From the IMG/VR virus record IMGVR_UViG_3300025913_000044, positions 1 to 54,693 of that record: a stretch of DNA of 54,693 bases; one strand, 5' to 3'. Position numbers and translations under genes: made by a program. A model generated the notes under the pieces. It was not told where the DNA came from and did no database searches. It saw nothing but the letters and a program-made list of their open reading frames with translations. Below, in pieces: positions 1-54,693 of this stretch; the stretch's first letter is position 1; each line of letters opens with the position of its first letter. This DNA is from a virus.

Positions 1-234
1 GGCGCTGACAACGGCCAGATGGGTGACACGCTCATCGAGGCCGTGCGCAAGTCGATGGATAACTTCGACCAGGCGCTCTACAACGCTGACCTGTGGCGCA
101 ACGCGGAACTGACGCAATCCATGTTCCGGGTCAAACCCATCGAGAACGGGGTCTTTGAATCCATTGCCCCTCCGGGTAATTGGATTGACCTGTGCTCCAA
201 GGTCGGCAGCAACACCACCGCATTCATTGTATGA
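1..234 (+). CDS. E2-like ubiquitin-conjugation protein, C-terminal part (gene begins at 54220)
   Basis: This is the last 77 codons of a gene whose start lies at the far right end of the window; the two pieces join in frame to give 235 residues. The joined protein resembles the prokaryotic E2 family D (PRTRC protein B): an RWTPPP...RF segment, then LFAVDYRPVPP, then PLxNV...NGQ, the last falling exactly on the junction. As far as I recall, relatives carry a VCxG-type motif just after this; here it reads NGQMGD. The only Cys in the whole joined protein is near the C-terminus (LCSKVG, joined residue 223). The stop overlaps the next start (ATGA). If the ends did not join, this would be a fragment without a convincing start. 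Family placement is by motif memory, not a search. Confidence 0.7.
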   Translation, partial: GADNGQMGDTLIEAVRKSMDNFDQALYNADLWRNAELTQSMFRVKPIENGVFESIAPPGNWIDLCSKVGSNTTAFIV

Positions 235-584
235 GACACGTATCATTATTTGAGGGGCTGCAACAAGGTGGCACCAAGGTCGAGGGAACGACCAATCCGC
301 ATTGGTCCACGTTTGAGACGTTCCTGGCCAAGCCGCAGTATCAGCTCATCCTGCAAGCCCCCGCAACTCCCGACCAAACCATCGACAACTATGTCATGGC
401 CTCACTCCTGATGCTGACCAACAACCTGGCCAATCGGCTTCTGGGCGGCACGGACGCTCAGACGTTTGTGAATCTGGTCAATCGTGCTGTCGAGCGTTAC
501 AACTCGGTGGCTAATCCACCGCGCACCGCTTCCGACTTGTTGCGGGCGCGCATCGCAGGCGTTGTCGCCAACTGGCCCAAATGA
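231..584 (+). CDS. Hypothetical protein between E2-like and E1-like genes
   Basis: A 117-residue protein translationally coupled on both sides: its ATG overlaps the E2-like stop (ATGA) and its own stop overlaps the E1-like start. An upstream GTG or ATG in the same frame would run deep into the E2-like gene, so the overlap start is preferred. The protein is soluble and probably mostly helical in its second half (residues 55-110), with no Cys and no recognised motif. Its position inside a tightly coupled Ubl/E2/E1/JAB operon suggests a subunit or adaptor of that system, but no function can be assigned from sequence. Confidence 0.75.
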   Translation: MRHVSLFEGLQQGGTKVEGTTNPHWSTFETFLAKPQYQLILQAPATPDQTIDNYVMASLLMLTNNLANRLLGGTDAQTFVNLVNRAVERYNSVANPPRTASDLLRARIAGVVANWPK

Positions 585-1282
585 ACTACCTCATCGGAGC
601 AGGCGGTGTGGGCTCCTGGCTGGCCCCATCGCTGTGCCTTTTAACAGGCCAGGACAACGTCACCCTCATTGACGGGGATGAACTGGAAGAGAAGAACCTC
701 AACCGGCAACTCTTCACCCGTCAACATCTGCGCCAGAACAAGGCCACGGCTTTGTCCCGGCTCTACAACTGTCACGCCATTCCTGCGTGGTATTCCATGG
801 GTCGATTCCATATCGAGCCCGAGGATGTGCTCATGGTGTGCGCGGACAATCACCCGGCCCGACTGGCGGCACTCAACGAGTGTGACGCGCGCGGCTGCCG
901 GGCTATCGTGGCGGCCAACGAGACTCACAGCTCGGAGGCCTACTACTATCAGCGTTCGTGGCGAGGCACCAAGCTGGACCCGCGCGTTTATTATCCGGAT
1001 ATCCTGAGCGTGCGCGAGGGCGACCCCTTGGCTGCGGCCATCGGTTGCACTGGTGAAGCTCAGGAGCAAAATCCCCAACTGGTCAGCGCCAACTTCAGTG
1101 CGGCGGCTCTGGCCCAGAATCTCTTCGTCGTTTGGATTATGGAAGCGCCGAAGTTCGAGCAGGACACGCTCCCCTTCCTGCCCCACCGATTGGTGAGCAA
1201 CTTAACAAAACTGGAGTCTTTCCGAGTGAAAGATTCCGCAACTGAAAGGACAAATGGATCAGAACACACAGTCACCGCCTGA
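581..1282 (+). CDS. E1-like ThiF/MoeB-family adenylating enzyme
   Basis: A 233-residue ThiF-fold protein expected to adenylate the C-terminus of the Ubl encoded at 53915. It starts directly with the Rossmann nucleotide loop (IGAGGVGS, residues 5-12), followed by the acidic strand end LIDGDELEEKNLNRQ (residues 29-43), whose D...N.NRQ pattern contacts ATP in this family. A later IGCTGE segment (Cys156) is the best candidate for a catalytic or relay Cys, and QNPQLVSANFSAAALAQN resembles the helix of PRTRC-type ThiF proteins. It lacks the large extra domains of eukaryotic E1s. ATG overlaps the previous stop; the next gene starts inside its last 29 bases behind a strong ribosome-binding site. The family call is confident; the Ubl as substrate is inferred from the neighbourhood. 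Confidence 0.9.
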   Translation: MNYLIGAGGVGSWLAPSLCLLTGQDNVTLIDGDELEEKNLNRQLFTRQHLRQNKATALSRLYNCHAIPAWYSMGRFHIEPEDVLMVCADNHPARLAALNECDARGCRAIVAANETHSSEAYYYQRSWRGTKLDPRVYYPDILSVREGDPLAAAIGCTGEAQEQNPQLVSANFSAAALAQNLFVVWIMEAPKFEQDTLPFLPHRLVSNLTKLESFRVKDSATERTNGSEHTVTA

Positions 1283-1907
1283 GGCGGTCCCCCCGGCCCC
1301 AGTGGCCGAGTTATTCCCGGTCAAGACCTGCGCTATCGAGCAGGTGCTCAGTCCGGGAACACTCAAGCTGCTCAAGCTAATGCCCGACCATGAGGTGCAC
1401 CGCACCCTGGCTTTGTCGGAGCTCAAGCGTCCCCTGCCTGATGAGTGCAAGACCTTTGCGCAAATCCAGGAATGGGTGGAGTTCAACATCAAGAAGGACA
1501 TCATCGCGCCCAAGCCCACATCTGGCATTACAGCCATCTTGGAGCGCAAGGAAAGGGTGTCGGGTAATTGCAGATTTACCGAGACCCAAATCGGCCGCCA
1601 CCAGTACACGCTGGATGACAATGCACTCCGAGACCTGCTGGAAAATGCCGTGGACAACGAGCACGACCTGGATTGGTTTCTGGATTCCTGCGAGGATCGG
1701 ATTCGGGAGTTCTGTGACGAAGAGCCACCGGACATGGAAGGCCAAGGGGACTACCAGTATGACAACCACGAAACGGAAGAAACCGTTCATACCAATACCG
1801 TCATCCGGAACTCTGTCACGTTCCGGGAGATGGTGTATGACTACGTTCGCGACCAATTCCGGGCCCAGTTCAATGAACTCCAAAGCGACAACGACGAGCA
1901 GGACTGA
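1254..1907 (+). CDS. Hypothetical acidic protein of the ubiquitin-like cassette
   Basis: A 217-residue protein starting inside the end of the E1-like gene; the start is fixed by the motif GAAAGGACAAATG. The N-terminus is proline-rich, the middle is mixed helix and strand, and residues 125-180 are strongly acidic (runs of D and E) before a helical C-terminus. I do not recognise the family. It sits between the E1-like and JAB genes and is probably co-translated with both, so it may be a substrate, an adaptor or a regulator of the conjugation system. No zinc motif and no membrane segment are visible. Confidence 0.8.
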   Translation: MDQNTQSPPEAVPPAPVAELFPVKTCAIEQVLSPGTLKLLKLMPDHEVHRTLALSELKRPLPDECKTFAQIQEWVEFNIKKDIIAPKPTSGITAILERKERVSGNCRFTETQIGRHQYTLDDNALRDLLENAVDNEHDLDWFLDSCEDRIREFCDEEPPDMEGQGDYQYDNHETEETVHTNTVIRNSVTFREMVYDYVRDQFRAQFNELQSDNDEQD

Positions 1908-1909
1908 TT

Positions 1910-3148
1910 ATGAAATTACTCAATCCCAAAGCTGAGATTAAAACCGAGAAGAGTTTCCCGGGTCTCTTGAACTGCGTGTTCAAATACGAAATCAAGAGCG
2001 CCAGTGCGACTCTCGATTATCAGGGCCCGCAGATGGACCCCGTCATCTGGAAGCAGGTGTTGGCGTTCTTCCAGTGGACCTACGACACCACCCACAGCGA
2101 GAGCCAGGTGCGGCTCTTTGTGAACCTCAAGGAGCCCAAGTGGGCGGCTTGGGCGTTCCCACAGGAAGCCCGCACCGGGATGACCGCCAAGGAGCTGGAC
2201 ACCGACGACATGAAGTTGCAACGCGCCCAGTTCGGCGATGCCGATGGCTGGGTTTACTTCGGCACCGTGCATCATCATTGCTCGGCCTCGGCGTTCCAGT
2301 CGGGCACCGACGAGGACAACGAGAAGGGCATCGACGGGCTGCATATCACTATCGGCTCGATGAACGGACCGCACTACGACATGCACGCCCGCTTTTATTT
2401 GGGCGGCTGCAAGTTTGAACCGGACCTGAGCAAGTTCTGGGATATTGGAGCCAACCTGAAGGAGCTCTGCCCGGTCAGCTTGTGGGACCAAATCGCGCGC
2501 TTCCAGATGACACGCAAGGTGTCAGCCGACACTGTGTACCCGGCACAGTGGCGGACGAACTTAATCGAGGTTAAGGCCACGTTTCCCACTGGAGCGACGG
2601 ATTACCGGGACTACCGATACTCAAATGCGTCCTACCCTTGGACGCCGAGCGCGTCGTCGGCTGCGCAAACTGGGTATCTGGGAGGAACGAACAGCAACGG
2701 GGGTTCGCCTCCACTATCCCGATGGATACGGGCGCGGCGCGCGTTAGGCGAGCTGGCCATGGACATGCTGGCTCATCCTTATTCCATCAAAGACCAGCAG
2801 CAACTGTCCGAATGGATTGAGGCGCTGCACCTGGGCCAGGGCCAAAACAACCAGGAGGACGAGGTGTTCGAGCAGTTGAGCAAGCTCTTCACTGTCCTGG
2901 GCAAGCACGATGTTCAGCTCATCGACCTGTGGGGTGAGGTGCCGCACGACGGCAGGCTGGACGGACCGATCAGCTCCTACAAGACGGGTTTGGGGATCAC
3001 CTCGCACCCGGCCAATCCAGCCAACGTCACCACCAAAGCCGCCACCACCGGCCAGGTGCTGGGGTTGGTGGAGAAGAACGAAATACCCATCAAGCAGGAA
3101 TCCATGCTGGACATGGAGGACCGAGGCTACTCGGGCATGATGGACTAA
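1910..3148 (+). CDS. JAB/JAMM metallopeptidase (deubiquitinase-like)
   Basis: A 412-residue protein whose first half contains a full JAMM metal site: H121-x-H123, seven residues, S131, two residues, D134, matching HxH-x7-S-x2-D exactly. Candidate catalytic Glu residues precede it (E75 or E86). After the motif, GLHITIGSMNGPHYDMHARFY has the strand pattern of the JAB fold. Such enzymes remove or mature ubiquitin-like tags using zinc. The C-terminal 170 residues (helical, Gln/Asp-rich) are unrecognised and may bind substrate or partners. It starts two bases after the preceding stop and closes the tightly coupled Ubl/E2/E1 block; a strong hairpin follows its stop. Tag removal or processing is inferred from family and context. 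Confidence 0.88.
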   Translation: MKLLNPKAEIKTEKSFPGLLNCVFKYEIKSASATLDYQGPQMDPVIWKQVLAFFQWTYDTTHSESQVRLFVNLKEPKWAAWAFPQEARTGMTAKELDTDDMKLQRAQFGDADGWVYFGTVHHHCSASAFQSGTDEDNEKGIDGLHITIGSMNGPHYDMHARFYLGGCKFEPDLSKFWDIGANLKELCPVSLWDQIARFQMTRKVSADTVYPAQWRTNLIEVKATFPTGATDYRDYRYSNASYPWTPSASSAAQTGYLGGTNSNGGSPPLSRWIRARRALGELAMDMLAHPYSIKDQQQLSEWIEALHLGQGQNNQEDEVFEQLSKLFTVLGKHDVQLIDLWGEVPHDGRLDGPISSYKTGLGITSHPANPANVTTKAATTGQVLGLVEKNEIPIKQESMLDMEDRGYSGMMD

Positions 3149-3163
3149 CGACAGAAACCAAAA

Positions 3164-3193
3164 GCCCGGTCGGGAAACAACTCCCGGCCGGGC
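3164..3193 (+). terminator. Hairpin after the JAB gene, possible attenuator
   Basis: GCCCGGTCGGG pairs with CCCGGCCGGGC over 11 base pairs (one T-G wobble) around a short A-rich loop. No T-run follows; the next ribosome-binding motif begins five bases later. It could be a weak terminator, an RNA-stabilising hairpin or an attenuator between the JAB gene and the zinc-finger/ParB-like pair. Confidence 0.6.
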
Positions 3194-3212
3194 GTCTGAA
3201 AGGACAAACACT

Positions 3213-3617
3213 ATGAGTAAAGTAACCAATCCCGCCTTCACTGACAAGTGCCCGCTTTGCGACAAGGTCATCGGCGCTATCAGCGAGCGGGGTCTCAAGC
3301 AAGGCATGGGCGTGCACAAACGCATGGCTCACGGCATCAAGGGCAGGCAGGGCCATTACGGTGCAGCCCTGGCTGAACGGGCTAAAAAGGCCATCGAAGC
3401 GCGCTGGGCCGGGCACGTGAAACAGTCCCCGGAGGAAGTGCGGGCCCGGGCGCGAGCGCATTACTACGCGAAAAAGGCCCAGCGCACCCAAGCAAGCATC
3501 ACCGCAGCCTCCAATGGAGTGGCGGTGCCCACCAAACAGGCTTCCGACGCGGTGGCCTGCAAACTCTCCGAGTGCCCTTGCTGCGGTACTCGGTTCTACA
3601 TGGTGAGGGGCCAATGA
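3213..3617 (+). CDS. Small zinc-finger protein
   Basis: A 134-residue basic protein. The N-terminus holds a C2H2-like finger (CPLC at residues 13-16, then H35 and H40 in GVHKRMAH), and the C-terminus ends with a CPCCG knuckle. The middle is Arg/Ala/Lys-rich and probably helical. GAAAGGACAAA precedes the ATG, and the stop overlaps the start of the ParB-like gene (ATGA). Nucleic-acid binding is likely from composition and fingers. The protein at 48197 carries a similar C-terminal CPHC...H...H finger, so the phage may use related fingers twice. Its role next to the conjugation cassette is unknown. Confidence 0.8.
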   Translation: MSKVTNPAFTDKCPLCDKVIGAISERGLKQGMGVHKRMAHGIKGRQGHYGAALAERAKKAIEARWAGHVKQSPEEVRARARAHYYAKKAQRTQASITAASNGVAVPTKQASDAVACKLSECPCCGTRFYMVRGQ

Positions 3618-4573
3618 GTCCTCCCAAGAAAGAGCGGGAGATTAAGGTCCCCGTAAAACAGAAGAGCTCCAGCTTTGCGTCGCAGCTCAAATACAAGGTT
3701 GTCTCCGACACCGAGGTGGACTTCACCAAGGAGAAAGCCTTTGAGTTTCTGGAGCTCAAAACCTTCGACGGGGAACGGCCGGTGCGTGAGCGCCACGTGC
3801 AGTTCCTCTTCGATGAATGGGCCGCAGGCCGGTTCCTGTGGCAGAACATCATCCTGGCCAGCGCACGCTGCGAAGGCTTGGAATATCGCATCAACGGTCA
3901 GCACACCTGCTGGATGCGCGTCAATGTCCCGGAACGCCAAGAACCGCTCAAAGTGCGAGCCCGCATCATGGTTTATTCGGTGGAGAACTCCGACCAGTTG
4001 CGTGGTCTTTACTCAGCCTTTGACCGGGGTGCCCCGCGCACTCAAGGTCATCTGAGCCGGGTGCTGCTCATCGACACCAAGGCGGTGGACGGGATTCCGG
4101 TCGGGCTCATCAATCAGCTCATCTCCGGGTTCCGCGTGTTCTTCGCGCCCAAGGATAGCAAGCAGCGGGCTATGAGCATCAACGACTGGTGCGGTTTGAT
4201 TCAGAACAACTATTCGGACCTGTTCTGTATCAGCGGCCGGTTCCTGGCCTTGCACGCCAGCGAGGCTCCGTGGGTGAAGCGGGCCGCGGTCATTGGCGCA
4301 ATGATGGCCACCTTTGGCAAGAACATCAAAGCGTCTGAGGAGTTCTGGACCCCGGTCTTTAATGGGGTGGGACTGCAAACCAAAAGCGACCCGCGCTATC
4401 AACTGCGCCGGTATCTGGAAACTCACGGACACGACGTAGCCAGCACGAACATCGTGAAGGTCTCCCCCGAGGAGATGTTCTGCGTGTCGGTCAATCTGTG
4501 GAATCACTGGCGCAGGGGCGGCTCGGTGACCACGGTCAAATCGGTAGGAGCCCGGCCTTCGGTCCTGGCTTAG
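3614..4573 (+). CDS. ParB/DGQHR-like domain protein
   Basis: A 319-residue protein; the ATG overlapping the zinc-finger stop is preferred over an upstream in-frame ATG. Around residues 85-115, ASARCEGLEYRINGQHT resembles the G-Q-H core of ParB-type nuclease and DGQHR proteins (usually a DGQHR stretch), followed by the variable strand-helix region expected for that fold. The rest is mostly helical. ParB-like proteins bind DNA, and some cleave it or bind CTP. PRTRC cassettes are named for the pairing of ParB-related and ThiF-related genes, so the position downstream of the E1/JAB block fits. The call rests on one motif and context and is moderate. Confidence 0.65.
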   Translation: MSPPKKEREIKVPVKQKSSSFASQLKYKVVSDTEVDFTKEKAFEFLELKTFDGERPVRERHVQFLFDEWAAGRFLWQNIILASARCEGLEYRINGQHTCWMRVNVPERQEPLKVRARIMVYSVENSDQLRGLYSAFDRGAPRTQGHLSRVLLIDTKAVDGIPVGLINQLISGFRVFFAPKDSKQRAMSINDWCGLIQNNYSDLFCISGRFLALHASEAPWVKRAAVIGAMMATFGKNIKASEEFWTPVFNGVGLQTKSDPRYQLRRYLETHGHDVASTNIVKVSPEEMFCVSVNLWNHWRRGGSVTTVKSVGARPSVLA

Positions 4574-4577
4574 CATT

Positions 4578-4916
4578 ATGAAACAATCAACAAAACCCAA
4601 ACGGCACCCCCTCAAGTGGACCTTTGATGACGAGGCGCAAGCCACGCTCAAAGCTCTGGCGGAGATGGGCCGCAGTAACGCGCAGATCCGGCAACGCACC
4701 GGATTTACGAACAACGAAATCAACTACGCCCTGGGCAAGTCTCAGGCCGTGGAAGGCAAGAAGGGTGGCTACCGCCACGGCTGGGCCAATGGCACCAGCA
4801 CCTTTGCCAAGCGGGTGGAAAAGGATTACCTGGCCGTTCTGGTTCAGGACACCTTGCGCCACCTGCCTGTACAGATTCTCCATCCGACACCAAAAACGGT
4901 GCGGGTGGATGAGTAA
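4578..4916 (+). CDS. Small helix-turn-helix-like protein
   Basis: A 112-residue basic protein starting four bases after the ParB-like stop. Residues 25-55 (LKALAEMGRSNAQIRQRTGF, then TNNEINYALGK) look like a helix-turn-helix of the resolvase/MerR-like sort, followed by a basic GYRHGW segment. This suggests a small DNA-binding protein or recombination accessory factor. No partner domain is visible. It may be co-expressed with the ParB-like gene. Confidence 0.65.
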   Translation: MKQSTKPKRHPLKWTFDDEAQATLKALAEMGRSNAQIRQRTGFTNNEINYALGKSQAVEGKKGGYRHGWANGTSTFAKRVEKDYLAVLVQDTLRHLPVQILHPTPKTVRVDE

Positions 4917-4950
4917 ACCTAAAACCTAAAACTGAAAGGACAGAAACAAC

Positions 4951-5328
4951 ATGGCTAAAGTATTCAAAGTGGTCAGCGTGACTAGCGGCCGCAGCCAGCC
5001 ACCGCGCAGCGCGATGGCAGGCAAGCTCCCCCGCGAGCTGGTGATCGAGTATCCCATCGGGGTGGCGGTCAAACCCAAGCACGGCCGGGTGTTTGCCTTC
5101 GACAACCTGACCGACGCTATCACGTTCCGAAAGGGTCATTACGAATGTCGGGTTCACGAAGCGCAGGCGGGCAAGACCTACCCGGTCAGCACCACCATCG
5201 TGGGCAACATCGGCAGTCTCGACCACATCCTCAAATGGTGGAGGGGGCTGTTCCATTACGGACTCTCTCCCGCGCCAAAGGGCACGGTGCTGTGCGACTT
5301 CATCATCCTGGGAAAGGAAGTCTGGTGA
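4951..5328 (+). CDS. Hypothetical protein
   Basis: A 125-residue protein preceded by GAAAGGACAGA. It is basic at the N-terminus (KVVSVTSGRSQPP) with alternating strand-like stretches and no recognised motif. Its stop overlaps the GTG start of the next gene. Its ribosome-binding motif is shared with the conjugation and replication genes, so it is probably early. Function unknown. Confidence 0.7.
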   Translation: MAKVFKVVSVTSGRSQPPRSAMAGKLPRELVIEYPIGVAVKPKHGRVFAFDNLTDAITFRKGHYECRVHEAQAGKTYPVSTTIVGNIGSLDHILKWWRGLFHYGLSPAPKGTVLCDFIILGKEVW

Positions 5329-5570
5329 GCGAGGAGCAGCCGTGGAGAACAGTCAAGCTCCGCGAGATCCTCACCGAAAAGCAGATCCGGCAACTGACCA
5401 AGGTGATGAATAAGCACCGCGGCAAGCCCACACTCACCAGCGAGCTCAAGAAACTTCTGGAGCCGCTGGCCGAGCAACTAGAAGCCAAGGGGGTCCTCCC
5501 GGATTACCTGGCTTACTACCTGACCTATGCGGCCGACAAATTCCCGGAAGGGAAGCCGCGCAATAACTAA
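5325..5570 (+). CDS. Small hypothetical protein (GTG start)
   Basis: An 81-residue, Lys/Glu/Leu-rich, probably all-helical protein. The GTG that overlaps the upstream stop (GTGA) is chosen because an in-frame ATG further upstream would lie deep inside the previous gene. The segment TEKQIRQLTKVMNKHR is amphipathic. A strong terminator follows. Function unknown. Confidence 0.65.
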   Translation: MSEEQPWRTVKLREILTEKQIRQLTKVMNKHRGKPTLTSELKKLLEPLAEQLEAKGVLPDYLAYYLTYAADKFPEGKPRNN

Positions 5571-5622
5571 CGAACTTGCGTGGCGTGAGGTCCATTTGTC
5601 CTTCCAGAGCGCGGCGCGCAAC

Positions 5623-5663
5623 GCCGCCCATTCGGGGTCACTCCCGGGTGGGCGGCACTTTTT
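5623..5663 (+). terminator. Rho-independent terminator
   Basis: GCCGCCCA pairs perfectly with TGGGCGGC, an inner TCGGG pairs with CCCGG, and the hairpin is followed by ACTTTTT. It lies 50 bases past the preceding stop and ends the transcript that begins in the ubiquitin-like cassette, or attenuates it into the replication genes. Confidence 0.85.
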
Positions 5664-5664
5664 C

Positions 5665-5901
5665 ATGAGAATAAAACGACTCCTGGTTAAGTGGTTTCCA
5701 ACATACTGGATCTACGCAGACTACTCTCCCTTCAAACCGGAGCGTCATGTCTGCCTCAAGATCCGGGGCCGATGGCCTGCCACGCGTTGGGCGAGGGGAT
5801 TCCTAAGGCGTCACCCGTACGGAGCGGTGGAGATAACCAAGCATCGTCCCCGTTGGAAAAATGGAGAACTAGTCACACTCGGTCGTCACGACAAACGATG
5901 A
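5665..5901 (+). CDS. Small basic hypothetical protein
   Basis: A 78-residue, very basic, aromatic-rich protein (RIKRLLVKWFPTYWIYADYS at the start). Its ATG follows the terminator T-run directly and has no ribosome-binding site, so initiation is unclear; an in-frame ATG lies further upstream at 5527. Its stop overlaps the next ATG. The composition differs from shadow frames, but I cannot exclude that it is not translated. Confidence 0.45.
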   Translation: MRIKRLLVKWFPTYWIYADYSPFKPERHVCLKIRGRWPATRWARGFLRRHPYGAVEITKHRPRWKNGELVTLGRHDKR

Positions 5902-6125
5902 ACAGAAAAACTAAAACCTGCCCCAAGTGCCACGGCACCGGTCAAGTGACCGATGACATCTGGCTGGGGCTACACATGCGCGGCCTGCGCCGCCAAGCCG
6001 GGCACAGCCTGCGCGTCTTGGCCAAACGGATGGGCTACTCCGCCCCCTACATCAGCGACCTGGAATTGGGTCGCCGTCATTGGACACCTGAACTCATCAA
6101 GGTCTACAGCTACGCACTCAAATGA
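5898..6125 (+). CDS. Zinc-knuckle plus XRE-type helix-turn-helix regulator
   Basis: A 75-residue protein with CPKCHGTG (a DnaJ-like half zinc site) at residues 8-15, followed by an XRE-type HTH: LRRQAGHSLRVLAKRMGYSA then PYISDLELGRRHWTPELI. The recognition helix is near residues 48-58. XRE proteins repress or activate promoters by binding inverted repeats. It is coupled to genes on both sides by ATGA overlaps and lies just after a terminator, which suits a local regulator. Confidence 0.8.
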   Translation: MNRKTKTCPKCHGTGQVTDDIWLGLHMRGLRRQAGHSLRVLAKRMGYSAPYISDLELGRRHWTPELIKVYSYALK

Positions 6126-6343
6126 AACACATCACTCGCGCCAAGGGCGGCACCAAAGAACGCCGCGTCTTGGTTTCCAAAATCCAAATCCCGGACTTGT
6201 GGAACGTCGTCCACGGCTGGGACAACATCGAGGCCCGGGACCGGGAACTCATCCTGGAAACCTGGCACCTCGCTCACGATCTGCTGCGCGCAGTCAGGGA
6301 GGCTGGAGAAATGGAATCAGAAACACTTCGGTCAATGCGGTAA
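6122..6343 (+). CDS. Small hypothetical protein
   Basis: A 73-residue protein starting at an ATGA overlap with the XRE-type gene. It has a basic N-terminus and an acidic helical C-terminal half (ARDRELILETWHLAHDLLRA). No motif is recognised. It may partner the HTH protein or the downstream ATPase. Confidence 0.6.
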   Translation: MKHITRAKGGTKERRVLVSKIQIPDLWNVVHGWDNIEARDRELILETWHLAHDLLRAVREAGEMESETLRSMR

Positions 6344-6356
6344 AAACCAAACACCA

Positions 6357-6611
6357 ATGCCGCACACTGACTTCTCTCCCAGCTACACAGTCACCTTCAA
6401 CGCGAGCGAGTTTCGCATTGTCGGACTGGCGTTGGCAGGCAGGCTCAAGGACCGCGAGGACATTGAGGCTGCGCTCAGACTCAACTTCCAAATCCTGGGA
6501 CAAAGAGTGTCCCACCTGGACGTTTATATGCAGCAATCCAAGAAGGCGCTCGAAAACGCCGACCGGGCGCTGCTCGACATCAACCAAAACACAGAAAAAC
6601 ATGGCACTTAA
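6357..6611 (+). CDS. Small hypothetical helical protein
   Basis: An 84-residue protein; after a short strand (YTVTFNASEFRIVGLAL) it is helical with heptad-like spacing. Its 3-prime end overlaps the start of the ATPase gene, so it may act with it. Unrecognised. Confidence 0.6.
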   Translation: MPHTDFSPSYTVTFNASEFRIVGLALAGRLKDREDIEAALRLNFQILGQRVSHLDVYMQQSKKALENADRALLDINQNTEKHGT

Positions 6612-8055
6612 AAAACTCGGTGGAGGTCAAGGCCTCCTGAAAGCTGGCTTCCTGGGATTCCAGGGCTCCGGCAAAACCTACACCGCGGTCCTCTTGGCCG
6701 CCGCGATCCGAAAGCAGTTCGGACTCAAGGGCCCCATTGCCCTCATCGACAGTGAAAACGCCACCGCGTATGTGGCTCCACTGGCACAAGAACTCACCGG
6801 CCTGGAGCTGGTAGGGGACCGCACCCGGGACTTCGACCAACTGGTCTCCCTGGGCCAAGACTGCGTGAAGGAAGGAGTCAGCGTGCTGGTGGCAGACAGC
6901 ATGACTCACTTCTGGCGCAACCTCTGCGACTGCTACCTGGCAGGCATCAACGAAAACAACGCCCGCAGGCAACGGCCACCGCGCTCGCGGCTGGAGTTCG
7001 CTGACTGGGGCCCGCTCAAAACTCAGTGGGCTAAATGGACGGACTTTTACCTGAACAGTCCGCTGCACATCATCATCTGCGGTCGTGCCGGTTACGAGTA
7101 TGACATGACCAAGAACGAGGAGACCGGGCGCAATGAGCTCAACAAGACCGGTATCAAAATGAAAACCGAAGGCGAGTTTGGCTTTGAGCCCTCACTCCTG
7201 GTCCAGATGGAAGTCGAGCAGGAGCCCGTCCGCGACGGGGGATTCCGCCAGATCCGCACCGCCACCATCCTCAAGGACAGGTTCGGCGTCATCGACGGTT
7301 CGGTGTTCCAGTTCCGCAAGGGCAAGGACCACGCCGAAGAAATGCAGGCGGTGTTCAATGCGTTTGGTCCTCACCTGACCATGCTCAAGCCCGGGGTTCA
7401 CTCCCAGGTCGCCACCGCCGTCAACGCCATGCCGGTCTCCGAGGAAGGCGACATCGAATGGTCCCGCGAGCGCAAGGCCAGGACCATCCTCTGCGAGGAA
7501 ATCCAGGGGGCCATCATCGAGCGTTACCCCGGCCAATCGGCCGAGGAGAAGAAAGCCAAAGCGGGAGTCCTGGCGCAGTACTTCGGCACCCGTTCCTGGA
7601 CGGCCGTCGAGTCCATGAACTCCACCCAACTCCGGGACGGGCTCTTCCTGCTCAAACAGGGGTTGGGCATCGACCCTCAACCACCGGCAAAAATTGCCGA
7701 TCCTAAAGACGACCTGGACATGGGTAAAAGCCCCCAGGAGGCGTCGAAGGCTCCAGAGTCCCCCAAGACAGGGCCCGAGGCCTCAAACCCCGGGAAAACC
7801 GCTAATCCTAAGCAGGAACCAGCCTCTAAAGAGGACATCACACCCCTCAAAATGGTCCGGTTCCTCCTGGAGAGCACCAAGCCGACGGTTACCGAGGCTC
7901 AAATCCTGGCCACCATGCACAGCGTTGGCAGCCTGGACGACCCCAAGGCAACCCTGGAGGAGCTGAGTTTGGCCGCGCCATTCGTGGTCACGCTGCTCAT
8001 GGAGCAGTTCAAGTCCTTCCACAATGCGGCCTGTGAGCTGCACAAAATCAAATGA
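6601..8055 (+). CDS. AAA/RecA-like ATPase, Sak4-type recombination protein candidate
   Basis: A 484-residue protein; the ATG before ALKKLGGGQGLLKAGFLGF is preferred because the upstream open frame is a shadow of other genes. Walker A is GFQGSGKT (residues 19-26), and Walker B is VLVADS with M-T-H following (near residues 93-100). The short N-terminus, a P-loop near residue 20 and a LIDSE strand match phage P-loop proteins of the Sak4/AAA_24 group, which assist single-strand annealing or replication. The C-terminal 130 residues are Pro/Lys/Glu-rich and probably a flexible tail or partner-binding region. It heads the replication/recombination block (helicase, primase-like, resolvase). Confidence 0.85.
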   Translation: MALKKLGGGQGLLKAGFLGFQGSGKTYTAVLLAAAIRKQFGLKGPIALIDSENATAYVAPLAQELTGLELVGDRTRDFDQLVSLGQDCVKEGVSVLVADSMTHFWRNLCDCYLAGINENNARRQRPPRSRLEFADWGPLKTQWAKWTDFYLNSPLHIIICGRAGYEYDMTKNEETGRNELNKTGIKMKTEGEFGFEPSLLVQMEVEQEPVRDGGFRQIRTATILKDRFGVIDGSVFQFRKGKDHAEEMQAVFNAFGPHLTMLKPGVHSQVATAVNAMPVSEEGDIEWSRERKARTILCEEIQGAIIERYPGQSAEEKKAKAGVLAQYFGTRSWTAVESMNSTQLRDGLFLLKQGLGIDPQPPAKIADPKDDLDMGKSPQEASKAPESPKTGPEASNPGKTANPKQEPASKEDITPLKMVRFLLESTKPTVTEAQILATMHSVGSLDDPKATLEELSLAAPFVVTLLMEQFKSFHNAACELHKIK

Positions 8056-8132
8056 CCGGCACCATCATCGGGCTGCTCATTGTTGTGGCCGTTATTGGCC
8101 TGATTATCTACGCCTGCCGAAGGGGTAGTTGA
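8052..8132 (+). CDS. Single-pass membrane micropeptide
   Basis: A 26-residue peptide: MTG, then a hydrophobic stretch (TIIGLLIVVAVIGLIIYA), then CRRGS. Its ATG overlaps the ATPase stop (ATGA), so coupled translation is plausible. It has one membrane helix with positive charges after it. It could be a small holin-like or regulatory membrane peptide. Confidence is limited by the size. Confidence 0.5.
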   Translation: MTGTIIGLLIVVAVIGLIIYACRRGS

Positions 8133-8137
8133 CACCT

Positions 8138-8253
8138 GTTTGCGTTCTGGCACAATCGCGTTGTGCACCAGGACGCAAACACCTTTGCCCTGTCTCCGGT
8201 TCCTGAATTTCAGCCCTTCTTGGCTGAGTCTGGTGCACACCCGGAGGCAGGGC
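8138..8253 (+). ncRNA. Structured leader RNA with competing pairings
   Basis: Stem 1 pairs 8138-8150 with 8168-8180 (13 positions, one T-G wobble) and contains an inner CACAA/TTGTG stem. Stem 2 pairs 8187-8199 with 8241-8253 (13 positions, one wobble) and encloses TCAGCC/GGCTGA (8210-8215 with 8222-8227). In addition, GTGCACCAG (8163-8171) can pair with CTGGTGCAC (8230-8238), which would break stem 1. It lies between the micropeptide and the gene at 8272. The mutually exclusive pairings suggest a switch or attenuator; it may also act as a terminator since TTTTC follows stem 2. Confidence 0.6.
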
Positions 8254-8271
8254 GTTTTCGTCTCGGAACCT

Positions 8272-8946
8272 ATGACTACCATCGCCCGCAGCTTCACCCC
8301 GGAGGAAACCAAGCGTTACGCTAAGAACAAACTCATCGTCAACACCTACAACCAGAGCGTCAAACTCTGGACCGAGGCGCTCTACGAAATCCGGGTCAAG
8401 CAGGACTACCTGCAAGACCACATGACCTGGGAGAAATGGTGCGAAATCAACATCCCCTGGCGTCCGGTTAAGTCCATCGACCGAATGCTCCGCACCGAGG
8501 CCACCAAGCTGGCCGAGAAAGTGGCCACCACCGAAGTGGAAGCCACCACCGAACCCGCCCCCGAAGGGGACCTGCGCGACGACACCGGATTTATCGTGCC
8601 TGAACACCTGCATGACATTTGGAAACGCCGCAAGGAACTCAACACCCTCAAGAACGAAATCAGCGGCCTGCGCCGGGTCATCGAGAAAGGCTGGGAAGCC
8701 ATGGACCCCCTGGCCATGAAGTTAGACCAGAGCATCGTCGATGACCTGAAAGCAGCCTATCACTGTGTCGCCAAGGCCCAGCTCTATTGCGTGTGCGGCA
8801 CCTGCAACGGCTGGTTTTCCCGGGTCAGTGACGGGGTCTGTCAATCCTGTAACAGCACCGGTTTTATGAGCAAAGAACAACACGACCGCCTCCTGCCCGA
8901 ACAGGTCAAAGCCATTCGGGAGCGGGCGGCCAAACTTCAAAAATGA
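8272..8946 (+). CDS. Hypothetical protein with C-terminal zinc ribbon
   Basis: A 224-residue protein; the ATG before TTIARSFTPEETKRY is chosen with GGAA six bases upstream and after the structured leader. Residues 15-80 are helical and include TWEKWCEINIPWRPVKSIDR, a pattern common in small phage proteins near replication genes. A coiled-coil-like region follows, then a zinc ribbon near residues 168-196 (CVCGTC...CQSC). The stop overlaps the helicase start. It is likely a nucleic-acid-binding accessory factor; the exact family is unknown. Confidence 0.75.
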   Translation: MTTIARSFTPEETKRYAKNKLIVNTYNQSVKLWTEALYEIRVKQDYLQDHMTWEKWCEINIPWRPVKSIDRMLRTEATKLAEKVATTEVEATTEPAPEGDLRDDTGFIVPEHLHDIWKRRKELNTLKNEISGLRRVIEKGWEAMDPLAMKLDQSIVDDLKAAYHCVAKAQLYCVCGTCNGWFSRVSDGVCQSCNSTGFMSKEQHDRLLPEQVKAIRERAAKLQK

Positions 8947-10601
8947 GCCTACGCGATTACCAATCCCGCTGCGTCGACGCCATCTTCAGCGAATGGCAAA
9001 AGCACCTGGGCACTCTTGTGCTCGCTGCTACAGGTTCGGGCAAGACGGTCATCTTCGCTGAGGTGATACGCCGGATGCAACCGGCCCGAACCTTGGTCCT
9101 GGCTGAGCGCCGGGAAATCATCTTCCAAGCCCGGGACAAGATTGAGCAATGGGCCCAGTTGCCCTGCGAAATCGAGATGGCCCACATGAGCGCCAACACC
9201 AGTCTCTTCCACCGCACCCCGGTCGTGATTGCCACCATCCAAACCCTGCGCTCGGGCAAGGACATCAAGCGGCTGCACCGGTTCAACCCGGATGACTTCG
9301 GGCTGGTCGTCATCGACGAGTGCCACCACAGCGCCGCAGAGAGCTACACCAAGGTCATCGAATACTTCAGGCGCAACCCCAAGATTCGGGTGCTGGGAGT
9401 AACCGCCACCGGCGACCGCGCCGACGGTCAGAAGCTGGGCCACATCTTTGGCTCCACGGCTTTCAAGTATGACATTCTCGATGCCGTAGGTGAGGGCTGG
9501 CTGGTCGATGTGACGCAGCAGTTTTGCCGGGTCACCTCCCTGGACTTCTCCCACATCAAGACCATCGCCGGGGACCTGGCGCAGAACGAACTGGCCGCCG
9601 TCATGGAGGCTGAGAAGAATATCCAGGGCGTATGCCAGCCCTCGTTAGAGGTCATGTTCGGGCTTGAACCCCGGACCTTGTCCCAGGTGGAGCCGGTAAA
9701 GTGGGGCGAATTCCTCTCCAGCAAAGTCTCCGTCGAACGCGGCATCCCGCGCCGCTCCATCATGTTCACCGCTTCGGTGGCTCAAGCCGAAATGTGCTGC
9801 AACATTTTCAACCGCGTCATACCCAACATCGCCGAGTGGGTCTGCGGAAAGACCGACCCCGAAGAGCGCAAGTCCATGCTCCAGCGGTTCCGCAAAGGTC
9901 ACACCGCCATCGTAATGAACTGCGGGGTACTGACCGAAGGGTTCGACGACCCGGGAGTGCACATCATCTTCATGGCTCGGCCCACCAAGAGCCGCTCCCT
10001 TTACACGCAGATGGTGGGGCGCAGCACCCGGCCCCTGCCCGGACTGGTCGACGGACTGGCCAGCGTGGAGGAACGACTGCGCGCCATTGCCGGTAGCCCC
10101 AAGCCCTTTTGCCGCATCGTGGATTACGTGGGCAACAGCGGCCGACACAAGCTGGTCACCGCCCTGGACATTCTCTCCGGTGGACGCAAAGAGACCGTCA
10201 TCACCCGGACCATGGCTGACGCGCTCAAGACCGGCGTTCCCTTCCGGGTCTGCCGCAAACTCAACGCCACCGAAGCCGACATGGTCAAGGAAGCCAAGGC
10301 CGCGGCGCTCAAGCGCCAGCAGAACGAGGAGGCGCGCCGGGTCAAACTCTACGCCCGGAGCGACTACACGCAGCGCGCGGTCGATGCCTTCGGCCACGGC
10401 GGCACCGGCCCGGCGCAACACTGGCTGCCGCGCATGGGCAAACCCCTGTCGGAGGGGATGCGCAAGGTCCTGCTCAAGCGGGGCTATAACCCGGATCGAT
10501 TTTCCTTCCAACAAGCTCGGGCCATCATCGGTAAGATTGCCGAGAAGGAAGGATGGAACAAAAAACAAGAACCACTGAAAGGGACAAATGAGCAAGTATG
10601 A
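8943..10601 (+). CDS. SF2 DEAD/DEAH-family helicase
   Basis: A 552-residue protein with helicase motifs in order: Q-like LRDYQ (residue 3), Walker A AATGSGKT (about 28-35), DECHH (motif II, near 128-132), VTATGDR (motif III, SAT-like), then in the second RecA domain IVMNCGVLTEGFDDPGV (motif V) and QMVGRSTRP (motif VI with the arginine finger). This is the UvrB/type-III-restriction-like group that phages use for DNA or R-loop remodelling during replication. The C-terminal 150 residues are basic. ATGA overlap with the preceding gene; the downstream gene begins inside its 3-prime end. Confidence 0.92.
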   Translation: MSLRDYQSRCVDAIFSEWQKHLGTLVLAATGSGKTVIFAEVIRRMQPARTLVLAERREIIFQARDKIEQWAQLPCEIEMAHMSANTSLFHRTPVVIATIQTLRSGKDIKRLHRFNPDDFGLVVIDECHHSAAESYTKVIEYFRRNPKIRVLGVTATGDRADGQKLGHIFGSTAFKYDILDAVGEGWLVDVTQQFCRVTSLDFSHIKTIAGDLAQNELAAVMEAEKNIQGVCQPSLEVMFGLEPRTLSQVEPVKWGEFLSSKVSVERGIPRRSIMFTASVAQAEMCCNIFNRVIPNIAEWVCGKTDPEERKSMLQRFRKGHTAIVMNCGVLTEGFDDPGVHIIFMARPTKSRSLYTQMVGRSTRPLPGLVDGLASVEERLRAIAGSPKPFCRIVDYVGNSGRHKLVTALDILSGGRKETVITRTMADALKTGVPFRVCRKLNATEADMVKEAKAAALKRQQNEEARRVKLYARSDYTQRAVDAFGHGGTGPAQHWLPRMGKPLSEGMRKVLLKRGYNPDRFSFQQARAIIGKIAEKEGWNKKQEPLKGTNEQV

Positions 10602-11094
10602 ACGAACTGTGTTTGGTCGGCGCAAGATGGAGTTTGAGGGCCGTGACTTCACCATCGAGATGCGCAAGGATGGAATCTACGTGCGGCGCAAGCGCGGCCG
10701 GTATGAATGGCGGATGTCCTTCACCACGCTTCTAAACCATGCAAAACTACAGCCCGAGCTCTTCTACACGCTGGATCAGAGTGACCCGAGCGAATCGCTG
10801 CCCGGTGTGCAAGAAGGACAGTTGGTGCGTGGTGACGCAGGACGGGTCAGCGACCATCTGCATGAGGGTGGAAAGCCAGAAACCCAAGCTCCTCAAGTCG
10901 GGGGAAACGGGGTGGATTCACCGGCTGGGGGAACCGCAGGACCGGCTAACCCTGCCCTCCCCCAAGCCAGCCCCAGCCCCGAGCATCAACTGCACGGAAC
11001 TACTATCCAGGTGGCGAGCACGGACCAACCGGCAATGGACCCAGGCCCTGACCGAGCAGCTCGGGTTGAGTCTATCCAGCCTGTCGCGTCTTGA
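10588..11094 (+). CDS. Hypothetical protein overlapping the primase-like gene
   Basis: The start is marked by GAAAGGGACAAATG. The first 55-60 residues (basic, strand-rich, ending near LQPELFYTL) look like a real small protein. Beyond that the frame overlaps the TOPRIM gene by more than 350 bases, and its composition (Gly/Pro/Gln/Ala) looks like a shadow translation. Either the protein really has this long overlap, or there is a frameshift near 10740-10790 joining it to the next gene. The functional part is uncertain. Confidence 0.5.
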   Translation: MSKYERTVFGRRKMEFEGRDFTIEMRKDGIYVRRKRGRYEWRMSFTTLLNHAKLQPELFYTLDQSDPSESLPGVQEGQLVRGDAGRVSDHLHEGGKPETQAPQVGGNGVDSPAGGTAGPANPALPQASPSPEHQLHGTTIQVASTDQPAMDPGPDRAARVESIQPVAS

Positions 11095-11587
11095 AATTGC
11101 CTATGCGGAGGAACACCGGGCATGGGCTTTCCCTATGAAGGATGGCTATGACAACGTCGTGGGCATCCGGCTGCGCAACACCAAGGGGGACAAGTGGGCT
11201 GTGCGCGGTTCGCACCAGGGCTGCTTCCTGCCTGCCACCGAATTGGTCCCGCCCCTGGCGTTGGTGGCCGAGGGTCCGACGGACACGGCGGCCGGATTGG
11301 ACCTGGGCTATTACACGGTGGGTCGACCCTCCTGCTCAGGCGGCATGAACGACCTGCGCACCTGCTTTGCTCGCCAGCACGTTCGCCGCGCGGCCATCAT
11401 CGCAGACAACGACAACCCCGGAACGCGGGGTGCACAAATGCTGGCCAACCACCTGGGAGTGCCAAGCTGCATCGTCACGCTGCCCTGCAAAGACCTGCGC
11501 CAGTTCCTGCAACTGGGCGGGACTCGGGAGTTGCTGGACGGGTTCATCAATGCTTCACTGTGGAACCAACCGGATGCTGACCGATGA
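10739..11587 (+). CDS. TOPRIM-domain primase-like protein
   Basis: A 282-residue protein with a zinc-binding start (CPVCKKDSWC at residues 21-30, then a CMRV Cys) followed by a linker and a core with LALVAEGPTDTAAGLDLGY (residues 175-193) and AAIIADNDNPGTRGAQ. The EGPTD...ADNDNPG pattern is the TOPRIM Glu plus Asp-x-Asp set of primases and topoisomerases. It is shorter than DnaG-type primases and lacks a clear catalytic N-terminal domain, so it may work with the SF2 helicase. The start ATG has no good ribosome-binding site and lies within the upstream gene, consistent with coupling or a frameshift fusion. Confidence 0.8.
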   Translation: MQNYSPSSSTRWIRVTRANRCPVCKKDSWCVVTQDGSATICMRVESQKPKLLKSGETGWIHRLGEPQDRLTLPSPKPAPAPSINCTELLSRWRARTNRQWTQALTEQLGLSLSSLSRLEIAYAEEHRAWAFPMKDGYDNVVGIRLRNTKGDKWAVRGSHQGCFLPATELVPPLALVAEGPTDTAAGLDLGYYTVGRPSCSGGMNDLRTCFARQHVRRAAIIADNDNPGTRGAQMLANHLGVPSCIVTLPCKDLRQFLQLGGTRELLDGFINASLWNQPDADR

Positions 11588-12020
11588 CTGGCTCAAAGCT
11601 CGTGGATTTGTCCAAAACTCCAAAGGAGAATGGTCCAAGCCACCATCTCAAAATCGTGGTGTGGCACCCGCTGCCCAGCACCAATCACATCCTCACCCTC
11701 AACCCCTGGGAGAGGTCCCGAGAAAGGTTGCTGACCCAGTGCGCTGTCTTGTGCGCATTGCGAGTTACCGCCGCAGATGCGTGGACCGAGATGGGGTTTG
11801 GGTCAAATACATTATCGACGCTCTGCGCTACGCTGGCGTCATATACGAAGATTCGACGGCGTGGCTCGACCTCGAAGTAAAGCAGGTGCAGGTCAGCGAG
11901 GCCCGCTACGAGCGCACCGAGGTGGAGGTCATTGCGTTAGGAACCACTGGAGAAAGTCGTGGTAGTTCTCCGAGCGTTGCAGGTTCGCCTGATAGTAACG
12001 CTCCAACTCATGGTCATTAA
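11574..12020 (+). CDS. RusA-like Holliday junction resolvase candidate
   Basis: A 148-residue protein starting inside the end of the primase-like gene. The core VKYIIDALRYAGVIYEDSTA followed by WLDLEVKQVQV and TEVEVIAL follows the RusA pattern: conserved Asp residues around a K...D.L helix, then a D-S strand and a paired strand. RusA dimers cut four-way junctions in phage recombination or packaging intermediates. The last 30 residues run antisense over the end of the 2401-residue gene. The frame with a second ATG at 11584 is rejected for lack of any family pattern. Confidence 0.7.
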   Translation: MLTDDWLKARGFVQNSKGEWSKPPSQNRGVAPAAQHQSHPHPQPLGEVPRKVADPVRCLVRIASYRRRCVDRDGVWVKYIIDALRYAGVIYEDSTAWLDLEVKQVQVSEARYERTEVEVIALGTTGESRGSSPSVAGSPDSNAPTHGH

Positions 12021-15000
12021 GACTGAACAAAAACATCCGTTCATTGGCCTTACTGCCGGTGAAAGGACGCTGCGATGATTGCTTCATCGCTCTCAAAATC
12101 TGGGCGTCGGTGCGGTGCTGCCGCAGTTGCTGCAAGAGCGATGTGGCACTGGAGAAGTCTCCGTTGCGCACCGACGCCCGCAGCTTGGCATAGCTGGCTT
12201 CCTCGGTCGGAGTAAAGACCATCGGCTCCATCTTGAGCCCTTCCTTCTTCACAAAGTTATCCGCCAGCCTGCGCACCTGTTGCTCCTGCGTGTTGCTGGT
12301 CTGGACCTTCACACCCACTGAGCCCAGCATCCGTTGCATTTCCTGTCCCGGACGGTTGGGACCGATGGACTGCGGCGCGATGGCGTGAGCGATGGAGCGG
12401 GCCGGAACACCCAGCGAGATGGGCGGGGGAATGAACTCTTTGCCTGCCGCCTTTAGCACGCTGCCGGTGCTGGTTAGCACATCGCCTTGCGGGCTCTTGC
12501 CCTCCCGCAGAATGCGCGAGACCCGGCCCAGCGGCCCCATCTTGTTCTCCCCAAACTGCGTCAGCGCGTTCCACGTTGTCGGCTTGGTCTCACCCAGCCG
12601 GATCAGGTCGTGGGTCACTTCCCCGAACACGCTCAAGGGCGAGAGCCACACGCCTTCGCCGGGCTTGCCTGAGCTCGACGGAATGAAGGCGTCCAGCTTG
12701 TGGTCGTCCTCCTCGTTCTGCCAGGTGAAGTGTCCCCGGCTGACCAGGTTGATGGCTTGGGTAGCGGCAAAATACGCGGCCAGGCCTCGGAAGAGCCCCC
12801 GGCTCAGGGGCCCGAAGTAAGTCTCCGCGCCCAGGCCGCGGCGACCCAGTGCCCAAGAGGCCCCGGTCGCACGTGACAATGCCCTCAACTCCTTGCCGAT
12901 AAGTCCCTCTTGCCATAGGGGTGCTAAGACGAATATCTGGGCAATGTCCCGGAAGGTTGGATTCTTGAAAATACCCTGCCGCCCCATATTTCCGTAGTAG
13001 ACATTCATATCCCGGATGACCTCGCGCATCATCGTGTCCATCGACAGGTGCTTGTTCTTGGGATTCATCCGCTCAAAGTTCCGGATGAAGGATTCGGCCA
13101 CCAGGCCGGGCGTAATCTTGTCGAAGGTCCACTTGTTGATGGGCTCCAGGAGCGCGTTCCAGTGCTTGCCGATGCCCGGGATGCGCTGGATGGCGTTGCG
13201 GTAAAGCACATCACCCGGCTGCGTGGCGTTGAGTCCTTTGCTCAGGGCCAGGTTGAGCAGCGCCATCCGGTTGGTGGTGATGATGCGGCCCTGGTCATAC
13301 GCTTTGACGGGAGCCATGGCCCAAGCCGCGTCCTCCTTGGCAATGATGCCCAGGCGCACCGCTCGCTCCAGCCCTTCCTTGGTGTAGGTCAGGGCGCTGT
13401 GCCCGCCGCGCCAGCCCACATCCACACCCCAGAGGTTCTTGCCGGAAAGTGCGGTGCCGTACTGCAAGAGTCGGCCCGGGTGGAAGGTGTCCAACACCAG
13501 CACCAGGCCGTGCTTCACCATCTGGGAGAGCATCAGGGCCTGCCGCCCGACCGGCATGTCACGGATGGAGCTCTTGGCCAGGCAACTCTTAACAATTCCC
13601 ACGTAACCGTTGCGCACCGCCACCGGTTTGGCTCCGGGAGTGGTCTCGACGAGCGTGTAGTCCTGGTGGTTTTTGGGCACCGACCAGGTCCAGCCGATGT
13701 GGGTCTCCATTTCCCCGCTGTCGGGGTTCTTCACACTGAATGGTTTCTTGCTCCAGGTCGGCTCCACGCCCACCGGCTTTTTACTGTCCGGGTCGACCAC
13801 ACCCTTGAGGCTATCCAGCCAGATGTCGCGCTGAACCAACCGCATCCCGGTAGCCAGGGAGTGTTGCGCCAGGTCAGCCACATCTCCGTTGACGGCCATG
13901 TAAGGTCCAGCGGCGATGGCTTCGTAGTAATTGCGAAAGCTCTTGGGCATCCGGTATTTGGTGCCCAGCACTCTCAGGTCGCCCCAGGTGATGATGTTGT
14001 CATTCCAGATTTCCCCGTCGTAACGGCCCGGCACATAATGGTCGCGCCCGGCAATGTCGATGCCGTTGGCGTGCATGAAGTCCAGGTGGTCAGCCAGCGT
14101 TTTGTTGTAGACGTTGACTGTATCGGTCATCTCCGGGTCCTGGTAATGCTCCCGGGCATAGGTCACTTCCTCGCGCAGCAAATTGGCGGCCTTGAGATAC
14201 TTGCGACCCACCCAGCGCGTGGAGTAGTTGGGGCTGGCCATCATTTCGTTGGCCTTAGTGATGCCCTTCTCCACGTGGAGCATGAGCGCATCGAAGTGCT
14301 CGCCGCTGATGGAGGTGGGCGGCACAAAGGCAGGCTCCTTTTCCTTGGGCAAATCGTAGGCCCGATGCTTGCGTTTCGCCTCAGCCTTCTCTTCGCGGAT
14401 ACGAGCCCACTCACCGGCCACCCTGCGCCATTCCGCGTCCTCCGCGGCCTGGTAGGCGGCAACCACCGCCTTGGCTGAACGGCGCACCATCTTGGCTTCC
14501 GGTGCCTCAGTGGGTCCACCCTTGAACTTCTGCCAGAGGGTTTGCTTCTTGCCCGCCTGTTGACCAGCACTGGCTAGGCGCACGTTGTTGGCACTGGCAT
14601 TGGCATACCGCTCGGTCATTCGGTCAGCCCCGTCCATCGTGGCGTTGATTTCCTGGTTGGTCGCCGAACGGGTGATGGGGGCGATGAGCTTGTCGCGCTG
14701 GATGCGCAGCTCGTCCATGGCCTTCTGCACCTCGGGCGTGCTGCGCAGCATGGCGGCCGGACCAACTTCACGGCGAGCAGCGACTCTGCGGCTGACCTCT
14801 GTCACCTCAATCTGGCCGGTGTCCTTGTTGACCTCGAACTTCCGGTCGATGACATCGTGCTCCGGAATGGTGCGGTAGCGCATGACCTTGCCCTTCCCGG
14901 AGGGCGTGGTGAATTCCCCGCCTGGCTTGGGCGAATTCGGATCATACGGGTGCATGGCTGCTGCCTGCTGTTCAGCAAAGGCCGCAGCTTCCGGACTGAG

Positions 15001-18000
15001 GATCTGGGAAGGAGTCGGCTCGGTCTGGTGTGCGGTCCGGGGCAACGGAAATCGAGTTACCGGCTCGCGGATTTTTTCGGGCGCGGTGAGCTCCCGGCTG
15101 ACGCCCTTGCTTGCCTTAGCTTCGAGAACTTGGGCAATGGTAGGCTGTCCAGTTGGGCGAGCTGGTCGGGTAAATCGCCCCAGTGTTGCGGCGATGAAGT
15201 CCGAGGCTTTGCTGGCCTGGAAGTTTTGGGCCGCATCCCAGAGCGCATCGAGAGCGGAGGCTGCGGACTTGGCCGGGGTTGGCTCATACTTTTCATAAAG
15301 GTGTTCCAGATACCGCTGCCGATCTTCCTTGGGCACATCCTTGAGGGAGGCCCGCTCCTCCTGGAGCATTTGCTTGAACTCAATCTTGTCGCGCCGGTAT
15401 TGCTCGGCGGCCGCCTTGCGCAGCGCCGACACGGCGTTCCACTGGCGGGGCTTGAGCCGGTCGGTCCTGGCCAACTCAATCAACTGCGAGACGGCCTCGG
15501 CCATTTCCTGGCGATTGGTCATCTTGAAATCGTCGGTCACATGGACCTTGGTGCTCTCCCACTGTTGGGGGTCCAGGAGCCAATCGGTCAGGGCCATCAC
15601 CTCAGCGCCGGAGAGTGGCGCGTTCTTGCGCAGTTGCCCGGCCCGGGTCTTGAACTGGCCCGCAGCCGGTCCCATGAAGCTACCGCCTTCACCTTCCATC
15701 ACGCGGGTGCCGGGGCGGAACGAGGTCTCTTCCTCAGGCGCTTCCTTACCCTCGTAGCCGCGCTGCATCTGCTGGTCCAGAGCCATCGGGCCTTCGGTGC
15801 CAGTCTCGACATCGTGCTGGCGAGGGGCTTCCTCGTAGGCCTGGGCAATCCACTCAGGCACATCGTCCCAGGTCTTGCCTTCGTTGGCGGCAGTCAGTTC
15901 AAAGCCCGGGTCCACCGCCGAACGGGCGGCGTCTTTGCCCAGGTAACGGTTAAACTCCTCGATGTTGCGGAAGTTCTTTCGGAACCCGAACGTGGGCTCG
16001 CTGCGCAGGGGCGAGATGATGGGCTCCCAGGTGTGCCAGATGCTGGAGAGCCGCACGTAGGGCTTGCCCTTCACACCAGTGCCACCAGCCGGTTCCACCA
16101 CGTTGATGTCGCTGCGGCCATGGGGATAGGCCGAGACCAGGGCAATCTCATCGGTGTTCTTGTTCTTCAACACCAGCAGGCGGCGGCTGTGGGAGACCGG
16201 GTCGAAGTTGAAGCGCCGGGCCTCATCCGAAACGATGGCGCGCATCTTGTCGATGTTGCGCCGTTCATCCGGCCGGATGGTGCGCCACACACCTTCCTTG
16301 GTGTTGGGATTGGACCAGGCCAGGTCATCCACATTCACATCGCTGGGTGTGAGCTCAAAGGCCGGTCGGTCCGGGTCGATGACCAACTTCTGGTAGATGG
16401 CACTCAGGGCTTTGTCCCGCAGCTTGCGCCCCTTCATGATGCGCTCGCGCGCGCCGATGATGGCGTCGCGGTCCTCGGGCTTCATGCCCTTCAACCACTC
16501 GCGGCGCTTTTGCTCCAGCGTCTTTTCCACGGCCGCAGTCCACTCCTCATCAGTTTTGAACTGGTCGCGCGGAATGGATTCCTTGATGCGGATGGCGGCC
16601 AGGAGCGGCAGGTCGCGCGGGTCAGGCGGCGGGGCGGTCTCATCGGGAATCTCCACCCGGGTATAAACCGTGCCTTCAGCCTTGGGGGCTCCGGGCTTCT
16701 GCGGGATGGGCGTGAGGGTCTTGGTCGAGACGCGCTTGAAGGGGTAGACCTTGTGCTCCAGGCCCAGGGATTCAACCAGCTCATTGAGCTTGGCTCCGGG
16801 AGCCGTCAGCACATCGGCGGCGACCACATCGGCCCAGATTTGAAGTGCACCCTTACTGGTTACACTTGGACCCACGTTGCGCTTGAGCCAATCGTGGAAG
16901 GTTTTGAAATCCTTCTCCTGGCCCGGGTCACTGTAAATCTTTTGCGCCACTCCGTAGAGCTGTTCCGGCGTGAGTTTCTGGCCGGTGATATCCGGGGCTC
17001 CGCGCTCCTCTTTTGGAACCGGCTTGAAATCGGGCTGGTCGCTGGCCTTGAGCGGTGTGCCCTTGAAGAAGTCCTCCTGGTTGGGGTCCTTCTTGCCGCG
17101 CCGCATCGCAGCCGGTGGCTCATCCCCGGTGTAGGGCACACCCGCCTTGGCCGCCATCGCTCGACGCCAGGCATTAGTCAGGTTGGACCTGGCCTCGCGG
17201 TTCTCGCTGGCGTTTTTGACGTACTGAGTATCGAGAAACTTCATGTGGGCCTTGGCGGCCTTGAGCATCTCGATGGACTCCTCCTCCTCAGTCAGGGGCT
17301 TGCGCCGGGCGGCGGCAGGAGCGTCGGATTCAGGCGGGGGCATCCCACCATACTTGTTCTTGAGAGTCTCCCATTCCTGCATGAGCGGCAGGGGCGGCCA
17401 CTCGCGCTTGGCGTTGTAGCCCTTCACTTCCGCCAGGATATCCTCGTAGCGTTTGCGGTCCGCCTTGCGCTCCTCGGAACTGCGCTGCATGGCGGCAGGC
17501 TGGTCCTGCTTGCCAATCACACTCTTGGCATACTCGATGTTCTTGGTGGCCTTCTCAAAGAGCGACCGCTGGTTGAGGCTCGCTTCGGTGCCGAAGGTTT
17601 CCCGGGTCTTGCGCAGCATCTTGCCGATGAAGTCCAGGGCCTTGAGCGTGACCCGCTCCCGGCCCACAGTCTCGGCAAACTCACTGACTGTCATTCCGTA
17701 AGCCTGCTGCAAGCGCCGACGGATGGCCTCATGCGCGCTCATCTCGGGCGTCACATCCGGGTGACCAAACCGGTCTCCCATGTAGATGTGGTTTTCGAGC
17801 TGCTTCTCCCAACCGGTCAGGCTGTCCCAGTACTGACGCAGCTCCTCTTTGGAGAGGCGCTTCATCACCTCGTTGTGGAACCGCTCCTCACCCACACGTG
17901 AGCGCACCGCCTCAGAAATCTGTTCCTTGCTCAGGCCTTTGCCCAACAGGTCCATGACCCAGGAACGGAAGTTGCCCGAGTGCAGGTCGGCACCGGAGCC

Positions 18001-19134
18001 ATTGGCCCGCAGGAAGAATCGGCCACCACCCCAGGGCACGTTGACCTCGGACTCACCTTCCGGTGGTTTTTCGCCCACCTTGGTGATGGGTGCGCCTTGA
18101 GCTTCGCCCTCATCAATGGCCAGGCGTTCCATCTCATCCACGATGTCAGGCTCGGACGCTTTGGATTCGGGCTTCTTCTCGGGCTCGACACTTGGAAACG
18201 GCTCTTCCTTGTCGGGAGCGAGCTCGCGGCGACCCGCCAGGATTTCGTTGGCGGCATGAGTAGCCTCTTCCTTGCTCTCAAATCCGCTCTCCATCTCCCC
18301 ACCCAAATGCAGTCGCCATTCCCCGGTGGCCGTGCGGCTGAACCGAGGAACATCAGCAGGCTCCTCCACCTTCGGCTGGCCTGTTTCTGGTGCGGTCTCC
18401 GTGGCAGTTTCCTTACCACCCACACCAGGCTTGGCCGCAGCTCCACGCTTCAAGAACGCAGGCACTGGGGCGTTGAACCGGGGATGACCCAGTAATGCGG
18501 CTGTAGCGGCCGACTCCAGCAGCTCACCCGGGGTGGGCAAGCGTTGCTCGATGAGACCGGTCTGGGCCGTCTGCACACCCAACTGCGTGCCGACCTGGGC
18601 AGCCAAACCGCGCACAGCTTTCTCTTCTAACTGATTGGCTTCTCCGCGCAGGAACTTTGGAATCTGCGCCACCGCTCGAATGCTCTGACCAGGTGCGAAC
18701 TCGAAGGACGGAAGGGCTGAGGCGATATCACCCACCGCACCGGCAATCGGGTGCTGCTTTCGGGCTTCCTCGGTGTCCTTGAGGAACTGCGGCGCGACCT
18801 TCTCCAGGACCTTGCGTTGGCCAAACTCAGTGGCTAATGCCGCCGACCCCGAGGCCACGATGCCGCCAACCAATCCGCCGATGCCGGTTCCCACAACAGG
18901 GACCGCCGAGCCGAGAGCCGCACCCACTCCCATGCCAGGCATGAACGCAGCGGCAGCCGCAGCGCCCGGAGCCACGCCCAGGGCAGCCGAGCGGGCGGCG
19001 GTGCCGAGGGCTGAATGTTCAGTCTCAGGAGACTCCCCTCCGAGTGAATCCAGAACGTCTTGCTCGGTTGGCTCATGCTCGCCTTCCACACTGACGCGGC
19101 GACCGTCGGATAGCTGAACGTCGTAGACTGGCAT
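11929..19134 (-). CDS. Giant virion-associated (large polyvalent-type) protein
   Basis: A 2401-residue protein and the last gene of the leftward late block; ATG coupled to the preceding gene by TAATG. The N-terminus (VYDVQLSDGRRVSVEG) is a short strand domain common in phage ejection proteins, followed by a Gly/Ala-rich hydrophobic segment (residues 45-110) that could insert in membranes. The middle is Pro/Lys/Glu-rich with many helical stretches. The region from about residue 1600 (HYVPGRYDGE) to the C-terminus (LVLDTFHPGRLLQYG and on) resembles large polyvalent-protein-associated domains. No lytic or protease motif was recognised. It probably is packaged and ejected with the DNA, and the absence of a tape measure supports that. 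Confidence 0.8.
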   Translation of the reverse strand: MPVYDVQLSDGRRVSVEGEHEPTEQDVLDSLGGESPETEHSALGTAARSAALGVAPGAAAAAAFMPGMGVGAALGSAVPVVGTGIGGLVGGIVASGSAALATEFGQRKVLEKVAPQFLKDTEEARKQHPIAGAVGDIASALPSFEFAPGQSIRAVAQIPKFLRGEANQLEEKAVRGLAAQVGTQLGVQTAQTGLIEQRLPTPGELLESAATAALLGHPRFNAPVPAFLKRGAAAKPGVGGKETATETAPETGQPKVEEPADVPRFSRTATGEWRLHLGGEMESGFESKEEATHAANEILAGRRELAPDKEEPFPSVEPEKKPESKASEPDIVDEMERLAIDEGEAQGAPITKVGEKPPEGESEVNVPWGGGRFFLRANGSGADLHSGNFRSWVMDLLGKGLSKEQISEAVRSRVGEERFHNEVMKRLSKEELRQYWDSLTGWEKQLENHIYMGDRFGHPDVTPEMSAHEAIRRRLQQAYGMTVSEFAETVGRERVTLKALDFIGKMLRKTRETFGTEASLNQRSLFEKATKNIEYAKSVIGKQDQPAAMQRSSEERKADRKRYEDILAEVKGYNAKREWPPLPLMQEWETLKNKYGGMPPPESDAPAAARRKPLTEEEESIEMLKAAKAHMKFLDTQYVKNASENREARSNLTNAWRRAMAAKAGVPYTGDEPPAAMRRGKKDPNQEDFFKGTPLKASDQPDFKPVPKEERGAPDITGQKLTPEQLYGVAQKIYSDPGQEKDFKTFHDWLKRNVGPSVTSKGALQIWADVVAADVLTAPGAKLNELVESLGLEHKVYPFKRVSTKTLTPIPQKPGAPKAEGTVYTRVEIPDETAPPPDPRDLPLLAAIRIKESIPRDQFKTDEEWTAAVEKTLEQKRREWLKGMKPEDRDAIIGARERIMKGRKLRDKALSAIYQKLVIDPDRPAFELTPSDVNVDDLAWSNPNTKEGVWRTIRPDERRNIDKMRAIVSDEARRFNFDPVSHSRRLLVLKNKNTDEIALVSAYPHGRSDINVVEPAGGTGVKGKPYVRLSSIWHTWEPIISPLRSEPTFGFRKNFRNIEEFNRYLGKDAARSAVDPGFELTAANEGKTWDDVPEWIAQAYEEAPRQHDVETGTEGPMALDQQMQRGYEGKEAPEEETSFRPGTRVMEGEGGSFMGPAAGQFKTRAGQLRKNAPLSGAEVMALTDWLLDPQQWESTKVHVTDDFKMTNRQEMAEAVSQLIELARTDRLKPRQWNAVSALRKAAAEQYRRDKIEFKQMLQEERASLKDVPKEDRQRYLEHLYEKYEPTPAKSAASALDALWDAAQNFQASKASDFIAATLGRFTRPARPTGQPTIAQVLEAKASKGVSRELTAPEKIREPVTRFPLPRTAHQTEPTPSQILSPEAAAFAEQQAAAMHPYDPNSPKPGGEFTTPSGKGKVMRYRTIPEHDVIDRKFEVNKDTGQIEVTEVSRRVAARREVGPAAMLRSTPEVQKAMDELRIQRDKLIAPITRSATNQEINATMDGADRMTERYANASANNVRLASAGQQAGKKQTLWQKFKGGPTEAPEAKMVRRSAKAVVAAYQAAEDAEWRRVAGEWARIREEKAEAKRKHRAYDLPKEKEPAFVPPTSISGEHFDALMLHVEKGITKANEMMASPNYSTRWVGRKYLKAANLLREEVTYAREHYQDPEMTDTVNVYNKTLADHLDFMHANGIDIAGRDHYVPGRYDGEIWNDNIITWGDLRVLGTKYRMPKSFRNYYEAIAAGPYMAVNGDVADLAQHSLATGMRLVQRDIWLDSLKGVVDPDSKKPVGVEPTWSKKPFSVKNPDSGEMETHIGWTWSVPKNHQDYTLVETTPGAKPVAVRNGYVGIVKSCLAKSSIRDMPVGRQALMLSQMVKHGLVLVLDTFHPGRLLQYGTALSGKNLWGVDVGWRGGHSALTYTKEGLERAVRLGIIAKEDAAWAMAPVKAYDQGRIITTNRMALLNLALSKGLNATQPGDVLYRNAIQRIPGIGKHWNALLEPINKWTFDKITPGLVAESFIRNFERMNPKNKHLSMDTMMREVIRDMNVYYGNMGRQGIFKNPTFRDIAQIFVLAPLWQEGLIGKELRALSRATGASWALGRRGLGAETYFGPLSRGLFRGLAAYFAATQAINLVSRGHFTWQNEEDDHKLDAFIPSSSGKPGEGVWLSPLSVFGEVTHDLIRLGETKPTTWNALTQFGENKMGPLGRVSRILREGKSPQGDVLTSTGSVLKAAGKEFIPPPISLGVPARSIAHAIAPQSIGPNRPGQEMQRMLGSVGVKVQTSNTQEQQVRRLADNFVKKEGLKMEPMVFTPTEEASYAKLRASVRNGDFSSATSLLQQLRQHRTDAQILRAMKQSSQRPFTGSKANERMFLFSLNDHELERYYQANLQRSENYHDFLQWFLTQ

Positions 19135-20504
19135 TAGCGTAGCGGGTCAAGGTTTTGCTCCCGGGCATAAGTGGATAGCTCGTCGATGAAGTCGTCCTTG
19201 CCACCACTAAACCCTGAGCCCCGAACATAGAACTTGTTCTGGTCATCATTGTAACTGACCCCGGGCATACCGATCCGTTTGGCGGCGTTGAAGAGCTCCG
19301 GCTCGGACAATCCGAGGAGCTGCTGACGGAAATCGTTATACTGCTTGTCGCTGATGACCTGGCCATTAAAGAGCGGGGCTGCCGGTCCCAGCAACGCGGG
19401 CGGGGGCTGAGGCTTGGCCACATCCGGTCGTCGCGCCATGAAGGGTTCCCCGGGTCCAGTGCTGACGGGGGCCTGGGTTTGGGGTGGTCGACGCTGACCA
19501 ATCATCATTCCCGGACCAAAAGCCGCAGGCTCATCCACTGGGGCAGCGGCAGCTATTGGAGCAGCGGCAGGGGCAGCCACGCGCGGCTTGCCGTCCACCG
19601 CCAGAATCTTAAATCCACTTCCCTTGGGCAGATTGCCGCGCTCGGCACTGGCCTGGGATTCTTCGGTAGGGCCCTCTTCGGGAGCACCCGCCCCGTTGCC
19701 ACCGGCAGCACCTCCAGTTTCACCGAGGTAGAGCTGGTCAATCTGGCGGTCCAATCCTTCCATGGCTTTCTTGCGAGCCAGGTATTGGTTGTACTGTTGC
19801 TTTCCACCAGCACCGAGTTTCTTGATCGCTTCGGCGTCCATGCCGTCGAACTGGGCGAAGTTGGCCGTGATGTTGGCTTCCAGCTTGTCCCGCTTGCGTT
19901 CCAGTTCCCGCACGCGCATCCGAATCATGGCGTCGTTCTGCACATCCCGACCCTGCTCATGGACCGCCTGCATCCGGTAGCCACCGTTGGCCTCGGGGAT
20001 TTTGAGGTAGGGAATGGAACGGTCACCCACTTGGACATTCTCCACGGAGGGCGGGGGCACCGGCTTTTTGTCACCCTGCATCATGCGAGCTAGTTGGCCG
20101 TAGCCAGTCATGCTCTCGTCGGTGCCGGGGAAGTTGCGCATGATGGCGTCTAACGGGGACATGCCGCCCTGCAAATCCTTCTGGTAAGCCTGGGTGGCGG
20201 CAAAGCGGCGCGCCGCTTCCTGGGTCTTGAGGTTGGCCACCTGCTGGGCCTGCTCCAGCCGTTGGCTCATGAGCTGGGTCTGCTGGGTGTGATAGGCCTT
20301 GGTGACCTCCAGCTTCTGTTGCTCGATGGCATTCTCCCGAGCCATCTGCTGTTGCTTCAAGCTCAGCTCCATGGCGTGCAGCCCGGCCTGTTGTTCCAGG
20401 GCGGCTTTCTGATGGGCAATCTCCGCGCCCGCGCGCAGTCCACCCAGGTAATCCTCGCCCAAATCATTGGCGGGACGAATCCACGGAGCCATTGGGTATG
20501 CCAT
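19134..20504 (-). CDS. Virion structural protein with N-terminal coiled coil
   Basis: A 456-residue protein. Residues 30-120 are Gln/Glu/Lys/Ala-rich and predicted as a long coiled coil; a Pro/Ala-rich low-complexity linker follows (around 285-370), then a compact C-terminus ending NLDPLR. It is part of the leftward tail/ejection block between the 332-residue protein and the giant protein. An internal virion or ejection protein is likely from position and composition; family not recognised. Confidence 0.7.
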   Translation of the reverse strand: MAYPMAPWIRPANDLGEDYLGGLRAGAEIAHQKAALEQQAGLHAMELSLKQQQMARENAIEQQKLEVTKAYHTQQTQLMSQRLEQAQQVANLKTQEAARRFAATQAYQKDLQGGMSPLDAIMRNFPGTDESMTGYGQLARMMQGDKKPVPPPSVENVQVGDRSIPYLKIPEANGGYRMQAVHEQGRDVQNDAMIRMRVRELERKRDKLEANITANFAQFDGMDAEAIKKLGAGGKQQYNQYLARKKAMEGLDRQIDQLYLGETGGAAGGNGAGAPEEGPTEESQASAERGNLPKGSGFKILAVDGKPRVAAPAAAPIAAAAPVDEPAAFGPGMMIGQRRPPQTQAPVSTGPGEPFMARRPDVAKPQPPPALLGPAAPLFNGQVISDKQYNDFRQQLLGLSEPELFNAAKRIGMPGVSYNDDQNKFYVRGSGFSGGKDDFIDELSTYAREQNLDPLR

Positions 20505-20509
20505 AAGTC

Positions 20510-21508
20510 TTAGTAGTCGGAGAACATATCACCACCGGAGAAGAAATCACCCGAACCGGAGTCGGCGGTAGGAGCCATCCCGGTTTGGAAGTCAGGCACG
20601 TTCTGGCTGCCGTTGCCCCAGAACTGGTCCTCGAAGTCAGCCGTGTAATTGTCGTTGGCCTGGGCGTTGGTGTTCCAGGCTTGTCCCTGGTTCCACGAAT
20701 TCCAGGCCGCGCCATTCTCACTGTTGGGCATGGGAGTGCCGGTCGGACCGTAGGCGATATCGGCAGGCAGACCGCCGTTCATGTTGACGGAGGGAAAGCC
20801 CAGAGCGTCGGTGCCAACGCCAGGTGTTCCCCGGTTGAACCCGCCACCGTAACTCATGCCCGCACCCAGTCCTGATTTGGCGGCGCTAATCCCCGCACTG
20901 GCCACATCGTTGGGGTTGGGTGCGGCGGCATACAGGCTGGCCATATACTGCGCGTCCTGCATCTGGGCTGGGTTGACCAGGAAGCTCGCCGGGTTGAACT
21001 GCTGACCGGTCGGAGTGCGCTGCATGGCGGCGGTGAGGTTCTGTTCCCCCTGCTGCTGCAATCCCATCGAGGTCTTGCCCAAGGCCGCCAGTAAGGCCGT
21101 GTTGGCGTCGGGTGAACCGGAGATGCCGTTGGCTACCCCGCGCTCGGCTGAGAGTTGGGCGAGCTGGTTGACCACATCGCTGGGCACCTGGCCTTTGAGC
21201 TGGGACAAAATGTTGTTGGAAGATTCACCCGTCATCGCCCCGTAGTTGGGCAGGTTGAGCTGGAAGGGCAGAGCGGCCTGCTGCGCGATGTTGGTGTTGA
21301 GGGAACCGGTCAGACCATACAGGCTGGCCAGGTTTCCCATATTCCCGGAGATAGCTTCGCCCTGCGTGCCGATAGGACTGGGCACGGTTGGCACCAGACC
21401 CAGGCCGGTGCCGCTTTGTGGAGCGGTGCCAGGCAGTCCCGCTGCGCCTCCAGTCAGTGCTGTAGTTCCGCCGCCGCGCGTGGTGGTGTCAATTCGTCCG
21501 TTAGGCAT
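20510..21508 (-). CDS. Virion structural protein, Gly/Asn-rich
   Basis: A 332-residue protein with a Gly/Thr-rich start, a helical mid-section (NILSQLKGQVPSDVVNQLAQ and following), and a Gly/Asn/Asp-rich C-terminus. It has no charged core typical of enzymes. It sits directly upstream of the coiled-coil protein. Probably an internal head or tail-tip component; unrecognised. Confidence 0.65.
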   Translation of the reverse strand: MPNGRIDTTTRGGGTTALTGGAAGLPGTAPQSGTGLGLVPTVPSPIGTQGEAISGNMGNLASLYGLTGSLNTNIAQQAALPFQLNLPNYGAMTGESSNNILSQLKGQVPSDVVNQLAQLSAERGVANGISGSPDANTALLAALGKTSMGLQQQGEQNLTAAMQRTPTGQQFNPASFLVNPAQMQDAQYMASLYAAAPNPNDVASAGISAAKSGLGAGMSYGGGFNRGTPGVGTDALGFPSVNMNGGLPADIAYGPTGTPMPNSENGAAWNSWNQGQAWNTNAQANDNYTADFEDQFWGNGSQNVPDFQTGMAPTADSGSGDFFSGGDMFSDY

Positions 21509-21511
21509 AAA

Positions 21512-22588
21512 TCAAAGCATGTTGCCGATCATCCGTCGCTCCAGCTTGGCCGAGCCAAAGACGGCCAGGTTGGTGGCGGGGGTGTCCTTGCCCAGGTAAT
21601 GGGTCAGTTCCCCGTTGAGGTAGCGCACCGCGTTGCGATGCTTGATGGCTTCCAGTTGTTTGGACTGGGCGCTGTCCATCGTCGAGTAACGCACAGCCAT
21701 CGCCTCTTCCTTGAGCGCCTCGACGTTGCCAATAAGGCAGTAGTCGGTGTCTGCTATGACCGGATTAAACTCCAGCTTCACGATGGCGGTGACTACCACA
21801 CTGGGCGCAGGGACGGTAGGCGAGCAGGGATTGAGGCAGACCTGGCTGCAACAGTTGCAGGGCAGGTTGTGGAAGTAATAGCGCCGATACCAGGCCGTGG
21901 TTTCGGTGGGCTGCATGGTGGCCAGGAGCACCTGCGCTCCGGTGGCCGGGTCGACCTGGAAGATTTGCACCGGGTAATTGGTCACATCCTTCTGGATGCC
22001 GGTGATGCTGTTGAAGGTCATGGGCCATTGCACAAAGGGACTGCTCAAGGCCTCGAACTGGCCCACCGCCCGGTTGAGCCCGTCCTGGCTGTAGACCACG
22101 TTGTTGTTGCTGTCCAAGCCTTGGATAAGGACGCGCTTGCCTGCATCCGAGCTGTCGGTGTAGTAGGCCCGGATATACTGGCCGGTCCCCGAGAGGTCCA
22201 CCATCGTGGGCACATTGTTGCGGGTGTAGACCTGGGGTGCGAAAGCGTTGCGGTTAGTCTGCCGAAAGAGCTTGGGCATCCGGCCGTTTCCAAACCGCAG
22301 GTATTCAGCGAACTGGTTGTTCACATCCACCGGGTAATCGCATACGTCGACCAGTTCCAGGCGCGCCACATCGCGGTCGAACGTGACGTAGGGTTGAGCG
22401 CGCGAGAGCACAAACCGAATCTCGGCAAAGGTCCCCCACCAGCTCTCCTCTCCCGCTTCCTTGCAGTAGAGCAAGCGGCGTTGGGCGGCGTTGACCACCG
22501 CGGCTGTGCCGTTCAGGTCGGAGTTGCACAGTCCCACCGACTCAGGCAGTCCTGAGATGCGGCAGTCGTATAAGCGGGTTCGCTGCAT
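21512..22588 (-). CDS. Virion structural protein, possible tail or connector component
   Basis: A 358-residue, strand-rich protein with few charged repeats. It contains a Cys cluster (LPCNCCSQVCLNPC, near residues 240-253) unusual for a phage structural protein, then a helical C-terminus. It lies between the Ig-like protein and the internal virion proteins. A head-tail connector, tail-tube or adaptor role is inferred from position only. Confidence 0.65.
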   Translation of the reverse strand: MQRTRLYDCRISGLPESVGLCNSDLNGTAAVVNAAQRRLLYCKEAGEESWWGTFAEIRFVLSRAQPYVTFDRDVARLELVDVCDYPVDVNNQFAEYLRFGNGRMPKLFRQTNRNAFAPQVYTRNNVPTMVDLSGTGQYIRAYYTDSSDAGKRVLIQGLDSNNNVVYSQDGLNRAVGQFEALSSPFVQWPMTFNSITGIQKDVTNYPVQIFQVDPATGAQVLLATMQPTETTAWYRRYYFHNLPCNCCSQVCLNPCSPTVPAPSVVVTAIVKLEFNPVIADTDYCLIGNVEALKEEAMAVRYSTMDSAQSKQLEAIKHRNAVRYLNGELTHYLGKDTPATNLAVFGSAKLERRMIGNML

Positions 22589-22605
22589 GGTCGATGTCCT
22601 TGGGT

Positions 22606-24060
22606 TTAAGCGTTGGCGATCACAGCCGTCCAGTTGAGGTTGCCCGGGAATGCCCCGTTGGTGTAAATCCAGGCCCGGGGCGGAAACACAATCTGAGCCA
22701 GGGGCTCGATGGTGATGACTGAGTTGGTGCCTGCCGCCACCGTGAAGGTGGAGACATACACTCCCGGACCGGCTGGCAGCGCGCCGGTATTGACCTCCAC
22801 CAGCGGAACTCCGTCCTGCAAAATCTTGAACCCGGAATCGTTGAACACGCCCGCCGTGAATGCCCCGACGGTGAAGGTAATCTTGCCGTTACAACCAGGC
22901 CCGGTGTAGAGGAGTGTTCCGATGCCGTCGTCGGTCGAGTCGCTTCCACCCACAAACCCCGGTCCCGGGCTTACCAGGGACAGGGCGATGGTGCCGCCCA
23001 CAAAACTGTGAGTCTGATTGCCAAAGCTCAGCACTGGCGCGTAGGTCACTTGGCTCCAATCCGGACAGCTAGAGGTGACGGTGATGCTTAGGTTTTGGTA
23101 GCAGGTAAAACCAGTGGCCGTATCCAGTATGGACACCTGGAAGGTATAGGTCCCCTGCGTGGTGGGCGTGCCGCTGATGAGTCCAGAGGAACCCACCGAC
23201 ACTCCGGTAGGAAGGCTGCCTGAAGGCACCCCAATAACAAAGGGACCAGTGCCGCCAGTGACTGGAATTTGGTAGCTGTAGGCCTTGTTGAGCTGAGCGC
23301 CCGGCAACCCGCCCACTACCCCCAGCACAGTGATGCTGTAGCTCTTCACCATGAATACCCCGAACCGGTCGACTGCCCGCACCGTGAAGCTGTAGTTGCC
23401 TGGCGTCGTGGGAATCCCCGCAATCTCACAAGCGTAGGCGCTGATGGCCCCAAAGGACATGCCGGTGGGAATCGAGCCGCTGACGATGGAGAAGCTGATA
23501 GGCAGCGTCCCGCCTTCGGTGTAGATGTCGGCTCCGTAGTTGAGCCCGATACAGGCGCTGCCGGGAATCGAGTTGAGACACAGCCGCTCAGACTGTCCAA
23601 TGGTGCAGGCTCGGCTCTGGGCGATGGCATCGGCCTGGGCCTGGGACAGGGCCGAGTATTGACCGGCCGCGACTGTGAAGCGGAAGGGAAGTCCATCTGG
23701 ACAGATGATGTCACAGTGCTCCGAGTGATTGGAGAAGAGCGGAGTGGGATTCCCGCCCGGGTCTTGCCAGCCAGGGTTGTCGGTTCCGCCCCCTCCTTTC
23801 TGAGTGGTGCACGCAATCTGTTGGTTGGCCGCGCAGGTGTCCGCGTCGGCCTGGCTGATGGTGCTCTGACAAAAGCTGGTGCAGCCCAGGGTTCCCCAGC
23901 TCGAACCAATCGGGGGCGTGTTGCCACCCCAACCGGAGTTGAACCCCAAGAACACATCAGCATCCGGCAACTCGGCCGAGAGGTTGGCTATCGGGTTGGA
24001 CGGATCGAAGCACGGACTATTGATGCAGCAAGGGAGCGTGGCCATATCATGCGAGGACAA
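22606..24060 (-). CDS. Virion protein with two putative Ig-like (He_PIG) domains
   Basis: A 484-residue protein. Residues 165-330 hold two Ig-like repeats of the putative-Ig (He_PIG) type: LPTGVSVGSSGLISGTPTTQ then GTYTFQV, and the related IPTGMSFGAISAYACEIAGI then PTTPGNYSFTVRAVD. Such domains decorate virions and bind surface carbohydrates or proteins. The N-terminal part is Cys-rich (CCINSPCF) and the C-terminus is strand-rich. It overlaps the end of the upstream gene by 14 bases. Decoration or receptor contact is inferred. Confidence 0.8.
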   Translation of the reverse strand: MSSHDMATLPCCINSPCFDPSNPIANLSAELPDADVFLGFNSGWGGNTPPIGSSWGTLGCTSFCQSTISQADADTCAANQQIACTTQKGGGGTDNPGWQDPGGNPTPLFSNHSEHCDIICPDGLPFRFTVAAGQYSALSQAQADAIAQSRACTIGQSERLCLNSIPGSACIGLNYGADIYTEGGTLPISFSIVSGSIPTGMSFGAISAYACEIAGIPTTPGNYSFTVRAVDRFGVFMVKSYSITVLGVVGGLPGAQLNKAYSYQIPVTGGTGPFVIGVPSGSLPTGVSVGSSGLISGTPTTQGTYTFQVSILDTATGFTCYQNLSITVTSSCPDWSQVTYAPVLSFGNQTHSFVGGTIALSLVSPGPGFVGGSDSTDDGIGTLLYTGPGCNGKITFTVGAFTAGVFNDSGFKILQDGVPLVEVNTGALPAGPGVYVSTFTVAAGTNSVITIEPLAQIVFPPRAWIYTNGAFPGNLNWTAVIANA

Positions 24061-26413
24061 GGGTTACCGTGGCAATGCCCGGAGTGGTGCCGCTCTGATA
24101 GGTGTAAACGCCCAGCGGATTGCTCAAGGTGGTGCTGCCTTTGCCTAACCAGAGCTCGGTGCCGTTGTTGCAGACGATCCACACAAACCACGCGAGGGCG
24201 ATGGGGTCCCAGTAAAGCTGGGTTGGGGTATCAAAGGCCTGCCAGTTGCCGTTGGGGTAATGCGGCGCTTCATCGGCTGACACGCTCCGTCCGCCAATCG
24301 ACGCCCCGGTGAAATACCACAGCGGAGCCCCGGCGTTCCAGGTCGTGGCCAGCGGGAAGCTCCCATCCCAGGCAGGCAATATCGAAGCGTCGCACGCGCC
24401 TGCACCCACCAGTTGATTCACCAGCGAGGACCAGCCCTGCACGGTGTAGAAGGTCGGCGTTGGAACAGGCGGCAGGGTTCCTGGAGCGGGAGGGATGGGC
24501 ACCGGCCGATTGCCCTGCGTAGTGGCTGCGGCGGGTGCACAAGTGAAAGGCCCGCCGCACACCAGGTTCTGGTAAAGCTGCCGGTCCAGTTGCTCCGCGT
24601 AAAGGATGAGGCCGCGCACCCGGCAGTAGCCTTTGACCCGCAGCCGCACTTGGAACTGGTATCCGATGTTGCTGGGCCGCTGGTTGCCGCGCTCACAAAC
24701 CGTGGGCGGCCGGGGCATACTCATCATCGAGCGGTAACCCTCGCCATAAGGCGTGATGGGATAGCAGATGGGATTGTTGACATCCTCGCAGCTATTGCGC
24801 GCCGAGCACACTTGCCACTGGTGCCAGGGAAGCCAGCAGGCCTCCCCGTCGGGCTGGTAATCCAACTGGAAAATAACCGTGCCGTAAATGCGGTCCACCC
24901 ACAGGTCCGCACTGACCAGCTTCTTCAAGGCAAACTCATCGCCCCAGGTGAAGGAGGGGAACTCTGCATACCACTGGATGCGCGCGTTGCTGTCGGTTCG
25001 ATTGTCGTCGAACTGGTTGAACTCGCTCAACTCCCAGAGCTCGAACACCGAGTCGATGCCGGAGACCACGGCTGCGAAGGTGCGCTGCAACCCGCCAAAG
25101 TCACCGGTGGCAAACTGGAGAATCTGCAAGCCCTCGTTCATGCCTTCCCAGACCGGGTTCTGGTTGGACCCGAAGGAGGACATGGGCAGGAAATCCAGCG
25201 GCATCATGGCCTGGTGAATGACGCCCTGCGGCAGTTGCTTGGGCAGCGCGGTCTGGAAGAGGCGCGAGCCAAACTCCACCCCGGAAGCAAAGCGCATCAA
25301 GGACCGGTCGTTGAACTGGAGGATGCGGTTTTCCTGGGCGCTGATTTGGATGTTGCCCGGCTGATTGAAGTAGCGCACGGCCGAGAGCAGCGACCGCACA
25401 GCGGGCTCCAAGCTCTGGTAGTACACGTCGCCATTGACCTGCGTCACGGAGCGGTCGTTGACCGGGCCATTGACCAACTGCACCACGGTCATCAGCGGCT
25501 GGTTACTGTTGGTGGCGGCAATCCAGTCAGCGCGCGTCACCGGCACGTTGAGCGAGTAGACGGCCCGGCGCGTGCCCACAAACAGGTTGCCCTGGCCCAA
25601 CGAGGTGTTGAGGTTGGCGTTGTGGAACACCGCCCGGATATTGCCTGACTGGGTCGGCACCGTGAACCCGTCCCCGCCCAGCACCAGCGGGTTCTCAGTG
25701 ACGTTAAGAACCGCGTCGGTGAACTGATAAGCGACCGTGCCGCTGTTGCCTCCCACGATGTCCCCGGCGTTGACCTGGCGGCCGATGGCATACCAGAGCC
25801 TACCCATGAAATAATCCATGGGACCAGCCGCGGGGATTTCGTTCACCCCCGGAGTGCCAGGAGCCACCGCCTTATTGGTGATGCCTTTGCTGCGCCGCAG
25901 CGTGGTGCCATCCCAGAAGAGCGGCAGCGTGGTGAAGTCCCCGGCCTGGATGACCACGAATTGTTCGGCTTGAACGAAGAAATATTGATCCAAGGTCGGC
26001 GGCAGGGTCAGGTGGAACTGCGCCGAGAGGTTGGTGACCGAGAAGGAAGGGCTGACCACCACCTTGTAAATGTTGCCGCTGATGGCCCACAGCTCGTAAG
26101 GATTGGTGCTGGTGCCTGGCTCATACATGAACTTTCCTTGGAAGAGTCCGTTGGCGTCGTGCACCTGTCCGACCAAAGAATAGCCACCCCGAGGCGAGAT
26201 GCCCCCATCGCGCACTGTGGCGTTGTCGAGCCACGCAAGTTGGTTACGGGCAAGACCGTTGGGCGTTTGGGGGCTTTGAATGGTCGTCGACCGAATGCTG
26301 TCAACTCCGCCCGACCAGTCCATGCTCCCATCGGCCAGGGCCACGCCATTGATGGGTCCGGGCATAAATCTGTTGCCCAACGGTAGGTCTTTACCCCAGG
26401 TTTTCAACAACAA
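24047..26413 (-). CDS. Large tail protein, possible nozzle or propeller-like
   Basis: A 788-residue, almost entirely strand-rich protein with recurring aromatic/Gly/Asn motifs such as GNLFVGTRRAVYSLN, as in propeller-like tail nozzle proteins of podoviruses. The C-terminal third is Pro-rich and ends in a small strand domain. The longest frame starts at TTG 26413, only five bases from the divergent terminase start; an internal ATG at 26365 (MPGPINGV) is a good alternative. Nozzle identity is inferred from size, composition and place. Confidence 0.7.
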   Translation of the reverse strand: MLLKTWGKDLPLGNRFMPGPINGVALADGSMDWSGGVDSIRSTTIQSPQTPNGLARNQLAWLDNATVRDGGISPRGGYSLVGQVHDANGLFQGKFMYEPGTSTNPYELWAISGNIYKVVVSPSFSVTNLSAQFHLTLPPTLDQYFFVQAEQFVVIQAGDFTTLPLFWDGTTLRRSKGITNKAVAPGTPGVNEIPAAGPMDYFMGRLWYAIGRQVNAGDIVGGNSGTVAYQFTDAVLNVTENPLVLGGDGFTVPTQSGNIRAVFHNANLNTSLGQGNLFVGTRRAVYSLNVPVTRADWIAATNSNQPLMTVVQLVNGPVNDRSVTQVNGDVYYQSLEPAVRSLLSAVRYFNQPGNIQISAQENRILQFNDRSLMRFASGVEFGSRLFQTALPKQLPQGVIHQAMMPLDFLPMSSFGSNQNPVWEGMNEGLQILQFATGDFGGLQRTFAAVVSGIDSVFELWELSEFNQFDDNRTDSNARIQWYAEFPSFTWGDEFALKKLVSADLWVDRIYGTVIFQLDYQPDGEACWLPWHQWQVCSARNSCEDVNNPICYPITPYGEGYRSMMSMPRPPTVCERGNQRPSNIGYQFQVRLRVKGYCRVRGLILYAEQLDRQLYQNLVCGGPFTCAPAAATTQGNRPVPIPPAPGTLPPVPTPTFYTVQGWSSLVNQLVGAGACDASILPAWDGSFPLATTWNAGAPLWYFTGASIGGRSVSADEAPHYPNGNWQAFDTPTQLYWDPIALAWFVWIVCNNGTELWLGKGSTTLSNPLGVYTYQSGTTPGIATVTLVLA

Positions 26414-26418
26414 AGCGC

Positions 26419-28245
26419 ATGAGCCGAATTGAGAAATACGGGTTGTTTTGGCCGAGCACCGTCTCGGAGCTCTCGATGGAAATGGACTGCTACTCGCACG
26501 GTGGGCGTTGGCGAAAGCAGAATGGAGGCATGGCAGGCAACGGCCTGGAGTATCACTTCAAGCGGGCCATCTCCCTGGCCTGGCCCATGATTAAGTGGCA
26601 CCGCTGGGCCGATTTGCAGGTGGCCCTCTACATCGAATACCGCATCATCGGCCAGATGGGCCCGGCTTCCACCGGCAAAACCTTCATCCCCTCGGCCTGT
26701 GTCCTGATGGATTATTACTGCCACCCTTCCTGCACCACGGTCCTGGTGTCCTCCACCACCCGGGAGTCCCTGGAGATGCGGATTCTGGGGGAAATCAAGA
26801 AGCTCCATCGCCTGGCCAAGACCAACTACGGATGGCTCCCAGGCAACCTGATTGAAGGCCGCCAGCGCATCGTTACCGACGACCGCAGCGTGTCGGCTGA
26901 GGGCCGGGACTTCCGCAACGGCATCGTGGGTGTGGCCTGTAAAAAAGGCCAGAGCTTCCAGGGCATCGAGGAGTATGTCGGTATCAAGAACAAGCGCCTG
27001 CGCATGATTGGGGATGAGATGCAGTTCCTGCCCCGACAGTTTGTGGACGCCATCTCCAACCTCAACAAGAACACCGATTTCAAGGGGGTCTACAGCGGCA
27101 ACCCCAAGGACATCACCGATGCCCTGGGCGTCATCTGCGAACCGGCTGCGCACCTGGGCGGGTGGGACGGGGGCATCGACCAGAACGGAGGCACCAAGAC
27201 CTGGGAGACCCGCTTCCCGCACGGTGTCTGTCTGCAACTGGTGGGCACCGACTCGCCCAACCTGGACGGCAAGCTGGGCATCCCGCTCATCACCCAGCAG
27301 CAGATTGATGAGGATATCTCTTTCTACGGCCAGGACAGCCTCCAGTTCTCCATGATGGACCTGGGCCGGATGCCGCGCGGCCAGGCCTCCAAGCGGGTCA
27401 TCACTCGGCAGATGTGTTTCAAGTTCCACGCCCTGGAGGACCCAGTCTGGAAGAACACGACCCGGGTGAAGATTGCCGCGTTGGACGCCGCTTACCGGGG
27501 AACCGGTGGGGACCGGTGCGTTCTTGGATTCTTCGAGTTCGGCATCGAGGCACTCGCCAGTGGCACAGCCGAAGCCACGCTGACCAACATCATCAACCAG
27601 TCGCTGCCTGCCCTCTCCGAGAACCACATCTTCGCCCTGCTGGAGACTGAACTGGTGCCCATCAAACTGGAGGACCCCAACACGCCCGAGGACCAGATTG
27701 CTCTCTACGTCAAAGACGCCTGTGAGGAACGCGGGGTGGAACCAGCCAATTTCTTCTTCGACTCCACCGGCCGGGGCTCGCTCATGAACAGCTTCGGTCG
27801 GCTCTGGTCGCCCACGGTCAACGGTGTGGAGTTTGGCGGCTCAGCCAGCAAAGACCGCAAGGTGAGCGCCGACATTGATGTGGTCTGCTACGACTACTAC
27901 TACAACATGGTCAGCGAGCTCTGGTTCAACGTGAGCTACGCCATCCAGTACGGACAGTTCCGCGGCATGACCGAGGAAGTGATGATGGAGGGAGCCATGC
28001 GCGAGTGGGGCCATCAGAACCGCAAGATCCAGGTCGAGCCCAAGGACAAGATGAAGGTCAAAAGCGGGCGCAGCCCTGACCTGTTCGACATGGTGGTGGT
28101 CGGGATGGAAGGAGCCAGGCGGCGCGGGTTCCTCCTCAAGCGCACGACGGCCGCTGGTCACAAGCGCGTGGACCGGCAATGGAAGCAGGACCTGCGGGAG
28201 AAGGCGGACAGTTTCTGGAAGAGCGGCCAGCTCACGCACCAATGA
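26419..28245 (+). CDS. terL: Terminase large subunit
   Basis: A 608-residue packaging motor. The ATPase domain has Walker A GPASTGKT (about residues 81-88) and a Walker B-like LRMIGDEMQ (near 195-203). The nuclease domain has IAALDAAYRGTGGDRCVLG (near 353-371), FFFDSTGRGS (near 448) and SPDLFDMVVVG near residue 555, the acidic residues expected of an RNase H-like nuclease. It is the only non-endonuclease rightward gene in the late block, with a divergent neighbour starting five bases away and a hairpin right after its stop. No separate small subunit was recognised. Confidence 0.93.
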   Translation: MSRIEKYGLFWPSTVSELSMEMDCYSHGGRWRKQNGGMAGNGLEYHFKRAISLAWPMIKWHRWADLQVALYIEYRIIGQMGPASTGKTFIPSACVLMDYYCHPSCTTVLVSSTTRESLEMRILGEIKKLHRLAKTNYGWLPGNLIEGRQRIVTDDRSVSAEGRDFRNGIVGVACKKGQSFQGIEEYVGIKNKRLRMIGDEMQFLPRQFVDAISNLNKNTDFKGVYSGNPKDITDALGVICEPAAHLGGWDGGIDQNGGTKTWETRFPHGVCLQLVGTDSPNLDGKLGIPLITQQQIDEDISFYGQDSLQFSMMDLGRMPRGQASKRVITRQMCFKFHALEDPVWKNTTRVKIAALDAAYRGTGGDRCVLGFFEFGIEALASGTAEATLTNIINQSLPALSENHIFALLETELVPIKLEDPNTPEDQIALYVKDACEERGVEPANFFFDSTGRGSLMNSFGRLWSPTVNGVEFGGSASKDRKVSADIDVVCYDYYYNMVSELWFNVSYAIQYGQFRGMTEEVMMEGAMREWGHQNRKIQVEPKDKMKVKSGRSPDLFDMVVVGMEGARRRGFLLKRTTAAGHKRVDRQWKQDLREKADSFWKSGQLTHQ

Positions 28246-28248
28246 AAA

Positions 28249-28277
28249 ACCCGGCTGGGGAATCAGGCCAGCCGGGT
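28249..28277 (-). terminator. Terminator between convergent genes
   Basis: ACCCGGCTGG pairs perfectly with CCAGCCGGGT. Read leftward, the hairpin is followed by TTTTTCATT, a good T-run, so it ends transcripts of the leftward genes at 28301 and beyond; read rightward it lies just after the terminase stop and could stop that transcript too. Confidence 0.8.
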
Positions 28278-28300
28278 GAACACAGTAGCGAACTAACTAT

Positions 28301-28498
28301 CTATGCTGTCGGGGGAAGCTGTGAATCGGGAACGAGCTTGTTATAGGTGTTGGCTCTCCAAGCGTCGCCCTCGGCTTGCCAATCGTCCGGGGTGGGGTTG
28401 GGTTTGGTGAGCACGTTGCGGATGGCTTGCTCAACTTTGGGCTCCTCTGCAATGGCGAAGCCGACGAGCTGGAGGATGGTGGCGATGTCTATTCCCAT
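28301..28498 (-). CDS. Small hypothetical protein
   Basis: A 65-residue protein with a weakly hydrophobic start (IATILQLVGFAIA) and a charged C-terminus. It is the last gene of a small leftward cluster of membrane-type proteins that may be a lysis module, before the terminator. Unrecognised. Confidence 0.6.
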   Translation of the reverse strand: MGIDIATILQLVGFAIAEEPKVEQAIRNVLTKPNPTPDDWQAEGDAWRANTYNKLVPDSQLPPTA

Positions 28499-28503
28499 AA
28501 GGA

Positions 28504-28911
28504 CTAAAGGTTGATGTTAAACTTGAGCAGGGCAGCTTGCAGGTCAGCAAAGCCCTGCTGGTAATTGGCCGAGAGAGTGGTGAGCGCGCTGGAGATGGCC
28601 ACCCCGTTGGTTGAAGCGGCCGCAGCGCCAACCTTGCCCGCGTCGCACAGCAGGATAGCGGTGGCCTGCAACTTCTCATAGGCGTGCTTAACCACCAGCT
28701 CCTGGGCCTGAGTGACCTTGCCCGCTTTGACAAGCTGATTGAACATGCCCATGCCTGTTTCCACCGTGACACGCAGACCGGTCTCGCCCACGTAAGCGGT
28801 GCGGTTGGCCGACGAGCAGCCCTGGATTACCACCGCAACGGGCAGTAAGCAGGAGAGGAAAAGCAGACTGAGGACAGTGACAGCCCCGACCCTGAACAGA
28901 TTCTTTCTCAT
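28504..28911 (-). CDS. Lipoprotein, possible outer-membrane spanin-type protein
   Basis: A 135-residue protein with a signal peptide: basic RKNLFR, a hydrophobic core, then a lipobox-like IQGC at Cys32. The mature part is Ala/Gly/Leu-rich and helical with no enzyme motif. It follows two small membrane proteins with ATGA coupling. An outer-membrane lipoprotein in this position suggests an o-spanin or another lysis or receptor-blocking role; direct evidence is only the signal and the context. Confidence 0.65.
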   Translation of the reverse strand: MRKNLFRVGAVTVLSLLFLSCLLPVAVVIQGCSSANRTAYVGETGLRVTVETGMGMFNQLVKAGKVTQAQELVVKHAYEKLQATAILLCDAGKVGAAAASTNGVAISSALTTLSANYQQGFADLQAALLKFNINL

Positions 28912-29234
28912 GGCTTGGACTCTGCGCCCGGTTGAGCAGCCCTGTCAACGGCTTTCGCTTCGTTTGTGTCGACCTGGGTTTGCAGTCCCTTGATATCCGC
29001 CTGCGACTCGGCGTGGGCCTGCGCGCTGGTGGCACTGTCGCCTGCGGCGGCAAAGCCGTAAAACACAGCCGCCCCCTCCAATACCTGGGCACTGGAGTCC
29101 AGCTTGGGCTTGAGCTCCGGGAACCACACTGACAGGAAAGGGCAGCCCCATTTAGCCAGGGCGTAGATGATGGCCGCCGCGCTGGTGTGTTTGTTGGCCA
29201 GCATTCGACTGGCCAGGGTGAAGATAGAGTTCAT
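28908..29234 (-). CDS. Small membrane protein, holin-like candidate
   Basis: A 108-residue protein with hydrophobic stretches at residues 17-40 (AAAIIYALAKWGCPFLSVWF) and 52-66 (VLEGAAVFYGFAAAG), then an Ala/Gln/Glu-rich charged tail. Two possible membrane segments and a hydrophilic tail fit a holin or antiholin. It is coupled by ATGA to genes on both sides, in the putative lysis module. Confidence 0.6.
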   Translation of the reverse strand: MNSIFTLASRMLANKHTSAAAIIYALAKWGCPFLSVWFPELKPKLDSSAQVLEGAAVFYGFAAAGDSATSAQAHAESQADIKGLQTQVDTNEAKAVDRAAQPGAESKP

Positions 29235-29530
29235 GGGTGGTGTATTTCTTTAAGGCTGCACGTTTCGATGGCCCGAGATAGACGGTCCAGTGTCTCGGTG
29301 TTGCGTGCCGTTACCCTCACGCTCTCAATGATGGTGGCGCTGTTCTTCTCGATAGCATCGCGGGTCTGTTCCCGGGCCGTGAGGTTGTCCTCATGGATTT
29401 GGCGAAAGAAGATGTTCTGCTGCTCGCGTTCCGTGCGGATGTGGCGCAGGAAGAGGATGACCAGGAACACTGTGGCCCCGACCGCAGGGGACTGCTCCAC
29501 CAACCGAATTGCGATTTGTTCCATATTCAT
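29231..29530 (-). CDS. Small membrane-anchored coiled-coil protein
   Basis: A 99-residue protein with one membrane helix (residues 15-29, AVGATVFLVILFLRH) followed by a long charged helix with heptad-like repeats. The topology resembles i-spanins or inner-membrane accessory lysis proteins. It is the first gene of the ATGA-coupled run leading to the lipoprotein. Confidence 0.6.
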   Translation of the reverse strand: MNMEQIAIRLVEQSPAVGATVFLVILFLRHIRTEREQQNIFFRQIHEDNLTAREQTRDAIEKNSATIIESVRVTARNTETLDRLSRAIETCSLKEIHHP

Positions 29531-29537
29531 AAGTCTC

Positions 29538-29963
29538 TCACCTCACGCCCCTAATCCTCCAGAAATAAACCTTCACCCCGGGTGGATTGGAAACCGTTAC
29601 CGACGGTCCATTGTGCGGCAGCGGCACTTCTTTTTGCAGTTGAGTGTCCCAGGCGGTGCCCGGCCAGGATTGAAGGTGGGACCAGTTGGTTCGATCAGGA
29701 GAGCCTTGCAGCTCCCAGGTCGTGACGAGCGGCAGATTGGTCGGATACTCAATCGGAATATCCCAGGAACGAACGGTCGCTGGTGGCGTGGAGACTAGCG
29801 CCATGGGCCGGGCTATGGGAGTTGGCAGCGGTGGCGGTAAAGACGAGAACACAGGAGTGGTCGTCGAACAGCCCGAGACCACCGCTAGGAATCCAAGGAA
29901 ACTAACCCACAGCGGATCGCAAAGCGCGTGAGTGAGGCAATGTCCCAAATGTCCAAAGCCCAC
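29538..29963 (-). CDS. Lipoprotein with verrucomicrobial-like C-terminus
   Basis: A signal peptide and lipobox (SFLGFLAVVSGC, then STTTP) are clear. The start is uncertain: no ATG lies near, and GTG 29963, within the LuxR-like gene, gives about 141 residues; a closer non-ATG start is possible. The C-terminal part contains TTWELQGSPDRTNWSHLQ and ends YFWRIRGVR, a pattern I associate with W-x-L-x-x-S-x-D/N-W tails of secreted Verrucomicrobiota proteins. Export to the envelope is likely. Overlap with the upstream HTH gene suggests coupled translation. Confidence 0.6.
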   Translation of the reverse strand: MGFGHLGHCLTHALCDPLWVSFLGFLAVVSGCSTTTPVFSSLPPPLPTPIARPMALVSTPPATVRSWDIPIEYPTNLPLVTTWELQGSPDRTNWSHLQSWPGTAWDTQLQKEVPLPHNGPSVTVSNPPGVKVYFWRIRGVR

Positions 29964-30133
29964 ATCAGTTTGCCTCGGTGATATTCCACGGTCTTGTCGC
30001 TCACGTTGAGGGCCAGGGCAATGGACTTGGTGGTCTGCCCCTCGGCGATGAGTTGCAGCACCTCGCGTTGCCGGTCGGTTAGCCTTTCCAGTGCCCTTAG
30101 TTCCTGAACGTAGTAAGCGAATGGTTGATGCAC
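29885..30133 (-). CDS. LuxR/GerE-type helix-turn-helix protein
   Basis: An 82-residue protein consisting almost only of a LuxR-type HTH: LTDRQREVLQLIAEGQTTKS then IALALNVSDKTVEYHRGKL, with the classical recognition helix VSDKTVEYHRGKL. The start is GTG, eight bases after a strong AAGGGAG. There is no receiver or autoinducer-binding domain. It is embedded in the late region between a fiber-like protein and the lipoprotein, so it may act as a late regulator. Confidence 0.85.
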   Translation of the reverse strand: MHQPFAYYVQELRALERLTDRQREVLQLIAEGQTTKSIALALNVSDKTVEYHRGKLMWALDIWDIASLTRFAIRCGLVSLDS

Positions 30134-30153
30134 GGCTCATGCTCCCTTGTTGG

Positions 30154-31419
30154 TCATCGGAACCCTCCACCCAACGCCTGACGTAGGATCTGCACTCGGG
30201 CATAGAGCTTGGCCGAATCCGCCGCACTCAAGCCCGCGGTGAAGGCGAAAAAGGAAATGGTGTTGGAACAGGTGGAGCTCGGGGCTCCGTTGAGGTTTTG
30301 CGCCATAATGTAAAAGCCCAATGCTCCAGGCAGAGCCCCAGAGTTGTTAACGTCGGTGGCCCCGATCTGGGCGTGGGGGGATAGCGATGTGGCAAAATAC
30401 ATTCTGTGATCGGTGACTGATACGCGCTGGGCGCTGTAGAATCCATTGCCCGGACTGGCAACGGTGATGGCGTTTGACGCAACGCTGCCGCTAAAGGAGT
30501 AAGCGTTGTTGTCGGTAAACTTGGCATCCCCCAAAACCCCAGAGGCTCCGTTGTAAGCGCCATATTCGCCACCGGTGGCATTGGCCAGATAGTTATAGAC
30601 CGCCACCCCAAAACTTGTCTGGAAGGCGGCGGGGGTTATGAACCCGGTGGCCAAATACTTATTTGCAGCGTTGCCGGTGATGCCATTTACCGACAAGTCA
30701 CCAAGCACGAAGTTGTTATTGGCCCAGGGGTCATTGCCGCCAAAGCTGGGGTAGTTTCCAAGCTGCGGGGTGATGGCCGCGATGAGGTTGTCGGGAACAA
30801 AAGCGTTCCAGACCAACATCTTCGTATCCAGTCCGTCGGCGATAAGGCCGCATTGGAAATTGGCGATGGCGTTCTGGGTCGGAACAGAGGGAGCCCCCCC
30901 GCCATTGATGACAACTCGCGCCGCCCAGGCAGAAGCAAAAGCGACCCCTGCCGCGCAGATGCTTGACCCGGACGTAGTGCCGTTGGCCTCGGCGGAATTA
31001 GCCGAATTGCACCCCAGCATCGAAGAGTCGGACTGCACAACCACATAGTAGGTAGTGCCAGCCGTTAGTCCGGTGATAAGGTAGCTCCTCCCTGAGGCGG
31101 CAAGTCGACCGCTATTGTTGGTGTAAGGCCCGCCCGCACTGGTTCCCCAGAACACCGTGTAGGCCATGATGAGGCTGCCGGAGTTGGCGGGTTGGGACCA
31201 GCGAACGGAAAGCTGGGTGTTCGGATCGGCCAGGTGCGCACTGGAGACCTGCACCGAGCTGGGCGCGGTGGGTGTCACACACGGAGGGGTGTTTATATTT
31301 CCCAACTGCACTAGCAGGTAAGTGCGCAGGGCCTGCTGTTGGCCCACCGGAACGCAGGAGGCAAAGCAGCGTGCCGCATTAGCGATGTCACTGGGGTCGG
31401 TGGAGGTCAGTTGGATCAT
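30154..31419 (-). CDS. Fiber or receptor-binding-type protein with CFxC-related module and FN3
   Basis: A 421-residue protein. Residues 1-40 carry one copy of the module repeated in the next two genes (here with CFASCVPVGQQQALRTYLL). Residues 50-150 resemble a fibronectin type III domain (AHLADPNTQLSVRWSQPANS, LITGLTAGTTYYVVVQS). The C-terminal 260 residues are Asn/Gly/Ser-rich and strand-rich, as in tail fiber tips. A receptor-binding or decoration function is likely. Confidence 0.75.
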   Translation of the reverse strand: MIQLTSTDPSDIANAARCFASCVPVGQQQALRTYLLVQLGNINTPPCVTPTAPSSVQVSSAHLADPNTQLSVRWSQPANSGSLIMAYTVFWGTSAGGPYTNNSGRLAASGRSYLITGLTAGTTYYVVVQSDSSMLGCNSANSAEANGTTSGSSICAAGVAFASAWAARVVINGGGAPSVPTQNAIANFQCGLIADGLDTKMLVWNAFVPDNLIAAITPQLGNYPSFGGNDPWANNNFVLGDLSVNGITGNAANKYLATGFITPAAFQTSFGVAVYNYLANATGGEYGAYNGASGVLGDAKFTDNNAYSFSGSVASNAITVASPGNGFYSAQRVSVTDHRMYFATSLSPHAQIGATDVNNSGALPGALGFYIMAQNLNGAPSSTCSNTISFFAFTAGLSAADSAKLYARVQILRQALGGGFR

Positions 31420-32375
31420 GAGAGCAACTGGGTCAGGAGGTAGTTCTGCACGGCCAACTGCATCCCGGGAGGAATGGTGCAGGCAAAGCAGTTGGCGCTA
31501 TTGACCAGGGCTTGCACTCCCGCCGCGCTGGTGTCCACGCCCGCGATGACGGCCAGGAGATAGGTCTGCACCGCCAGTTGGTCCCCAGGCGGAATCGTGC
31601 AGGCAAAGCAGTTGGCGGTGTTGGCCAAAACAGAAGGGTCAGTGGAAGGAAGAGCCATAGGATTCAGGGCTGCAACAGGACGGTGTCCAGGTAGAACTTG
31701 TAGCTGATTTTAGGCAGGCACTTTCCCAGCAAACTCCCGACCTGGACGCCGGAAGCCAGGCCAAAATCAGCAATCGGAATTACCACGTTCTGGTAGGACT
31801 TGTTCGTGGTGTCAAAGCCGTAGCTTTCCACCGAGAGCTCGTTGCCGGTAGGCGTTCCCCCCGAGTCTTGCCACCGGAACGTCAGGTCACTCGTTGCCCC
31901 AAAACCAACGTCCACCGGGTTAAGCCACAGCGAAAGCTGGGTGTAGTTCGACAAAGTGACCAGGGCGGGGGCGGTCAGCGTGAAGGTGTCCCCGTTGCTC
32001 ACCAATGTGCCCTGCATGTTGAGCAGCCCGGTGTGGGGGTTGGACGCGCTGTTGCCGATGATGTGGGTCGGGGCGCTGGTCGAGAAGGTCCACTCTACGT
32101 CCTCGTCAAAGACGGTGATCGCCACAATCGGAGCGTTGGCCGTCAACTGAACGAGCAGATAGTTTTGCACCGCCAACTGCATCCCGGGTGGGATCACACA
32201 GTCGAAACAGGTGGCGAGATTAACTAAGGCCTGTGCTCCGGCCGCGCTGGTGTCCATGCCGCCAATCAACGCCAGCAAATAGGTCTGCACCGCCAACTGG
32301 TCTCCTGGTGGAATAGCGCAGGAGAAACAGGTCGCGGCGTTGGCCAGGGCGGACGGGTCGGTGGTGGGCAGCGCC
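31300..32375 (-). repeat. Five copies of a CFxC / PPGxQ module across three genes
   Basis: Each module of about 35-40 residues follows DPSxLANxAxCFxCxIPPGxQLAVQxYLL. Two copies lie in the 237-residue protein, two in the 80-residue protein and one diverged copy at the start of the 421-residue protein. Adjacent placement and high identity point to recent tandem duplication. Confidence 0.8.
31416..31658 (-). CDS. Small protein made of two CFxC modules
   Basis: An 80-residue protein that is essentially two tandem copies of one module: CFACTIPPGDQLAVQTYLL and CFACTIPPGMQLAVQNYLL, joined by AVIAGVDTSAAGVQALVNSA. Its stop is coupled by ATGA to the fiber-like gene. Cys pairs (CFAC) could form disulphides or bind metal. 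It is probably an adaptor or N-terminal attachment piece shared with the neighbouring proteins. Confidence 0.75.
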   Translation of the reverse strand: MALPSTDPSVLANTANCFACTIPPGDQLAVQTYLLAVIAGVDTSAAGVQALVNSANCFACTIPPGMQLAVQNYLLTQLLS

Positions 32376-32377
32376 AT
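31664..32377 (-). CDS. Receptor-binding-type protein with two CFxC modules and beta-sandwich domain
   Basis: A 237-residue protein. Residues 1-78 contain two copies of the module (CFSCAIPPGDQLAVQTYLL and CFDCVIPPGMQLAVQNYLL). Residues 85-237 are strand-rich with no enzyme motif (LSLWLNPVDVGFGATSDLTF, SYKFYLDTVLLQP), and look like a carbohydrate-binding-type sandwich. The N-terminus is nearly identical to the 80-residue protein next door, so one likely arose from the other by duplication with gain or loss of the C-terminal domain. Confidence 0.75.
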   Translation of the reverse strand: MALPTTDPSALANAATCFSCAIPPGDQLAVQTYLLALIGGMDTSAAGAQALVNLATCFDCVIPPGMQLAVQNYLLVQLTANAPIVAITVFDEDVEWTFSTSAPTHIIGNSASNPHTGLLNMQGTLVSNGDTFTLTAPALVTLSNYTQLSLWLNPVDVGFGATSDLTFRWQDSGGTPTGNELSVESYGFDTTNKSYQNVVIPIADFGLASGVQVGSLLGKCLPKISYKFYLDTVLLQP

Positions 32378-32382
32378 GGAGC

Positions 32383-32796
32383 TCAGCTCGCATCGTTGAG
32401 GATTTTGGCGTTGGTCAGCAGGGCGTAGTTCATCAGGACCTGGTAATCGGGCGCGGTGATGGCCTGCTGGATGCCCAGCGAAGCGTTGTTGATGCCTTGT
32501 CCGTTGATGGCTCCGCGCGCCACCGTGACCAGGTCAGCCCAGGCGTAGTTGCCGTAGCCAAAGTAGGTGGCCAGGCCCTGGATCTGGAGGTCGATCATGT
32601 TGTCGGCCGTCACGCCCTGCATCCCATCGGCCTTGCTGCGAATATTGGGCAGGTTGAAATTGACGTTGGAAGCCATGCTCTTGAGGTAGAGCCAGGCTAA
32701 CACCATCATCTTGGTTTGGGTCTCATGCCCGGTGCTCTTGGGCCAACTGGCGTTGGTCGTGGGGCCGGTCAGGATTGCTTGTAAGTCTGCTCTCAT
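32383..32796 (-). CDS. Hypothetical virion-region protein
   Basis: A 137-residue, mostly helical protein with a start rich in Thr/Asn and C-terminal AITAPDYQVLMNYALL. It is unrecognised. The position just downstream of the acidic protein and capsid block suggests a minor head protein or chaperone. Confidence 0.6.
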   Translation of the reverse strand: MRADLQAILTGPTTNASWPKSTGHETQTKMMVLAWLYLKSMASNVNFNLPNIRSKADGMQGVTADNMIDLQIQGLATYFGYGNYAWADLVTVARGAINGQGINNASLGIQQAITAPDYQVLMNYALLTNAKILNDAS

Positions 32797-32803
32797 AATT
32801 TTC

Positions 32804-33139
32804 CTATTCCATCATGGATGCCATCTCGCCGCCGCCCGGGCCGCCCGCTGGAGCGCCTTGAGCCATTTCCTCTTCTGGCGGTGCTTCGCCCTCCTCAGGG
32901 CCTTTTTCGCTCGCATACTCCACCTCTACATCGTTGTCGTGGATGGCGACGACCTTGAGCACCACCTCTTGGCCCGGCTTGAATTCTTTGCCCGCCAGGA
33001 GCGACTTGGGGATGACGGCCGTCTGACCCTCGGAAGGCTTCTCGGTCTCGGCCATTTCGGGAGCTTGCGGCTCCGCACCATCCGAGAACATATCGGCGTC
33101 CTGGCCGCCTCCGGGATTTGCATAATTGCCAGTGGGCAT
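32804..33139 (-). CDS. Acidic, low-complexity protein near the capsid gene
   Basis: A 111-residue protein, very acidic and Pro/Gly/Glu-rich at both ends, with a short strand-rich core (FKPGQEVVLKVVAIHDNDVE, near residues 53-72). It could be a small capsid-associated or assembly protein. It is separated from the capsid gene only by an oppositely oriented HNH endonuclease. Confidence 0.6.
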   Translation of the reverse strand: MPTGNYANPGGGQDADMFSDGAEPQAPEMAETEKPSEGQTAVIPKSLLAGKEFKPGQEVVLKVVAIHDNDVEVEYASEKGPEEGEAPPEEEMAQGAPAGGPGGGEMASMME

Positions 33140-33154
33140 ATATTTTCAGTTTCT

Positions 33155-33616
33155 ATGAACCGATTCTGGAACAAAGTTGCCAAGTCTGTGGATGGGTGCT
33201 GGGTTTGGTCCGCCTCCAAAACAGGCTCCGGTTACGGAGCTTTTAGAGTGGACGGAAAAACAGTCCCCGCTCACCGATATTCTTGGATTTTGGAGAACGG
33301 ACCTGTGCCTAACGGTTTTTTTGTTCTGCACAAATGCGACAACCGAGCGTGCGTTCGTCCGCAGCATCTCTTTCTGGGAACCAAACACGACAACACCTGG
33401 GACGCGATAAGCAAGGGTCGTATCAGGAATGTGCTTTCCGGTGACCAGGTGATCGAGATGCGTCGACTTCGAAGTTCCATGACCATAAAAGCCATCGCGG
33501 ACAAATTCGGCGTGGCTATGGCCACCGCCCAAAAAATCCTTGAGGGCAAGCGTTGGAAGTTTCTGTTGCACGATGAAAGAGGGCTGCCGCCAATCCCAAC
33601 GGCAGCCCTCACCTGA
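33155..33616 (+). CDS. HNH homing endonuclease (AP2/HNH_3 type)
   Basis: A 153-residue protein on the strand opposite to its late neighbours. The HNH core LHKCDNRACVRPQHLFLGT...DN has the H, the N and the downstream H/N of the beta-beta-alpha metal fold, plus structural Cys. Residues 95-145 look like a DNA-binding helix-turn-helix (IKAIADKFGVAMATAQKILE). Its ATG lies 15 bases from the divergent acidic gene and its stop 7 bases from the end of the capsid gene: a free-standing mobile endonuclease inserted between two structural genes. Confidence 0.85.
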   Translation: MNRFWNKVAKSVDGCWVWSASKTGSGYGAFRVDGKTVPAHRYSWILENGPVPNGFFVLHKCDNRACVRPQHLFLGTKHDNTWDAISKGRIRNVLSGDQVIEMRRLRSSMTIKAIADKFGVAMATAQKILEGKRWKFLLHDERGLPPIPTAALT

Positions 33617-33623
33617 GCCAAGA

Positions 33624-35123
33624 TTACTGGTTGTTCGGGGTTTGGAACGTGTCGGTCGGGAAGGTTCCCGCAACCGCTGAGCCTGGAGGCAGCGCCGGAG
33701 GCGTGGTCGTGCCAGCCGGGATAAACCCAGCAGGCAGCGGGCACGTAGGCAACGCGCTGTTGTATTCCTGCGCCGGGTAGCCCGGATCGGCGTGGCAGGT
33801 GTTGATGTTGGGGATGCACTGTTGCTCCGCTTTGTGGAACCACGATTGCATAAACTCATAGTGCTTGGGCCGCACATAGTATTTGAACCAGGAGATGAAC
33901 TGCCCCTTGTTCTCCCACTTGTTGCCGATGGCCACACCGTTGGAGTCCGCGCCCAGGTCGTGCATGGCGAAGCGCCATTTGCCACCAAAGTCGCGGTGAC
34001 CGTAAGGCATTTCCGGGTTGAGCGGACGCGCATCCGGAACCAAGAGTTCCATGCCCTGCTTATGGGTGATGAAGGACAGGCGGAACTGCGCCCGGTCGAA
34101 GTCCGGGTTGGTGTCCGAGCCCAGACCCGAAGCGCCACCGGCACCACTGGTCACGCCGTTGCGATACGGCAGGATGACCTGGTAGCGGTAACGGTTGCCG
34201 TTGCCACCGTTGGCACTGGCGCCCAGGTCCTGCACGAAGTTGAAGCGCAGACCCATCTCGTCGACCCGGACCATGAAGTTGCCCACCTGGCCGGAGAAGC
34301 CGTAGCGCCAGTACTGGTTGGCCGCACTCCATTCGGTGAAGCGCCAGTTGCCCGAGACTGAAGGCGTGCCGCCCTGGCCCTGTGCCCCGCCCAACTTGTC
34401 GAGCAGCCAGCAGGTGTCCATGTCGCTGACCAGCTCGATGTAAGGAGCGGTTTCCTTGTAGGGATTCTTGCCCGCATAGCCCACTCGCATCAGGGGCGAG
34501 AACTGGCTCTGGAGCATTTGGGGCGCGAGCAGGAAAATGTTGTTCGGGTTGCAACTGCAATCGAAGTAAATCTCCTCGTCCAGGAGCGGCCCGCCCATGG
34601 TCCACTGGAAGGTGAAGGGCGTCAGGCTGGAGTTTGCCTGGAGCTTGCTCTTGCTCCACTGGAGGCAACGCTTGCGCAGGTAATTGGAGCTGATAGCCGT
34701 GGTGGCGGGGCGCAAAATCTCGTTGATGATTTGGGCGATGTGCTGCTCCGCGTGGGTGATGTGCATGTCCTGGTCATAGCAAATGAGCGGAGTGCCCCAG
34801 GTCTGTTGCTCGGCAAAGTAGGTCAGCCGATCCGCGCCCCAGCCGATTTGGTTCTCGGTGATGTCGCAGGAATTGCCTGAGCAGCCCGGCCCGTTGGCCA
34901 CCACCTGTTTCCAGGTCTTGGTGGTGTTGGGGAACACGCTGCGGAAGCGGTCTTGGGTGATTTGCACCGGGGTCCCCATCGGGGTGGTGCCTGTGGATAC
35001 GTTGAGGAGCCAGCCATCGGTAGGCCTGATATCCTCCATAATCAGTTCGTCAAATCTGGGAGTTTGGTCAACCATGAACTGACCAAAGTCGCAGGCTTGG
35101 ATAACTCCTGTTGGACAAGACAT
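33624..35123 (-). CDS. Probable major capsid protein
   Basis: A 499-residue protein. It lies directly downstream of the scaffold-like gene (with an endonuclease between them), has the expected size, and is rich in mixed strand and aromatic segments with no enzyme motif. It has unusual Cys pairs (FDCSCNPNN near residue 185; a few more around 80-95) and a Pro/Gly-rich C-terminal tail. The identification comes from order (portal, scaffold, capsid), length and composition, not from sequence recognition. Confidence 0.75.
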   Translation of the reverse strand: MSCPTGVIQACDFGQFMVDQTPRFDELIMEDIRPTDGWLLNVSTGTTPMGTPVQITQDRFRSVFPNTTKTWKQVVANGPGCSGNSCDITENQIGWGADRLTYFAEQQTWGTPLICYDQDMHITHAEQHIAQIINEILRPATTAISSNYLRKRCLQWSKSKLQANSSLTPFTFQWTMGGPLLDEEIYFDCSCNPNNIFLLAPQMLQSQFSPLMRVGYAGKNPYKETAPYIELVSDMDTCWLLDKLGGAQGQGGTPSVSGNWRFTEWSAANQYWRYGFSGQVGNFMVRVDEMGLRFNFVQDLGASANGGNGNRYRYQVILPYRNGVTSGAGGASGLGSDTNPDFDRAQFRLSFITHKQGMELLVPDARPLNPEMPYGHRDFGGKWRFAMHDLGADSNGVAIGNKWENKGQFISWFKYYVRPKHYEFMQSWFHKAEQQCIPNINTCHADPGYPAQEYNSALPTCPLPAGFIPAGTTTPPALPPGSAVAGTFPTDTFQTPNNQ

Positions 35124-35300
35124 ATTTTGAAATTAGTTATTCTTCGTTTCAGTTTTCGGCTCAGCGCAAACGCGCACGAGCACGGTTTGGGAGTCGGACG
35201 AAGAAGAACTTCTATGGCCTGTCCGCAGGCTTTCCGCTTTAACGCGCGGTTGAACGTCGACCTGGCGGCCAGCCAGTCTTACAACTAAGGCAATACCCCT
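35124..35300 (-). promoter_or_regulatory. Leader of the capsid gene, with hairpins
   Basis: A 177-base gap between the HNH gene end and the capsid start. Read leftward it contains CTGGC/GCCAG around TGGCC and GCCTG-CGGA-CAGGC with a tetraloop. A capsid promoter or translational control site would be expected here, but no clear -10/-35 pair was found and no strong ribosome-binding site precedes the ATG. Confidence 0.45.
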
Positions 35301-35810
35301 TTACACCGACATCAGCTTTACCGTCAACATGATTCTAAGGAACTGATGGACTCGGCTGTGGCAAAGGTCGCACACATCATCGAAGTTCCGGGTCCTCCTT
35401 TCGTAGTCGTAGTGGTGAAACTGAGTGCCTGGATTTCCGCAGAAAACACACTCCTGCCTTCTTATTTTGCCACGATACAGCAATCCTGTGGCATAAGCCC
35501 TGGCCGTCTCGATCCTCCTGGCGTCGTTTCCAGAGTATCTTTCGGACCACTTCCTTGACCTGGAAATGTTCTGATACTCCAGTTTGCACTTTGGACAGTA
35601 GGGTTGTGAGCCTCTCTCGTTTGTTAAGCATTTCGGGCAAAGGTGAACGTCACCGCGACGCCTTCTACGGCAGGACGGAGGTCCCTTTCGGATTGCCCTG
35701 GCTCGGCCTTCGCATCCTCGGCACCACAGGCTCAGACCGTCCCTGCGATTACTGTCCCTGTTGAACTCCAGTTCCGTGAGCTCATGCCTGCACTTACTAC
35801 ACGTTTTCAT
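35301..35810 (-). CDS. Zinc-rich HNH-type homing endonuclease
   Basis: A 169-residue protein starting at MKTCSKCRHEL; a longer frame upstream lacks support. It carries three CxxC knuckles near the N-terminus and middle (CSKC, CRGC, CPKC) and a C-terminal HNH-like core: CVFCGNPGTQFHHYDYERRT followed by CDLCHSRVHQF, with the HH...N/D...H set and four zinc Cys. This matches recombination endonuclease VII/HNH mobile genes. It sits between scaffold and capsid genes, a common insertion site. Confidence 0.75.
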   Translation of the reverse strand: MKTCSKCRHELTELEFNRDSNRRDGLSLWCRGCEGRARAIRKGPPSCRRRRRGDVHLCPKCLTNERGSQPYCPKCKLEYQNISRSRKWSERYSGNDARRIETARAYATGLLYRGKIRRQECVFCGNPGTQFHHYDYERRTRNFDDVCDLCHSRVHQFLRIMLTVKLMSV

Positions 35811-35893
35811 ATTTGCCTTCACAAACGCCCAGCCGTTGATAGTGAAGGCTACCAACGGCCAGGACTTCCCCGGCTGTACAGGCCGGAACAATT

Positions 35894-37201
35894 TTACTTA
35901 GCAGCGATTTTGGAAAGACCCTCCCGGATGCGGTTCCAGGCTGCCCCTTTGGTCTCCACCGGAGCCGAGGTTGTAGAGCTGCCACCGGTGCCGGGTTCAG
36001 TTTCCTTGTACTGCGAAAGCTCCTTCTGGAGCTCGTTGATACGGGCCTGGGCTGCGCCATACTGCGCGCGCAATCGCCCGAAGGCCGCAGCCCGAAGTCG
36101 CACCGCGGCGTGACGCTTCACGATGGCGGCACGTTGCTCGGCGCTCAGGCGCGGGTCGTTGGGGTTTTCGGCAAAGGCCCGGTCCACCAACTCGAATCCT
36201 TTGGCCAGGCGCTGATTGCCGTCCTGGTCGCCGTCGACCGGCTTGAAGTAGGCCCCCAGCTTTTCATCCGCCAGGTATTCGGCGTTGGCCTTTTCCCAGC
36301 CCTCCTTGATTTGGCTCACCGTTTGAGCGGCCACCTGCTGGCTTTGCTCGGAGCGTTCCTTGTCCCGTTTAATGCTGCCTTCGCGGGCTTCCTTGAGGGC
36401 GGTCTCCTGGGCTTCGTGCAGGCCGATGATTTCCTTACGATAGGCCATTACGTCGTCGGCAAAGGAGCCGAACACCGCTTCGGCTGCCGCCCGGGCCTTG
36501 CCCAGGGGTAACTGGACGATGTCGGCTAAGTCCTGAACGCCAGCCGCGCGCTCCTGGCCAGTGCCCGGGTCGGCGATGGCAATCTCGCTCAATTCCTTTA
36601 CCGCGCGAGCCCAGGCTTTCTCGTAGGGCTCCTGGTATTTGGTTTTGAACTCCGAGCTCTTGGCGTAGTTGGTGAAGCGCACCTCGGTCTCCAGCTCCTC
36701 GTTCTGCTTGCGCAGTTGCTCGATGGTGGTCTGGAACTCCTGAATGCGTTTGGGGTCACCGCCCACTTTCTTGACCTCCACTAACTCACTCTCGGCTTTG
36801 GTGGCGCGGGCCTTGTATTCGTCGACCAGCTTCCAGGGATTCTTTTTCTCACCCGGCTTGGAGGCGGCCTCTGCACTTTGGGATGACTCAGTCGTGGGCT
36901 TCGGTGCTCCAGAGTCCACTTTGGGTGCCTCGGCGTCCACTTTGGGTGCCTCTTCCCCAGGCTTGGGGTCCTGGGCAGCGGGGGCGTCCGGGGTCTCGAA
37001 GAACTGGGGCTTAGCCTTCTTGCGCAGCTCCTGGAACATGCGCTCGGTGGCGCTGCCCTTTTTGGGTTCAGGGGCCTTGGGGCCAGTGTCGATGCTGGCG
37101 GCCGTGACATGGATTTCCCCCTTGGGTGGTGGAGCCGCTGGGGGAGCAGCCGGGGCGGACGGAGCGGCCGGGGCTGGAGCGGCGAGAGTTTCAGCAGGCA
37201 T
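35894..37201 (-). CDS. Scaffold-like capsid assembly protein
   Basis: A 435-residue protein. The N-terminal 120 residues are Pro/Ala/Lys-rich and disordered and include a duplicated segment (APKVDAEAPKVDSGAPKP; the gene has a 17-base direct repeat there). The rest is highly charged and helical with long coiled-coil stretches (QEFQTTIEQLRKQNEELETE). Low hydrophobicity, high charge and location just upstream of the capsid gene fit an internal scaffold. Start coupled by TAATG to the 99-residue gene. Confidence 0.75.
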   Translation of the reverse strand: MPAETLAAPAPAAPSAPAAPPAAPPPKGEIHVTAASIDTGPKAPEPKKGSATERMFQELRKKAKPQFFETPDAPAAQDPKPGEEAPKVDAEAPKVDSGAPKPTTESSQSAEAASKPGEKKNPWKLVDEYKARATKAESELVEVKKVGGDPKRIQEFQTTIEQLRKQNEELETEVRFTNYAKSSEFKTKYQEPYEKAWARAVKELSEIAIADPGTGQERAAGVQDLADIVQLPLGKARAAAEAVFGSFADDVMAYRKEIIGLHEAQETALKEAREGSIKRDKERSEQSQQVAAQTVSQIKEGWEKANAEYLADEKLGAYFKPVDGDQDGNQRLAKGFELVDRAFAENPNDPRLSAEQRAAIVKRHAAVRLRAAAFGRLRAQYGAAQARINELQKELSQYKETEPGTGGSSTTSAPVETKGAAWNRIREGLSKIAAK

Positions 37202-37500
37202 TAGACCTTGTGGTTGAGGTTAGCGATGGAGACTCCCCGGTCCAGCAGGGTGGGAGCCTCGGAGAGATTGCGCAGCACAGCCACAAACTCCTGAGCTCCG
37301 ATGAGCCGGAACTGGTTTGCCCCGGCCACGTTGAAGTTTTCGGTCGAGAGCTCGGTGACCTGCCTCTGGTAATGGAGCAGGGCGAAGTCGATGGCGCGCT
37401 CAAACTCGCGGCTGGCGACCATGTCGCGATGCTTGGAAACACTGTCAGGACTGGCCTGGAATCGGGTCTTGGGAGTGGGATTAGTGATGACTTGGCTCAT
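37201..37500 (-). CDS. Small hypothetical protein upstream of scaffold
   Basis: A 99-residue, helical, soluble protein (SREFERAIDFALLHYQRQVT). It is preceded by a hairpin that is repeated before the gene at 52723. A small head or assembly protein is possible, since it is coupled to the scaffold gene. Not recognised. Confidence 0.65.
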   Translation of the reverse strand: MSQVITNPTPKTRFQASPDSVSKHRDMVASREFERAIDFALLHYQRQVTELSTENFNVAGANQFRLIGAQEFVAVLRNLSEAPTLLDRGVSIANLNHKV

Positions 37501-37529
37501 TAGGTTTTCTTTGGTTTATGGTTTGGGAG

Positions 37530-37562
37530 TATAACCCCGCGACGGTTCTCCGCGAGGTTATA
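37530..37562 (-). promoter_or_regulatory. Leader hairpin, copy 1
   Basis: Read leftward: TATAACCTCGCG pairs with CGCGGGGTTATA (12 pairs with a T-G wobble), about 30 bases before the 99-residue gene start. The 13-base string CGCGGGGTTATAC and ATAACC are shared with the second copy at 52670. There is no T-run after it, so it is not a standard terminator. Confidence 0.6.
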
Positions 37563-37569
37563 GGGATTG

Positions 37570-37773
37570 TTAGTAAAATTTAACCTTCTTATGACCCACA
37601 TGGACCGACTGGTCGGCTTTGATGCCTTTCATGCGGCCCAGGAGCTTGGGCTTCAACTTGGGCCCTATCATCTTGCCGATCATCTTGGTCAAGGGACCCG
37701 CCTGCTGTTTGTCGGCACTAGATAACCCCTGCGGGGGTGAGTAGTTTGGGAATTGTGGATTTAGATCAGACAT
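37570..37773 (-). CDS. Small basic protein
   Basis: A 67-residue protein (start at MSDLNPQF, inside the end of the HNH gene) with a polar Pro/Gln/Ser start and a Lys-rich second half (KPKLLGRMKGIKADQSVHVG). It could bind DNA or contact the head interior. Not recognised. Confidence 0.55.
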   Translation of the reverse strand: MSDLNPQFPNYSPPQGLSSADKQQAGPLTKMIGKMIGPKLKPKLLGRMKGIKADQSVHVGHKKVKFY

Positions 37774-38233
37774 GGTTCCAGGTGGTTCGGCTTCGCACTT
37801 GCCATACGGTGGCTGGAGAAATTCCATACATTTCCGCGATCTGCCTGTGACCGAATCCGCCAGTCGGTCCGCGAATCTCCCGCACTATTTCGGGTGTGAG
37901 CTTAGCCAGACCCTGAGACTCGCCACGGACCTGGTTTCTGCGTCCCTGGGCATCCATGTCGGCTGTGTTTTCCTTGGGAGTTCCGGCATATAGATGGTTT
38001 GGGTTCCAGCAGTTCCTGTGGCCAACGCACGTGTGCAGAATCCACTTACCTTCGGGAATTGGTCCGTGGTGGAGTTCGTAGCTTACGTGATGAACCCTAC
38101 GCTTAACTCCGTTGTGCCTGATGCGTCCATATCCTCCAAGTTCGTCCTCAGGAAACAACCAGCATCCATCACGTGTTATGGTGGTTTTTAGTCTCAGCCG
38201 GTCGATGATTGATGGAAATTTTCTGGCACTCAT
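37766..38233 (-). CDS. HNH homing endonuclease, paralogue of the 33155 gene
   Basis: A 155-residue protein with GCWLF...GGYGRI start, HHGPIPEGKWILHTC, then CWNPNHLYAGTPKENTADM (HNH core) and a C-terminal helix-turn-helix (GHRQIAEMYGISPATVWQVR). It shares the whole layout with the gene at 33155 but runs leftward and is only distantly similar in sequence. Coupled by ATGA to the tiny basic gene before it. Confidence 0.85.
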   Translation of the reverse strand: MSARKFPSIIDRLRLKTTITRDGCWLFPEDELGGYGRIRHNGVKRRVHHVSYELHHGPIPEGKWILHTCVGHRNCWNPNHLYAGTPKENTADMDAQGRRNQVRGESQGLAKLTPEIVREIRGPTGGFGHRQIAEMYGISPATVWQVRSRTTWNHV

Positions 38234-38379
38234 AGGTATTTCACCTTTTTCCTCTTATCGGGGCGAATCACTCCAGACTTTTTACCAATGACCTGGCTCT
38301 CGCGCCGTCCGCGCTTCTGGGGTTTGGAACCTTCAAACTTGGGTCGGTCGACCATGTGTTGGCCGTATTGGCAGCTCAT
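38230..38379 (-). CDS. Tiny, very basic protein
   Basis: A 49-residue protein, starting at an ATGA overlap with the ATP-grasp gene stop and ending in an ATGA overlap with the HNH start, so it sits in a coupled run. It is rich in Lys/Arg/Gln (KPQKRGRRESQVIGKKSG), consistent with nucleic-acid binding. Too short to assign; coupling on both sides supports reality. Confidence 0.55.
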   Translation of the reverse strand: MSCQYGQHMVDRPKFEGSKPQKRGRRESQVIGKKSGVIRPDKRKKVKYL

Positions 38380-39662
38380 AATACGTCTTGGGCTTCGGGC
38401 ATTTCCTGTTCAGTGAAGGGGATACCTTCCTCTTTGGCCGATTCGATTTCCTGGATGATGGAGGTCATGGCTTCCACATCCGCGTTGAGTCCGTCAGGCA
38501 AAAGGTCGGCCATGTCCTTTTGGTCCTGCAACACTTGCTTGGGGCTGTCCCCAATCGAGATGAGCCAGCCCAGGTCACTGGACCCGAATTCGCTGGGCGG
38601 AAAGCAGTAGGTCTCACCCACCTTGCAGCAGGTGTTGAACAGGGCCGAGCCTTCGAGCTCTTCGGGAATCTCGACACTCTCCCAGGTGCCCTCCTCCCGC
38701 TTGGCCGTAATCATGGTCTCGATGGAGAACTGGGCGGCGGGCTTAGGTTGGCAGAGAATTCCGTTGGCTCCCAGCCACACGATGTCGGGGAAGTTTTCCC
38801 AGAGCAAATACTGCGAGCTGGAGCTGGGCATCCCGCCGCGCGTGGTGGCGTCGATGAAGTAAGCCTTGTCGTCCTTGACCCGAATCTCCGAGCTCCATTG
38901 CTGCCGGTATTGGAACCGGTGCAGGATCGGGGCGAAGGCCTCCATCACAGCCTGCACCTGCTCGGGCATCTCCTCGCGCCGGGTCACGGCCGAGAGGTAG
39001 CACTTGTCCTTGCCCTCAACGCCATTGAGCATCAGCTCGGGCCAATGCCCATCCACGCAGTAGGTGTCCCCGCCAATCTCCAGGTCGGTGTCGATGGAGG
39101 GGAATACCAGGAAGCGCAGGAGCGGTCCCATCGGTCCCAGGGACATGCGCAGGCTCTCCAACCAGGCACAGTCCTGCACCCGGTTGCGCCAGTGATGGGT
39201 CTCCATGTCGCCGCGGAACCGGGAGATTTTTACGTACTGGTCCTTCTTATCGTCCAGCCACTCGGCCAGCTCGTCGATGCCCTCGCACACCTGGTAATCA
39301 GGAACGTCCAGGCCCACTTCCTCCAGCACCTTCAGGAACCACTCGCGCCGTTGTTCCAGGTCCATGCCCATCTTGGCACCCCAGACCGGCTTTCCCAGGT
39401 TGGCCAGGTGCACCTGCAAGTCGCGCATTCCCACATCGGGGAACACCCACAGGTCGATGTCGTTGAAGTGGGACCAGGGCTCGCGCACGTGCTCGAACTC
39501 CTCGAACCCGTCCCCGATACTGGCCTGGCGCAGGGAAGGGAAGGAGCGCGTGTCGGGGTTCCAGTAGAGGACCCGCTTAAAGCCCCAACCCAGCCGACGA
39601 GCCATGTTCATGAACAGGCCGGTGTCGACCACGCAGGCGGTGACCTCAGAGGTTTCTTTCAA
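38376..39662 (-). CDS. ATP-grasp-fold ligase-like protein
   Basis: A 428-residue protein. N-terminal residues 1-100 resemble a pre-ATP-grasp Rossmann-like region (VVDTGLFMNMARRLGWGFKR, DIDLWVFPDVGMRDLQVHL, GKPVWGAKMG). The next part has LEQRREWFLKVLEEVGLDVP, then YVKISRFRGDME, the lysine-containing strand of ATP-grasp enzymes, and later IDATTRGGMPSSSSQ. Such enzymes form amide or thioester-like bonds using ATP. TTG start overlapping the previous stop (TTGA). Substrate unknown; position near portal and scaffold is notable, and a link with the ubiquitin-like system is only speculation. Confidence 0.7.
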   Translation of the reverse strand: MKETSEVTACVVDTGLFMNMARRLGWGFKRVLYWNPDTRSFPSLRQASIGDGFEEFEHVREPWSHFNDIDLWVFPDVGMRDLQVHLANLGKPVWGAKMGMDLEQRREWFLKVLEEVGLDVPDYQVCEGIDELAEWLDDKKDQYVKISRFRGDMETHHWRNRVQDCAWLESLRMSLGPMGPLLRFLVFPSIDTDLEIGGDTYCVDGHWPELMLNGVEGKDKCYLSAVTRREEMPEQVQAVMEAFAPILHRFQYRQQWSSEIRVKDDKAYFIDATTRGGMPSSSSQYLLWENFPDIVWLGANGILCQPKPAAQFSIETMITAKREEGTWESVEIPEELEGSALFNTCCKVGETYCFPPSEFGSSDLGWLISIGDSPKQVLQDQKDMADLLPDGLNADVEAMTSIIQEIESAKEEGIPFTEQEMPEAQDVL

Positions 39663-40054
39663 GTTCTGTCAGGAAGTTCCGGCAGGGACTCCAGCTCTTC
39701 CTCGTAAGGTTTCCAGTCCACACCCAGGGCGGCAGCGAGCATCCGTTCGATGCCGGTCGCTATGCAATGTTGGGTTTTGTAGGGGGCCTCAGGACAATCG
39801 CCGGGCTCCTCGTTTGGGTGGTCGGTATAGGAGAACTCCTTGGTGTCGAATTTGTCGACGACCTCCTGGGTAACTCCAGCGTGCTTACACAGCATCACCT
39901 CGACCAGTTCGTGGATTTTAACCAGGAACTCCCTTCGCCAGTCGGACAACTGGCTAACCTTGATTCTCAAGGTGCCGTCAGGTTCGTAATACCAATCACC
40001 TACCGTGGTATATCTCTGTTCTTCGTGCGGGATTGTTTCAATAATGATCTTCAT
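39659..40054 (-). CDS. Hypothetical protein with HExxE-like motif
   Basis: A 131-residue protein with KIHELVEVMLCKHAGV near residue 47 (H-E-x-x-E...H), then APYKTQHCIATGIERMLAAA. The metal-like motif might mark a small peptidase or metal-binding helper, but no complete family signature is seen. It is coupled by overlaps to both the portal gene and the ATP-grasp gene. Confidence 0.6.
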   Translation of the reverse strand: MKIIIETIPHEEQRYTTVGDWYYEPDGTLRIKVSQLSDWRREFLVKIHELVEVMLCKHAGVTQEVVDKFDTKEFSYTDHPNEEPGDCPEAPYKTQHCIATGIERMLAAALGVDWKPYEEELESLPELPDRT

Positions 40055-42381
40055 TCTTCCTCATCGGTGGCTTTGCGCATCCGCTGCTTGTGCGCTTCGT
40101 TCTGGAGGTCCAGGTGGGAGGCTACGGCTTTGGTCTTTAACTCCAGGCCGGACTCAGCCGCCTTGCGTTTCAACTCCAACTGCGTGCGCATGGAGTCCTG
40201 CTTCATCTGTTGTTCGAACTGGATCTGACGCTGGGCGGTTTTCTCGGCGTGACTCTCGCGCGCGTTCTGGGCCTTCACCTTGGCCTGCATCATCATGGCC
40301 TGGACCTTGGCCATATCCTTCGGGTCCGCGCCATTGCCCTGCTGGCTCTGGGCTTTCTTCATCTGCTCCTGCAACCGTTGCGCCATGGCCTTGACCAGGT
40401 TCATCAGCTTGGAGAGGACCTGGGCCATCGCCCGGGCGGTGCCCTGCATCTCTTTGTCCTGGCCCAAGAGCTGGATGAAGCCGTTGGCGTACTGCGCGCA
40501 ATTCTGGAGCCCGGCAATGTCGGGCATGGAACCCATCGGACCCAGGGCTTTGATTTTCTGGTCCATGAGCTGGAGCATGGTGCCGACCACTTCGACCGAG
40601 TTGAGCCCGGGTCGCACGGCCACCTGGACGCCCTGCATGAGGGAGCCAAAGGCCAGTTGCGTGTCGTGGACCGAGTCGCTGATGTGCGGCTGTTCGGGCA
40701 CATAATCCATGGCGCGAGCCGGGTCGTCGGTGATGGCCAGGGTGATGTCGCGCAGAATCTTTCGCTGGGCTTCCGGGTCATACATCGGCCGGAAGTTGGC
40801 CAACTGTTCGGCCTGGGCCATTTCCAAAGTCTTGTTGCCTGCGCCCAGGGTCTGTTCGGGTTCAGCGTCCCAGGCCTCGGGCACCATCATGCGGTCGGGA
40901 ATTTCCCGCAGCAGCTCCTTGCGGGCGGTGACAACGTCAATGTCGCGGCTGTCCTTGCGCAGGAAGCGGCGCAGGATTTCCCGATACTCCTGCTTCTGGT
41001 AGGTGAGGAACTGCTGGACGGCAGCGGCAATGAGGGTGGTGGCCTGGTTGATTTCGGCCATGACCTGGAACTTGGTCTTGCGCTCCGATCCCTGGTTGGT
41101 CTGACTGGACTGGGAGAAGCTCGAAGCGTTGGAACTGATGAGGCTACCGTTTTCCTTAAGGCCCAGCTCCACCAGCCCGGCGTTGACCTGGTAGCGGTCG
41201 GCCGCCTTGATGAACTCCACCGAGTCGTCGATGAAGCCGCGCTGGGCCAGTTCCAGCTTGAGCACGCGCTCGGCGTCGTCGGCGTCTTTGACCCGGAAAT
41301 ACATGAGCAAGGACTCGAACACGGCGCGGGAGAATTCACAGCGCAGCCGGTTTTGCAGGTGGCACACCGAGTAGAGCAGGAAGCCCAGGGACCGGACGGA
41401 GTGAAAGCGGAAGGGAGCCACGGCGGAGAGGTCGGCGAAGGTGCAGCCAAAGATGTGCTCGCGCTGTTCGGCAAAGACGCGGTTACCGGGATTGTAGAGC
41501 CACTGGTTGCGGCCAAACTCCACCGCGGAGTTGCGGCTAAAGGAAGCACTGGCACCCTGGCTGGCCGGGGTGCTCCAGTCATCCAGCACCATGCGCCTGC
41601 GCCAGCCTTCGTGGTCGCCCTCATCGCTCCAGTAGTAGAAGTCGAATACGTCGATGGTGGGCACCTGGTCACCCATGTAGTAGCCGCCATCGCCCTTGAC
41701 CCGTTCCTCGGTCTTGGAGGGACTCCAGGTGTCGGGCCAGTTGGACCCCATGAGGGCCATGCTCTCGCGGTCGATCCACTCCAGGCACTGGTTCACCAGC
41801 CCTCGGTTCCAGCCCTTATCCACTTTATCGCGGTTGGTGAGCCGGATGAGTTCGGGGGCGGTGAGAGAGCGCAGGATGCAGAAGAAAGGCAGGTTCTTGA
41901 AGGTGACGTAGGTGTTGGCCGGGATGAGCAAATCCTCCACACCCAACGGGTCGGGACACCATCGGTCGTTGTTCTCCCAGCAGGAGGGCCCGATGCCGTG
42001 CAGCACGTTCAGGGCAATCTTGCTGCGGACATTCTCGTAATAGTTCAGGGACTTTTTCATGCGCCGATTGATGACGCTGGTCATCAGGTTCTGGCGCAGG
42101 GTGCGTTTGCTGCCCGCCCCGGCATCGGTGGTGGCGCGGAAATAGTTGCCCGGTTTAAGGATGGCCTGCTGGGCCTGCATCCGGGCGTCGTGCATCAGCC
42201 GGGTGGACTCCAGGAAGTTGACGTTGATGTTGATGTTGTTGGCCTCAACCTCTTCGTCGGTGTAGGGCGGCTGCCCGTTATTGAGGCCGTTGATGCGGGT
42301 GCGGTTCAAGTCGCGCGGCCAGTCGGCGCATCTCATCTCCCAGCAGATTTGCTGGACCTGCTCCGCGTTCTTGAATTCCAT
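40051..42381 (-). CDS. Portal protein
   Basis: A 776-residue protein, a plausible size for large podovirus portals. It has the expected mix of helices and strands, with a long charged C-terminal coiled region (MQAKVKAQNARESHAEKTAQ and beyond) and a stalk-like middle (LRRFLRKDSRDIDVVTAR). Position just upstream of the ATP-grasp, scaffold and capsid genes supports this. The ring-shaped portal is the DNA channel where the terminase docks. Recognition is by layout and general features. Confidence 0.75.
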   Translation of the reverse strand: MEFKNAEQVQQICWEMRCADWPRDLNRTRINGLNNGQPPYTDEEVEANNININVNFLESTRLMHDARMQAQQAILKPGNYFRATTDAGAGSKRTLRQNLMTSVINRRMKKSLNYYENVRSKIALNVLHGIGPSCWENNDRWCPDPLGVEDLLIPANTYVTFKNLPFFCILRSLTAPELIRLTNRDKVDKGWNRGLVNQCLEWIDRESMALMGSNWPDTWSPSKTEERVKGDGGYYMGDQVPTIDVFDFYYWSDEGDHEGWRRRMVLDDWSTPASQGASASFSRNSAVEFGRNQWLYNPGNRVFAEQREHIFGCTFADLSAVAPFRFHSVRSLGFLLYSVCHLQNRLRCEFSRAVFESLLMYFRVKDADDAERVLKLELAQRGFIDDSVEFIKAADRYQVNAGLVELGLKENGSLISSNASSFSQSSQTNQGSERKTKFQVMAEINQATTLIAAAVQQFLTYQKQEYREILRRFLRKDSRDIDVVTARKELLREIPDRMMVPEAWDAEPEQTLGAGNKTLEMAQAEQLANFRPMYDPEAQRKILRDITLAITDDPARAMDYVPEQPHISDSVHDTQLAFGSLMQGVQVAVRPGLNSVEVVGTMLQLMDQKIKALGPMGSMPDIAGLQNCAQYANGFIQLLGQDKEMQGTARAMAQVLSKLMNLVKAMAQRLQEQMKKAQSQQGNGADPKDMAKVQAMMMQAKVKAQNARESHAEKTAQRQIQFEQQMKQDSMRTQLELKRKAAESGLELKTKAVASHLDLQNEAHKQRMRKATDEEE

Positions 42382-42390
42382 TACGGTGCT

Positions 42391-43140
42391 TTACACCCCG
42401 TCAACTGGGGTGTCCAGCCCATATGCGAGGGCCTGCAAGCGCAACTGCTCCTCCCGGTCGGCCTCGCGGTAGGCCAGGGTGTGCTTGTCCCAGACCAGAA
42501 GGTTGCTCTGGTCACCGCGCCGAAAGATGTTCTCGGGCGAGAACCAGTAGGGCTTGGGACGCACTCCGTCACCGTAGACCATGAGGGTGGGCAGGCCGAT
42601 GGCTTCGACCCAATCGTTCAGGGAACCGATGGGGTTATTTGCGCCCACTTCAAAGAAGGTTCCCTGGTCCCGGCTCTCGATGAGGAAGGGGTAGCTGTTC
42701 CACATGGAACAATCCATGGCATAGCAGCGCGTGCAGCAATGGGCGATCCCGCCTTCCATGCTGGCACTGGTGCCGTAGAGACCCTTGCCGTAGAGCTCGC
42801 GGGCGATGCGCAGGAAGTCCAGCCAGTTGGGTCGGTGGAAGTAAACGCGGCTGGTCAGCGCCACCAGGAAGTCGCCCGGCTCACTGTCGACCGCCACCCA
42901 CTGAGCGGCACCGATGTCGCAGCCCCCACCGCGATACTCCTGGAAGGCGTCCACTGGCAGTCCGTGGAAATACTGAGTGCACTTTCCGGTCGGGTCATCA
43001 CCAAAGAGCACCGGCACTAACTCGCACTCGCAGCCGGGCGGGAACTTGCGCCAGGTCGCACAGAACCGCTCGACGGCCGGTTTGAAGATTTCCCAGACCT
43101 CGGGCGATTCGTTGGGGATGGGGTAGACGACTCGGATCAC
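42391..43140 (-). CDS. Putative glycosyltransferase-like protein
   Basis: A 249-residue protein (GTG start overlapping the FkbM-like stop, GTGA). The order of segments (ELVPVLFGDDPTG, then VALTSRVYFHRPNWLDFLR) fits a nucleotide-sugar-transferase-like fold, with a Cys-rich segment (CCTRCYAMDCSMW) in the middle. Family is uncertain. It belongs to a coupled cluster of methyl- and glycosyltransferases and likely modifies virion or host surface glycans. Confidence 0.55.
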   Translation of the reverse strand: MIRVVYPIPNESPEVWEIFKPAVERFCATWRKFPPGCECELVPVLFGDDPTGKCTQYFHGLPVDAFQEYRGGGCDIGAAQWVAVDSEPGDFLVALTSRVYFHRPNWLDFLRIARELYGKGLYGTSASMEGGIAHCCTRCYAMDCSMWNSYPFLIESRDQGTFFEVGANNPIGSLNDWVEAIGLPTLMVYGDGVRPKPYWFSPENIFRRGDQSNLLVWDKHTLAYREADREEQLRLQALAYGLDTPVDGV

Positions 43141-43709
43141 ACCATCTCGAAGATGAGGTTGTAGGCGGTTTTGTGCCGCAACGTGTAGCCGTCGGACTTG
43201 AGCAGCCTGGTGATGCGCTCCTCCTGGGAGGGCAGGTCGCGCGTCTGGTATTCAATCATGACCGCGCGCGGCTTGAAGAGTCCGCGAGAGCGCCACACAT
43301 CCAGCTCGGTTCCTTCGGTGTCGATAGTTAGCAGGTCCAGGAAGGTGATGCCGCTGGCAAAGAGAATCACATCCAGGGGCAATACCGGCACCATGATGCT
43401 CTTGTCCCAGTTTTGTGATAGACCCGAGAGACCTCGGTCCTCGGTGTTGATGCTGAACCTGCCGAAGCGTGATGAGCCCGCCGCGCAGCACCAGGTCGTC
43501 GCGTTGCGGTTCTTGATGCAGTCAGCGGCTAGGAACGGGTCGGCTTCGACCAGCACACCTTTCCACCCGCAATCCTCGAAGGCCAGCGTGTTGGAGGATT
43601 GGATGCCGTTGAAGGCTCCGACTTCACAGTAGGTGCCGATGACTGTAAGGGGCAGGAGGTTCTCAGCAATCCACTGGTCCTCCTGACACTGGGCATTAAA
43701 CCTGGTCAT
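43137..43709 (-). CDS. FkbM-family SAM methyltransferase
   Basis: A 190-residue protein with a SAM loop YCEVGAFNG (residues 27-35), acidic GVLVEADP, and an FkbM signature near LDLLTIDTEGTELDVW (residues 123-138). FkbM-type enzymes methylate sugar hydroxyls. It overlaps its neighbours by a few bases in a coupled glycan cluster. Substrate unknown; a glycan on virion or host is likely. Confidence 0.85.
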   Translation of the reverse strand: MTRFNAQCQEDQWIAENLLPLTVIGTYCEVGAFNGIQSSNTLAFEDCGWKGVLVEADPFLAADCIKNRNATTWCCAAGSSRFGRFSINTEDRGLSGLSQNWDKSIMVPVLPLDVILFASGITFLDLLTIDTEGTELDVWRSRGLFKPRAVMIEYQTRDLPSQEERITRLLKSDGYTLRHKTAYNLIFEMV

Positions 43710-44226
43710 AACGCCAGAGCCGGGGAACCGGCACAGTGTATTTGATGCCGCTCTGAATCACACCCCGGGCTACATCGTTGTAGGGCACATCGAAGTCGTG
43801 ACCGACCATGACGCCGCCCGGCTTGAGCAGCGGCTGGAGACAGCGAATATCGCGCATCACATCTTCCTCGGCGTGGCCGTCATCGACAAAGATGAGGTCC
43901 ACTTTGCCGCGCATGTGCGAGAGCATTTGTGCGCCGCGCTCCGAGTCGCCGGTGATGATTTCCAACTGGCCGCGCTCAATCCACCAGGTCAGGTTGCGCC
44001 GGGTAACAAACTCGGTGCCTGCCACCGGGAACTTGTCGATGCACCACATATGCGCGGTGGGCTTGGCGGCGCTCATCATGGCAAAGGCACTGGCCCCCAT
44101 GTAGGTGCCCGACTCCACGATGATGTCGGACTTGCGCGCCAGGGAGGCGAGGTATTCCAGGGTTTGGGTTTCGGTCCAGGTGAACACCCGGCATTGAACC
44201 AGGCGGGCGATTTCTTGGTCAGTCAT
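43696..44226 (-). CDS. Class I SAM methyltransferase
   Basis: A 176-residue protein with IIVESGTYMGASAFAM (SAM-binding glycine loop), WCIDKFPV, VDLIFVDDGHAEEDV (Asp acid motif) and LKPGGVMVGHDF, all in the order of Methyltransf_24-type enzymes often linked to glycan or peptide modification. It overlaps the GT2-like gene by eight bases and the FkbM-like gene by fourteen. Confidence 0.85.
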   Translation of the reverse strand: MTDQEIARLVQCRVFTWTETQTLEYLASLARKSDIIVESGTYMGASAFAMMSAAKPTAHMWCIDKFPVAGTEFVTRRNLTWWIERGQLEIITGDSERGAQMLSHMRGKVDLIFVDDGHAEEDVMRDIRCLQPLLKPGGVMVGHDFDVPYNDVARGVIQSGIKYTVPVPRLWRYDQV

Positions 44227-44980
44227 GGTAGTTGTGGTCTTTGAGCCACTGTTGAATGGCCGAAGGGTGGCGGCCTTCGTAGGGCACCAGATGGTTTTCC
44301 CAGCCGGTGACTCCTTCCATCGTCATCCAGTTGCCCGCAAAGGTCTCGGCTTTCTGGAGTCTGGGGTCATAGTCATTGACCCAAATGCGTTGCACTTCCC
44401 GGGCCTTGAGGAAGAACTGTTCGCGGTGGCGCAGGAATCCGTAATGGAACACCCGGATGGCGCTTTGCACAGCCTGAGCCATCGTCGCGGCGGCCGGTTC
44501 CCAGGGGTAATCGCTGGGCAAGGGCATGTTGGCCGGAGCCATCCGCAGCACCTTGGTCCCGCAGCAATGGCCGTCGGGAATCAGGTTGCGATGGTCCTTC
44601 CAGAAGTTGAGCCGGTGAAAGAACAGGGTGGCTTTGGCATCCCGGCCGTTGCGCACCAGCTCGTAGTCCTCCTCATGCAACACCTCGTCGGCGTCCAACT
44701 GGATGTGCATGTCGGTGGAGAGGTGCTGCCGGGAATAGTTGAGCCAGGTGGGCCACCAATCGGAGCTGCCGCGCGGGTCGGTCCAGGGATAGTTGACGAC
44801 CACGATCTTGGGCTCCTGCGACGCCCATCGGTCGATGAATTCGCGCGTGCTGTCCTGGCTGTCGCAGTCGCAGATGACCACCTGGTCGCAGACGGGCAGT
44901 AAAGATTTCACGGCCTCGCGCCAACAGTAGTCGAGTCGAAAGCCGTTTCGGATGCAGACGTTGCCGCCAAGAGTGGTCAT
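44219..44980 (-). CDS. GT2-family glycosyltransferase
   Basis: A 253-residue protein with a GT2 core: CDQVVICDCDSQDSTREFID (nucleotide-sugar loop) and MHIQLDADEVLHEED (the D-x-D metal motif), plus a C-terminal acceptor part. It transfers sugars from NDP donors. ATGA coupling to the next gene places it in the glycan cluster. Confidence 0.85.
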   Translation of the reverse strand: MTTLGGNVCIRNGFRLDYCWREAVKSLLPVCDQVVICDCDSQDSTREFIDRWASQEPKIVVVNYPWTDPRGSSDWWPTWLNYSRQHLSTDMHIQLDADEVLHEEDYELVRNGRDAKATLFFHRLNFWKDHRNLIPDGHCCGTKVLRMAPANMPLPSDYPWEPAAATMAQAVQSAIRVFHYGFLRHREQFFLKAREVQRIWVNDYDPRLQKAETFAGNWMTMEGVTGWENHLVPYEGRHPSAIQQWLKDHNYHD

Positions 44981-45192
44981 ACCTCGATCATGATATACGG
45001 TGGGATAGGGATTAGCTCACCCTTAGAATCAAACTCGTTTCCCCGGACCGGCCATGGGATTTTGACCAACTGATGTTCGGGCACGCTTGCGATGTTGTCA
45101 GGCATCCCGTTCTTTTGGAGCCATTCGGTTTTCACAAAGGACTGCTCATAGTGGGCTGATGCGTAGGCTGGGTTTCGGGAGGCCACCTTCAC
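44977..45192 (-). CDS. Small hypothetical protein in glycan cluster
   Basis: A 71-residue protein, GTG start overlapping the previous stop (GTGA) and stop overlapping the GT2 start. Mixed composition with PVRGNEFDSKGELIPIPPYI; unrecognised. Coupling supports reality. Confidence 0.55.
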   Translation of the reverse strand: MKVASRNPAYASAHYEQSFVKTEWLQKNGMPDNIASVPEHQLVKIPWPVRGNEFDSKGELIPIPPYIMIEV

Positions 45193-46844
45193 GGTTTTAG
45201 GTAGTCGAAGTTGCCTGGGATTTTGTTGCGGTTGTGTTCGAGGTAAGGGCCCCAGGCCTCTCGGAAAATCCGGTTGGAATTGTTCAGGTGGTCGATGATG
45301 GGACCGGTCTTGCTGGTGCTCTGGTGCTCCAGGTGGATGCCCTCGGCGTGTGGGGTGAAGATGATCCGGTAGCCGGTCTTGCGCATTTGCAGGCAGTACG
45401 AGTCGTCCTCGGCGTAGATGAAGAATCGCTCGTCATAGCCGCCCGCTTCAAAGTGCGCCTTGCGGTCCACTAACCAGCAGGCTCCGCAGGTGTTCTCCTG
45501 TTCGGTCGGCACCTTGAAATCTGGCAGGTGTTGCCGGTGATTGATGTGGCCCCAGCCCATCTCTCCGGGAGAGCGCACCTTGCCCGCGTGCTGAATCGTT
45601 CCGTCGGGGTAACGCAGCAGGCAGGAGACAATGCCCACGCCGGAGGTCATGCACTCTTTCATCCGGGCCACCGCGTCAGGCTTGAGGAATACGTCGTCAT
45701 TGACCTGGAGCACGAACCGGCCGTGCGTGTGGCGCGTGGCCACGTTCATCTTGCGGCCGTAGCCCACGTTGAACTGGCGATGGTGCACGTAGCGGACCTT
45801 GCCGTGCTGCAAGGCTCCCGAGGGAATCTTCCCGGCTTGGTCGACGCAGACCACAATCTCCTGCACTTGCGGCAACAGACATTCCAGGCAGCGGTTGAGG
45901 GTGGCCACCTCGGGCTGGTAGATGGCTACCGCGGCACTCACATCACCATTGCCCTGCGCCACAATCTTGCGGTTCACCTTGTCGGCAATGGCGGCCGGGT
46001 CGAACAGTTGGCAGGGCGGAATGAAGCGGTCCTTGTAGCAGAGGTTGGCCTGGCAGTTGAGGCAGTCCAGGTTGCCTAACGGCCAAATAGTCTCGAAATC
46101 CACCTGGTCAGAAAGGTGGAGCTCCGGGCTGGAGCTTTGGCCGAGCGCCACGATTTGTTTTCCCAGAGCGGCTGCAATATGAAGAGGGCCGGTGTCGACA
46201 GACACCACCAGGTCGGCCGCGCTGATCCAGGCAATGAGATTGTCCAAATGGCAGCACTGGAGGTCAACGATGCCTTTGGGGGCCGGATGGGTTCCCAGCC
46301 AGAATTTGGTTCCGCAGGAAGCAAGAGCGAAGGACTCCCAAATGTTATCAGGCACTTGGCGCGCAGCGTAGGTATTGCTTCGGGGGACACAAAATATCCA
46401 GGGTCGGGGGTGCTCATGGAACTTGGCCAGGGAGGTTTGGAGGATGTGATTGGGCAGACGCACACGCGGCCGACAGTTGAGGGCCGGGCCCAGCGTGATG
46501 CCGTAGGGCCGCAGGAATTCGTCGGCCCGGGTCATGAACATTTCCGAGAAGTGCAGGCTGCGGCGCGACTGATTGTTCTCGTAGGCGCGGTCCAGGTCTA
46601 CGTGGGCGTAGCCGTTGGGCAGGGCCAAGGTCGAGATGTTGGGCTGGTAGCGCAGCAGGCAATGGATGTTGGCGTGAGTCTGGAACTCGCACTCGTAACC
46701 CTTTTCGGACAGCCGGTCCGCCACGACCGAAGCCGCCAGGGCGTCGCCAATCGCGGCGGTGCGCCGCACGATGATGCGCGGGTTGGAGTAGATGTTACCG
46801 CCGCCTTGCACTGGTCTGGTAATCAGAAAACATTGGTCTTTCAT
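45189..46844 (-). CDS. GT9-GT2 fusion glycosyltransferase
   Basis: A 551-residue protein; the ATG overlapping the 96-residue stop (ATGA) is chosen. The N-terminal part (residues 10-290) is GT9/heptosyltransferase-like: IIVRRTAAIGDALAASVVAD and ADLVVSVDTGPLHIAAALGK, the donor-binding signature. The C-terminal part (about 300-551) is GT2-like, with AAVAIYQPEVATLNRCLECL, NVGYGRKMN and FVLQVNDDVFLKP. Two sugar-transfer steps in one chain suit a short glycan attached to the particle or host surface. Fusion of these families is not common in phages as far as I know. Confidence 0.85.
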   Translation of the reverse strand: MKDQCFLITRPVQGGGNIYSNPRIIVRRTAAIGDALAASVVADRLSEKGYECEFQTHANIHCLLRYQPNISTLALPNGYAHVDLDRAYENNQSRRSLHFSEMFMTRADEFLRPYGITLGPALNCRPRVRLPNHILQTSLAKFHEHPRPWIFCVPRSNTYAARQVPDNIWESFALASCGTKFWLGTHPAPKGIVDLQCCHLDNLIAWISAADLVVSVDTGPLHIAAALGKQIVALGQSSSPELHLSDQVDFETIWPLGNLDCLNCQANLCYKDRFIPPCQLFDPAAIADKVNRKIVAQGNGDVSAAVAIYQPEVATLNRCLECLLPQVQEIVVCVDQAGKIPSGALQHGKVRYVHHRQFNVGYGRKMNVATRHTHGRFVLQVNDDVFLKPDAVARMKECMTSGVGIVSCLLRYPDGTIQHAGKVRSPGEMGWGHINHRQHLPDFKVPTEQENTCGACWLVDRKAHFEAGGYDERFFIYAEDDSYCLQMRKTGYRIIFTPHAEGIHLEHQSTSKTGPIIDHLNNSNRIFREAWGPYLEHNRNKIPGNFDYLKP

Positions 46845-47131
46845 GCGGTGTGCCTGTTCATTTCCGAACAGACTTGGCAGTATTGGTCCCTCGCCTCTTT
46901 GGCAGCCGCCTGCCACTCCTCAGTCTCCTGGTCCCAGGACCTGCCTTTGCCGTTACCCACATTGGCCATGACGATCCAAAGGTATTCTCCGGCGCTCTTC
47001 ATCTTCTCAACCTCTCGGTCCAAAGTCTCAGCAAAGACATGCGCCAGCTTTGTGTCCATGACTGTGCTTTTAGTGCGGTCGTCGCACCAGCATTGAGCGG
47101 CTTTTTCCAAAGCCCAGTTGGTAACTTCCAT
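46841..47131 (-). CDS. Small hypothetical helical protein
   Basis: A 96-residue protein with an acidic helical C-terminal half (QETEEWQAAAKEARDQYCQV) and scattered Cys (CWC, CQVC). Four-Cys spacing might bind zinc but no family is recognised. Coupled by ATGA to the GT9-GT2 gene. Confidence 0.6.
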   Translation of the reverse strand: MEVTNWALEKAAQCWCDDRTKSTVMDTKLAHVFAETLDREVEKMKSAGEYLWIVMANVGNGKGRSWDQETEEWQAAAKEARDQYCQVCSEMNRHTA

Positions 47132-47132
47132 T

Positions 47133-47816
47133 TTATTTCCCTTCGTTGAGTATCCAACAGCCCGAATCCAACGCCGCCCGATCCTCCGGCCGCATCTTGG
47201 CTTCCACGATGTCCAGCGGACAGTGCACCTTCAACTTGAGTGGGCAGGCGCACGCCTCGCACACCCCCAGGAGCGGGTCCATGTGGGTGTAGATTTTCAG
47301 ATTGTTGCGGCTCTCCAGTTGCTTGCGAATTAGTTCGGCGGCCGGGACGGTGAACCAGGAGGTCAGGTCGCCCCGGACATTCTTCACACAGGTCGAGCAG
47401 GTCGTGGCGCGTGCATCAGCCTTTTCCTGCGGCACCAGGTTGCCCCCGGCAATCTCCCACTCGCGGATAGTGTTGAGGCCCGCCCTAAGTTTGCCCGCAG
47501 CACTTAGCGCGTTGGACAATCCGGACGGGCTCATCGCTTTTGGGGGGCTGGTATCCGGCCCTCCTTCCGAGATGAAAGCCATCCAGTTCATTTGCTGGCA
47601 GACCGCCGCGTTGAAGGCGTCCAGCTCGTCGGCCACCACGAATGGGTCCAGGCTCCAGCCCTTGCTCTGGGTCAGGAAGGTGTTGCCCTGTCGGTGCTGG
47701 ATAATCTGGGCCACCGCCGCATCGAAGCTAATCCAGGGCTGGATGCTCCACTTGGTCTCCGGCACGTAGAAGCGCCAGCCGCCCGGCGGGAACTTGTTAC
47801 GGTCTTTCATCTTCAT
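47133..47816 (-). CDS. Hypothetical zinc-site protein, first gene of the late block
   Basis: A 227-residue protein. Ribosome-binding AAGGA lies seven to eight bases before the ATG. The start FPPGGWRFYVPETKW resembles small phage-adjacent proteins of unknown role. Cys pairs CSTC (near residue 140), then CEACAC and C...C toward the end suggest a zinc ribbon. As the first leftward gene after the divergent promoter region, it may start the late transcript. Function unknown. Confidence 0.7.
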   Translation of the reverse strand: MKMKDRNKFPPGGWRFYVPETKWSIQPWISFDAAVAQIIQHRQGNTFLTQSKGWSLDPFVVADELDAFNAAVCQQMNWMAFISEGGPDTSPPKAMSPSGLSNALSAAGKLRAGLNTIREWEIAGGNLVPQEKADARATTCSTCVKNVRGDLTSWFTVPAAELIRKQLESRNNLKIYTHMDPLLGVCEACACPLKLKVHCPLDIVEAKMRPEDRAALDSGCWILNEGK

Positions 47817-48010
47817 AAGACATCCTTACTCAAGTCGCAAGTTGTATCAAAACGCGGAGAGGTGCTGTCAGCGGGTAATACCCGAACGCAGTTTTGGTAA
47901 TGCTGGCTAATGACCCAATACAGACTCACGAGGCAAGTGGTATCCCTTTTCGGGAGAAGCGTCAAATCGCACTTGTCGTGCAATCCAACCGCGTGTCTAA
48001 TAACGCCGAC
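47817..48010 (+). promoter_or_regulatory. Divergent promoter/operator region
   Basis: This gene-free region lies between the leftward late block and the rightward early block. Rightward: TTGTCG (47973-47978), a 17-base spacer and TCTAAT (47996-48001) form a sigma70-like promoter whose start would fall beside the XRE gene ATG. Leftward: CTGACA, 17 bases, GATACA is a weaker candidate. The inverted repeat CGGGTAATACCCG (47872-47884) is a possible operator for the XRE protein. Confidence 0.55.
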
Positions 48011-48193
48011 ATGAAGATTGGAGCTCTACTCAAAGCCTATATGTATCAGCGGCATTTGTCGCTTCGGGACGTTGCCCAGGAGGTGGGCTGCGACCACAAC
48101 ACCATCAGCCAAATCATCAAGGGCAAGCCGGTGCGCATGGCGATTTTCCTCAAGTTCATGGCCTGGCTCATGGCTCCCGAAACCAGCGAGTAA
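48011..48193 (+). CDS. XRE-type helix-turn-helix regulator
   Basis: A 60-residue protein (start MKIGALL, preferred over a longer upstream frame that crosses the promoter). HTH: RHLSLRDVAQEVGCDHNTIS then QIIKGKPVRMAIFLKFM, with recognition helix near CDHNTISQIIK. No ribosome-binding site precedes the ATG, and the promoter -10 box ends only nine bases upstream, so the mRNA may be leaderless. Placed at the divergent promoter, it is a good candidate for a lytic-switch or early regulator. Confidence 0.8.
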   Translation: MKIGALLKAYMYQRHLSLRDVAQEVGCDHNTISQIIKGKPVRMAIFLKFMAWLMAPETSE

Positions 48194-48196
48194 TTT

Positions 48197-48565
48197 ATGA
48201 TAGACCAACCCAAACTAATCAACGTCCCGGGCATCCCCGACCAACTGCGCGAGCAGACCCTGGCCGAATACGTGATGCTGATACCCGACCGCAATCACCT
48301 GGTTCACCGCGAGCTGCGAGAGTTGCAGCGCGCTTACCTGGAGCTGCCCAAGTTGCAGTCCGAGAACGCTGCGCTCAAAGTCCAGGTCAGCGAACTGCTC
48401 AAGCCCTACGCCAACCCAACCATCCCGGAGATTGCCGCCGTGCCTCCGTCTGCCAAAGCGCCCTGCCCCCATTGCGGCAAGCTGGTCAACACGCTGCCCG
48501 GCCCCTGGGCTTCCCACATGAAAACCAAACACGACGCCTCCGACGTTCCCATCCCCGCGGTATGA
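48197..48565 (+). CDS. Coiled-coil protein with C-terminal zinc finger
   Basis: A 122-residue protein. Residues 35-70 are a charged helix (LRELQRAYLELPKLQSENAA), possibly a dimerising coiled coil, and the C-terminus has CPHCGKLVNTLPGPWASHMK ending TKH, a C2H2-like finger similar to that of the gene at 3213. Its stop overlaps the next ATG. Nucleic-acid binding is likely; exact role unknown. Confidence 0.75.
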   Translation: MIDQPKLINVPGIPDQLREQTLAEYVMLIPDRNHLVHRELRELQRAYLELPKLQSENAALKVQVSELLKPYANPTIPEIAAVPPSAKAPCPHCGKLVNTLPGPWASHMKTKHDASDVPIPAV

Positions 48566-48876
48566 TTACGCCCAAAGGAAACCAGGTCCTGATTCGGCCG
48601 CTGCCTGACCCGGAATGGGCGGGCAAAGGCATCCTGCTCTCGAAATATCACACGCCCGAGCAGCAGATGTTTCAGGTGCTGGCCGTCGGTCCCGGCCGAC
48701 GCCAGTTCTCCCGCAAGAACCGCTCCTGGTTCAACGTGCCCATCGAACTGACCATCGGCAGCCGCGTTCTCATCGACCAGTACCGCATCAAGGCGCGCAC
48801 CGAAGCAGGCCACACCCAGGAGGGCTACCCGCTCTTCCTGGTCGACGCCGAATCCATCGCCCTGGAACTGCCATGA
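48562..48876 (+). CDS. GroES-like co-chaperonin
   Basis: A 104-residue protein with the Cpn10 layout: N-terminal strand VLIRPLPDPEWAGKGILLS, mobile-loop region KYHTPEQQMFQ, then VLAVGPGRRQFS and ELTIGSRVLIDQYRIKA, ending with LVDAESIALEL. It would cap the host GroEL ring to help fold phage proteins, as gp31 does in T4 (known for that family). No GroEL-like partner is in the window, so host GroEL is assumed. ATGA coupling on both sides. Confidence 0.8.
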   Translation: MITPKGNQVLIRPLPDPEWAGKGILLSKYHTPEQQMFQVLAVGPGRRQFSRKNRSWFNVPIELTIGSRVLIDQYRIKARTEAGHTQEGYPLFLVDAESIALELP

Positions 48877-49082
48877 GGATTATCACCATCGTGGTCGAGG
48901 ACACCTCCCGTCCCGGCCACGTGTTCCGCGTCAGTCAAAACCTGGACCGCAACATCGTCCTGCAAATGAAGGCCGCGGTGATCGCAAACTACCTGCTGGA
49001 CACCCTGAAAATGCTCAACATCCAAATCAACGACGACATCGTTCGCTATGACCACGAGCACTCGCACCCTGACGGACACTGA
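48873..49082 (+). CDS. Small hypothetical protein
   Basis: A 69-residue protein with alternating strand-like segments (IITIVVEDTSRPGHVFRV) and an acidic/His-rich end. ATG overlaps the co-chaperonin stop. Unrecognised. Confidence 0.65.
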   Translation: MRIITIVVEDTSRPGHVFRVSQNLDRNIVLQMKAAVIANYLLDTLKMLNIQINDDIVRYDHEHSHPDGH

Positions 49083-49254
49083 CAAAATGCCCTTCGGCAA
49101 ATGGAAGGGCACCTGCCTGCAAGACGTTCCCGCCGACTACCTCCACTGGTTCTGGCAGAAATCCAATCGCGACACCAAAACCCCCTTGGGATGCTACATC
49201 CGTGACAGACTGGCGGCTTTGAAGAAAGAGTATCCCAATGGGATCTGGACCTGA
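49048..49254 (+). CDS. DUF3820-like small protein
   Basis: A 68-residue protein; the core MPFGKWKGTCLQDVPADYLH followed by WFWQ matches the putative quorum-sensing-regulated virulence factor family (DUF3820). The first 13 residues may be extra if translation starts at the second ATG. The gene overlaps both neighbours. In phages the family is common but its role is unclear. Confidence 0.75.
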   Translation: MTTSTRTLTDTDKMPFGKWKGTCLQDVPADYLHWFWQKSNRDTKTPLGCYIRDRLAALKKEYPNGIWT

Positions 49255-49447
49255 TGAAGAACTCTACCCACTTCCCAAACCCTACTGCCCGGAAGAGGAG
49301 GAACTGGCCCGCATGATTATCCTGGCCGCCGTCGAAAAAGTCGAACGCCTCGGCTTCACCGTCCTGGTCGGAACCCGCAACGGCCGCGTCCTGAAAACCC
49401 AGCTCCAGGATAAAACCCTCTTCCTCTATCACCCCGACAAACATTGA
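49238..49447 (+). CDS. Small hypothetical protein
   Basis: A 69-residue protein starting inside the previous gene. Helical middle (EEELARMIILAAVEKVERLG), then a strand part ending LFLYHPDKH. Unrecognised; coupled to the next gene by TTGA. Confidence 0.6.
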   Translation: MGSGPDEELYPLPKPYCPEEEELARMIILAAVEKVERLGFTVLVGTRNGRVLKTQLQDKTLFLYHPDKH

Positions 49448-49665
49448 AACCTCTCCTGCTCCTCCCCCTCCTCCTGGTCTCCTGCCGCCAGCCGCCTCCT
49501 CCCGCGGCTACCCCGCTCCTGTCCCGACCCGTAGCCCAACCCGAGCCGGTCCACATTTATTCGCTCACCGGCCAAATCACCCATTTCGACTTCTCACCCG
49601 TCGTCTCCCGAGGGACCAGCCACCTGGCTAACCCTCCACTTCCTGACCCGGTGAAAGTGCCATGA
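49444..49665 (+). CDS. Small lipoprotein
   Basis: A 73-residue protein with TTG start overlapping the previous stop. KPLLLLPLLLVSC is a short signal with Cys14 as the lipid site. The mature part is Pro/Ser-rich. An envelope lipoprotein made early could alter the host surface (for example superinfection exclusion), but this is only a suggestion. Confidence 0.6.
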   Translation: MKPLLLLPLLLVSCRQPPPPAATPLLSRPVAQPEPVHIYSLTGQITHFDFSPVVSRGTSHLANPPLPDPVKVP

Positions 49666-49700
49666 TTAAGGCGGAGGTCCTGGTTCAAATCCAGGCACGG
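49661..49700 (+). other. tRNA-like 3-prime half (T-arm)
   Basis: CCTGG-TTCAAAT-CCAGG is a perfect T-arm with the GGTTCAAATCC consensus, and CATGATTAAGGCGGAGG just before it resembles the anticodon loop (TGAT-AA, isoleucine GAT-like with one extra T) and variable loop. No D-arm or matching acceptor strand exists upstream. It is a degenerate tRNA, a tRNA-derived attachment core, or part of the adjacent structured RNA. Confidence 0.45.
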
Positions 49701-50460
49701 TTTGCTGGTTCCGTGTGGTGTAAAGTAGCGCCGCTGAAACGCCGCCGAGGATGCGGAGAAAAACCAGTTTTACGATTTTTGTTGGCACTCGGCCCAGACC
49801 TGGGGTAAACACCCACCATGCTTTGGCGAGCCAGGCGGGGAATCCGCCCTAAGAATTTCGGCCTCCCCGCCGGAAATAACCGAGCCCTGAGTCGCTCTCA
49901 GTGTTCACTTCCCTGCTTGCGCCAACAGGCAGGGACCCTTTTCCCAGTTACAAGGACAGCACCCGAACCCCTTGCACGTAGTCTTGGGGTCAACACGGCC
50001 GACCAGACCGCCTGGTCCGCTCCGAGTCACTCCCGCGCCCACCAGGGCCAGATGAGCGACGACTCGCATCCGTCGGTATGGAAACCGAATAGCCCACTCC
50101 CCAGCCGCTCAATGAGCCACCTCATTGTCCCAGGGATATCGGCGAATCACCCCCGCTGCCGCAGCCATAACTGGTAGTCCGTTGCCCCGACACAAAGTTG
50201 CCAACAACTCGGCTGAGTCGGTTTGCCGCAGGTCCGTGCAGTCGAACGCTCTTCGACCCGGTACCCCTGTTATAGGGGGTGGTGTCGTCGGCCATGACCG
50301 TTCTTCCCAATCCCTCCCCTTACCCAACTTCGCTCAAGAACCGTTTCACCGAACTGTGGGAGGATTCGGTATCTATCAGAAGAGGGGGCTCATAAAACCC
50401 TCCGCACCCCCACGGCCCTCTGCCCCCGGGGACTGCCGGGACGGTCGGTGGGAAAAAGAG
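49700..50460. ncRNA. Large gene-free structured region, candidate ornate non-coding RNA
   Basis: No convincing protein frame exists here on either strand. Perfect short-loop hairpins follow each other: GGCGG/CCGCC (49834-49848), an ATTTCGGC/GCCGGAAAT stem with one bulge (49855-49877), CTGAG/CTCAG (49887-49901), TCCCTGC/GCAGGGA (49910-49935), GACCAG/CTGGTC (50001-50017), CAATGAG/CTCATTG (50110-50127), AGTTG/CAACT (50196-50209) enclosed by CCGAC/GTCGG (50187-50221), GTCGAA/TTCGAC (50241-50257), CCCCT/AGGGG (50264-50278). CTCGG/CCGAG (49788-49884) encloses several as a junction. Linkers are purine-rich on the leftward strand, so transcription may be leftward. Size and density recall the GOLLD/ROOL class of phage RNAs, but no homology is claimed. 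Confidence 0.6.
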
Positions 50461-50470
50461 ATTCCTTCGG

Positions 50471-50782
50471 TCAAGCTTCGGCAAAGCCAGCGTTGTCGGC
50501 CTTGGCACGGCTGCGCTTGGCCAGTTTGGTCGTGTCAATCGAGCGCGGCAGAGGGCGCATCTTTAGCTTGCGCTTGGTCTCTTCGAGTTCGCACCAACTA
50601 CGGGCAAGGGAACCGCGAACTGCGGCGCTTACGTCGGGGTTTCGTGCGTCTGCCATCAGAAGCTTCTGTAGTTCCTTGGCTTCGGCGAACGCTGTCTTGT
50701 ATTGCGGTCGTGTCTTGCTGCTGAGGGGCTTGCTGGGAAGGGCAAGCGGTTCTGGGTCCATTTGCAAGCAGCCAAGCATCAC
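50471..50782 (-). CDS. Small basic helical protein on the leftward strand
   Basis: A 103-residue protein, Lys/Ala/Glu-rich (KTRPQYKTAFAEAKELQKLL, then WCELEETKRKLKMRPLPRSI), not shadow-like. It is the only leftward gene among the early genes, divergent from the gene at 50833, and lies upstream of the structured region if that is read leftward, so the two may share a transcript. GGGCAG precedes the first ATG. It might bind the adjacent RNA, which would fit its basic charge; that is speculation. Confidence 0.55.
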   Translation of the reverse strand: MMLGCLQMDPEPLALPSKPLSSKTRPQYKTAFAEAKELQKLLMADARNPDVSAAVRGSLARSWCELEETKRKLKMRPLPRSIDTTKLAKRSRAKADNAGFAEA

Positions 50783-50832
50783 TCTGCCCTGGGGTGCAAG
50801 GAATAACCCTTGCGATAACCAAAGGACAAACA

Positions 50833-51027
50833 GTGAAAGCTAAGGTGAAAAAGGTGAAGTTCAGTGTGGCGCAGGAGTGTTTCTCGTTTGTAGAGAATGC
50901 GGTGTTCAAGGCTCCGGCGAATCTGGGCAATGGGCAGGAAGCGCGGTTTGACGCGATGTTTGACTCTCGGTCGTGGGTGAAAGATTTGCTGGAGCGCCCG
51001 GTGTCGGCTCGGGAGGTGAATAGTTAA
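50833..51027 (+). CDS. Small basic protein
   Basis: A 64-residue protein with GTG start behind AAAGGACAAACA. It is Lys/Val/Phe-rich (KAKVKKVKFSVAQECFSFVE), strand-like at the start and helical later. A following ATG gene begins directly after the stop. Unrecognised. Confidence 0.6.
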   Translation: MKAKVKKVKFSVAQECFSFVENAVFKAPANLGNGQEARFDAMFDSRSWVKDLLERPVSAREVNS

Positions 51028-51225
51028 ATGAACGTCAAAGTTGAGCAGGTGATAGCCGTCGACGGGCGGTTTGTGCGGTTGGCTCCGTTTAACGAGTTCC
51101 CTTGGGAGCAGGTGCAGAAGTGTCCCAAGCGGGTGTTGAGCTACTCGGGCGGGTTCTACCTTGATGATCCGCAGGGGTTCGTGGCCTTTGATGTGACGCA
51201 CCTTTGGAGGGCTAAGCACCCATGA
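51028..51225 (+). CDS. Small hypothetical protein
   Basis: A 65-residue strand-rich protein (VKVEQVIAVDGRFVRLAPFN). It starts directly after the preceding stop (TAAATG) and its stop overlaps the next ATG (ATGA). Unrecognised. Confidence 0.6.
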   Translation: MNVKVEQVIAVDGRFVRLAPFNEFPWEQVQKCPKRVLSYSGGFYLDDPQGFVAFDVTHLWRAKHP

Positions 51226-51401
51226 ACGCTGACCATTACCGCAAGTGCCGCGAGCACCAAGCTCTAGTGCGGGCCAATATCGTGGCGGCGCTCGAATCCG
51301 GGGATTTGGAGCGCGCTAACTATCTGCGGCACCGGTTTGCCGACCTGCTCAAGATAGTCCTGCCACCCGATGAGCTAGAGCAGCCCAAGCCCAAGGAATA
51401 G
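51222..51401 (+). CDS. Small charged helical protein
   Basis: A 59-residue protein beginning MNADHYRKCREHQALVRANI and ending PKPKE; mostly helix, rich in Arg/Leu/Glu. It overlaps the upstream stop (ATGA). Unrecognised but in a coupled set of small early genes. Confidence 0.55.
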   Translation: MNADHYRKCREHQALVRANIVAALESGDLERANYLRHRFADLLKIVLPPDELEQPKPKE

Positions 51402-51506
51402 CCGTCAAACCCGGCCTGTGGTGGTGTGAAGCATCACTCCACCATAGGGCGGATAGGACAGCACTTACGCTGAGTCCATCCATTGTCACTCGAAAGGACA
51501 AATACA

Positions 51507-52124
51507 GTGAATAACACTCAAAACACGGCCGTGGCTAAGACCACGGATAACAAACCCGCAACTCAACCCGCTGCGGCCGCTCCAGCGCCTGCGGCACCGG
51601 CCGAAAGCCAACTGCCTGCGGCTCCTGCTCCTGCGGCAGCAACTCCGCCTGCGGTTATCCCCCGCACGCTGTTCAACGTCGACATCTTCCAGAACACGCC
51701 GAACGTGTCGAAGGTGTTCGGTCTGGTGGCCACCAAGAACAAGGAAGGCGTGGTGGTGGCGGGTGGCCTGCGGTTGGACAAGCGCCGGGATGTGGCCAAA
51801 GCCCTAGAACTCGAAGGCAAAGCCAATGCTGACAAGCTCGATGCCGCCATCAATCAGGCCGAGCTCGATGCGTGGAAGAGCTTCAAGGTTTGGCTCCTCT
51901 CCCAGCCTGATGACAAGCTCGGCCTGCGGGCGTTCCGGTCCCGGATGCTCAAGAACGGCCTGCGCCGGTTTGGGCTGACCTTGGATGAGATGAGCCCCAA
52001 GGACCAGATGACCGTCGAGAAGTACGCGGCGAGCTTCGGCCTGACCGTCGAAGAGATGGGCAAGCTGATGGCTGACCGGGCGCGCAATGCGCAGGGCGTG
52101 GTCGATGTGGCTGAGGTGAAGTAA
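51507..52124 (+). CDS. Ala/Pro-rich protein with helical C-terminus
   Basis: A 205-residue protein with GTG start after GAAAGGACAAATACA. Residues 12-50 are an Ala/Pro-rich flexible linker. Residues 55-205 are strand then helix, including SFKVWLLSQPDDKLGLRAFR and repeated LTLDEMSPKDQ / LTVEEMGKLMAD patterns. No family is recognised. The strong ribosome-binding motif and following terminator suggest abundant early expression; it may be a DNA- or protein-binding factor. Confidence 0.65.
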   Translation: MNNTQNTAVAKTTDNKPATQPAAAAPAPAAPAESQLPAAPAPAAATPPAVIPRTLFNVDIFQNTPNVSKVFGLVATKNKEGVVVAGGLRLDKRRDVAKALELEGKANADKLDAAINQAELDAWKSFKVWLLSQPDDKLGLRAFRSRMLKNGLRRFGLTLDEMSPKDQMTVEKYAASFGLTVEEMGKLMADRARNAQGVVDVAEVK

Positions 52125-52141
52125 CCCGAGAGCAACGGAAA

Positions 52142-52185
52142 GGGGGCTGCGGCAGCGAGTGCTCCGCGGCCCTCTCTTCCTCTTT
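52142..52185 (+). terminator. Terminator-like hairpin
   Basis: GGGCTGCGG pairs with CCGCGGCCC (one T-G wobble) and TCTCTTCCTCTTTCT follows. It ends the transcript of the Ala/Pro-rich protein. Confidence 0.7.
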
Positions 52186-52198
52186 CTACTCTATCTTT

Positions 52199-52468
52199 AT
52201 GACTTCAAAACCTGCCCGCTCCTGCATGTGCTGCGGAGTGTCATTGGACCAGGGTCCGATCAACCTGCCGCTGCTATGCGACACGTGCGCGCCTCAACCC
52301 CTGCGCCAGGACTTCAACCGGGGTCTCAATTCGTTACTCATCGAAATGGGAAACCTGAGTAGTGCTCAACAACAGCAACACCTGGCCGCGCAACGAATGC
52401 GGTTAGTGTTCCTGGTGGCGTTCCTGTGTTTCTGCCTGGGTCTCATCCTCAAATCCCTCGGCCTATGA
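52199..52468 (+). CDS. Small membrane protein with N-terminal zinc knuckle
   Basis: An 89-residue protein: CMCC...CDTC Cys pairs at residues 9-30, a Gln-rich helix, then a C-terminal membrane helix (RLVFLVAFLCFCLGLILKSL). Likely tail-anchored in the inner membrane with a cytosolic zinc-binding head. Its stop overlaps the next ATG (ATGA). Role unknown; possibly host takeover. Confidence 0.65.
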   Translation: MTSKPARSCMCCGVSLDQGPINLPLLCDTCAPQPLRQDFNRGLNSLLIEMGNLSSAQQQQHLAAQRMRLVFLVAFLCFCLGLILKSLGL

Positions 52469-52638
52469 CACAGAAAGACTGGGAGCATTACTTCAAGCAG
52501 ATGGCGGCGGCCCTGCTTGGCACCGCCCCGGAAACCGTCATCATTCAATACCTCGATGACTCGGGCCGCATCATCAGCGCCAGCACTGAGGTGCGGGTCA
52601 GCCCCGACCACGACGGGCACATCAGCCTCGCGGAGTGA
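52465..52638 (+). CDS. Small hypothetical protein
   Basis: A 57-residue protein (start MTQKDWEHYFKQMAAALLG) with an amphipathic helix followed by strand-like VSPDHDGHISLAE. ATGA overlap supports coupled translation with the membrane protein. Confidence 0.55.
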   Translation: MTQKDWEHYFKQMAAALLGTAPETVIIQYLDDSGRIISASTEVRVSPDHDGHISLAE

Positions 52639-52669
52639 TTAGCTGCGATTAACCAAACTGCATTTACCC

Positions 52670-52700
52670 ATAACCCTGCGGATCGTCTCCGCGGGGTTAT
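52670..52700 (+). promoter_or_regulatory. Leader hairpin, copy 2
   Basis: ATAACCCTGCGG pairs with CCGCGGGGTTAT (12 pairs, one T-G wobble) about 22 bases before the 52723 gene. It shares CGCGGGGTTATAC and ATAACC with copy 1 at 37530. No T-run follows. Confidence 0.6.
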
Positions 52701-52722
52701 ACATCCCATTACTTATATTACT

Positions 52723-53109
52723 ATGTCTGATATACTCTCAAAACTGCCTGATTCTCTGGCCAATTCACCCGTTCCGTTCTTCAGAACGTCGTGCGGTTGC
52801 ATTGGCTTTTACTCGGGAATCACTCATCAGCGCGACAAATCCGACTCGGGCCATCCCATGTGGTCGGTGGTGGAAGCCTGTGACGCGGCCTTTGACGAGA
52901 ACATGGCGTTGTCCAACGGCAACCGCTATTTCACCGAGGACAAGACCTACACCCCGCTGACGCAGGAGGAGTCGTTTGCCCTCATCAAGTATCTCAATCA
53001 CCTCATCCATGACGGTTACCGGTGGAGGGCGTTCTGCGCTTCCGTCAAATGGGCCAACGAGTGGCAGCACGAATTTCCCAAACTCCATGAAACACAAACG
53101 CAAGGTTGA
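52723..53109 (+). CDS. Hypothetical protein under the repeated hairpin
   Basis: A 128-residue protein with a Cys-containing FRTSCGCIGFY start, an acidic middle and KYLNHLIHDGYRWRAF at the end. No family recognised. Preceded by the same hairpin as the late gene at 37201-37500; the next gene starts within its last 23 bases. Confidence 0.65.
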   Translation: MSDILSKLPDSLANSPVPFFRTSCGCIGFYSGITHQRDKSDSGHPMWSVVEACDAAFDENMALSNGNRYFTEDKTYTPLTQEESFALIKYLNHLIHDGYRWRAFCASVKWANEWQHEFPKLHETQTQG

Positions 53110-53269
53110 CGCCCATGCCCAGCGCATGAGGCACACCATTGAGCGCATCAACGAGATAAACGCTTGGCGGAATGAAGCCGTCAAACACGCCATCACCAAG
53201 GAGCAGCGCGAGGCTATTGACGCCGAAGTGCTGGCCTTGCGTGAGCGGGTGGAGCGACAACCGCAGTAA
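53087..53269 (+). CDS. Small charged protein
   Basis: A 60-residue, very charged helical protein (KHKRKVDAHAQRMRHTIERI, EAIDAEVLALRERVERQPQ) starting inside the end of the previous gene. Possible coiled-coil dimer. Unrecognised. Confidence 0.55.
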   Translation: MKHKRKVDAHAQRMRHTIERINEINAWRNEAVKHAITKEQREAIDAEVLALRERVERQPQ

Positions 53270-53293
53270 ACCCAAATGAAAGGACAAACCAAA

Positions 53294-53494
53294 ATGAAAG
53301 CCATCACCATAGCCCTCGACGAGGAGGACTTTAGTTTCATCCGCTATGCGCTGGAGGATTTGGCGCACCGGCGCATGGAGCAATCCATCGAGGTCAACAA
53401 CCGGGACTTTGCAGGCGAGTGCCTCGCAGAGTACACCCGCATCCAAAATCTCAGCGACGAACTCCACGACTGTTTCCGAAAGGCCCAGCAATGA
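53294..53494 (+). CDS. Small acidic protein
   Basis: A 66-residue protein behind GAAAGGACAAACC. Strand then helix (MKAITIALDEEDFSFIRYAL). Stop overlaps the next ATG. Unrecognised; part of the small early gene run that leads to the Ubl gene. Confidence 0.6.
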   Translation: MKAITIALDEEDFSFIRYALEDLAHRRMEQSIEVNNRDFAGECLAEYTRIQNLSDELHDCFRKAQQ

Positions 53495-53748
53495 AGTTCT
53501 TCCTCATCGTTATATACTCGTCGGAGGAATGGAGCGACGCCCAGTTGCGGGTCACGCGCTCCAAGGCCAACGCCATTGATTACGTGCGTGGCAGCAATAA
53601 CTGGGATATCCGCGAGGTCAACATCAACGAAATCTGGTCTGAAATCAGAGAGCTGCCACTTACCGATTGGTGCACGGAGAACAACGGATTTGGCGGCGAC
53701 CACAGTTTTGACCCGGAGGAGAATTCATCAAGCATCACTTCCCCCTAA
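53491..53748 (+). CDS. Small hypothetical protein upstream of the Ubl leader
   Basis: An 85-residue protein with a hydrophobic start (MKFFLIVIYSS), then charged and acidic; no clear signal cleavage site. It ends directly before the structured leader of the ubiquitin-like gene. Unrecognised. Confidence 0.55.
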   Translation: MKFFLIVIYSSEEWSDAQLRVTRSKANAIDYVRGSNNWDIREVNINEIWSEIRELPLTDWCTENNGFGGDHSFDPEENSSSITSP

Positions 53749-53757
53749 GGTGTAAGC

Positions 53758-53885
53758 GCACAGGGTTGACAGCCCTGTGTGTGTTCTACTACACTGACGC
53801 CCGGCCCTGGTAAACCCGGGGCCGCAGGTCAGTGCAGACGCACTGGGAACGAGCGTGCCGTTCAATCGAGGGAAACCTCGCACGC
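53758..53885 (+). ncRNA. Structured leader of the ubiquitin-like gene
   Basis: Three helices: CACAGGG/CCCTGTG (53759-53779); CACTGAC/GTCAGTG (53792-53834) enclosing a GGCCC/GGGCC stem; and GCGTG/CACGC plus CGAGG-GAAA-CCTCG (53853-53885), where a nine-base bulge on one side separates two stems that are continuous on the other, capped by a GNRA loop. GAACG (near 53848) can also pair with CGTTC (near 53859), competing with stem 3. The ribosome-binding AAGGACAAA lies just after it. This looks like a regulatory aptamer or mRNA-stabilising leader for the Ubl. Confidence 0.6.
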
Positions 53886-53914
53886 ATTGTTAGAAACCTA
53901 GTAAGGACAAACAT

Positions 53915-54136
53915 ATGGTTATTACCATCAAATACGGCCTGGAGCAGATCACCAAGAACTACGAGAACGCCCCCACCATCGGCGCGCTCAAGGGTGACAG
54001 CAACATCCGCGCGGTGCTGGGCTATGGGGACAACACCAAAGCCCTCATCAACGGCGTGGAGATGAGCAACGACGTTCAGGTCCCGGCCGGGGCCGTCGTC
54101 ACGTTCGAGACGGCCTGCAACAGCAAGGCCCTGTAA
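53915..54136 (+). CDS. Ubiquitin-like beta-grasp modifier
   Basis: A 73-residue protein of the Prok_Ub/PRTRC-C or MoaD/ThiS-like type: N-terminal strands MVITIKYGLEQITKN, a central SNIRAVLGYGDNTKALINGV (the typical xLGxxxxxxxxxNG turn), then SNDVQVPAGAVVTFETA, where VQVPAGAVVTFE is the classic penultimate strand of Ubls. The C-terminus ends CNSKAL, with no di-Gly, so either the JAB protein trims it or conjugation uses another residue. Preceded by a folded leader and AAGGACAAACAT; followed by a palindrome and terminator. Substrate modifier of the E1/E2/JAB set by context. Confidence 0.75.
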   Translation: MVITIKYGLEQITKNYENAPTIGALKGDSNIRAVLGYGDNTKALINGVEMSNDVQVPAGAVVTFETACNSKAL

Positions 54137-54189
54137 TCGTTAGCTAACGATTGGCCCTGCCCTCAACAACGGGGGCGGGGCCTTTCTTT
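54136..54189 (+). terminator. Palindrome plus terminator between Ubl and E2-like genes
   Basis: ATCGTTAGCTAACGAT (54136-54151) is a perfect 16-base palindrome. It is followed by GGCCCTGCCC pairing with GGGGCGGGGCC and then TTTCTTT. This would stop most transcripts after the Ubl gene, keeping modifier in excess of the enzymes; the palindrome may also be a protein-binding operator. Confidence 0.75.
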
Positions 54190-54219
54190 GGCTTTTCACT
54201 TCACACAAAGGACAAACAC

Positions 54220-54693
54220 ATGGCAACAACACGCGAGTATATCATTCGCCCCGACGGCGGCATTTACCGACGCACCATCTCCGAGGCTGAGATCGAGGTG
54301 ACCGACCAGTTGATGAGTATCATGGTCCGGGATGTCACCTACAAGGTGGCCAACGCCTTCACACTCGACAAGACCGGCTGGGTTGGTCTGGCGATTACCC
54401 CGGGCATCACCTACGCCACCGTCAGTCTGGAGCGCCTGCTCATCAAGGCTCCCTGGCGGCTCAACAACGAGGGCATCCTGACGCCCAACTTCGGCAGCAA
54501 GACCGATCCGGTCGTTTCCGTGCGCTGGACTCCACCGCCCACGATGGGGCTGCGCTTCATCATGCACATCATTCCGGGTAACCGGATTGGCAGCACACCG
54601 CGGATGCGGCATCACGCAGTAGCGTTCTGGCTCTTTGCCGTGGACTACCGCCCGGTTCCACCGGTCTTTTACCGGCTGCCCATTGCCAACGTG
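54220..54693 (+). CDS. E2-like ubiquitin-conjugation protein, N-terminal part (continues at 1)
   Basis: The first 158 codons of the 235-residue E2-like protein; start ATG follows AAAGGACAAACAC. Residues 100-150 hold VSVRWTPPPTMGLRF and AFWLFAVDYRPVPP, then RLPIANV directly at the end, continuing with GADNGQMGD at base 1. This order matches PRTRC protein B/Prok-E2_D. No Cys is present in this part. Expected to accept the Ubl from the E1 and pass it to targets; whether it is catalytically active without a conserved Cys is open. Confidence 0.7.
   Translation, partial: MATTREYIIRPDGGIYRRTISEAEIEVTDQLMSIMVRDVTYKVANAFTLDKTGWVGLAITPGITYATVSLERLLIKAPWRLNNEGILTPNFGSKTDPVVSVRWTPPPTMGLRFIMHIIPGNRIGSTPRMRHHAVAFWLFAVDYRPVPPVFYRLPIANV

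Follow-up and report, generated by a model that had tools for sequence, protein, structure and literature searches.

The zinc-ribbon/helicase/primase operon of this virus is preceded by an RNA leader that very probably folds into a pseudoknot at the 5' end of its transcript. The pseudoknot consists of two helices, S1 and S2, and an inner hairpin, P3. Its shape is kept by relatives while nearly all of its letters change, which argues strongly for a real RNA structure. We propose, at about even confidence, that the element is a cis-acting 5'-terminal leader RNA working as a transcription attenuator of this operon. The element lies in the window (the whole stretch of DNA analysed, a 54.7 kb virus record in which few genes are recognisable outside replication), with an AAA/RecA-like ATPase gene (5953-8055) on one side and a rightward gene run on the other (Table 1).

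Direct reading of the letters found all three pairings described in an earlier, sequence-only reading. Stem 1 joins GTTTGCGTTCTGG (8138-8150) to CCAGGACGCAAAC (8168-8180) by 12 Watson-Crick pairs and one G-U pair. The alternative pairing joins GTGCACCAG (8163-8171) to CTGGTGCAC (8230-8238) with 9 of 9 pairs formed, and a second stem joins GCCCTGTCTCCGG (8187-8199) to CCGGAGGCAGGGC (8241-8253) with one G-U wobble (U8193-G8247). Because 8168-8171 are common to both, Stem 1 and the alternative pairing do exclude each other, as had been claimed. The 150-nt leader region folded at -66.9 kcal/mol (z -5.8), none of 200 shuffles folded equally well, and the fold was better on the plus than on the minus strand. 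The pseudoknot of the alternative pairing and the second stem scored -56.1, the best value in the whole window on both strands. We are therefore highly confident of a regrouping of these pairings, with the alternative pairing in S1 and the second stem in S2. In a nested fold of 8163-8240, S1 was the main helix, and the S1 hairpin did not use the full S2 arms. Nested folding cannot model both helices, and geometric reasoning indicates that S1 and S2 can coexist as a coaxial pseudoknot. A supposed second copy at 52592 in the window was ruled out as an ordinary local terminator hairpin.

Table 1. Features of the leader, its operon and a terminator-type hairpin elsewhere in the window (window coordinates).
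Feature	Position	Strand	Remark
Promoter-like site, TTGACA-16-CACAAT with TG extension	8129-8156	+	TTGACA at 8129, CACAAT at 8151-8156
Stem 1, long imperfect dyad	8138-8180	+	Spans promoter spacer, -10 and start site
S1 5' arm, UGUGCACCAGG	8162-8172	+	5'-terminal in the predicted transcript
Possible leaderless upstream ORF, GUG, 53 codons	8163-8324	+	Traverses the pseudoknot and overruns the main start; weak in this genome, stronger in L231, L268 and L252
S2 5' arm, UGCCCUGUCUCCGG	8186-8199	+	
P3 hairpin, UUCAGCC-CUUCUU-GGCUGAG	8209-8228	+	Within the S2 loop
S1 3' arm, UCUGGUGCACA	8229-8239	+	Ends one nucleotide before the S2 3' arm
S2 3' arm, CCGGAGGCAGGGCG	8241-8254	+	
U-run after S2	8255-8258	+	As in intrinsic terminators
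First gene, protein with zinc-ribbon C-terminal domain (CxxC...CxxC)	8272-8946	+	ATG 17 nt after S2
DEAD/ResIII helicase gene	8943-10601	+	Used as query for relatives
Primase-like gene, further down the same run	10739-11587	+	PHROG 239, E 1.3e-5
Terminator-type hairpin, AACCCTGCGGA/TCCGCGGGGTT	52672-52700		Between genes; initially taken for a second leader copy

The promoter-like site was the sole sigma70-like site between 5000 and 12500, scored by E. coli rules. It is weak evidence alone, since about 1.5 such sites are expected in shuffles. TTGACG or TTGACA also stands at the matching place in the related loci L010 and L031. Transcription is predicted to start at about 8162-8164. RNA begun there would lack the left arm of Stem 1, because this stem straddles the promoter. 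Stem 1 could form only in read-through RNA from upstream, which would hide the S1 arm, or it may instead be a DNA dyad for a regulator. A counterpart was sought in the other members, and nothing was found but a weak 7 bp dyad in L010. Pattern matches to Stem 1 in L003 and L004 were dismissed as unrelated coding DNA. The relatives keep the alternative pairing and the second stem and not Stem 1, so that the earlier view of Stem 1 as one state of a conserved switch was not borne out.

Protein scans with the zinc-ribbon protein, the helicase or the ATPase alone found no close relatives. One relative, L005, was reached via a structural protein, and alignments then opened the family. Its contig (G001) carries the same genes as the window, with a helicase 58% identical. 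L010, the matching place there (minus strand, 9129-9020), holds the same S1, S2 and P3. Between the window and L010, both sides had changed in 9 of 32 pairs, and 98.3% of the pair cells were standard pairs; sliding the partners by 1-3 columns left 0-1 and 30-43%, respectively. The alignment was plain MAFFT and not structure-fitted; two sequences are too few for fine statistics, and the slid controls were clear. Within P3, three of the seven pairs were changed on both sides, and the S2 G-U lies at the identical place in both sequences. The wobbles and compensatory changes bear out the earlier suggestion of selection for RNA structure. Another case, L031, on a contig in a Pyrinomonadaceae bin, has a helicase 49% identical. 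TTGACA, S1, S2 and P3 are all present there, ahead of a ParB-like/zinc-ribbon gene, and the stem letters are wholly different from those of the window.

About 75 distinct phage loci were gathered through helicase alignments and searched with a topology score, in which S1 crosses S2 and the S1 3' arm lies a few nucleotides ahead of the S2 3' arm. Five of the nine best pseudoknots in 2.26 Mb fell in the matching leaders. At a score of -50 or better, the upstream regions gave 13 matches, the reverse strand 3 and shuffled sequence 0. The combination of promoter, pseudoknot and ATG at -44 or better occurred 13 times in 817 kb and never in shuffles, and the same scoring found no case in lambda, T7, Mu and D3. 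When S1 was tested given unbiased S2 candidates, the excess was modest (6/36 below p 0.05; reverse strand, 1/72). Curated inspection of further relatives brought the number of likely examples to 29, with unrelated stem sequences, each copy having its own. Pieces of twelve further contigs revealed several copies per genome in some relatives. The genes that follow these copies differ, and HNH and HNH-AP2 endonucleases (named by eye) are among them. Many of the roughly 75 loci had no recognisable element within 4 kb upstream. The element is therefore frequent but not universal, or else the score sets too high a bar. No excess over shuffles was seen in cultured phages whose HNH genes are related (Tunturiibacter Tunturi_1, Pseudanabaena Pam5, Microcystis MaeS). 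A stricter kissing-loop descriptor was dropped because of too many chance matches, and candidate small hairpins were noted around the S1 arm in several relatives.

Some individual loci deserve mention. The helicases of L082 and L083 are 82% identical while their leader stems have no visible sequence similarity, which may reflect very fast change of the leader RNA, or swapping. In L252, two divergent promoters lie back to back, at 17528 (minus) and 17613 (plus), each with a pseudoknot leader. In L077 (2354-2562) a leader pseudoknot is followed at once by a tRNA-like gene of 97 nt, which the Rfam tRNA model matched and ARAGORN missed.

The members share one order of parts: promoter, S1 5' arm, linker, S2 5' arm, P3 or a similar loop, S1 3' arm, S2 3' arm, U-run and start codon. 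The gap between the two 3' arms is usually 0-4 nt (0 in 7 of 14 members of the set scored with promoter and ATG), and the start codon mostly lies 6-30 nt further on. The S1 and S2 lengths appear to sum to a near-constant 25-27 bp or so in compact members, and S2 reaches 22-26 bp in some members. The linker between S1 and S2 also pairs with the loop in L083, L082, L081, L080 and L031, as judged by eye. Of the 29 curated members, 21 had at least four U among the 6 nt directly after S2, and none had as many at +13 to +18; the figure is somewhat inflated because a U criterion had served to find part of the set. In a set picked independently of that criterion, the U fraction was 0.28-0.40 at the first seven positions, compared with 0.06-0.22 in matches with no gene start close by. 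The S2 arms of L231 and L268 have the form AAAG...CUUUU, the classical terminator pattern.

The element has the mark of intrinsic-terminator attenuators, a GC-rich stem with an immediate U-run ahead of the first gene. By established intrinsic-terminator rules, a stem and U-run before the first gene of an operon, in a leader begun at a promoter, are best read as an attenuator. RNA polymerase would start at about 8163, and the first 11 nt or so, the S1 5' arm, would later pair with 8229-8239, while 8186-8199 would pair with 8241-8254. The predicted outcome is two abutting helices forming a coaxial pseudoknot, with P3 in the loop. S2 with its immediate U-run has the form of an intrinsic terminator just ahead of the first start codon. 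If S2 formed, polymerases would stop after about 96 nt; if not, the zinc-ribbon/helicase/primase mRNA would be made. S1 would be completed before the S2 3' arm is made, with the S2 5' arm held in the S1 loop. Since that loop is closed and RNA polymerase grips the 3' side, the helices would wind together most easily via the free 5' end. As S1 uses this free end, a ribosome, a protein or the speed of folding acting there could shift the balance. Sequence comparison shows the structure, its conservation and place, the U-run and the promoter-like position; the termination and what would relieve it we infer. Against an attenuator stand the four members without a clear U-run (L031, L187, L210 and L171), the many loci without the element, and the size of the S2 loop, which at 41 nt (structured) here and up to about 90 nt in relatives appears large for a terminator.

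The position of S1 may be read differently. Its 5' arm starts at the predicted +1 or within about 7 nt of it in members with a scored promoter, which would suit a role in burying the mRNA 5' end at the junction of the stacked helices, blocking 5'-end-dependent decay (of the RppH/RNase E or RNase J type), with the U-run secondary. A kept shape with free sequence, in several copies per genome ahead of unrelated genes, fits such protection as well. However, it leaves unexplained the U-run directly after S2 and the terminator-like A-rich/U-rich arms of L231 and L268, and we consider it rather unlikely.

A decidedly unlikely explanation is that a ribosome entering at a leaderless AUG or GUG at +1 translates across S1 and S2, keeps the terminator from forming and ends next to the main start codon, giving translational coupling. 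ATG or GTG is in excess at -6 to +1 of S1 over neighbouring offsets. ORFs of 34-37 codons in L231 and in two L268 copies end beside the main start, with UGAUG and AUGA overlaps in L268, and the L252 ORF, in the same length range, ends a few nucleotides ahead of it. The L231 and L268 peptides are alike, but this may merely reflect DNA homology. Roughly half of the 29 members lack an ORF of this type, that of the window runs past the main start, and the pattern was noticed post hoc, after inspection of the data. Joined to attenuation, the same ribosome leads to a tentative and fairly unlikely generalisation: sequence-free 5'-terminal coaxial pseudoknot terminators would serve one phage lineage as a general signal on many of its transcripts, the ribosome at +1 choosing between the terminated RNA and the full mRNA and so coupling replication genes to translation at the 5' end of the RNA.

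It is improbable that the knot or the long S2 helix is an operator RNA, bound by RNase III or by a phage protein that regulates its own operon, such as the zinc-ribbon protein. The zinc-ribbon gene adjoins the element in the window, L010 and L031, and the longest S2 helices noted above would also agree with this, but elements also precede unrelated genes, including HNH endonucleases, and the loops showed no conserved sequence that a specific protein might recognise. The earlier proposal of a metabolite riboswitch, alternating between Stem 1 and the alternative pairing, is very improbable. Although the two pairings are incompatible, Stem 1 is cut by the promoter and not conserved, and no unpaired ligand-core motif was shared among the 29 leaders (by eye only). 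The Rfam 15 covariance models gave no match to the element at the gathering score in the window and 18 related loci; searched alone with E up to 5, the leader gave only two chance matches far below the cut-off. The helix order resembles that of HDV, but a self-cleaving ribozyme was set aside in view of the missing Rfam match and the lack of HDV-type short linkers. The earlier proposal of an RNA leader ahead of the zinc-ribbon/helicase genes passes the refuting check set for it, since relatives do keep one of its pairings, and attenuation is the reading we prefer for it.

Several known systems resemble an attenuator of this kind. The P4 CI and P1 C4 immunity RNAs pair in trans and stop transcription into phage replication genes. 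The present leader is likewise a small RNA predicted to halt transcription into such genes, but it pairs with itself, in cis, and its sequence differs from copy to copy. In bacteriophage T4, the pseudoknot of the gene 32 mRNA leader is the binding site of gp32, which regulates its own operon through it; it serves a single gene and has no terminator. Both are leader pseudoknots of phage mRNAs ahead of a replication gene, whereas the stems here are far longer, end in a U-run and precede several genes. No adjacent gene for a T4 gene 32-type ssDNA-binding protein was found; the genes after the elements were zinc-ribbon, DUF1376-like, SWIM-like (by eye) and HNH. PMC535899 concerns the T4 leader pseudoknot. 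In the Gifsy-1 prophage, read-through of the terminator of the small RNA IsrK, from a prophage promoter, yields an mRNA (PMC4825925). This promoter-terminator arrangement is similar, but the genes differ, and the abstract describes no pseudoknot family of the present plan (PMC4825925). Intrinsic-terminator attenuators and riboswitch expression platforms also place a stem and U-run in the leader just upstream of the first gene. In contrast to them, the terminator stem here is one helix of a 5'-terminal pseudoknot, with no ligand core or conserved bases, and the copies differ almost completely in sequence.

Phage leader RNAs, attenuators and leader pseudoknots are known kinds; the sequence-free, multi-copy 5'-terminal form is apparently undescribed. 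Nothing similar was found in searches of the open-access literature, which leaves out most subscription journals. Catalogues of structured leader RNAs from phages of uncultivated hosts are poor, since models built on sequence miss folds whose letters have almost wholly changed; the present element was detected through topology, promoter and start codon. If it terminates as predicted, it would be a compact control on phage replication genes, with a fold that uses the RNA's own 5' end.

In the gene setting, an in-frame TTG extension at 8140 was ruled out as coding, as the L010 frame upstream of the start closes within 12 nt; the open frame of the L010 first gene has 281 codons, compared with 277 for the gene. 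A strong hairpin of 15 pairs followed by TTTTT at 5623-5656 is likely an intrinsic terminator in the upstream gene block. On the late-gene side, 77-nt direct repeats occur four times in two pairs (31431-32346; spacing 120, 599 and 120). Glycosyltransferase 9 and glycosyltransferase 2 domains are fused in one phage protein (45189-46916, minus strand), near a weak second GT2-like gene (44219-44980), and a protein encoded at 581-1282 has a ThiF-like (E1/adenylating) domain. In proteins encoded close to the helicase gene, the C-terminal zinc ribbon follows differing N-terminal parts: ParB-like in L031 (3093-4004) and others, and unrelated in the window and L010. The first genes of L246 and L268 are also among these zinc-ribbon proteins with varied N-terminal parts.
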